DNA of 28,230 nt. Origin: a virus. The translations under genes and the position numbers were made by a program. Positions 1-28,230 of the stretch are shown here, one piece after another (the stretch's first letter is position 1; every line of letters starts with the position of its first letter). The stretch lies in IMG/VR virus record IMGVR_UViG_3300023174_000523, positions 1 to 28,230 of that record; one strand, 5' to 3'. The notes below the pieces were generated by a model. The model ran no database searches. It saw only the letters and a program-made list of their open reading frames with translations, and was not told the origin of the DNA.

Positions 1-2300
1 GTGATGCTTTCTACCCAGGAGCCAGTGATGCTTATGTAGCGGCGAAAGTCGGTGGTATCGAGCCACTCCCTCCCGTCGATGTGCTCTGGCGCGGTGTCGC
101 TGACGACGAGCTTGATTTGCTTGGTGTTCAGTTCAAGCATACGGACAACATCCATATCAGCATTAGGCACATATGTGTTTCCAAGACCATCGGAACCATG
201 CCATGAAAACCTAACCTCGTCATTTACCTTAAGAAAACCTTCTTCAAAGTTTAGCTTTGAATTGTAATAATTGCTGGTTATTTCCCAAGGCTTGAGAGTT
301 AGCTCGTCAAAAGCAGCGCCCGAATTTCTTGAAACAACTAAGCCATCTTGCGTAGAAACCTTTGCAAGATTCTTAATCTCGCCGCCGAGCATGTCGATGT
401 TGCCATTGACTGTGAGCTTCTCAGTGGGAGCCTCGGTGCCGATGCCGACTTTGCCGTCGTTTCCGACATACAGGTCCGCAGTTGCGCCTTGGCCGACTTC
501 CATGCTCTGCGCATTCAGCGTGACGCCAGTGATGGTGCCGCCGGTGATGTTTACGTTGTTCGCATTCTGCGAGGCGATGGTGCCGAGGCTGTCGCGGACG
601 CTTTGCACGTCGCTTTGGCGATCGCTGATCTCGGTATCGACGCGGCTATCTACGCGGGAGATTTCGCTCTGGCGGTCGGTGATCTCGGTGTCCACACGGC
701 CATCGAGGCGGGAGACCTCGGATTGGCGGTCGGAAACCTCAGTATCGATCGCGCTGAAGGCTGCGGTGACTTGTGCCTGCAACTTGCCGAAGGCGGTCAA
801 TACCGAGTCGCTTGCGGCGACGGCGGCATTAGTAGCCAGCGAGAGGCCACTGAGGAGCACGGCGCGGACGCGATCGGGGATCGAGTCGGTGAGGGTGCTT
901 ACGGTGGTGTCGATGACGGCATCGGCGGCGATGCGGGCATCGCGCTCGGTGACGAGGTTGGCTGCGGCGGACTCGGCGAGGCTGGTGATGGCCCCATTGA
1001 TGCTGCTATCAGCGCTCTGAAAGGCGCTTACAACTTCCGTGAGGGAGTCGAGAGCGGCTGGGTCGATATTTGAGAGGACATTATCCACTCGGGTATTGAC
1101 GGCAGAGAGGTCGCTGGAGAGCGCGGCTTCCGCTGCCAGGGCGCGGGTTTCTTCGGCGCTTACTGCGGCGGCGCGTGCGGCCTGCTCGGTCGAGATAGCC
1201 AACTCACGGGCTGAGACTTCGGTGGCGAGATCGGTTGCGATCTGAGCCTCGGCTGCGAGCGCACGGGTCTCTTCAGCAGAGACGGCTGCGGCGCGATCGG
1301 ATTGCTCGGTCGAGATAGCAGTTTCGCGGGCCGAGACTTCTGCGGCCAGCGCAGTTTCAAGGCTGTTGATGTCGCTGGCGAGAACCCCTTCAGCGGCGAG
1401 CGCACGGGTTTCTTCGGCGGCGACCGCTGCGGCAGAGCTGGATGTCAGGTTTGCGATGGTGTCCGAGAGGGAACCGTCAGCATCTTGAAAGGCAGCGACG
1501 ACTTCTGTAAGCGAGTCGAGTGCAGCGGGATCGATGTTGGACAGGACATTATCTACCCGTGTGTTCACGGAGGAGATGGCTGTCTCGCGGGCTGTGCGCT
1601 CGGTGTTGATCGCTGTCTCACGAGCGGATTGCTCGGCGGAGATGGCGGCGGCGCGGGCGGTCTGCTCGGTCGAGATCGCTGTCTCACGAGCGGATTGCTC
1701 GGCGGAGATAGCTGCAGCGCGGGCAGCCTGCTCGGTCGAGATCGCTGTGGCACGAGCGGATTGCTCGGCAGTGATCGCCGCTTGGCGTGCTGTGACTTCG
1801 CTGGCGAGATCGGAGCTGACCTGAGCCTCTACGCCTTGAGCGCGAGTGGATTCTGCGTCGATTGCGGATTGCAGGTCGGAATCTGCAGCGATGCGGGCAT
1901 CGCGCTCTACGCCGAGGGCGGAGGTGGCGGCTGTGCTGAGTGCCATGATGGCATCGGAGAGGGAACCGTCAGCATTTTGAAAGGCCGTGACGACCTCTGT
2001 AAGTGAATCGAGCGCAGCGGGATCGATGTTTGAGAGAACATTGTCCACTCGGCCATCGATACGAGCGATCTCGGTCGTGCGGGTGGAAACCTCGCTGGCA
2101 AGATCGCTCTGGAGCGTGGTGACGGCTGGGGCCGAGGCTACGCGAGCGTTGGTGTAGTAAAGATTGGTTACGCCTTCAGCGATGTTGTCGGTCGTGCGAG
2201 GCTGGAGCTGCCAGGCGACGCCGTTATATTTCCAGCTGCGATCGCCGGATGTGAAGGTGTCGTTAACCGCCGGATTCGACGGGAAGTTTAATGCTGCCAT
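1..2300 (-). CDS. Large coiled-coil tail fibre protein, cut by the left window edge
   Basis: The minus frame is open from the ATG at 2298-2300 to base 1 (766 codons, no stop), so the C-terminus is outside the window. The protein begins MAALNFPSNPAVNDTF, followed by a short 'SWKYNGVAWQ' segment typical of phage fibre N-termini. The middle is an Ala/Glu/Arg/Ser-rich coiled coil, including six tandem 11-residue units (A-I-S-x-E-Q-x-A-R-x-x), and it carries three copies of a VDNVLSNIDPAALDSLTEVV block. Near residue 610 comes 'DGKVGIGTEAPTEKL', a motif known from the head or shaft of fibres that often end in an intramolecular chaperone domain; no such domain is visible before the edge. A trimeric receptor-binding or shaft role is inferred. 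The start has no Shine-Dalgarno but a C/A-rich leader. Several plus-strand open frames over it are composition shadows. Confidence 0.85.
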   Translation of the reverse strand, partial: MAALNFPSNPAVNDTFTSGDRSWKYNGVAWQLQPRTTDNIAEGVTNLYYTNARVASAPAVTTLQSDLASEVSTRTTEIARIDGRVDNVLSNIDPAALDSLTEVVTAFQNADGSLSDAIMALSTAATSALGVERDARIAADSDLQSAIDAESTRAQGVEAQVSSDLASEVTARQAAITAEQSARATAISTEQAARAAAISAEQSARETAISTEQTARAAAISAEQSARETAINTERTARETAISSVNTRVDNVLSNIDPAALDSLTEVVAAFQDADGSLSDTIANLTSSSAAAVAAEETRALAAEGVLASDINSLETALAAEVSARETAISTEQSDRAAAVSAEETRALAAEAQIATDLATEVSARELAISTEQAARAAAVSAEETRALAAEAALSSDLSAVNTRVDNVLSNIDPAALDSLTEVVSAFQSADSSINGAITSLAESAAANLVTERDARIAADAVIDTTVSTLTDSIPDRVRAVLLSGLSLATNAAVAASDSVLTAFGKLQAQVTAAFSAIDTEVSDRQSEVSRLDGRVDTEITDRQSEISRVDSRVDTEISDRQSDVQSVRDSLGTIASQNANNVNITGGTITGVTLNAQSMEVGQGATADLYVGNDGKVGIGTEAPTEKLTVNGNIDMLGGEIKNLAKVSTQDGLVVSRNSGAAFDELTLKPWEITSNYYNSKLNFEEGFLKVNDEVRFSWHGSDGLGNTYVPNADMDVVRMLELNTKQIKLVVSDTAPEHIDGREWLDTTDFRRYISITGSWVESI
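1029..2048 (-). repeat. Three dispersed copies of a 60-bp block in the fibre gene
   Basis: Copies lie at 1029-1088, 1497-1556 and 1989-2048. Each encodes the same 20 residues, VDNVLSNIDPAALDSLTEVV, followed by a variable continuation beginning with AFQ. Spacings are 468 and 492 bases, whole codons, which suggests the shaft grew by duplication of about 160-residue modules. Confidence 0.85.
1581..1778 (-). repeat. Six tandem 33-bp (11-residue) coiled-coil repeats in the fibre gene
   Basis: Six consecutive units of 33 bases encode AITAEQSARAT, AISTEQAARAA, AISAEQSARET, AISTEQTARAA, AISAEQSARET and AINTERTARET. The hendecad period is typical of slightly right-handed trimeric coiled coils in phage fibres. 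DNA identity between units is high enough to allow expansion or contraction by slippage or recombination. Confidence 0.85.
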
Positions 2301-2325
2301 AGTGGTGGTTTTTTTGTTGGTTGGG

Positions 2326-3066
2326 TTATACTGCGGTTTGGATCCATGCGCCTCCGACGTAGTCGTAGGCGATGAAAGTGGTGCTATCGATCCAGCGGTC
2401 GTTTTCCTGCAGATCGGTGGGCGGCGTCGGGCCATTGAAGACGTTGTCGCGCGAAATTTTCTCGTAGACACTGCCGGTCCAGGCGTAGGCCACGGCTCCG
2501 ACCATGTAGATTTTGCCGGTCTCTCCGGTGGGCGGGAACTCGCTGACGGCTGCAAAGTTTTGCACGTCGTCTCTGTTGTTTATCAGCTCCGAGACGAGGA
2601 GCGGCGTCATCCAGTGGCTGTTGTTTGTGCCTGCGATGGCCTCTTCGAATGTCGCTCTGCCAGTCGGCACGGACTCGGGCTGGCCTTCGTTGAGCAGGAT
2701 CACGCTATTCTGAATCTCGACTTGGAGCGTGGCTGTGCGGATGGTCTCGCCAGGACGGAAAATAATCAGCTCGAGGTAGGCGTCCACGCTGGCCGTGGAG
2801 CCGATGAAGAGGTCTTCGACCTCTTGCGTGAAGAGGTCGAGCGTGCCGTTATTTGCCACGGCGATGAAATTGGTATTCGAGAAGCTGGATTTCAGCGCCA
2901 GCTTTGCGTAGGTGCCGGGTGGCGTGAAGACCGGCGCTCCGCGCTCGAGGTAGACGATCTCGATTGGCATCTTGTCTCGGCGTTTGAGAAACAAGGTCGG
3001 CAGCGCCACGCTGCTTGTTGCGCTGCGGACAAACCGCCGGGTGTTGAGATCAACGAAAAGTTTCAT
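2326..3066 (-). CDS. Tail fibre or baseplate-type protein, paralogous N-terminus
   Basis: A 246-residue protein. Its first 40 residues (MKLFVDLNTRRFVRS...FLKRRDKMPIEIVYLERG) match the plan of the neighbouring larger protein (MRIYLDLDSR...EFKRRDNDSLELQFVRGG). The two therefore share an attachment domain resembling the N-terminal domain of baseplate or upper-fibre proteins. Around residue 160 it has 'AGTNNSHWMTPLLVSELI', a version of the 'GTDNTKWMTPLRTKQAI' motif common in fibres. The C-terminal part has small W/Y-rich repeats ('AYAWTGSVYEKI', 'YVGGAWIQTAV') as in carbohydrate-binding or fibre-tip modules. It sits between two fibre genes, which supports a virion-tip role. A TTTGACA element lies 21 bases upstream of the ATG. 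No enzyme motif is visible. Confidence 0.7.
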   Translation of the reverse strand: MKLFVDLNTRRFVRSATSSVALPTLFLKRRDKMPIEIVYLERGAPVFTPPGTYAKLALKSSFSNTNFIAVANNGTLDLFTQEVEDLFIGSTASVDAYLELIIFRPGETIRTATLQVEIQNSVILLNEGQPESVPTGRATFEEAIAGTNNSHWMTPLLVSELINNRDDVQNFAAVSEFPPTGETGKIYMVGAVAYAWTGSVYEKISRDNVFNGPTPPTDLQENDRWIDSTTFIAYDYVGGAWIQTAV

Positions 3067-3087
3067 GCCGCTACGAGAGCAGAATCG

Positions 3088-3095
3088 TTGTCAAA
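3088..3095 (-). promoter_or_regulatory. TTTGACA element upstream of the gene starting at 3066
   Basis: The minus strand reads TTTGACAA, ending 21 bases before the ATG at 3066. It is one of eight such elements in the virion half. Its function is unknown. Confidence 0.45.
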
Positions 3096-3099
3096 TTTT

Positions 3100-4506
3100 T
3101 CAGGCGGCTACCCACGAAATCACGCCGTTGACTGAGCGGAGAGCGTAGGTGCCGGAGGCGGGAGGGACTGGGACTCTCAAATCAAGATCGGTTTTGCGCA
3201 CGGCGTCGTTGGCTTCTACTGGCGCGCCAAGCTCTTTGAGTGTGCGCTCGGCTACTGAGATGCTTGCGTCATCACCCCAGTTCAAAACAACCAAGCCGTT
3301 AGAGTAAAGAGCCCGCTCTTCAAAGCTCAAAGCCGAATTACCCCATCCACTGTTGATTCCGTAGGACGTAACAGCGACATACTCTTCAGCATCGTAAGCA
3401 GTGCCTCGCACCACACGAAGCTCACCATCTTGGTTGCTAATTTTAACTTTGCCAGCAACCTCTAGCCGCTCCGTTGGAGCCTCGGTTCCGATGCCGACTT
3501 TGCCGTTTTGCCCCACATAGAGATCGGGCGCCTGGCCTGCGGCAATAGTGCCGACTTCGAGCGAGGCCGCGCTGATATACGCGCCTTGCTGGAGTGAGGT
3601 ATCCGCCTTGCCCCCCTGTGCAGAGGTCGCTGCGCCGATGGCCGTGCGGAAGTTAGCTGCGACAGAGGCATTCGGGAAGAATATCTCACCATCGTTAATG
3701 TTCAGCGCGGAACTATTATTAGTTAAATCCCAAAGATGCAACGCTTGACCTACAAAACCTTGATTGGGGTCTGGGACAGTAGACCCCAATTCATTAACAA
3801 AAAAACGACGCGCCGCCCCGATATCGGCAGGCGTGAGCGCATCTGAGCCGCCAATGGCGTGGGAGGATTTGTGTGCTGTAGGTGTGCGTGAGTTGCTAAG
3901 GCGCTCGTCGGCAGTTACCACGGCAGTTCCTGTGATTGCTGTTGGCGCAATGCCGGTTGCAGGTGCGTAGGAGCTGGCGGCTTGTGTAATGGCCTGCTTA
4001 GTCCGCAGCGGAGTCATCCACTTCGTGTTGTCGGTGCCTTCTTGGGCTTCTGTCTGCGTGGCTTTGCCGTCGGGGATGGCGGCTGGCGTGGCCTCGTCTC
4101 CACGGATGACATCGTTGTTTAGAGTGACAGGGAGCGTGATGCTGCTGTTGACCGTGTCTCCATCGCGCGCTTCGATTTCCAACATGGCGGCAATGGATTT
4201 AGGTTCTAAATCAAACGCCTGGGCAATCGGCACCGTATTCAGATTCACCGAGGCTGTGAAAAGCGCGGCTTCACCGCTTCCGGTCTTAACGAAAGAGCCT
4301 ACCGAGAAAAAACCTGCTCCGTATTGATCAACGGGCTTCAGACCGTATTGCACAGTCGTTCCCGAAGAGACGGGAACAACGATGCCACCTCGCACAAATT
4401 GCAGCTCGAGCGAGTCGTTATCGCGTCTTTTGAATTCAAGAGTCCGAATCGGGCGGTTCGGAGTGGAAAGGATGAGCCGAGAGTCAAGGTCGAGATAAAT
4501 GCGCAT
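3100..4506 (-). CDS. Tail fibre protein
   Basis: A 468-residue protein. The N-terminal domain (MRIYLDLDSR...LEFKRRDNDSLELQFVRGG, residues 1-42) is shared with the next gene downstream. The following region resembles BppU-like upper-baseplate domains. 'EGTDNTKWMTPLRTKQAI' (about residue 155-172) and 'HKSSHAIGGSDALTPADIG' are typical fibre motifs, and 'NGKVGIGTEAPTERLEV' (about 333-349) is shared with the large fibre. The C-terminus ends 'GTYALRSVNGVISWVAA', echoed in the protein at 5486-5884 ('GTHVLGAVAGVLQWIAT'), so this short ending may be a common assembly or folding motif. I infer host-receptor binding or attachment of the fibre to the tail tip. The start is 20 bases downstream of a TTTGACA element. 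Confidence 0.8.
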   Translation of the reverse strand: MRIYLDLDSRLILSTPNRPIRTLEFKRRDNDSLELQFVRGGIVVPVSSGTTVQYGLKPVDQYGAGFFSVGSFVKTGSGEAALFTASVNLNTVPIAQAFDLEPKSIAAMLEIEARDGDTVNSSITLPVTLNNDVIRGDEATPAAIPDGKATQTEAQEGTDNTKWMTPLRTKQAITQAASSYAPATGIAPTAITGTAVVTADERLSNSRTPTAHKSSHAIGGSDALTPADIGAARRFFVNELGSTVPDPNQGFVGQALHLWDLTNNSSALNINDGEIFFPNASVAANFRTAIGAATSAQGGKADTSLQQGAYISAASLEVGTIAAGQAPDLYVGQNGKVGIGTEAPTERLEVAGKVKISNQDGELRVVRGTAYDAEEYVAVTSYGINSGWGNSALSFEERALYSNGLVVLNWGDDASISVAERTLKELGAPVEANDAVRKTDLDLRVPVPPASGTYALRSVNGVISWVAA

Positions 4507-4526
4507 AGCGGTCTGATTCCGCCGCT

Positions 4527-4534
4527 ATGTCAAA
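4527..4534 (-). promoter_or_regulatory. TTTGACA element upstream of the fibre gene starting at 4506
   Basis: The minus strand reads TTTGACAT, ending 20 bases before the ATG at 4506. It is part of the recurrent element set. Confidence 0.45.
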
Positions 4535-4541
4535 TCTCATT

Positions 4542-4772
4542 TCAGATGTAGTTTTTTGCCGAGTCGCAACAGCCGGAGACCCGAGCAGCGGCGGCAGGGT
4601 GGGATCGTTCGGAGCGTTCGGCAAGTTGCGCTGCAAACTCGGGCGTGTTCTCGCCGCGTGCCATGCAGTTAATGCACTCGCCGATGTAGGGCTGCCCGCT
4701 ACGTAGTCCCATAGCACACAATCGGCGTCCGGTGTCTTTGCCGACGGGCTGCGATTGGTGGGGACAGGTCAT
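4542..4772 (-). CDS. Small Cys-rich protein, likely metal-binding
   Basis: 76 residues, starting MTCPHQSQPVGKDTG. The ATG at 4772 makes an ATGA overlap with the upstream stop, so I prefer it to an in-frame ATG nine bases earlier. Cysteines occur as C3, C19, a 'GECINCMARG' pair and a late 'GCCDSA' pair. The 'C-x2-C-x-ARGENTPEFA' stretch looks like a zinc-binding hook of the kind seen in small phage virion-region proteins, but I do not recognise the family with certainty. Its position among tail-tip genes suggests a role in tail assembly or host contact. That is inference only. Confidence 0.6.
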   Translation of the reverse strand: MTCPHQSQPVGKDTGRRLCAMGLRSGQPYIGECINCMARGENTPEFAAQLAERSERSHPAAAARVSGCCDSAKNYI

Positions 4773-5482
4773 GGTAAGCACGACTCTACGTTTACCACGT
4801 ATGATGGGCCTCCTGGATAAATAGGAGTCTGCGCTGGGTATGCACCAGCAGGCGTGTCTTGATGTGGGCTTTTTTCAAAGTAAAACGGAACCTCGGCTAA
4901 GTCCGCATCCCACTTTTGGTTAGCGTCTGAAAATCTAAGCTCAGCACCGGATGAGTCACCTCCAAATGAGGGCCTGCCATTCTCATCAAACCCGACAAAG
5001 TTAGTCCAGTTGCACAGGGATTTCCGATAAACCGTGGCGAAATATGAGTTGGACCCAAAGAAAGGATTGTAAAGGTAAATTTTGTAACATGCCTCAAACT
5101 GATCTTTTACTCCACACGCCTCATATTCAAAAATTAAACACGGTCCTTGTCCTTCAACTTGAATAGGTCGCCAATCTTCACCTTCAAGCCTGTAAAATTT
5201 CCAGCCAGCATTGTTTGCTGGGTCTAGCCAAATTTCACACTTCCAAGGATAATTGCCAGAAGCGAAATACGACGATCCGCTCTTGTTGAAAACAAGCTCC
5301 CCAGTTTCTCCTGGCAAACAAAGAGCATTAATCTCAGCCGGTAAATCAGCCGCAGTATAAAGCCCGTCCACCAAAGCCTGCGCCGGATACATGCAGCACG
5401 CAGCCTGAGCACAGCACGAGCACGACACCTTGCCGTTCTTCAATACGATCGCTCCGGTGGCCTTTCGCTTAACGGTCGGCAT
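4769..5482 (-). CDS. Cys-rich tail-region protein of unknown function
   Basis: 237 residues. A Shine-Dalgarno-like GGAGGAG lies upstream of the ATG at 5482. The N-terminus has an unusual cluster 'CSCCAQAACCMYP' (six cysteines within 12 residues), and further cysteines are scattered through the W/Y/F-rich body. The body is rich in short beta-prone, aromatic stretches ('YPWKCEIWLDP', 'YKIYLYNPFFGSNSYFATVY'), consistent with a compact extracellular or virion domain held by disulphides or metal. There is no signal peptide and no catalytic motif that I recognise. It overlaps the next gene by four bases and sits in the tail-tip block, so a minor tail or adsorption protein is the likeliest role. Confidence 0.7.
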   Translation of the reverse strand: MPTVKRKATGAIVLKNGKVSCSCCAQAACCMYPAQALVDGLYTAADLPAEINALCLPGETGELVFNKSGSSYFASGNYPWKCEIWLDPANNAGWKFYRLEGEDWRPIQVEGQGPCLIFEYEACGVKDQFEACYKIYLYNPFFGSNSYFATVYRKSLCNWTNFVGFDENGRPSFGGDSSGAELRFSDANQKWDADLAEVPFYFEKSPHQDTPAGAYPAQTPIYPGGPSYVVNVESCLP

Positions 5483-5485
5483 GTC

Positions 5486-5884
5486 TCAACACTCCTCCGT
5501 GGCGATCCATTGCAGCACCCCAGCCACTGCGCCGAGGACATGCGTGCCGGTGAGAGGCGGTGCTTCAAGCCGCACCCACCCGCCGGATTTGGAGACTAAA
5601 AGCTGGCCGTCTTCGTCGCCACCGCCAAAAGGCTCCCAGGCTACAGCATCCGCATTCCAGCGCAGTAGCTGGTTGTTGACGGTGCCGACTGGAAATTTAA
5701 ACCTTCGCTGCGGGTGGCCGCCAGCCCCGGTGATGGATTCGATGAGCGAGTCGTCGACATCGAGCGTGGCGAAGACGAAGTTTTTATCGAGGTCGGACGC
5801 CTTGAGTTGGTAGGGGTAGCCTCCGGCTGCTGGGTTGCCGGCAGTCTGAGCCAGCGTTTGAAAACTCACAGGCGGCGTGCTCAT
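5486..5884 (-). CDS. Minor tail protein candidate
   Basis: 132 residues, starting MSTPPVSFQTLAQTAGN in an ATGA overlap with the upstream gene (stop at 5881). The sequence is Gly/Ala-rich, with 'NNQLLRWNADAVAWEPFG' and a C-terminal 'GTHVLGAVAGVLQWIATEEC'. That ending resembles the one in the fibre at 3100-4506 and suggests a shared short beta-motif used in tail-tip proteins. No enzyme motif is visible. The assignment rests on position between the tape-measure gene and the fibre genes. Confidence 0.65.
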   Translation of the reverse strand: MSTPPVSFQTLAQTAGNPAAGGYPYQLKASDLDKNFVFATLDVDDSLIESITGAGGHPQRRFKFPVGTVNNQLLRWNADAVAWEPFGGGDEDGQLLVSKSGGWVRLEAPPLTGTHVLGAVAGVLQWIATEEC

Positions 5885-6477
5885 ACGCTAAAGCTGCCGA
5901 GATTCATGTAGGCGCTTAATTCGTAGGCTGCTTCGGTCTCGGTCACGGTGCCATATTTGTTTTGCTTCACCATAGACAGATACTGACTCAGTGTTGGTGT
6001 GCCAGTGACCAATCCGTTTCCCTGAACTGGGATTGCAAAAGTGGTCGGCGATACAATCGCCAGAGGCCGTGAAAGCGTCGGAATCGTGTCGCCCATTTTT
6101 TTCACCCAGCCGGATTCAATAACCACGGGCAAGCTCACAAAAACACTCTCACTACTTCCGTCGGAAAAATTCAAAAAGTAACCGACGCGCATGGAATACA
6201 AAGAGATGTTGAATACCTCCTCAGATTTTGTGGCGTCGTAGATGCGGTATCCGGTAGCGTTGATCTTTTCAAAGCCGCTTGTGTCCTTGCTGACCGTAGG
6301 GGCGGGATAAACCGCCGCGCTTCCAGCACTGGTCTGGATGCTTGTCGGCAGCGCTCCGTTTCCAACTGGGCGGATATATTCAGCAGAGACGGAGAGAAGC
6401 CCGGACAGGTGCTTGGTTTCTGTGAGGCTTTGCAGGACAGGCCAGTTTGTTTCGCCTTTGTAAATTGTGAGGCTCAT
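5881..6477 (-). CDS. Tail protein downstream of the tape measure
   Basis: 198 residues, starting MSLTIYKGETNWPVL three bases after the tape-measure stop. Beta-prone, with few charged clusters, for example 'YRIYDATKSEEVFNISLYSM' and 'VGYFLNFSDGSSESVFVSL'. It has no transmembrane segment and no catalytic motif. In siphoviruses the genes directly after the tape measure encode distal-tail and tail-tip proteins, so a distal-tail or minor tail protein is the probable role. I do not recognise the family. Confidence 0.65.
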   Translation of the reverse strand: MSLTIYKGETNWPVLQSLTETKHLSGLLSVSAEYIRPVGNGALPTSIQTSAGSAAVYPAPTVSKDTSGFEKINATGYRIYDATKSEEVFNISLYSMRVGYFLNFSDGSSESVFVSLPVVIESGWVKKMGDTIPTLSRPLAIVSPTTFAIPVQGNGLVTGTPTLSQYLSMVKQNKYGTVTETEAAYELSAYMNLGSFSV

Positions 6478-6480
6478 GGC

Positions 6481-9075
6481 TTAGACAGCTAGTGCTACCT
6501 GTGGCAGCTTGGGTTCGATTTTTTCGACGGCGATTTTTATTTCTTCCACGAAGCCTTTGATCTGCTCGAGAAGGCCGCTTGTGCCGCTCTTGGCGGCGAT
6601 GTCGAGTTCGATGCCTTCCTTGAGTTGGGCGCGGATGTTTTCGATGGATTGCTCGGCGTCGAGTTCGACGGCAACGCCTCCGCCGAGGCCGGCGAGTTGC
6701 TCTTGGGCTTTGGTGGTGTCGGCGTCCACAGTGACGGTCTTGGGATTCGCCAGGGAAGCGACTTGCTGCTCGGCGGTGGTGGTGTTGGCCTCGAGCGGGA
6801 GGATGGTTTTCTTGCCAGTGATGGTGTCTTGAATTCCCTGCCAGGTTGAGTTGAAGGCATCCGAGTCGATTGGGTTAACGGCAAGCTTGTCTTTCGACTC
6901 TCCGACAAAATCGATGATCGCTTGGAGTTGTTCCTTGCCGGTCAGTGAGAGATCGCGGACGCCGAGTTTCTTGGCGATGTCGGCAAAAGCCATATTTTGC
7001 AGGTCGACGTTCATGTATTCGCCGAAAGCCTCGATCTCGGCGCGGGCGGCCTTGGCATCGAGCTTCGCCTCTTCGACGGCTTTAACCTTTTCGATCTTGC
7101 CCATGGCCTCGAGGAAGGACTTGGAGCCACCGAGCGCGTTTTCCATGGCCTGCGCGTCTTCCTTGGCGGTGGTAAAGGCTGGCGGCTTGATGTTGTCTGC
7201 GTTGATTTTCGCGGCGGCGAGGTTGTTGGCAAAGGCAGCGGCTTCCTTCTCCCCCATGCCGGAGGCGATGGCTTTCTTCCAAGATTCGAGCCATTCCTTT
7301 TTCTTGGTGAGGTCTTCGATCTCTTGCTTGTTTCCGGTGGCTTTGGCTTCGGCGAGTTGAAGCTCAAAGGCCAAATCCTGCTGTTTCAATTCGTTGGCCT
7401 GCCTGTCTTTTTTTAACTTCTCTTCAGCAGCGGCAGCGTCTTTTTCTTTGAGAGCCAGCCCTTTTTGGTATTCTTGAAAATATTTTTTAGCTTCTTTTTC
7501 GGCTTCAGATTCTTGCGCTACTACGCCTTGCGTGGAGGCCTCCACGCGCTTGGTGATTTCATCGACGCGTTCGAGATCTTTTGTGACATCGAGGAGGGGT
7601 TTGGCTTCCGCATATTTTTCCTTAAAAGTGTCTGGCAGTGCCGCGCCAGCTTCCACGAGTTGCTCTTTTACAAGTTCGATATTTGCGCCTAAGCCGGTAG
7701 TGTATTGTTCCACGGCGCGGCTGGCAGACTCCATCGAGTATTTTGCGTTTTCGGCGAGGCCTGCAAAAGCTGGTCCCATTCCGGAGAGAGATTCATAAAG
7801 CGCACCGGATATTTGCTCTTTGATTTTTGCAGATAAAATCTGGAATCCGCGCTCAAGCAGCATGAATGCGGCACTATCCGGTCCCAAAACTTTTGTGAAA
7901 AAATCCACGGAGGTGCTGGCCGCAGCAGAGAGGTTCTTGTAAATTTCGTTCGCTGTCTGTTTGGTCTGCAACACAACAGATGCCCACACTGCTTCAAAAG
8001 CGGTTCCGATCTGACCGGCATTGATTGCCTTGAGCGCTGTGTCGAATCCTTTCATGGCACTCCCCGCGCCGATAAAAGCATCCGCGAGGCTCTGGCCGAT
8101 GGATGCGGCATCGACCCGAGAAAGCGCTGTGGTAACGGCATCCAGCGCTGGCATGACACGGGAGAGGATGCCCGCCGCAAATTCGGTGAATTTGTTTTTA
8201 ATGGCGGAAATGTTGTCTCCGACATTGTCGAATTTCTCCGATAGCTTGGCCATGATGCCAGGCAGGATGCCGAGTTGAGCGGATGCCGTTTGAATCTCAC
8301 CGTCAAGATTTGCAAAAAGCTGATTCAGCGCACCTCCGCTCTTGCCGAAGACTTCCATGGAAACGGCAGCGCGTTGTGCCGGGTCATCGATGCCAGCGAT
8401 AGCTTTGCCAAGGAGTTTGAATTGCTCGTCAGGCGTTAGGTTTTTAAGCTGTGAAAGCGGAATGCCGAGCTTCACAAAAGCATCGGCTGCGGTGGATGTC
8501 CCGTCGCCTGCGTCCACGATGGCCTTTTGCATTTTGTTAAGTAGCGGGCCAAGGGAGTCAGCACCCACACCGGCATTATTGAAAGCCCTCTCTAAAGCAA
8601 GCAACTGATCGGCGGCGACTCCTGTGCGCTCTTTCAGATCAACCAACCGCCCGCCCAGATCGATAGCCTCGCCAAAACTCTGAATCGTCTTTTGCGCGGC
8701 AGCAACAGCGCCATCAACAAGCAACATGCCAGCCTTCACGGCAGCCCCGCCAAGTGCGGCCGCGCCTGCGAGTTTTCCAAATGAAATCTCGCCGCGCTTT
8801 CCTGCATCCTCGGATTTGTCGCCCATCATTTTGATGTCCTTACCGAGTTCGTCGATCTTTGGTCGCGTTCCGGAGGACTCATCGCCGATGGCTTTGAGCT
8901 TCTTTTCCAGCCCTTCGGCTTGGCCGATTTTACGCATCGTGCGCTCGAGTTCATCAAAGGAAAGTTCACCGCTCTTGACTTTGCCTTGCAGGTCGCTCAT
9001 TTCGGCTTGGATCGTCTTGAGCGTCTTCTCAAGACCGACATCCTGCGCGCCGAATTCTACTGAGACATCAGCCAT
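6481..9075 (-). CDS. Tail tape measure protein
   Basis: 864 residues, the longest complete gene here, as expected for a tape measure. The N-terminal third is helical and Lys/Glu-rich (MADVSVEFGAQDVGLEKTLK). An Ala/Gly-rich hydrophobic stretch follows near residue 100 ('LAGAAALGGAAVKAGMLLV'), then long helical regions with Phe/Ala-rich segments, and a highly charged coiled coil at about residues 520-610 (EAEKEAKKYFQEY..., KKDRQANELKQQD). It lies directly after the tail chaperone region and one further gene, as in lambda-like phages. Using the general rule of about 0.15 nm per residue, a tail near 130 nm is predicted. A clear AGGAGG precedes the ATG. No lytic transglycosylase or peptidase motif is evident. 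Confidence 0.9.
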   Translation of the reverse strand: MADVSVEFGAQDVGLEKTLKTIQAEMSDLQGKVKSGELSFDELERTMRKIGQAEGLEKKLKAIGDESSGTRPKIDELGKDIKMMGDKSEDAGKRGEISFGKLAGAAALGGAAVKAGMLLVDGAVAAAQKTIQSFGEAIDLGGRLVDLKERTGVAADQLLALERAFNNAGVGADSLGPLLNKMQKAIVDAGDGTSTAADAFVKLGIPLSQLKNLTPDEQFKLLGKAIAGIDDPAQRAAVSMEVFGKSGGALNQLFANLDGEIQTASAQLGILPGIMAKLSEKFDNVGDNISAIKNKFTEFAAGILSRVMPALDAVTTALSRVDAASIGQSLADAFIGAGSAMKGFDTALKAINAGQIGTAFEAVWASVVLQTKQTANEIYKNLSAAASTSVDFFTKVLGPDSAAFMLLERGFQILSAKIKEQISGALYESLSGMGPAFAGLAENAKYSMESASRAVEQYTTGLGANIELVKEQLVEAGAALPDTFKEKYAEAKPLLDVTKDLERVDEITKRVEASTQGVVAQESEAEKEAKKYFQEYQKGLALKEKDAAAAEEKLKKDRQANELKQQDLAFELQLAEAKATGNKQEIEDLTKKKEWLESWKKAIASGMGEKEAAAFANNLAAAKINADNIKPPAFTTAKEDAQAMENALGGSKSFLEAMGKIEKVKAVEEAKLDAKAARAEIEAFGEYMNVDLQNMAFADIAKKLGVRDLSLTGKEQLQAIIDFVGESKDKLAVNPIDSDAFNSTWQGIQDTITGKKTILPLEANTTTAEQQVASLANPKTVTVDADTTKAQEQLAGLGGGVAVELDAEQSIENIRAQLKEGIELDIAAKSGTSGLLEQIKGFVEEIKIAVEKIEPKLPQVALAV

Positions 9076-9078
9076 GGT

Positions 9079-9894
9079 TTACGCAGCCTCCTGAAGTTTG
9101 AGTTGGCGTTTCTTGAGGATGGTCTCCATTTGGCGTTTCATTTTTTGAGCGACGATGGCCATGCCGTTGAGTTGCTCGATGGTGGTCAGAACCTTGTCTG
9201 CATATTTGCAGGTGTTGGTGAGAACTACGGTTGGGGCAAAAACATTCCCCGTGCGGTCTTCGACTTTGCCCAGGTTGTAATCGCTGAGATGCCGCGTCAC
9301 CCATTTGGGAATGCCGCGCGTCATGGAACCGGAAATGACTTTCTTGAGCTGATTCGCGCACGCTGCCCAGCCGGACTTAGCCAAGCCGGACTTGGCCATT
9401 TGAGACTTCACATAGTCATCCAGCGTGCCGCCTGGAACAAAGTATTTGTCGATGAATTTCCAGCGCCCGATGTCACGTGTTCTGCTGCCAGCACTGGACA
9501 TCGTTCCGTTTTGAAACGCGCCTTTGTGGATTTGTCGCAATGTCGAGGCTGTGGCATCCGTAAGGAAATGAGCTTTATCTGTGCCGTAAACGGTGCCGTC
9601 TTTTTTTACAAAGAGCCGGACATTTCCGGTAGAGTATTGCTCGGCATTTGCAGCCATGAATCCTGTGAGCGGTGCAAAGATGCCGTATCGTTTCTTGCCT
9701 CCCAGTAGGTCGCGCGCGATGGCCTTTTCACCGACCTTCTGGTCATTACCAAAAGGCTGAGTGCGGCGGGAAAATTCGACGCAGAGAATCCGAGCATTTA
9801 GATGGACCGCCTCGGGGATCGTCTTCTCCCGGATCGTGGCGTAATCCTTCATGATCTGCTCAAATTTCAGGTTCTCGAATTTGAATTTAGCCAT
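9079..9894 (-). CDS. Conserved-position tail protein of unknown function
   Basis: 271 residues. The ATG at 9894 lies inside the end of the frameshifted chaperone extension (stop 9887-9889), so the two overlap by eight bases. The protein is basic, with repeated Lys-rich helices at the C-terminus ('KMKRQMETILKKRQLKLQ') and a central 'GGKKRYGIFAPLTGFMAANAEQYS'. It sits between the chaperone pair and the tape measure, where a few siphoviruses carry a minor tail component or a tape-measure-associated factor. I recognise no domain, and a structural or assembly role is inferred only from position. Confidence 0.6.
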   Translation of the reverse strand: MAKFKFENLKFEQIMKDYATIREKTIPEAVHLNARILCVEFSRRTQPFGNDQKVGEKAIARDLLGGKKRYGIFAPLTGFMAANAEQYSTGNVRLFVKKDGTVYGTDKAHFLTDATASTLRQIHKGAFQNGTMSSAGSRTRDIGRWKFIDKYFVPGGTLDDYVKSQMAKSGLAKSGWAACANQLKKVISGSMTRGIPKWVTRHLSDYNLGKVEDRTGNVFAPTVVLTNTCKYADKVLTTIEQLNGMAIVAQKMKRQMETILKKRQLKLQEAA

Positions 9895-10518
9895 TTTTTA
9901 TTTTATCAATCGCGGCGTCTAATTCGGCCACGGAGTCAAAAACGGACTGCGAATTATTCCGCGCCCAGTATTTTTTCTGCCCATTCGCCCAGGCGTCGGC
10001 GTGTAGGAGTTGCAAGCCTGCGGAGAATGGCAGTTCCTCAACAATCTCTCTGAAGCCCCAACCAGTAATTTTTGCGAGTCGATAGACATACCCGGCAAGC
10101 CAGTTGGGGCCATTTAGTTTCCCGCTGAATTTCCCTGCGAGTGTGTGGAGGCCGACATGTATAGCTCGAAGGCTTCATCCATCGCCTTCGAGAGCGGTGG
10201 CATATCGTCGCGGTGCAGGATGTTCTTCTCGATCCACTGATCCACGGTAATCATGAAAGCGTCGTGATCGTTCACCACGCTGCGGACTTTGGGAATCGGC
10301 TCGCTGTGCAGGAACATGAAGGCGGCACATTTCCAGATGAGGTCCCGGCCTTCGCCGAAGAATTTGTTACGCTGCATCCACGAGAGGGTGAGCGCGGAGA
10401 TCGGGCGGAGTTCGCGGCCGGCCACCTGCTTGGGGCCGTCCTCCATTCCTTGGATGCGGAGGACTTCGTCATCCGTGGTGAGTTCGTCTGTGTCAGTATT
10501 TTTGGGTTTTTGTTTCAT
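9887..10518 (-). CDS. Tail assembly chaperone GT, -1 ribosomal frameshift product
   Basis: Downstream of the G-type gene, the -1 frame stays open for about 81 codons, from the slippery sites to the TAA at 9887-9889. It encodes a protein-like sequence ('GPNWLAGYVYRLAKITGWGF', 'LLHADAWANGQKKYWARNN') with no usable start codon of its own. Two in-phase heptamers, G-GGA-AAT and G-GGA-AAC, would both shift ribosomes into this frame, giving a fusion of about 210 residues. In lambda and many siphoviruses gpG and gpGT, made this way, coat the tape measure and recruit tail tube protein. The overlapping 64-codon ATG frame at 9919-10113 is a shadow. Confidence 0.85.
10055..10110 (-). promoter_or_regulatory. 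RNA stem downstream of the slippery sites
   Basis: Minus-strand RNA has a perfect 8-bp pair, GCCCCAAC (10110-10103) with GTTGGGGC (10062-10055), and a 40-base loop. The first arm begins six bases after the second slippery heptamer, the usual distance for a frameshift-stimulating stem or pseudoknot. Confidence 0.55.
10114..10518 (-). CDS. Tail assembly chaperone G
   Basis: 134 residues, starting MKQKPKNTDTDELTTDDE in an ATGA overlap with the upstream gene. It is acidic at the N-terminus and helical ('RELRPISALTLSWMQRNKFF'), with a Ser/Asn-rich end. It lies just before the frameshift window and two genes before the tape measure, exactly where lambda gpG sits. Its last codons, CAG GGA AAT TCA GCG GGA AAC TAA, contain both slippery heptamers. 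The role is to bind tape-measure protein during tail assembly; it is normally absent from the mature virion. The family assignment is by position, length and the frameshift, not by a recognisable sequence motif. Confidence 0.85.
   Translation of the reverse strand: MKQKPKNTDTDELTTDDEVLRIQGMEDGPKQVAGRELRPISALTLSWMQRNKFFGEGRDLIWKCAAFMFLHSEPIPKVRSVVNDHDAFMITVDQWIEKNILHRDDMPPLSKAMDEAFELYMSASTHSQGNSAGN
10117..10135 (-). promoter_or_regulatory. Tandem -1 ribosomal slippery heptamers
   Basis: The minus strand has GGGAAAT at 10135-10129 and GGGAAAC at 10123-10117, both in X-XXY-YYZ phase with the zero frame and 12 bases apart. The second stands directly before the TAA stop. Lambda uses the related GGGAAAG for the same purpose. 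Confidence 0.85.
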
Positions 10519-10922
10519 AGAAATTTGGCGAAGCGTTTCTTATCTTCGTCGGTGGCGTGCTCAGAGATGGCGATGGTCTTGCCGTTGCGCTCGATGACGC
10601 ACATGCGGGGAGTGCGCTTCACGACACCCACCAGTTCGTCACGGTTCATTAGGGCGGCGCGCATGTAGGCCACGTGGTGTTCTGGGTTCTTCTCGCAAAA
10701 ATCGTCACCCTCGACGGTCATCCAGCGGTTCACCTGGTCGGCAGTCTGGCCGGTGGTGGGGTGCACGGCTTGGAACCAAAATACGGTGCTCTCGTTGCCA
10801 TTCTGGCGAGCCACGCGGGTCACTGGGGCGGCGTCGTTTTCAAAGTGAAACCCGAGAGCCGTAAGGACTGACGCAACCTTGAGGTTCTGCGTCGAAAAAA
10901 GCTGGAGTATCTGTTTGCTCAT
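10515..10922 (-). CDS. Unknown protein between tail tube and chaperone genes
   Basis: 135 residues, starting MSKQILQLFSTQNLKVASVL. No recognisable motif. The predicted mix is alpha and beta, with a central 'NESTVFWFQAVHPTTGQTADQVNRWM' and several short conserved-looking aromatic stretches. It is preceded by a 73-base GC-rich spacer that can fold into hairpins and is joined to the chaperone gene by an ATGA overlap. Co-transcription with tail genes suggests a tail-assembly role, but an unrelated late function cannot be excluded. Confidence 0.6.
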   Translation of the reverse strand: MSKQILQLFSTQNLKVASVLTALGFHFENDAAPVTRVARQNGNESTVFWFQAVHPTTGQTADQVNRWMTVEGDDFCEKNPEHHVAYMRAALMNRDELVGVVKRTPRMCVIERNGKTIAISEHATDEDKKRFAKFL

Positions 10923-10951
10923 TATCTCTGGCCGGTTCGCCCGGTGGGCCT

Positions 10952-10981
10952 GCCGGGGAGCCGCTACGCAGCTACCCCGGC
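10952..10981 (-). other. GC-rich hairpin between tail tube and downstream gene
   Basis: GCCGGGG (10952-10958) pairs with CCCCGGC (10975-10981), extended inward by AGC/GCT across one unpaired A. There is no T-run on the minus strand side, so it is not a standard intrinsic terminator. It may be a transcript-stabilising or attenuating structure that lowers expression after the abundant tube gene. Confidence 0.45.
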
Positions 10982-10995
10982 GAGGAGGTGAGGAA

Positions 10996-11361
10996 TTAGG
11001 CTGCGGTCATCGTCGTGCCGTAGTGCTCGGCACTGAGAGAGACTGACTCGAACTGCTCAGCGGCGTATTTCGTGTCGACCTTTGTGACGATGGTCGTGCC
11101 GCCGGATGGAAGACCTGCGCCGGAGATCGAGAGCGTGCCGCCCACGGTCGCGCTGAATGAGCCTGTGCGCATGCCTTCGATCGAGATCGAGGTCTTAGGC
11201 TCAGAAGCGGCCACGGCAACAACTGCGCCTTGGTCGTCTTTCACCTCTGAAAGGCTGGTTGACTCCGAGAGAGTCATGCCGGTTACGATTAAGCCACTGA
11301 CTTCCGGTGTTCCGAAAGTCGCCGAGCTGACTGCTGAAGAACGATAGATTGATGCTGCCAT
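10996..11361 (-). CDS. Major tail tube protein candidate
   Basis: 121 residues, starting MAASIYRSSAVSSATFG. Almost entirely beta-prone, Ser/Thr/Gly/Ala-rich, with no cysteine ('GSFSATVGGTLSISGAGLPS', 'VSLSAEHYGTTMTAA'). That composition fits a tube or decoration subunit. It follows two head-tail joining genes and precedes the chaperones, the usual place of the tail tube gene. At 121 residues it is shorter than lambda gpV (246), so a single-domain tube subunit or a small decoration protein are both possible. The leader lacks Shine-Dalgarno and reads AACCCAAACACCT just before the ATG. A TTTGACAC element lies 26 bases upstream. Confidence 0.6.
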   Translation of the reverse strand: MAASIYRSSAVSSATFGTPEVSGLIVTGMTLSESTSLSEVKDDQGAVVAVAASEPKTSISIEGMRTGSFSATVGGTLSISGAGLPSGGTTIVTKVDTKYAAEQFESVSLSAEHYGTTMTAA

Positions 11362-11387
11362 AGGTGTTTGGGTTCACCGATTGGCGG

Positions 11388-11395
11388 GTGTCAAA
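11388..11395 (-). promoter_or_regulatory. TTTGACAC element upstream of the tail tube gene
   Basis: TTTGACAC on the minus strand ends 26 bases before the ATG at 11361. It includes the TGA stop of the preceding gene. Confidence 0.45.
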
Positions 11396-11792
11396 TTTGA
11401 GTCAGCCCGAGGACGATTTCCGAGGTGGTCAGCCAGCGATCGTTGGCGGTGGATTGCGTGAAAGAATTGAGCACGGCACCGGCGAGGTGGAGCGATGGCG
11501 GCAGGAAATCGACAAGCGCGGAGGGGTCCAAAATCTCAGCCTTCAGCGCATCGCTGAGCGTCTGGTGAGTCAGCAGGGATTCTTCGATGACGCAGGGCGT
11601 CGAAATGACGATCTGCGCAGTGACTTTGTAGAGGCCGAGCGCCACCGGCTCGACGGTCTCGCAGGCGCAGAAGACAACCGGCGCATCGCCGGGTATGGTC
11701 TCGGCAGATTGGCCGGTGTGGATCGAGGACTCGGCGAAAGGGACGGTGGAGAGGAGCCACTCGCGCAAGCTGGTTTCGATGGAGGCGTTCAT
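11391..11792 (-). CDS. Tail terminator or tail completion protein candidate
   Basis: 133 residues, starting MNASIETSLREWLLST in an ATGA overlap with the previous gene. The pattern of an N-terminal helix ('SIETSLREWLLSTVPFAES') followed by long beta strands ('GLYKVTAQIVISTPCVIEE', 'NDRWLTTSEIVLGLTQI') is what gpU/gpZ-like tail-terminator or head-tail connector proteins show. It lies between the head-tail joining gene and the tail tube gene, as gpU does in lambda. The family is assigned by position and length only. Confidence 0.55.
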   Translation of the reverse strand: MNASIETSLREWLLSTVPFAESSIHTGQSAETIPGDAPVVFCACETVEPVALGLYKVTAQIVISTPCVIEESLLTHQTLSDALKAEILDPSALVDFLPPSLHLAGAVLNSFTQSTANDRWLTTSEIVLGLTQI

Positions 11793-12112
11793 AGTGACGA
11801 ACCTGGAACGATGGTGGCGACGAACTCGAAGGGCGTGCCGGTCTGCTCGCGCGTGGAATGGACGGTGTAGGTCTTGCCATCGATCAAAAGCTGCTCGCCA
11901 CGGCGGGGAGCGGATTGCAGAGCAGATGCCAGAAAGCGCGCGGTAAACTCGCCGCCTTGGCGCAGGCCGCCGGTTTCGAGATCAAGCCCGATGGCGATGG
12001 CGGACAGGCCGACGCGGATGCTCTGCCCGCGAAAGGTGGCGGGCTTGCCGAGGAGCGTATTGCGCGCGGTGGCGGCGAGGTTTTCGAGGTGGTCTTTTTG
12101 CGCGGGCGACAT
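11789..12112 (-). CDS. Head-tail joining protein candidate
   Basis: 107 residues. It starts MSPAQKDHLENLAATARNTL and has a C-terminal beta region, 'LLIDGKTYTVHSTREQTGTP'. This resembles small head-completion or stopper proteins of the gpFII / head-tail adaptor type ('G..Y.V......' strands). It is the first gene after the intrinsic terminator at 12129-12166 and has a TTTTGACAC element exactly 12 bases upstream of the ATG. Joined to the next gene by ATGA. The role in closing the capsid portal and binding the tail is inferred from order. Confidence 0.6.
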   Translation of the reverse strand: MSPAQKDHLENLAATARNTLLGKPATFRGQSIRVGLSAIAIGLDLETGGLRQGGEFTARFLASALQSAPRRGEQLLIDGKTYTVHSTREQTGTPFEFVATIVPGSSL

Positions 12113-12124
12113 GCCTGTGCGGAT

Positions 12125-12133
12125 GTGTCAAAA
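12125..12133 (-). promoter_or_regulatory. TTTTGACAC element, 12 bases before a start codon
   Basis: TTTTGACAC, 12 bases (ATCCGCACAGGC), then ATG at 12112. The same spacing and a similar GC-rich spacer ending GGC are found before the portal and gpW-position genes. It overlaps the T-tract of the upstream terminator. Confidence 0.5.
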
Positions 12134-12166
12134 GAAAACGCCCACCGGATAAGGTCCGGCGGGCGT
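12129..12166 (-). terminator. Intrinsic terminator inside the virion gene cluster
   Basis: On the minus strand, ACGCCCGCCGGA pairs with TCCGGTGGGCGT (one G-T wobble) around a 5-base CCTTA loop, and TTTTCTTTT follows immediately. This is a classic Rho-independent terminator placed after the capsid-adjacent small gene and before the head-tail joining genes. It probably reduces transcription of downstream tail genes relative to capsid. Confidence 0.8.
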
Positions 12167-12193
12167 CTTCGGGCTGGCGCGGGGAATGCGCTG

Positions 12194-12430
12194 TTACTTT
12201 TTCTTTTTGGGTAGTTCTTCGACTTCGACGGGCGCGGGTGCGGCGGATAGCTTCTTCGCGTGGCGCTTCAAAGTATCGTTAAGCGATACAACGAGCGTTT
12301 CGTCTGCGGTGAATTCGCCGGCCACTTGTTTGGCCTTGAAGTCTGCGAGCTGCTCGCCGAGCGGGACGCTTGGCAGGTGCTTGACCTGCCAAGTGTCGCC
12401 AGTGCGAGTGAGCGTGATTGCGAGGCGCAT
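12194..12430 (-). CDS. Small Lys-tailed protein after the capsid gene
   Basis: 78 residues, starting MRLAITLTRTGDTWQVKHLP five bases after the capsid stop. It ends with a Pro/Glu linker and 'EELPKKKK'. The first half has paired beta strands, the second a short helix ('VSLNDTLKRHAKKLSAAPAP'). Small genes at this place in HK97-like phages often encode head decoration or connector proteins, but I do not recognise a family. Longer frames extending upstream overlap the capsid gene and are not supported. Its stop is followed after 27 bases by the terminator hairpin. Confidence 0.6.
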   Translation of the reverse strand: MRLAITLTRTGDTWQVKHLPSVPLGEQLADFKAKQVAGEFTADETLVVSLNDTLKRHAKKLSAAPAPVEVEELPKKKK

Positions 12431-12435
12431 CAGAC

Positions 12436-13341
12436 TTAGGCGCTGACGATACGCTTGAGGGCGGCGGCGTGGCCGAGGGCGAAGCCGTAGTTGACCTCGA
12501 GGACTTGTTTCTCGGTGTCGGTGTCTGGGTCGCCCCATGCGCGGTATTCGATGGTGAGGCCGGTCTCGGGATCGACTGCCACTTCGTAGGCGGTGAGGTT
12601 AGCGCGGACACCTGGGGATGGCTGCACAGGTGAGAAGGCGACCAAGATCGCTTCGGGAAGTGCGACCATTCCGACGAGGTTTTGGCTATTGCCGGGGATC
12701 AAGTTGGTTCCGATGACATCGAAGCCAGCGATCTGTGGCAGGCGGCCATTCTGGATGGCGGATGCTGTGCCGACTGCGGCGGCGTTCTTGATGCCAGCGT
12801 CTTTGAGGAGTGCGCCTTCGTAGGCGTTGTCGAGGATCATGACGCGGCTGGACTTCGCCCATTTGGCTTGGTCAAGAGCGGTCTTGATGTTGACCATATC
12901 TTCGCTGTCGAAGGCAGAGGCTGCGCCGGTGTGGATCGCTGCGCCGAAGTTGGCGAGGGTCACGACGCTGAGGATGTCGCGGAGGATGTCCTCGGCAAGC
13001 TTGCGGCCTTTCAAGAAGCCGAGCTGCTCGGGGTTGAAGTAAGGCTGGCGGGCGAGTTCGCTCGATGTGAAGGAGAGCGCTTGGTATTTGCGCTTGTTCA
13101 CGGTGACTTCGCGGCTGTTGATCGCGTTCGTGTCCCCGAAAGAATAGGTTCCGTTGAAATCGCTCGTCGCGTCAGTGGCGAGAGGGAAGAAGGGAACGGG
13201 GATCTTGTCGGTGCCTTGAAGCGGGACCGAGTTGAACACGGTCGAGAAGGCGTTGATGGGAAGAAGGGATTCGCGCAGTGCGACGAGCGCAGAGTCGAGA
13301 ACCACATTCAGTTTGAGTTCGGAGCTGATGGTAGTAGCCAT
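12436..13341 (-). CDS. Major capsid protein, HK97-fold type
   Basis: 301 residues, starting MATTISSELKLNVVLDSALV. Features expected of coat proteins are visible: 'NKRKYQALSFTSSELARQPY' (typical of the P-domain/E-loop region), a helix 'GRKLAEDILRDILSVVTLAN', 'AKSSRVMILDNAYEGALLKD', and a late beta-rich domain with 'RANLTAYEVAVDPETGLTIE' and 'LEVNYGFALGHAAALKRIVS'. It directly follows the protease/scaffold gene. No separate pro-domain is evident, which fits scaffolding by the nested protein. The leader is C/A-rich without Shine-Dalgarno, similar to that of the fibre and SSB-like genes, and a TTTGACAC lies 40 bases upstream. Confidence 0.88.
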   Translation of the reverse strand: MATTISSELKLNVVLDSALVALRESLLPINAFSTVFNSVPLQGTDKIPVPFFPLATDATSDFNGTYSFGDTNAINSREVTVNKRKYQALSFTSSELARQPYFNPEQLGFLKGRKLAEDILRDILSVVTLANFGAAIHTGAASAFDSEDMVNIKTALDQAKWAKSSRVMILDNAYEGALLKDAGIKNAAAVGTASAIQNGRLPQIAGFDVIGTNLIPGNSQNLVGMVALPEAILVAFSPVQPSPGVRANLTAYEVAVDPETGLTIEYRAWGDPDTDTEKQVLEVNYGFALGHAAALKRIVSA

Positions 13342-13373
13342 GATGTTTTAGGTGGTGGTTGGGTTTTCGTGAA

Positions 13374-13916
13374 TTATTGCGGTGTCAAATTCTTCGCCGC
13401 GATTTCGAGTGCCTTCCGGTTTGCGCGGAAGATGCGGGTCTTCTCGGCGCCGGTGGCGTTCTTCCACTGGTCGTAGATGTTTTCTGCGTTCTGCGTGGGC
13501 AGGACTTCGGGGATTTCGCGGGCGGCTGAGAGGCCGAGACTGCGCTCGAGGCGAGCGAGGGATTCACGCTCGGCGGCAATTTCGCTGCGGAGGAATTCGA
13601 TATTCGCGCTGGCTTCTTTGAGTCCGGCCACGGCTGCGTCGCGCTCGGCGATGACGGCGTTGTATTTGGCAAGGATGCTGTCAGCGGCGGCGAGCTTGGC
13701 TTGTGGCTCGGCGGGAGCTTCGGAGGGAGCCTCGACGGCTTCGGGTGCGGGAGCTTCGACGGATTCAGGTGCTGGTGTCTCGGCGACAACTTCGGGAGCG
13801 GGTTCGGTGGCGGGTTGCTCGGCAGGAGCGGATTCGCTCACGACGGTGGCTTCAATGATCTCAGCGGCTTGTTCAGCGACTTCGGCTGAGTAGGTGATGA
13901 CTTCGGGTGTATTCAT
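13374..13916 (-). CDS. Nested capsid scaffolding protein (internal start)
   Basis: An internal ATG at 13916 in the protease frame would produce 180 residues (MNTPEVITYSAEVAEQAAEI...). It is acidic, Ala/Pro/Glu-rich, then strongly helical ('ERDAAVAGLKEASANIEFLR', 'ERESLARLERSLGLSAAREI'), as scaffolds are. Lambda C and Nu3 provide the precedent of a scaffold translated from inside the protease gene. A TTTTGACAA element stands 22 bases upstream of this internal ATG and, over 23 bases, nearly repeats the sequence before the 12112 gene. I see no strong Shine-Dalgarno, only AAAGG about 14 bases upstream. Confidence 0.65.
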   Translation of the reverse strand: MNTPEVITYSAEVAEQAAEIIEATVVSESAPAEQPATEPAPEVVAETPAPESVEAPAPEAVEAPSEAPAEPQAKLAAADSILAKYNAVIAERDAAVAGLKEASANIEFLRSEIAAERESLARLERSLGLSAAREIPEVLPTQNAENIYDQWKNATGAEKTRIFRANRKALEIAAKNLTPQ

Positions 13917-14534
13917 AGAGCTTGATGCCTTTGCGAATTTGTCAAAACGAGCGCGGAGCATTTCGGGTGTTGCTGTTGCCGCTGCGGCAACGCCTTCCTC
14001 GATGGCGTCGGCAAATCCGAGAGCCACGGCTTCGACGGCATCGAGCCATGTCTCGGCGTCCATCATTGCGCCAATTTCTTCAGCGTTGATGCCGGTCTTC
14101 CTCACATACGCGTTGCGGAGATTGACTTTTAACTTGTCGAGAAGGTCGGCTTCTTTGCGGAGGTCTTTGCTCTCGCCCATGCTGACGGTCCAAGGATTAT
14201 GGATCATCAAGAGTGCGTTATCGGCCATAAAGACCGGTGAACCGGCCATGGCGATAACCGAGGCCATGGATGCGGCCATGGCATCGATGTGGACGGTCAA
14301 CCCGCCTTCGTGTCGACGGAGGGCGTTGTAAATGGCCGTGCCTTCGATGACGCTGCCGCCCGGAGAATTAATGCGCAGGTGGATGTGTTGGCCTGCGAGC
14401 TTGCCGAGGTCAGCGAGGAATTCTTTGCTGCCTGCGCCGAAAGCACCGATCTCGTCGTAGAGCGTAACGGTGGTTTCGTTGTTGCCGGTTTGTTCCAGTG
14501 CATAAAATTTCGGGGTGGATGTGGGTGTGGTCAT
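13374..14534 (-). CDS. ClpP-type prohead maturation protease with C-terminal scaffold
   Basis: 386 residues from the ATG at 14534, which forms an ATGA with the portal stop. Residues 1-200 are a ClpP-like serine protease: 'INSPGGSV' (56-63), nucleophile Ser89 in 'AMAASMASVIAMAG', His112 in 'LLMIHNPW', and a likely Asp near 159 in 'MMDAETWLDAVEAVALGFAD'. From about residue 207 an acidic Pro/Ala/Glu linker and helical scaffold follow. In this family the protease sits inside the procapsid, removes scaffold and then degrades itself. Long frames on both strands over this region are GC-composition shadows. Confidence 0.9.
   Translation of the reverse strand: MTTPTSTPKFYALEQTGNNETTVTLYDEIGAFGAGSKEFLADLGKLAGQHIHLRINSPGGSVIEGTAIYNALRRHEGGLTVHIDAMAASMASVIAMAGSPVFMADNALLMIHNPWTVSMGESKDLRKEADLLDKLKVNLRNAYVRKTGINAEEIGAMMDAETWLDAVEAVALGFADAIEEGVAAAATATPEMLRARFDKFAKASSSMNTPEVITYSAEVAEQAAEIIEATVVSESAPAEQPATEPAPEVVAETPAPESVEAPAPEAVEAPSEAPAEPQAKLAAADSILAKYNAVIAERDAAVAGLKEASANIEFLRSEIAAERESLARLERSLGLSAAREIPEVLPTQNAENIYDQWKNATGAEKTRIFRANRKALEIAAKNLTPQ
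13382..13389 (-). promoter_or_regulatory. TTTGACAC element upstream of the capsid gene
   Basis: It lies in the last codons of the protease/scaffold gene, 40 bases before the capsid ATG. This is the longest spacing in the set, so the weakest member. Confidence 0.35.
13939..13947 (-). promoter_or_regulatory. TTTTGACAA element upstream of the nested scaffold start
   Basis: TTTTGACAA then 22 bases then the internal ATG at 13916. The stretch TTTTGACAAATTCGCAAAGG closely matches TTTTGACACATCCGCACAGG before the 12112 gene. Confidence 0.5.
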
Positions 14535-16276
14535 GGTTCGATGGGTGTTGAATCTTCGGGGAGAGGTGGCGGTGTCGGTTCGTCTGGATTGGCGAGCGCG
14601 TTGGTGAGGGTGATCGGCGAGCGGATCGGGTTTTCGTTCCACTCGCTGAGGACTTCCTCGCCCATGACGGGCAGAGCCAGCATGGAGCGGACGGAGCTTT
14701 CGACTTCTTGCGAGGGAGTGATGACGCCGGCGCGGACGGCTGCGCCAATGGCGTCGAGTTTTTCTTTGGCCTGCATGTCGAACATTTCGCCTTCTTGGAG
14801 TTGAGGTTGATCTTCGGAGTCGGCGCCATCCGGCTCGGCGGGTTGTTGCGCGGCGATGCCGTTGCGGAGGGAGTTGGGGAAGACCTGCGAGACATCGAGG
14901 CCGAGGGCGTCGCACTTGGCTTTGCGGCGGAGGTAGGTGTCGATGACATCGTCCTCTTCCTCGGTGGCGCGGAGGCCGAGCATGTTGTAGTATCGCGTGG
15001 GGCTGAGGTGACCTTTGTCGAGTTGCTCGCTGTAGGCGCGGGCGTCGCGGCCGGAATCAACGGTGATCTTGCGGGGAGCGAGCCATTCGTGCCGCCACCA
15101 GTCGTCGCCGGGGTATTCGAGGCGACCGGCCTGCATTTCATGCCACAGCCAGTATTTGTAAAACGGCCTGCAAAACTGATCGATGACCTGCTGTTGCAGG
15201 CGCTCGAGGAAGTTTTGGGTGACTTCCAAAACGGCGCGTTGCTCGGTGCCAGCGAGGCCGACATTGACCATCATGGCTTCGGGCGGCAGGCCGATGGCGA
15301 AGGCGACATCCGAGCGGAGGGCGCGCATGACGGCTTCGTAGGTCTGGCCGGGAATGTCGTTTTTAAAGGCTTCGAGCTTTTCGCCTGGCTTGAGGCGCGG
15401 AAGGAGGATGCCGTTCGGGAGGTCGCTGGTCGTGAGGTCGCCGACTTCGTTGCTGGTCGTCTTCATGCCAGCGCCGAGGCCGATCTTGGCGACTTCGGTG
15501 CTGGTCACCATGTAGCCAATCTGCGCACCTGCTTTGTATGCGCCTTTCACGAAACCGTTTATTTCGGAGATGTCGCGCAGGTTGGAGACTGCGGAGTGAA
15601 GCCACGAGACGCCGCGCGGCTGGCCGTGCCTGCGGATGTGGCGCATGTGCAAAACTTGGTCTGCGGAGATTTCTTTACCTCCAATCGTGTAGCTTGCGGG
15701 CGCGCCGAATTGATCGAGGCGCACGCCGTCGTGAGTCATGTCATCCGGGTTGCCGAAGCTGGCAGATCCGCCGATGGCTTCGCCGCCTATGAAGCGGACG
15801 CGGGCGGCACCTTCTTTTGTTTTGAGAAATTGGGCAAAGAAATCGCCGTCGATTGCGACCTGTCGGAGGATGAGACTTTGTGCGGTGTAAAAATTAACCT
15901 GGGCGCTGGCATCAAATGCCCATGCCTCTGCGCAGACGCGATCCTCGAAATACTGATCGACCTTTTTGTTCCAGGCGGTGTTCGATGTTTTCGGCTGAAC
16001 CACGATGCCGGTCCCGATGGCGCGCTGTGCCAGATGCTCGACAAGGTAGGTCGCCTGCGGTGCGTTGTTGTAGAGCCAGCGCGCGAGGCGCAGGATTTCC
16101 ATCCGCGTGTAGGCCGTTAACTCTCTCTTCGGGTCTGTGGTCGGCACCCATACGAGGCCGCGATTTAGCGAAGGTTGCGCGGCTTCAAATGCCGCTGCTT
16201 TTGCGTCGAGCTTGCGCGGGCGACCTGCTCCGGGGCGAGTTCCTCCCCAACTTGATTTTTTGATTTTTGACGGCAC
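14531..16276 (-). CDS. Portal protein, lambda-B type
   Basis: 581 residues, start GTG at 16276. Typical portal stretches include 'TRMEILRLARWLYNNAPQAT', 'LAQRAIGTGIVVQPKTSN', 'QVAIDGDFFAQFLKTKEG', 'DQVLHMRHIRRHGQPRGVSW' and 'GLPPEAMMVNVGLAGTEQRA'. Twelve copies of such proteins form the DNA channel at the capsid vertex. It follows the gpW-position gene and precedes the protease, as in lambda W-B-C. Unusually, the N-terminus has 'WGGTRPGAGRPRKLDAKAAA', a basic Gly/Arg/Pro motif more often seen in DNA-binding small terminases. A GTTTGACAC element lies exactly 12 bases before the GTG. There is no other initiation codon with better context nearby. Confidence 0.92.
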   Translation of the reverse strand: MPSKIKKSSWGGTRPGAGRPRKLDAKAAAFEAAQPSLNRGLVWVPTTDPKRELTAYTRMEILRLARWLYNNAPQATYLVEHLAQRAIGTGIVVQPKTSNTAWNKKVDQYFEDRVCAEAWAFDASAQVNFYTAQSLILRQVAIDGDFFAQFLKTKEGAARVRFIGGEAIGGSASFGNPDDMTHDGVRLDQFGAPASYTIGGKEISADQVLHMRHIRRHGQPRGVSWLHSAVSNLRDISEINGFVKGAYKAGAQIGYMVTSTEVAKIGLGAGMKTTSNEVGDLTTSDLPNGILLPRLKPGEKLEAFKNDIPGQTYEAVMRALRSDVAFAIGLPPEAMMVNVGLAGTEQRAVLEVTQNFLERLQQQVIDQFCRPFYKYWLWHEMQAGRLEYPGDDWWRHEWLAPRKITVDSGRDARAYSEQLDKGHLSPTRYYNMLGLRATEEEDDVIDTYLRRKAKCDALGLDVSQVFPNSLRNGIAAQQPAEPDGADSEDQPQLQEGEMFDMQAKEKLDAIGAAVRAGVITPSQEVESSVRSMLALPVMGEEVLSEWNENPIRSPITLTNALANPDEPTPPPLPEDSTPIEP

Positions 16277-16288
16277 GCCACGGGCGGC

Positions 16289-16297
16289 GTGTCAAAC
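16289..16297 (-). promoter_or_regulatory. GTTTGACAC element, 12 bases before the portal start
   Basis: GTTTGACAC, then GCCGCCCGTGGC, then GTG. It contains the TGA stop of the previous gene, and it is almost the same as the leader of that previous gene. Confidence 0.5.
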
Positions 16298-16567
16298 GGC
16301 GGTGCCGTATCGGGAGCGGTCGGCGATGGCGAAAAGTTGGCGTCCGTTTGGACCTTCAGCGAGGAGTTCTTCGACTGCCTGGAGCAAAAGCCACTTCGGA
16401 AAACTGACCTGCCCGCCGGTGCCAGTGCCGTCGGATGACAGAGAGGTGATGACGACCTCCTCGGTGGCGCTGGCGAATGTGGCGAGCGCGAGGGCTTCGA
16501 GTTCGGCGGTTGTCTTGGTGCGGCGAAGGAAGGATTTTACGCCGGAGATTTTGTCGAGGTCGGTCAC
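16292..16567 (-). CDS. Head-tail connector in the gpW position
   Basis: 91 residues, start GTG at 16567 (MTDLDKISGVKSFLRRTKTT). It is small, with an N-terminal helix pair and a beta-hairpin-like 'EVVITSLSSDGTGTGGQVSF' followed by a helix 'KWLLLQAVEELLAE'. Size, the helix-hairpin-helix order and location directly before the portal gene match gpW-type head-completion proteins, although I cannot show sequence homology. It is the first gene after a 361-base non-coding island. A TTTTGACAC element stands exactly 12 bases before the GTG. Confidence 0.6.
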   Translation of the reverse strand: MTDLDKISGVKSFLRRTKTTAELEALALATFASATEEVVITSLSSDGTGTGGQVSFPKWLLLQAVEELLAEGPNGRQLFAIADRSRYGTAV

Positions 16568-16579
16568 GCCTCGGCGGGC

Positions 16580-16588
16580 GTGTCAAAA
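16580..16588 (-). promoter_or_regulatory. TTTTGACAC element, 12 bases before the gpW-position start
   Basis: TTTTGACAC, then GCCCGCCGAGGC, then GTG. No upstream gene ends here, which shows that the element is not simply a by-product of a stop codon. Confidence 0.5.
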
Positions 16589-16597
16589 TGGGTTTGA

Positions 16598-16622
16598 CCA
16601 CAGAGGACACGGAGAGCACGGA
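16598..16622. repeat. Short interspersed-type repeat (CACAGAGGACACGGAG...)
   Basis: Internally repetitive stretch: CACAGAGGACACGGAG then AGCACGGAG. In one frame it reads TTEDTESTE and in another HRGHGEHG. I recall very similar intergenic repeats in Verrucomicrobiota, Planctomycetota and related genomes. That link is from memory, not from a search. Confidence 0.5.
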
Positions 16623-16672
16623 GCGATTAGAAATTGCGCGGCAGTTCAAGCGTGGCTTGAGTTCGCGCGGCA

Positions 16673-16720
16673 CTTTCTAAACATGAAAGAAATATTAGTG
16701 CTTTTTTCTTTCTAAACATG
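16673..16720. repeat. 13-bp direct repeat CTTTCTAAACATG
   Basis: Perfect copies at 16673-16685 and 16708-16720, 35 bases apart, in the gene-free island. The second copy abuts a perfect inverted repeat. Confidence 0.7.
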
Positions 16721-16747
16721 TTGAAAAAACGACCCTGTTTTTTCAAC
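16720..16747. repeat. Perfect 11-bp inverted repeat
   Basis: GTTGAAAAAAC (16720-16730) and GTTTTTTCAAC (16737-16747) with loop GACCCT. There is no T-run beyond the stem, so it looks more like a protein-binding or structural site than a terminator. Confidence 0.7.
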
Positions 16748-16812
16748 GATACCCGTTGAGATATACGGCAAGAAGGATATGCTTTGTTTATACCGCATGA
16801 GGTATAAATCAT

Positions 16813-16854
16813 AAAAATTTTGTCGGAAATTTGTATACTTTTTTTCCGACAAAA
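16813..16854 (-). terminator. A/T-rich hairpin, possible second terminator
   Basis: A perfect 12-bp pair: TTTTGTCGGAAA (16818-16829) with TTTCCGACAAAA (16843-16854). On the minus strand it is followed by TTTTT (16817-16813). It lies immediately downstream of the stronger terminator at 16851-16897 and shares its A/T tract, which suggests tandem termination. Confidence 0.6.
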
Positions 16855-16897
16855 AAAAGACCCGCCATATTGCGCGTCGTGGAGAGGCGTGGCGGGT
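16851..16897 (-). terminator. Intrinsic terminator after the packaging genes
   Basis: On the minus strand, ACCCGCCA (16897-16890) pairs with TGGCGGGT (16867-16860) and is followed by C and eight T's. It ends the transcript coming from the terminase block, 30 bases after the stop of the gene at 16929. Confidence 0.75.
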
Positions 16898-16923
16898 GTG
16901 ATGTTTTTACGGAGGAGTCAAAG

Positions 16924-16953
16924 TTTGGTCACGAAATCTGTTTCGTGACCAAA
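16924..16953. repeat. Perfect 13-bp inverted repeat with the CGTGAC motif
   Basis: TTTGGTCACGAAA pairs with TTTCGTGACCAAA across a 4-base loop. It overlaps the last codons of the gene at 16929. The inner TTTCGTGAC is the same word as in the origin-like repeats at 24496-24525 and 24722-24751. Confidence 0.75.
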
Positions 16954-17201
16954 TCGGGATGCTCGTAAATTCCATATTCTATTTTTATTTGCGACAACTC
17001 TTTCTGCAAATAGACAGCTATGTTCCGCACATGCTGAAGTTCTGTGGTTGCCGCATCCCGCTCTCGCCTCAAATTGCGCGCCTCTTCACATTTTTCAAAA
17101 AAGGCCGCTGTGATTTTTGATCGGAAGGCCCATTGTGATTCTATAATGTCGCATGCTGCGTCATAAGTCGTAAGGCAACTCTGCAAAGTCGTATGGTTCA
17201 T
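16929..17201 (-). CDS. Small coiled-coil protein of unknown function
   Basis: 90 residues, starting MNHTTLQSCLTTYDAACDII. A heptad-rich segment 'EEARNLRRERDAATTELQHV' and 'VYLQKELSQIKIEYGIYEHP' predict a coiled coil, related in style to the ERDEA-rich proteins at 19685-21655. There is no Shine-Dalgarno. It ends inside a perfect inverted repeat. No family recognised. It could be an accessory insertion between terminase and portal genes. Confidence 0.55.
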   Translation of the reverse strand: MNHTTLQSCLTTYDAACDIIESQWAFRSKITAAFFEKCEEARNLRRERDAATTELQHVRNIAVYLQKELSQIKIEYGIYEHPDLVTKQIS

Positions 17202-17231
17202 AGTATCATATCGGTGACGCCAACGATTTGC

Positions 17232-17444
17232 TCAGAACATGCCGAAGATTTTGCGCAGATCGTCCACGGATTTTGAGTCGTTTACCGGCGTGTGTTCGTT
17301 TTCCTCTTCGCCTTCGTGAAAAGCGTAGTCCCATGTCTGGTCAAACAACTTCCGCAGGCCGCGCGCGCTCATGGTGACATTTCCGTCGCCCGCAAAGCTG
17401 GGATTTTTTGCCACATAGATTTTCCAGAGTTGCGATTTTTTCAT
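17232..17444 (-). CDS. Small protein following the large terminase
   Basis: 70 residues, starting MKKSQLWKIYVAKNPSFAGD in an ATGA overlap with the large terminase. The stretch 'LWKIYVAKNPSFAGDGNVTM' followed by 'RGLRKLFDQTWDYAFHEGEE' is, by memory, a pattern seen in several phage small proteins between the terminase and portal genes; no function is established to my knowledge. Strong translational coupling to the terminase suggests a head-assembly or packaging accessory role. Acidic at the C-terminus ('EGEEENEHTPVND'). Confidence 0.65.
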   Translation of the reverse strand: MKKSQLWKIYVAKNPSFAGDGNVTMSARGLRKLFDQTWDYAFHEGEEENEHTPVNDSKSVDDLRKIFGMF

Positions 17445-19120
17445 TTAAATTCGATGGCTCCTGCTTTTCGCAGTTGTTGCGCGCATGCGTAGTTGAGTCG
17501 AACGGCGTCGGCGAAGTGGTCACCTGCCACCGATCGCCATTCTTTGCGGCCTTTTTTGGTGATGATGATTTTCTGCCCCATGAAGGCGGACAGAAATTCT
17601 TCGCCTGCGTCTTTCGGGAAAAATAGAAATGGGGATTTCCGCTTGGCAATCCGGTCGATGAACAGCGAGACCTTCGACGCGAATTCGTTCACCGTGTAGA
17701 GCGGCATGGTTGGGTATTCCTTCAACACGCTCTCCGATATACTGCCGAAGTTTGCGCCTGATCCTTTTGCAGGGAAAAAGAAATTCCCAGAGAGATAGCA
17801 GGCGCGGTATACGGCGTTTGCGTTGAAGCCTGAGTCGAGAAGCCCGCCGATCGGCGTGATCTCCCTGCCGTCTGGCGTCTTGTATTTCTGCGACGGCGCG
17901 ACTTCGAGCATGTCGTCGATGCCGGTGACGGTGCCGTAGTCGATGACATAAGCGTCGCCATTTTCTGCAAAGGCCATCGTCGTCCAATGCGATGTATCTT
18001 GGCCAACATCCGCCGAGAGCGTGATGGCCACCGGATCGATAGGGCAGGCTCCGCGAAGGTAGTCTTTGCGACAAGCGAGCACCTCGGCGCTTGTGGCTCC
18101 GGTGCCTTGCACGGTCCAGCGGCGGGCGTTGCGCTTCTGGATGAATTTTTTCATTGCCTCGGTGTCTCCGGCCTTGCGGTCCAGATCTGCCTTCACCCAC
18201 TCGACAGCGAGGCTCCCCCAAGGTATCCACCAGACGGCAGCGGCATCGTAGTGAAAGGCGATCCGCCCTGGCGCGCCGTGCGATGTGACGATGTAGCGAG
18301 AGTCGGATGACAATGCGCGGCGGATGCGCGGGTCATCCATGTATTCGTGCGAGCATGTCGGGCAGACGAGCCGTGCGCTCTTGGCTACGCGATCCCAGAG
18401 CATGGCGCCATTGGCGTCGGTCTCGCGGTCGAAGGCGATGTTTTTGAAATCCCACGGATGCACAGCACCGCATAAGCACTGCCAGGAGAATTCGCGTTTC
18501 TCGCATAGGTCTTCTGCGTCGTGGAAATCGTCGCCTTCTTCGCCTCCCTGCGACACCAGGATGCGGCGGGCATTCCACCTGTCGTGAGTTCGGCGGCGGA
18601 ATTCCTCAAGCATTCCGCGTTTCCAACGCCACACTTCGTCGGCTATCGCCCACCGGATAGATTTCTCCTGAAGGCTGGTGAGGTTTGCGCCGCCGATAAA
18701 AAGCGGCATGTGTGGGAAAAGGATCTCCGTCTTGCGTTTCTGGTGTCGGTCTTTTGGAAAAAGTTTGGCGACCGAGGGTATTGCTTCGAGCATCGGCCCG
18801 AGGCGCGACTCCGCCCATTGCTTGGCCGTCTTGTCCGTCTGCCCGGTTACCAATGTCGGGCCGGGGTTCTCCGAGATGATCCATGCCAGGAGAGACTCGA
18901 AAAGCGTGGTCTTCCCGCTGCCGACAGGTGCGCAAATAAGGATCTCGTCGTTCGTGTCTTTGGCGATCTCTTCGATTGGCTCGTTCATCCACTGCGCTGT
19001 CGTGGAATCAAATTGCGTATTTCGTGCCGAGTGCGGAACGACGACATGCCGAGACATCCACTGCACCGGACTCAACCGCTCGCCGGGGTTCACTCCGAGT
19101 TTGAAATATTGAGCGATCAT
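17441..19120 (-). CDS. Terminase large subunit, GpA family
   Basis: 559 residues. The N-terminal ATPase has Walker A 'APVGSGKT' (64-71) and Walker B 'WAIADE' (157-162). The centre has a Cys quartet, C215-x-C217 and C253-x2-C256, probably a zinc site. The nuclease domain shows the acidic residues expected: D371 in 'LSADVGQD', D429 in 'LLDSGFN' and D534 in 'AGDHFADAVRL'. It powers DNA packaging into the procapsid through the portal and cuts the concatemer. GpA-type enzymes usually make cohesive ends, so a cos-type genome is expected, although no cos site is identified here. ATGA overlaps join it to the small subunit upstream and the small gene downstream. Confidence 0.94.
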   Translation of the reverse strand: MIAQYFKLGVNPGERLSPVQWMSRHVVVPHSARNTQFDSTTAQWMNEPIEEIAKDTNDEILICAPVGSGKTTLFESLLAWIISENPGPTLVTGQTDKTAKQWAESRLGPMLEAIPSVAKLFPKDRHQKRKTEILFPHMPLFIGGANLTSLQEKSIRWAIADEVWRWKRGMLEEFRRRTHDRWNARRILVSQGGEEGDDFHDAEDLCEKREFSWQCLCGAVHPWDFKNIAFDRETDANGAMLWDRVAKSARLVCPTCSHEYMDDPRIRRALSSDSRYIVTSHGAPGRIAFHYDAAAVWWIPWGSLAVEWVKADLDRKAGDTEAMKKFIQKRNARRWTVQGTGATSAEVLACRKDYLRGACPIDPVAITLSADVGQDTSHWTTMAFAENGDAYVIDYGTVTGIDDMLEVAPSQKYKTPDGREITPIGGLLDSGFNANAVYRACYLSGNFFFPAKGSGANFGSISESVLKEYPTMPLYTVNEFASKVSLFIDRIAKRKSPFLFFPKDAGEEFLSAFMGQKIIITKKGRKEWRSVAGDHFADAVRLNYACAQQLRKAGAIEFK

Positions 19121-19521
19121 TCTTCGGAAAGTATTTTTAAAACGCGGTTTATTTCATCATCTAAGATCGGGACCATCTGAGCGGCGGATAGCCCCTCAAG
19201 CCTGCCAGGCAATGCGCCACTCCATGAAAAGAGTTGAGCCTTCACAGCCATGCCGAGAGCGAAGTTTTCTTCCTTTACTTTCTCGACAGCAATGTGCTTC
19301 CCCTTGGTGACCTCCAGCAGATACTCGATCCGGTCGCCCTCGAGCTTGAGCTTCCTGAGCCTCGCGGCCTTCATGTCCTCCACGGGCATTCCGGTGGTCT
19401 CGGATTCGGCGGCAAGGTTGCGAGCCTGCCGTTTCGTCACAGCAAGCTCACTGGCAATGCGATCCGTAACAGGGTCACGGGGTCGGCCCTTGCCTCTCTT
19501 TGGGGTGGTCTTGGGTTTCAT
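19117..19521 (-). CDS. Terminase small subunit candidate
   Basis: 134 residues, starting MKPKTTPKRGKGRPRDPVTD. The N-terminus is basic, with 'RGKGRPRDP', followed by a helix-turn-helix-like segment 'RIASELAVTKRQARNLAAES' and a long helical region 'KAARLRKLKLEGDRIEYLLE' as in Nu1-like and DUF1441-like small terminases. It is directly upstream of and ATGA-coupled to the GpA large subunit. The role would be recognition of the packaging site and recruitment of the large subunit. The sequence TATAAT overlaps its start codon but has no matching -35 hexamer. Confidence 0.75.
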   Translation of the reverse strand: MKPKTTPKRGKGRPRDPVTDRIASELAVTKRQARNLAAESETTGMPVEDMKAARLRKLKLEGDRIEYLLEVTKGKHIAVEKVKEENFALGMAVKAQLFSWSGALPGRLEGLSAAQMVPILDDEINRVLKILSEE

Positions 19522-19556
19522 TATAGGGAAATGGGAATTTTATTGCTCACAAAAAA

Positions 19557-19646
19557 CTATCGAGCGACGGGCAAACTGCTGGCTTGGAGTTGCTTGGTAG
19601 GGTTCCCGCTGACCCCACCCGTCTTTGGATTGGATTTGTCTGACAT
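19557..19646 (-). CDS. Possible 29-residue peptide upstream of terminase
   Basis: ATG at 19646, stop at 19557: MSDKSNPKTGGVSGNPTKQL and nine more residues. The composition (Gly, Pro, Asn, Lys) is like short disordered phage peptides. A competing 47-codon minus frame starting at the ATG just upstream overlaps it in another phase, and neither has a Shine-Dalgarno. Low confidence. Confidence 0.25.
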   Translation of the reverse strand: MSDKSNPKTGGVSGNPTKQLQASSLPVAR

Positions 19647-19662
19647 TTTTCAACTGCGACAA

Positions 19663-19737
19663 TTTCAAAGTGCGGCAATTCATTTCACTTTTTGCAAGGT
19701 TGTGTGGAGCGCCAGCGTTTCAAAGTGTCGGCAATTC
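19663..19737. repeat. Imperfect 19/20-bp direct repeat
   Basis: TTTCAAAGTGCGGCAATTC at 19663-19681 and TTTCAAAGTGTCGGCAATTC at 19718-19737. The second is within the end of the coiled-coil gene, the first just after it. This suggests partial duplication or a recombination scar at the gene end. Confidence 0.65.
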
Positions 19738-20518
19738 TTTCGGATGTTTCACTTAATGAAAAACTATGTGAGCCAAGGCAGTGCGAAGCTATGACGGCCA
19801 AGTCGTAAGCGATCTCCTGTGCTTCATTGCGCTCGCTCTCTAATTTTTCAATTTTATCACACGAATTTTCAAATGCGTCTTGCAGGGCATACCATTCAGA
19901 CCTCGCCTCGTCGCGCTCTAGCTTCATCCGTTCAAAATCCAAAGTCCGTAAATCAACCTCCTGCAAAGCATCTGCCATTTTCTCCCTCGCCTCGTCACGC
20001 TCGCGTATGGCATAATCCACAGCATATTTGGACGATTCATTAGTTTCATTTCGTTGCCGTATTGCCTCGTCGCGCTCGCGCTCAGCCGAATCAGCTTGAA
20101 GGCTGTAAATGTGATACCCCTCCTTGTAATTATGCGCGTCTGCCCTCGCTTCGTCGCGCTCTTTACGGGCATACTCAAGCTCCTTTCTCAGTTCGTCGCG
20201 CTCGCGCTCCAAATCAGGTAATTTAGCAATTCGGGAAGCTAAATCACACTCGTCCCCGATTGTCTTTCCTCCGCTTATCGTGGCAAAAATTTCGTAACCG
20301 TCAGTGACGGCAAAACTTCCTTCTTCTGGATAATCGGTTACATACCATTTTGTCGCGGGAGATTTTGATAAACGAACCCCCTTGCTGATTTCTTTTTTTG
20401 TGCAATCTGGATCAAGTCCAGACCCCTTGCATCTTGGGCATATGGCCGAACGAAACGGGATATGATGAAACTCCCACGGAGCGAGATTATATGTTTCTGG
20501 CGTGGGTATATCACTCAT
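19685..20518 (-). CDS. Long coiled-coil protein with Cys motif and ERDEA repeats
   Basis: 277 residues from the ATG at 20518 (MSDIPTPETYNLAPWEFHHI), in an ATGA overlap. An N-terminal 'CPRCKGSGLDPDC' (C27, C30, C39) resembles the CxxCxGxG hook of DnaJ-type zinc motifs. From about residue 107 to 245 it is a continuous charged coiled coil containing repeated ERERDE, KERDEA, RERDEA and LERDEA words. Similar proteins with TPET/TPRTDA-like starts and ERDEA repeats are widespread in phage accessory regions; their function is not known. It may be a regulator or anti-host protein acting through oligomerisation. I cannot go further than this. Confidence 0.7.
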   Translation of the reverse strand: MSDIPTPETYNLAPWEFHHIPFRSAICPRCKGSGLDPDCTKKEISKGVRLSKSPATKWYVTDYPEEGSFAVTDGYEIFATISGGKTIGDECDLASRIAKLPDLERERDELRKELEYARKERDEARADAHNYKEGYHIYSLQADSAERERDEAIRQRNETNESSKYAVDYAIRERDEAREKMADALQEVDLRTLDFERMKLERDEARSEWYALQDAFENSCDKIEKLESERNEAQEIAYDLAVIASHCLGSHSFSLSETSERIADTLKRWRSTQPCKK

Positions 20519-20709
20519 TTCGCGCCCTCCTTCCATGTAAAAACCGATTTAGTATCATATGGTGTTTGTAGTTTCATTTCTGCGTATCCCAGTTTAATTG
20601 CGTCTTCCTTAATTGGATCAACAAAAAACACTAACATTAACAGTGCAGTAAGAAGACACCCCACATAAAAACCGCCAATAAATGCTAATGCTACTGCTGT
20701 TTTATTCAT
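20515..20709 (-). CDS. Small single-pass membrane protein
   Basis: 64 residues, starting MNKTAVALAFIGGFYVGCLL. Residues 5-30 (AVALAFIGGFYVGCLLTALL and on) form one clear transmembrane helix, followed by a polar tail 'DPIKEDAIKLGYAEMKLQTP' and ending 'WKEGAK'. It could be an inner-membrane accessory or superinfection-exclusion protein. A holin is possible but less likely, because there is only one segment and no endolysin gene nearby. It overlaps both neighbours by ATGA and shares the GGAGGGNGCGAAATGA junction. Confidence 0.65.
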   Translation of the reverse strand: MNKTAVALAFIGGFYVGCLLTALLMLVFFVDPIKEDAIKLGYAEMKLQTPYDTKSVFTWKEGAK

Positions 20710-21371
20710 TTCGCCCCCTCCTCATCGTTAGGGATGGAATATATCACCAAACAGTCGCCCGATGGGCGCGTAAGGCGCGTAAACGCTGTCCTGCCATCCG
20801 CTTTTGCAAGGCTACTCACCTCCTCTGCGATTTTTGCAAGCCCACTTGCGGGAACCGGTAGCTTTATTTTCGCCATCACCACTTCGCCGCGCCCCCTCAA
20901 TATCCGGCCAAAGGCAATTCCCTGAGCCAGCTTGGGTGCCCGCTTTAAGCGATCAGCCGCCGTATCCTTCGCCTCGACCTCCTTGAGCCGGTCGAGTTCG
21001 GCGCGGAGTTGCTCCGCCTTTTGAATAACAGGAGAGCAATAACATTCATCAACAAAGTAATCGGCAAACCATTGTGCGATCTCGCGCAGCTTGGCGTTTT
21101 GCTCCCTCGCCTCGACAACTCGCTGACCTTCCCTTAAAGCCCTTTGGTGTTCCTCCCACCAAGACTCTATTGCCGCGCACCCTCTTTCCTGCGCTTCGTC
21201 GCGCTCGCGTTCTGCTCTTTTGAAGCAGCTTTCTAATAATTTGTATTTCTCAATCGCAAAATCTCTTTCTTGTTCAAGCTTCTCGCACAAAAGCATTGCT
21301 TTCGATGCTTCAACATCTACTGGGTAGCCATGTTTCCAAAAAAGCGCATCTGTCTCGGGTGTGTCATTCAT
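20706..21371 (-). CDS. TPETDA-type coiled-coil accessory protein
   Basis: 221 residues, starting MNDTPETDALFWKHGYPVDV. The N-terminal TPETDA word is shared with the next upstream gene. A helical middle follows ('EKLEQERDFAIEKYKLLESC', 'RAERERDEAQERGCAAIESW'). The C-terminal 65 residues differ and look globular ('GRGEVVMAKIKLPVPASGLA', 'SGDCLVIYSIPNDEEGAK'), as if a small domain had been fused to the repeat-type N-terminus. It ends in EGAK, whose codons form the ribosome-binding site of the next gene. Function unknown; this kind of protein is common in phage accessory regions. Confidence 0.65.
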   Translation of the reverse strand: MNDTPETDALFWKHGYPVDVEASKAMLLCEKLEQERDFAIEKYKLLESCFKRAERERDEAQERGCAAIESWWEEHQRALREGQRVVEAREQNAKLREIAQWFADYFVDECYCSPVIQKAEQLRAELDRLKEVEAKDTAADRLKRAPKLAQGIAFGRILRGRGEVVMAKIKLPVPASGLAKIAEEVSSLAKADGRTAFTRLTRPSGDCLVIYSIPNDEEGAK

Positions 21372-21655
21372 TTCGCTCCCTCCCTGCCATAAATCGCGTT
21401 TTGGAGTCTGTAGTATTCGCTGCTTACCAATGTAAAGCAGCCGATTGGCAGTTGTTTGTTTATCGCCACTAACAACCGGCTGGCAGCATTGTGGACCTTC
21501 TGGTAGTCAGCGTATGATACCCATTCGCCAACGGGGAGTGCTGCTATCAACTCGTCTCGCTCGCGTTCCAATCTCTGAGACACCGCACGCAGGACTGGAG
21601 ACCAATCGCCACCGGATGCTTCGACGGCCGCGTCTGTCTCGGGCGTGTTAGTCAT
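21368..21655 (-). CDS. Short TPETDA-type accessory protein
   Basis: 95 residues. I chose the ATG at 21655 (MTNTPETDAAVEASGGDWSP), which overlaps the previous stop by eight bases and aligns with the TPETDA start of the downstream paralogue; an ATG 27 bases further upstream is in frame but adds an unrelated extension. After the TPETDA word comes a short coiled coil 'QRLERERDELIAALPVGEW' and a small globular end. It finishes 'YGREGAK', encoding the Shine-Dalgarno of the next gene. No function known. Confidence 0.65.
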   Translation of the reverse strand: MTNTPETDAAVEASGGDWSPVLRAVSQRLERERDELIAALPVGEWVSYADYQKVHNAASRLLVAINKQLPIGCFTLVSSEYYRLQNAIYGREGAK

Positions 21656-21830
21656 GGTTGGCCTCATCTTTGAGTTGATCAACGAAATCCCACGCCTGCT
21701 TTGCTCGTAGGTCGAAATACCTGGCTAAGAGATGCGCCACGCCTTGTAGTGTAGTCTCTTCTGCGGTGACAAACTCCTCAACCAGACACGCGATCTGGCC
21801 GAGCATGGCGCTGTGCTTTTCGGCGCTCAT
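21648..21830 (-). CDS. Small acidic helical protein
   Basis: 60 residues, starting MSAEKHSAMLGQIACLVEEF. The ATG at 21830 forms an ATGA with the upstream stop. A longer frame from 21917 overlaps the upstream gene and lacks support. The sequence is helical ('VAHLLARYFDLRAKQAWDFV') with no motif that I recognise. Likely a small regulatory or accessory protein. Confidence 0.55.
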   Translation of the reverse strand: MSAEKHSAMLGQIACLVEEFVTAEETTLQGVAHLLARYFDLRAKQAWDFVDQLKDEANHD

Positions 21831-22255
21831 TTGTTGAGTAGCTCCCGCACGCGCTTGGCTTCGCGCTCCATTGGCTCGAGGAGTTCGAGGGCGCGGTTGA
21901 GGCGGTCCTTGTCCCATTGCGGTATCTCATCGCTCATCTTGCGCTGCCAGAGGATGAACGACTGCGACAAGCCTTCGATGGTTACAATAGCCTTGGTCTT
22001 GTCGGCAGGGTTTAGGGCGGGCTTTGGTTCCGGTAGGGCAAGGCCGAGGTCGAGTTCGAGTTGCGTCTCGGTGTCTGCGGTAAACTCCACGCCCCAGCGT
22101 GCGGTCGAGTAGTCGCGGGACTGGGTGAGCCACTTGGTTGCGGCCTTCTTGCAAACGAGGATGTCGCGGTGGATCGCGGTCCATTCGGTGGGTGTGAGGT
22201 TTTCTGGCAGGTTGAGCGATGCCAGTGTAAACATGGTTGTATCTATGAGTTGCAT
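21827..22255 (-). CDS. Unknown protein in the replication-accessory block
   Basis: 142 residues if begun at the ATG at 22255 (MQLIDTTMFTLASLNLPENL). That start overlaps the preceding gene by 13 bases but has the same purine-poor ACCAAACCACGACAAACAT leader type as the uncoupled genes. The alternative ATG at 22234 gives 135 residues. The longer frame reaching 22378 reads through the upstream gene and is not supported. The C-terminal half is a long charged helix ('KDRLNRALELLEPMEREAKR'). No family recognised. Confidence 0.55.
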   Translation of the reverse strand: MQLIDTTMFTLASLNLPENLTPTEWTAIHRDILVCKKAATKWLTQSRDYSTARWGVEFTADTETQLELDLGLALPEPKPALNPADKTKAIVTIEGLSQSFILWQRKMSDEIPQWDKDRLNRALELLEPMEREAKRVRELLNK

Positions 22256-22776
22256 ATGTTTGTCGTGGTTTGGTTTTTTCTTTTTGCGATTGCCGCCGCT
22301 TTCGCGGCAGTAAATGGGTCGGTCGCCTTGGCGCGGAATGTCTCGCGACTGGCTTGGGATTTGCGGAATTTCGTGCACTCGAAGGATGTGTCCTTCCCGC
22401 TCAGGACATCACGCACGCCGAGCGTGTAGTGCGAAAGAAGCGCACGCGTCACGCCCAGCTCGCGGGCTACTTCAGCCTGGGAGCGTGCGCCGTTGAGTTG
22501 GTCGAGACCGGATGCAAATGCCAGCGCGTGCGCCATCGCCGGCAGGTTGCTCGCTTTGAGTAGGAGGCCGATGACTTTGCCGAGGATGAGCGCCTGATTT
22601 TTGCGCACTTCATTTTCTACATGAAGCAGGACAAGGCGCGCGGCCTTCACGCTGATGCCCAGCGAGTCGGCCAATATTTCCTCCGGCGAATCGATTTCGT
22701 CGGCGATGTCGGGCCAATAAACGCCGCCGTTCTTTTCAAACAGGCGGGTGGCTTCTGCGGGTGAGGCTGAGATCAT
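22243..22776 (-). CDS. Helix-turn-helix protein, possible late or early regulator
   Basis: 177 residues, starting MISASPAEATRLFEKNGGVY. A helix-turn-helix of resolvase/sigma style is visible at about residues 96-125: 'RSQAEVARELGVTRALLSHY'. The N-terminal half is helical ('EILADSLGISVKAARLVLLH') and may contain a second such unit. The C-terminus is basic ('KAAAIAKRKNQ'). It could be a transcription regulator or a DNA-binding replication accessory protein. No known regulator family is clear. It overlaps the zinc-ribbon gene by ATGA. Confidence 0.65.
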   Translation of the reverse strand: MISASPAEATRLFEKNGGVYWPDIADEIDSPEEILADSLGISVKAARLVLLHVENEVRKNQALILGKVIGLLLKASNLPAMAHALAFASGLDQLNGARSQAEVARELGVTRALLSHYTLGVRDVLSGKDTSFECTKFRKSQASRETFRAKATDPFTAAKAAAIAKRKNQTTTNICNS

Positions 22777-22967
22777 GTTAGGTGTTCGCTGATTATGGTT
22801 TTGAGGTTGTTGTATTTGGAAATCTTGTCGAATTCGTCACCGTGTATCTCGTAGGTCGTCCATGTGTGCGGGCACTTGTTGCATGACCGGCGGCGGTATG
22901 TGTGGTCATAGGTCTGGCGGCTATCGAATACGCGGCTGGTCGCGTGGCATTTCGGGCAGGGTTTCAT
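22773..22967 (-). CDS. NrdR-type zinc-ribbon protein without ATP-cone
   Basis: 64 residues. C4-x2-C7 and C29-x2-C32, with 'FDSRQTYDHTYRRRSCNKCP' and 'TWTTYEIHG', match the pattern of the N-terminal zinc ribbon of NrdR (C-x2-C, DSR, RRR-x-C-x2-C, TTYE). NrdR represses ribonucleotide reductase genes. This protein has the DNA-binding ribbon but lacks the nucleotide-sensing ATP-cone that normally follows, so it may be a stand-alone DNA-binding module or regulator. It is ATGA-coupled on both sides. Confidence 0.7.
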   Translation of the reverse strand: MKPCPKCHATSRVFDSRQTYDHTYRRRSCNKCPHTWTTYEIHGDEFDKISKYNNLKTIISEHLT

Positions 22968-23152
22968 TCGTCAAATTGGCTGGTTAGGTGGTAATTGTTG
23001 CAGACCGGGCAAAAATAGACGCGGAGCTTGCGGTTTTTGTTTCGTCGGGCGGTCATCAGGAATTTGAGATTGCTCTTGGCGGATTTGAATGTTTTGAACC
23101 GGCGCTTGGACCAGCACATTTTCCACGCGATGAATGGAGGGACGGATGTCAT
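22964..23152 (-). CDS. Small C-x2-C-x4-H zinc-binding protein, copy 1
   Basis: 62 residues, starting MTSVPPFIAWKMCWSKRRF. It is basic, with 'FCPVCNNYHLTS' near the end. The spacing C-x2-C-x4-H plus an upstream Cys in 'WKMC' suggests one zinc site (C3H). It shares W-x-M-C-x-S-K, an R-rich middle, CP[V/I]C and HLTS with the small gene at 25120-25299, so the two are paralogues. Probably nucleic-acid binding, expressed with the helicase through the ATGA overlap. Confidence 0.7.
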   Translation of the reverse strand: MTSVPPFIAWKMCWSKRRFKTFKSAKSNLKFLMTARRNKNRKLRVYFCPVCNNYHLTSQFDE

Positions 23153-24414
23153 GTTGCCTCCTCAAATCTGGCAATGTGTCCGTGCATCACGACCGGCACG
23201 GCCTTGTCGCGTTCGCCGTTTCGGTTCTTGTCTATGCGCAGCACCTTGCCTTCGTCGCCTTTGGCGATGATCCACACATGATCGGCATGGTGGGAAATGG
23301 CGCGCGATTCGCGGAGTCGGCCTTCGTCGTTGAGTTGGGACGCTGTGCCGACGGCAATGTCGAGTTGCAGCGCCAGCCCCTTCAGCCTGCGGGTGATCTC
23401 CGAGACATGCTGCTCGCGTGTCTCGTTCTTGCCGAGGGTGCGGAGAGCCACGAGCTGGATGTAATCGACGATGAGAAGGTCGAGTTGGCCTTTGCCGTGT
23501 GCCTCGCGGGCAGAGGCTTCGATGGATTCCCAGTCGGCAAAGTCCGATTCGATGCGGAGATTAGTTCGCTTAAACGCCGCAAGCGCCTGGTGCATTCGCG
23601 CCATGTCTTGCTGGATCATGCCTTCGGCAGCGGTCTTGACGCGGTGGCCGGTGAAGTTTGAGAGCATTCGGCCAAAGACCTGCTTGGCCGGCATCTCCAG
23701 GCTGAATAGGAGCACATGCTTGAGCTTTTCCGCCGCGTCGAGTGCCACCTGTTGCAGGATGATCGATTTGCCTCCAGATGTCTCGGCCGCTATAACGAAA
23801 AGTTCGCCGCGCTTCGGTCCACCGCCGGTCAGTGCATCCAGTGAAGGCAGGCGGGTCGAGAATGCCTCGGGCGGCTCCGTGCGCTCGATCTCGGCCAGCC
23901 ATTCGTCCATCGTTTCGGCCAGCGTCTTGCGCGGGCGGTCCACAAGCGCGGAGATTTCAGCGAGACGCCCGGAGACGGCTGCGATGTCGCCTTCCATCGT
24001 TCGAAACGAAATGGCAGCCTCCGAGGCCGCTTGTTGGGCCTGCCGGTAGCGGGCCGCGGTCAGCAGTTGTTCCCGATACCAGAGCGCCGTCACCGGGTCT
24101 TTGGTCGGGTAGGCTGCGAGAATGTCCACGATCGCTTGGTGTCCACCGGCCGCGTCGAGTGTGCCGCAGGTCTCCATGTGGCTGATGATGCTCAGGGCGT
24201 CCGAAGGCGCGCCGGATTCGTGGCAGGCTTTGGCCGATGCCAGGATGAGCTTGTTCGCGGGATTAAAAAACAGGTCGTCCGGCCATGTGGCCAGGTCGAG
24301 CGTCGAGAGATGCTGCACGATGCAAGATAGCGCCACTTTTTCCGCTGTGTCGTTCCGTGGGACCGCTGGCGGCATTTGGATGATTTCGGCCTTTTGGGGT
24401 GTGTAGGTTGGCAT
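23149..24414 (-). CDS. DnaB-like replicative helicase
   Basis: 421 residues. An N-terminal helical domain ('DTAEKVALSCIVQHLSTLD') is followed by a RecA-type domain. Walker A is 'AAETSGGKS' (209-217), with Ala at the usual first Gly as in many DnaB proteins. 'LLFSLEM' (235-241) carries the conserved Glu, Walker B is 'LLIVDYIQL' (313-321), the sensor Gln is in 'GTASQLN', and an Arg-finger-like 'RIDKNRNGERDK' lies near 393-404. DnaB-type hexamers unwind DNA ahead of the fork, loaded here probably by the organiser-like protein encoded just upstream. It starts six bases after that gene. Confidence 0.9.
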   Translation of the reverse strand: MPTYTPQKAEIIQMPPAVPRNDTAEKVALSCIVQHLSTLDLATWPDDLFFNPANKLILASAKACHESGAPSDALSIISHMETCGTLDAAGGHQAIVDILAAYPTKDPVTALWYREQLLTAARYRQAQQAASEAAISFRTMEGDIAAVSGRLAEISALVDRPRKTLAETMDEWLAEIERTEPPEAFSTRLPSLDALTGGGPKRGELFVIAAETSGGKSIILQQVALDAAEKLKHVLLFSLEMPAKQVFGRMLSNFTGHRVKTAAEGMIQQDMARMHQALAAFKRTNLRIESDFADWESIEASAREAHGKGQLDLLIVDYIQLVALRTLGKNETREQHVSEITRRLKGLALQLDIAVGTASQLNDEGRLRESRAISHHADHVWIIAKGDEGKVLRIDKNRNGERDKAVPVVMHGHIARFEEAT

Positions 24415-24420
24415 AGTCGA

Positions 24421-24879
24421 TTACAGGCAGCGTTGCGGTTCTGGTTGGGGGTTCTTTGAACCCCCTATTATCTTCTCTTCTCTAGTCCCGTTTTGGTCAC
24501 GCTGCGGGCGTGACATTTTCGTGACAGCTTCTTTGGCGCGTTGCTTCCACTTTCTTTGTGTTGCAAGTCCACGCTCTTTAGCGGTTTGGCTGTTGTGGCG
24601 GTCGAAGTTTGTGAACTCGATTTTCTCGCCTTTGATGCGAATCCATCCGCAGTTTGCGAGTGCTTCGTCGAACTGCTCGCAGCGCGTGATTTCGCGGATG
24701 ACACGGAGAGCCGTGACACTTGTCACGCCGTCAGCGTGACAGTTTCGTGACGCCCAAGCCCACACCTTCACGAGCTTCCCGACCACCGTATCCGGGTCTA
24801 ATCCGGTCTGTTCAGCGATAGCCGACACCTCGATCTTTTCGTGTAGGTGGTTCTCCACCTTGATCCATTCTCCAGCCAT
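24421..24879 (-). CDS. Replisome organiser-like protein (winged-helix N-terminus)
   Basis: 152 residues, starting MAGEWIKVENHLHEKIEVSA one base after the upstream stop. The N-terminal region ('IAEQTGLDPDTVVGKLVKVW', 'ANCGWIRIKGEKIEFTNFDR') matches the general plan of phage replisome-organiser or DnaT-like proteins placed beside a helicase. The C-terminal part is basic, with 'HNSQTAKERGLATQRKWKQR', typical of this group. It probably binds the origin and recruits the helicase encoded next. The gene contains two 30-bp repeats built of CGTGAC words, as in phages whose origin lies inside the initiator gene. Short compared with full organisers (often 200-300 residues). Confidence 0.75.
   Translation of the reverse strand: MAGEWIKVENHLHEKIEVSAIAEQTGLDPDTVVGKLVKVWAWASRNCHADGVTSVTALRVIREITRCEQFDEALANCGWIRIKGEKIEFTNFDRHNSQTAKERGLATQRKWKQRAKEAVTKMSRPQRDQNGTREEKIIGGSKNPQPEPQRCL
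24447..24465. repeat. Perfect 8-bp inverted repeat near the end of the organiser-like gene
   Basis: GGGGGTTC, TTT, GAACCCCC. No T-run follows on the minus strand, so it is probably not a terminator. It lies about 33 bases before the helicase start and 30 bases from the first CGTGAC repeat block. Confidence 0.6.
24496..24751. repeat. Two 30-bp CGTGAC repeat blocks, candidate replication origin
   Basis: Block A (24496-24525) is GTCACGC, 5 bases, GCGTGACA, 4 bases, CGTGAC. Block B (24722-24751) has the same layout and spacing. Block B is preceded by the palindrome CGTGACACTTGTCACG (24712-24727). In all, seven CGTGAC/GTCACG words occur, mostly 10 or 11 bases apart in each block, about one helical turn. 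The two blocks are read in different codon phases, so protein constraint does not explain them. Confidence 0.65.
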
Positions 24880-24880
24880 G

Positions 24881-25150
24881 TTATTTCAACGCCTCCAAAC
24901 GCATTTTGTCCGCAGGGAGGCCGATGCCTGAGCAGTCACCGAGCGCCTTACAAAGGTCGCGGTAAAATGCAGAGTTCAAAAATGCAATCGCTGTTCGTTG
25001 GTAGCGTTCGCGGTTGTTTTTGAGGTTATTCCGCAGGTAGTCGCGGTCATTCTTCGCGTCGAACACGGCTTGGCGGATCATCGCGCAGAGCAGCCGGCGG
25101 GTATACATCAGCTCGTTGTCTATTTGCTCGTCAGGTGAAACTTGTGACAT
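24881..25150 (-). CDS. Small helical protein in the replication block
   Basis: 89 residues from the ATG at 25150 (MSQVSPDEQIDNELMYTRRL). The same frame is open up to 25303, but that stretch overlaps a real small gene in another phase, so the shorter form is preferred. Helical and Arg/Asn-rich ('KNDRDYLRNNLKNNRERYQR'). It overlaps the upstream zinc-protein gene by 31 bases and ends one base before the organiser-like gene. No family recognised; a replication accessory role is possible from position only. Confidence 0.6.
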   Translation of the reverse strand: MSQVSPDEQIDNELMYTRRLLCAMIRQAVFDAKNDRDYLRNNLKNNRERYQRTAIAFLNSAFYRDLCKALGDCSGIGLPADKMRLEALK

Positions 25151-25299
25151 ATCGGGCAGGCGTAGCGGCGTAGGCTCTTCTTGCGGTTGCGGCGGGCGAG
25201 CCGCACCTCGGCGAGCTTGAGTGCGACCGTGCGCTCGCTGGGGTATGCCTTCTTCGATAGGCACATGTCCCATATTGTTTCTGGTGCGTATTCCCTCAC
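25120..25299 (-). CDS. Small C-x2-C-x4-H zinc-binding protein, copy 2
   Basis: 59 residues, start GTG at 25299, directly after a TGA. The sequence begins MREYAPETIWDMCLSKKAYP and ends 'RRYACPICHKFHLTSK'. It shares W-x-M-C-x-S-K, an R/K-rich centre, CPxC and HLTS with the gene at 22964-23152. Below 60 residues and starting with GTG, it is easily missed. The pattern suggests a single zinc site and nucleic-acid binding. The longer frame over it (24881-25303) is a different phase and lacks this pattern. Confidence 0.75.
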   Translation of the reverse strand: MREYAPETIWDMCLSKKAYPSERTVALKLAEVRLARRNRKKSLRRYACPICHKFHLTSK

Positions 25300-25469
25300 T
25301 CATTTCCGTTTCGGTTTTGCATGGTGTGTCTGGATATATTTGCGGACGCGCTCCGCATCAGCCTCCGCCTGCGGGATTCAGTTGCGTAGCGATTGCTAAG
25401 TTGAACCGTTTGTGGGTTGCTTAAAATCAGCGGGCGAATGCCAGTCCATTTTACTTTTATCGTTTTCAT
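25300..25469 (-). pseudogene. Frameshifted or internally deleted small phage gene
   Basis: The frame from the ATG at 25469 begins MKTIKVKWTGIRPLILSNPQ, then TVQLSNRYAT. This start matches, from memory, a family of phage proteins (usually 150 residues or more) found near DUF669-type genes. After about 31 residues the zero frame becomes Arg-rich and nonsensical, while the -1 frame turns protein-like ('QAEADAERVRKYIQTHHAKP') and stops at 25300, exactly before the next gene's GTG. Restoring the frame gives about 56 residues, still short. A deletion, a frameshift mutation or a sequence error are all possible. Confidence 0.5.
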
Positions 25470-25493
25470 TGTTTTGCCTTTCTATTGTTTGAG

Positions 25494-25985
25494 TTAAAAC
25501 GGAATCTCGTCTCCGTCTGCGTCGAGTTGTTTCGGTGCGGGTTTAGCGGCTGGCTTTGCGGCAGGTTTGGCGACCGGCTTGGCGGCCTCCTTTGGCTCAA
25601 GCCAGCGTTCGATCGTGTTGAAACGCGCGTCGGGGTTCTTGCTGCCGGGTTCTTCGCCTAAAACGACCCATGCGGACGCTCCCAAGAGGTCTTCGGCTTC
25701 GATCGTGACCTCTTCGCCAGGAACGATGGCTTGCCCAAGTGCCATACGCACTTGGTCAATTTTCCATAATGCTTTAGCTGTAAAAACTAAGTTGTCCCTG
25801 AGTTCCGGTCCGTTTGTCCCGTCGGGGAGCTTGACGCGGCAGGTCAGTTTGATCATCGGGTTTCCGCCTGTGCCATCAGGTTTTACCTGTGATGTCGTCT
25901 CGACGCTCTTTGTGATCTCGACTTCGTATTTTCCCGGCTCGACGAAATAGGTCTCGCGGGGTTCCGTTTGTGTATATGTAGGCAT
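25494..25985 (-). CDS. DUF669-like single-stranded DNA-binding protein with SSB-type tail
   Basis: 163 residues. Residues 1-125 are beta-rich ('GKYEVEITKSVETTSQVKPD', 'LRDNLVFTAKALWKIDQVRM', 'EVTIEAEDLLGASAWVVLGE') and match the plan of DUF669-type phage proteins that sit beside Sak4/RecA-like ATPases and nucleases. Then comes a flexible 'KPVAKPAAKPAAKPAPKQ' linker and an acidic end 'DADGDEIPF'. The D-x-I-P-F tip is the hallmark of SSB tails that bind replication and repair proteins. It probably coats single strands and recruits partners. The leader is C/A-rich without Shine-Dalgarno, as for capsid. Confidence 0.8.
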   Translation of the reverse strand: MPTYTQTEPRETYFVEPGKYEVEITKSVETTSQVKPDGTGGNPMIKLTCRVKLPDGTNGPELRDNLVFTAKALWKIDQVRMALGQAIVPGEEVTIEAEDLLGASAWVVLGEEPGSKNPDARFNTIERWLEPKEAAKPVAKPAAKPAAKPAPKQLDADGDEIPF

Positions 25986-26079
25986 GTTTTAGTAGTTGGT
26001 TAGTAGTTTGGTCCGCGTTTTTTGCGATGCGCGGCCCCGCTTTGCCCCTGCCGCCGGTATTCACCAGCAGGCGAGGAAA

Positions 26080-27093
26080 TTATTTGGTTTTGTTGGTGAC
26101 TTGGCGCATTTGCTTTGTGCCGGGTGCTGTCTTCACAAACTGGTAGGGGTTTTCGATTTGCAGTTCTTCAGCGAGTTCAAGAAACTTCTCAGCACTCATC
26201 TTCCCGCCGCCGATTAGGAATGCCCGACCGGCATCAAGCTTCGATGCCGTTTCGACGGCTGTATTGGCTTCGATGTATTCCTTTTCCTTTGGGTTGGTGA
26301 GCTTCCAGCCGGGAATCTCTTCCTTGGCCTCAAGGCGCGCTCTGAGTGCATCAAGAACAGGCTCAGCGATGTGCTTCTCTGCGGTCTTCCAATTTGCGGC
26401 AAAGACGCTCATCTTAATCGGGTCGGCGACGATCTCCGCGCGGATCTCGTCAACCGTGCGGCCGTAGGAAGTGACAAGCTCCAGAGCGCTTTCGGCTTGG
26501 CGCACTATGGCCCCACATGAGTTGAAATTGGCGCACCAGCCGCAGTATTCGCACGGCGTCGGCTTGGCGTCCTCGCTCGTGGCCTCGGCGATCCACCGCT
26601 GCGTCGTGGCCTCAGCCTCGGCGCGTGTGAAGTCGTAGGACCGCACGAGCCGCTGATCTATGTAGATCACATGCGCGGTCCACGATTCGGCAAAGTGATC
26701 TTCCATACAGGCGAGCGCATAGGCCGCGACCTGCTTGCGGTAAGGTCTGACTTGGCCGCTTTTTACATCTGCCACCCAGCGTCCGCGCTTACAGAGCGCG
26801 TCTGCGGTGCCGAGCTTCGAGAGTCCCGGCACGGCCATTGCGAGATATTCCTCGCGGGTCTCAATATGCTCGCCGCCGGACAGGCGGTTCAGCGTCTCAA
26901 TGCCCCACGTCGCCGCATCGCAGTCCTCGCGGTTAAGCTGCGAAAGCGGAATAGGGTTTCCGTCCATTGCCATGCGGATTGCATAGTCAATGGCCGTCCC
27001 GCGCTGGGCCGCCTCGCTGGCACCGGATGAACCAACGAATACGGCACATTCCGCGAGTTTTGGTGCCATGGAGGGGGTGAGTTCTTTACTCAT
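26080..27093 (-). CDS. PD-(D/E)XK nuclease with Cys cluster (RecB/Cas4-like)
   Basis: 337 residues, starting MSKELTPSMAPKLAECAVFV. Nuclease motifs are 'RGTAID' (31-36), 'KLGTADALC' (D98), 'VADVKSG' (D109, K111) and 'YRKQVAAYA' (Q121). Cysteines C181-x2-C184-x2-C187 and C193, with C16 near the N-terminus, fit an iron-sulphur or zinc cluster like that in AddB and Cas4 nucleases and in DUF2800-type phage proteins. It overlaps the Sak4 gene by ATGA. It likely resects DNA ends for single-strand annealing or strand invasion together with the ATPase and SSB-like protein. Confidence 0.85.
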   Translation of the reverse strand: MSKELTPSMAPKLAECAVFVGSSGASEAAQRGTAIDYAIRMAMDGNPIPLSQLNREDCDAATWGIETLNRLSGGEHIETREEYLAMAVPGLSKLGTADALCKRGRWVADVKSGQVRPYRKQVAAYALACMEDHFAESWTAHVIYIDQRLVRSYDFTRAEAEATTQRWIAEATSEDAKPTPCEYCGWCANFNSCGAIVRQAESALELVTSYGRTVDEIRAEIVADPIKMSVFAANWKTAEKHIAEPVLDALRARLEAKEEIPGWKLTNPKEKEYIEANTAVETASKLDAGRAFLIGGGKMSAEKFLELAEELQIENPYQFVKTAPGTKQMRQVTNKTK

Positions 27094-28028
27094 GCTGCCT
27101 CCTTGAATTCGTTAGCCTTGGCAATTAGCGCCTCGGGCCGAGCCACGATGTTTGCGCGGATCTTCTCCGAGACATCGCGCCAAGTTTGCCCTGGCTTGAT
27201 AGATTTGTTGGAGATCAGGAAGGCGTTGACTGCTTCCTCGTTGGCCTCGAGCATCTCAAAGGCCCGCACATGCTCTGCACCGACCACGACCACCGCCGGT
27301 TCGACTTTCACTTTTGGCGTTGCGTTTGTAGCGAATAAATGCGCCACCGAATCCCACTCCATCGGCAACTCTTCAGCCAATCCGCTGCGTGTCTTCGCAT
27401 CGTAGGCCGCCGAGTGCGTTGTCAGGATTATCCGCTGCTTGCCGCCGGTGCCTTTGGCCTTGCCGTTCTCAGACTCAACGACTTTGGTCTTGAACCGGAA
27501 GAACCAGAGTTCGTCCGCCCATTCCTTCACGAGCGGCGATGACTGCTTGCTCATCTTCAGCTCGTAGCGGTCGTAGGCCGCCATCAAGTCCGGCGGCTCC
27601 ACGCGCTGAACCTTGCTGTGTGCGAGTAGGACGACATGTTTGCCATTCGCGATTAGCGAATCCAAGGCCGTCAGCATCCGGCTCATCCGTTCCGCCACCA
27701 TCACCCAGCCTTTGCCGTAGCCATAATCCTCAATGCTGGCCTTCTTGGTGCTGGCCAGTAGGTCTTCGACGCATAGGCGCTCTGCCCAATCCGCCGAGTC
27801 AATGATGACCGTCTGGTAGTCGCTGGCTGCGACCTCCTTGAGTGCGCCGTTGAGTTCCGCCCAGCTGTTGATCTCGCAGCGATCGGTGTCCAGGTGTGCC
27901 GTGCCTCCCTCGATGTCGAGGAACAATGGAGTCGGGAATTGCGCGGCAAATGTTGTTTTGCCAACGCTTTCCACTCCGTAAATGACCACGCGCTGTGGTC
28001 GTGTTTGTTTGCCTTTTAGTATTTTCAT
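27090..28028 (-). CDS. Sak4-type RecA-like recombination ATPase
   Basis: 312 residues from the ATG at 28028 (MKILKGKQTRPQRVVIYGVE). This start overlaps the upstream stop in ATGA form; a start 48 bases further upstream only adds a non-conserved Arg-rich stretch. Walker A is 'GVESVGKTT' (18-26), Walker B 'TVIIDSAD' (73-80), and 'HVVLLAHSKVQRVEPPD' holds the sensor region. Such proteins act as phage single-strand annealing or recombination ATPases, working with SSB and a nuclease. The C-terminal 80 residues are helical and may bind DNA or partners. Confidence 0.85.
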   Translation of the reverse strand: MKILKGKQTRPQRVVIYGVESVGKTTFAAQFPTPLFLDIEGGTAHLDTDRCEINSWAELNGALKEVAASDYQTVIIDSADWAERLCVEDLLASTKKASIEDYGYGKGWVMVAERMSRMLTALDSLIANGKHVVLLAHSKVQRVEPPDLMAAYDRYELKMSKQSSPLVKEWADELWFFRFKTKVVESENGKAKGTGGKQRIILTTHSAAYDAKTRSGLAEELPMEWDSVAHLFATNATPKVKVEPAVVVVGAEHVRAFEMLEANEEAVNAFLISNKSIKPGQTWRDVSEKIRANIVARPEALIAKANEFKEAA

Positions 28029-28230
28029 TTTTTCGTGTTTGCGGCAGCGAAAACGGCCACTGCCAGTGCCGCCCAACTATGGGATTTGATGCCGTAAGTC
28101 TGGCCCGGCTTGGCCTTGGTTCCCTGTGGCCCGACGAGATCGAGCAACGCCTGACGCACATTGGCGTCCTTTGCTCGCATCGTGCCGCAGAGAAAAAGTT
28201 TGATGTCCTTGCGATAGCAAAGAACCGGCT
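28025..28230 (-). CDS. RuvC-like Holliday junction resolvase, C-terminal part
   Basis: The window edge cuts this gene. 67 codons are visible, ending at the TGA at 28025. The fragment contains 'RKDIKLFLCGTMRAKDANVR' and 'KPGQTYGIKSHSWAALAVAV', the pattern of phage RuvC-type resolvases (AKD-A-x-V-R-x-A-L, then YGxxSHxWxALAVA). It would resolve recombination or replication junctions before packaging. The N-terminal catalytic acids are outside the window. Placed first in the visible recombination block and overlapped by the Sak4 start. Confidence 0.8.
   Translation of the reverse strand, partial: PVLCYRKDIKLFLCGTMRAKDANVRQALLDLVGPQGTKAKPGQTYGIKSHSWAALAVAVFAAANTKK

Follow-up and report, generated by a model that had tools for sequence, protein, structure and literature searches.

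A lambda-like replication origin appears to lie inside the gene of its own initiator in the window examined here, a 28,230-base IMG/VR virus fragment. We put the probability of this reading at roughly 0.86; that the initiator reads the origin and that replication starts at this locus are inferences. Origins within initiator genes are textbook knowledge for lambda, and such an origin had been proposed for this locus in an earlier note made from the letters of the window alone. The proposal is now supported by repeats conserved in relatives, by co-variation of one initiator residue with the repeat word, and by a purine tract with a frequent hairpin. The in-gene origin itself is of a known kind; what is new is the concerted switching of its iterons together with a one-residue code.

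We consider it fairly probable, with considerable room for doubt, that the window belongs to an initiator family in which origin specificity is set largely by residue 110. Val, Lys or Gln, Met and perhaps Asn would correspond to A, C, T and perhaps G, respectively, at the third base of the word GTNACG. On a change, at least six sites in the same gene, lying in two blocks with different codon phases, would all be altered together, and the initiator would pay for this in amino-acid substitutions. The reading protein and its origin would thus form one self-contained cassette able to diverge into mutually incompatible replicons. It has so far been hard to follow how an initiator is retargeted, given that six or more sites within its own coding sequence have to change along with it. 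Within one clade of similar proteins, natural variants exist whose iterons are uniformly C, T or A at the third base, and these, together with a single obvious candidate for the specificity residue, make the co-evolution of initiator and origin directly testable. The layout also allows origins to be annotated from sequence only in hundreds of uncharacterised phages and prophages of Verrucomicrobia, Planctomycetes, gammaproteobacteria and betaproteobacteria.

Two iteron blocks within the initiator gene

The two 30-bp blocks that had been described are present at 24496-24525 and 24722-24751, 226 bp apart. Both fit the pattern GTCACGC-N5-GCGTGACA-N4-CGTGAC with zero mismatches, a result that shuffled sequences never gave, and the additional palindrome CGTGACACTTGTCACG is found at 24712-24727. 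The blocks are read in different codon phases, as claimed: the dyads begin at gene positions 140 and 366, and the peptides ASRNCHADGVT and AVTKMSRPQRD are encoded. The layout is better described by a 19-bp dyad as the unit, with further half-sites sitting about one turn (11 bp) beyond it. This essential unit is the palindrome GTCACG-N7-CGTGAC, present once per block, and the extra half-sites show helical phasing. At gene position 390, where the window has a degenerate half-site, relatives have CGTGAC or CGTAAC/TGTAAC (Table 1).

The initiator gene contains seven CGTGAC/GTCACG words. Synonymous shuffles of the gene gave 1.64 words on average, and genes with codons redrawn from the usage of the window gave 1.12; in neither case did any of 20,000 replicates reach seven. 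Across the whole window the words are only mildly enriched (20 against 13.4 expected), indicating that the signal is their clustering.

Table 1 Features of the initiator locus and its neighbourhood in the window.
Feature	Position	Strand	Remarks
Initiator gene, 152 aa	24421..24879	-	phrog_2509 E 1.9e-38; phrog_9474 E 7.3e-21
Block A outer half-site CGTGAC	24746..24751	+	gene position 129; 11 bp from dyad; unswitched in CGTAAC clade
Block A core, 19-bp dyad GTCACGCCGTCAGCGTGAC	24722..24740	.	gene positions 140-158
Block A outer half-site CGTGAC	24712..24717	+	gene position 163; switches with other half-sites
Basic-helix codons, residues 98-118	24526..24588	-	from AlphaFold2 model and class-by-class column comparison
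Codon of residue 110 (Lys in window)	24550..24552	-	co-varies with third iteron base; not within any iteron
Block B outer half-site CGTGAC	24520..24525	+	gene position 355; switches with other half-sites
Block B core, 19-bp dyad GTCACGCTGCGGGCGTGAC	24496..24514	.	gene positions 366-384
Degenerate block B half-site, CGGGAC on gene strand	24485..24490	-	gene position 390
Purine tract AGAGAAGAGAAGATAATA on gene strand, codes REEKII	24466..24483	-	candidate unwinding element
Inverted repeat GGGGGTTC-TTT-GAACCCCC, after purine tract	24447..24465	.	stem retained in relatives with other letters
DnaB-like replicative helicase, directly downstream of initiator	23149..24414	-	phrog_19 E 5.6e-63; DnaB_C E 8.2e-38
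SSB-like gene, upstream of initiator	25494-25985	-	
Exonuclease-like gene, upstream of initiator	26080-27093	-	
Sak4-like annealing ATPase, upstream of initiator	27090-28076	-	

The initiator and its neighbours

The gene belongs to a replication module on the minus strand in the right part of the window, in the order Sak4-like, exonuclease-like, SSB-like, small gene, initiator and DnaB. Residues 1-136 of the initiator, its N-terminal domain, match the phrog_2509 profile, annotated as a replication initiation protein. The match covers profile positions 1-138 of 277; the window protein stops at residue 152, and the C-terminal domain that follows the REEK tract is absent. A contig of a Verrucomicrobia MAG carries a copy of the initiator with 76% identity, a hint at the host phylum of the window phage. 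Cumulative GC skew, named in the earlier note as a check on the origin, could be computed for the 28-kb fragment but showed no informative turning point near the gene.

An AlphaFold2 model of the initiator (mean pLDDT 75.6) contains helices at residues 16-25, 29-46, 57-65, 70-77 and 98-118 and strands at 80-83 and 86-89. The predicted fold is a winged helix followed by a long basic helix, residues 98-118, for which the pLDDT is moderate (about 61-70). In the model, this helix carries the invariant residues K101, R103 and R109 along with residue 110. A sequence search of the PDB with the family profile returned nothing meaningful. Foldseek against the PDB returned nothing below an E value of 0.1, only generic winged-helix proteins of CRP-like or RepA_N-like type with Z scores of about 5.

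Two further genes lie on the minus strand in this region. The one at 22773-22967, just downstream of the helicase module, encodes 64 aa that include an NrdR-like zinc ribbon (PF22811). A 177-aa protein encoded at 22243-22776 has a weak HTH_3 match and no PHROG match, and is a possible regulator.

Concerted switching of the iterons among near relatives

Among 52 relatives in IMG/VR, two iteron states were seen. Where the proteins are at least 85% identical, CGTGAC stands at gene positions 140, 153, 163, 355, 366 and 379, the exception being a first-base change to TGTGAC at position 163 in five loci. Where the proteins are 71-76% identical, CGTAAC stands at all six positions. When the window was compared with four of these 71-76% relatives, the 36 iteron bases differed at exactly six places, which are the third bases of each half-site; in the same comparison, 70-90 of 369 bases outside the iterons differed (19-24%). 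In more distant kin (57% identity) the word is GTAACG, a third state, and residue 48 is Asn. The half-sites at gene positions 129 and 344 break the switching rule; at the former, CGTGAC is retained even in the clade with CGTAAC, and the rule therefore does not extend to every copy.

The switch alters the protein in places, changing His48 to Tyr, Ser to Leu and Asp to Asn. Residue 48 follows the DNA word, being His with GTCACG, Tyr with GTTACG and Asn with GTAACG. The words are constrained as DNA even through amino-acid changes, which bears out the earlier argument for selection at the DNA level.

One prophage locus in a Verrucomicrobia MAG (L074:346-801, JAPLTG010000018.1) has different words in its two blocks, CGTGAC in A but CGTAAC in B, and encodes Met110. 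It may be a natural recombinant between two classes, or a chimera produced by binning or assembly.

Conservation across the wider family

Absence of the repeats from relatives would have refuted the origin reading. The scan of relatives found their position, spacing and pairing to be kept, in sequence sets that are biased toward the relatives of the window. The two-block layout recurs in proteins of about 30-44% identity from phages of Escherichia, Salmonella, Xanthomonas, Pseudomonas, Klebsiella and Vibrio. The word is GTAACG in most, GTCCGC in epsilon15 and phiPSA1, and GTCACA in a Vibrio phage. Inverted pairs of the same word occur in both blocks in 88 of 146 unique genes, compared to 0-2 in synonymous shuffles; the scan tolerated arm distances of 12-14, and the repeated words were found all at 13. 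With one mismatch allowed, the dyad GTNACG-N7-CGTNAC is present in both blocks of 123 of the 146 unique relatives; a second dyad without mismatch is absent from many members of the family. The third base is equal between the blocks in 122 of these 123 (A 64, C 36, T 22), L074 being the exception. The spacing of the blocks ranges from 184 to 233 bp and peaks at 207 and at 226 bp. Since no single phase fits these values, a strict helical register between the blocks was rejected.

The dyad was found in 24 of 26 whole records (8-69 kb), with one to four copies each, mostly two or three, and is confined to the initiator gene in most of them; a few have dyads elsewhere. A reversed control pattern gave one chance match in one of the 26 records. 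The two records without an exact dyad are Pseudomonas phages, whose dyads carry one mismatch.

Several dyads lie outside initiator genes. An extra copy stands just upstream of the initiator start codon at L068:1195-1213 and at 28757-28775 in the record of L206 (G016), and is possibly autoregulatory or a third origin site. The record of L205 (G017) contains mixed-arm dyads (GTTACG...CGTCAC) at 1987-2005 and 2176-2194, 189 bp apart and far from the initiator, possibly a second, different origin or an operator pair. Xanthomonas phage Olaya (MW802488.1) has perfect GTAACG dyads far from its initiator, at 7397-7415 and 23003-23021.

Residue 110 tracks the third iteron base

In a column-by-column comparison of the iteron classes, residue 110 separated them, with Val for A, Lys for C and Met for T. 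Over all loci with agreeing blocks, the residues are 157 Val, 3 Ala, 2 Gln and 1 Thr for base A, 127 Lys and 18 Gln for base C, and 22 Met for base T. Among 114 representatives, residue 110 was the best of all columns, carrying 1.12 of 1.20 bits and assigning 98% correctly; residue 113, one helix turn beyond, ranked second.

The code was spotted by inspection and subsequently checked on loci fetched later. The class templates were chosen after the first set was known, and certain epsilon15-like members had already been picked out by eye when the second scan was made. In the later set, fetched with other seeds and comprising 52 loci unused in discovery, 23 of 26 A-class members have Val and all 26 C-class members have Lys or Gln. 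In a tree from which the iteron-coded and helix columns were left out, and in which many forks have low support, the third base changes at least 13 times. The code holds in all six of the independent pairs that lie on well-supported branches (sign test, p 0.03). Two loci distant from the clade of the window, L403 (GTTACG) and L443 (GTTGCG), each have Met110, and L207 (GTGACG) has Asn110. In the absence of binding data, we regard this co-variation as the best available sequence evidence that the initiator may read the dyads.

The rare words GTGACG, GTGGCG, GTTGCG and GTCGCC were found at L207:2501-2935, L438, L443 and L436, with other residues at position 110, suggesting that further bases of the word also evolve.

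A purine tract and often a hairpin follow block B

In nearly all members, block B is followed by a purine tract, with 75-91% purine in the first 25 nt. The longest purine run has a median of 24.5, compared to 8 elsewhere in the genes. Of the 233 arginine codons in the tract, 227 are AGA; elsewhere in the same genes the figure is 162 of 1803 (9%). This bias indicates that the tract is kept as DNA. A perfect stem of at least 7 after the tract occurs in 20% of members and in 0.8% of shuffles.

These elements allow a mechanism to be proposed. Copies of the initiator would bind the GTCACG half-sites through the basic helix that follows the winged-helix domain, one pair on each 19-bp dyad and further copies on half-sites about one helical turn off. 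The initiator would load block A, in the region coding for the winged helix, and block B about 226 bp downstream. The loaded protein could then melt the purine tract adjoining block B, where the DnaB helicase from the neighbouring gene would be loaded. Pairing of the two blocks by looping or handcuffing is a guess. The direct binding, the melting and the start of replication are likewise inferred, whereas computation shows the sites themselves, their DNA-level constraint and confinement to the initiator gene, the concerted switch, the co-variation with residue 110 and the purine tract.

Alternative explanations

The dyads could instead be operators, bound within the gene by the initiator or a phage repressor to shut off initiator transcription, with replication starting elsewhere. 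Palindromes of 19 bp are operator-sized, and the extra dyads just upstream of the start codon in Rac (442/2) and L206 occupy an operator's place. However, the two constant dyads lie 140-380 nt within the coding region, away from promoters, and arrays of half-sites, a purine tract and a hairpin come with them. Replication initiation is the annotated role of the family, and the like layout in lambda is an origin. We therefore consider operators unlikely. Somewhat less likely still is that another protein, such as a host initiator or helicase loader, reads the sites, and that residue 110 correlates through shared ancestry alone. The small number of base changes on the tree, and the low support of many of its forks, leave room for this, but the supported pairs are independent and agree, and L443 and L403 share Met110 at a distance. 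Moreover, the iteron word differs among phages of related hosts and is common to phages of different bacterial phyla, and no loader gene adjoins the initiator in the visible part of the window phage.

Two explanations dispense with protein-binding DNA sites. Every dyad could form an RNA stem of 6-7 bp in the initiator mRNA, and a separate hairpin follows the purine tract, so that translation control or a replication primer might be invoked. Stems could change singly by compensation, yet all copies in a gene keep one word, unpaired direct copies keep it too, and the word tracks a protein residue; RNA hairpins were rejected on these grounds as very improbable. The repeats could also be a by-product of selection for repeated Val-Thr and basic peptide motifs, since several copies read VT, in both orientations. 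This was refuted, and we give it almost no credence: a single word is translated in more than one frame, the observed count is never matched by synonymous shuffles, residue 48 changes among His, Tyr and Asn to follow the DNA word, and arginine codons in the tract are nearly all AGA.

Comparison with known systems

The in-gene origin favoured here resembles the lambda origin in several respects. In both, the iterons lie within the initiator coding sequence, and each iteron is a roughly 19-bp inverted repeat, the length of the minimal site of lambda O (PMC7466680), here GTCACG-N7-CGTGAC. The lambda sequence record has the same order of iterons, A-rich purine tract and inverted repeat, the hairpin being present in many members here. 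Lambda differs in having four iterons in a single cluster, whereas here there are two separated blocks, one of them in the winged-helix coding region, and in having a P-like loader, whereas here DnaB follows the initiator. Homology of the window protein to lambda O was not detected (hhalign probability 0.3%, no phrog_277 match); lambda O matches phrog_277 and not phrog_2509.

Also close are the phrog_2509/phrog_9474 initiators, often named primosomal protein I, from epsilon15, TL-2011b, Rac 442/2 (YdaU), Xanthomonas phage CP2 and Pseudomonas phage VW-6S. They share the N-terminal domain with the window protein, and their genes likewise carry dyads in two blocks, in words that vary by lineage. 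These members are 225-330 aa long; the window protein, at 152 aa, is short and has no counterpart of their C-terminal domain. No description of in-gene iterons in this family was found in the open-access literature searched; subscription journals are not excluded.

Iteron plasmid initiators offer a comparable logic of a winged-helix initiator and iterons, with fold similarity that is only weak. Comparison with 4pql, 4pt7 and 5kbj, which we take to be RepA_N initiators, gave Z scores of 4.8-5.2 over 83 residues, too low to tell true relatives from proteins with a common fold, and there is no sequence match in the PDB.

Placing Rac oriJ on a window-type gene was considered and rejected. The YdaU of MG1655 is a different, DUF1376-type protein without GTNACG dyads, and thus the oriJ literature is not directly relevant. 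Between Rac 442/2 (L068:1228-2016) and Rac MG1655 (L535:9320-10177), the C-terminal half of YdaU is common and the N-terminal domains are unrelated. The dyads occur in the 442/2 ydaU only, and the MG1655 gene contains repeats of other words, GTTCAA/AAACAG. It seems that the reading protein and its origin were exchanged here as a single cassette.
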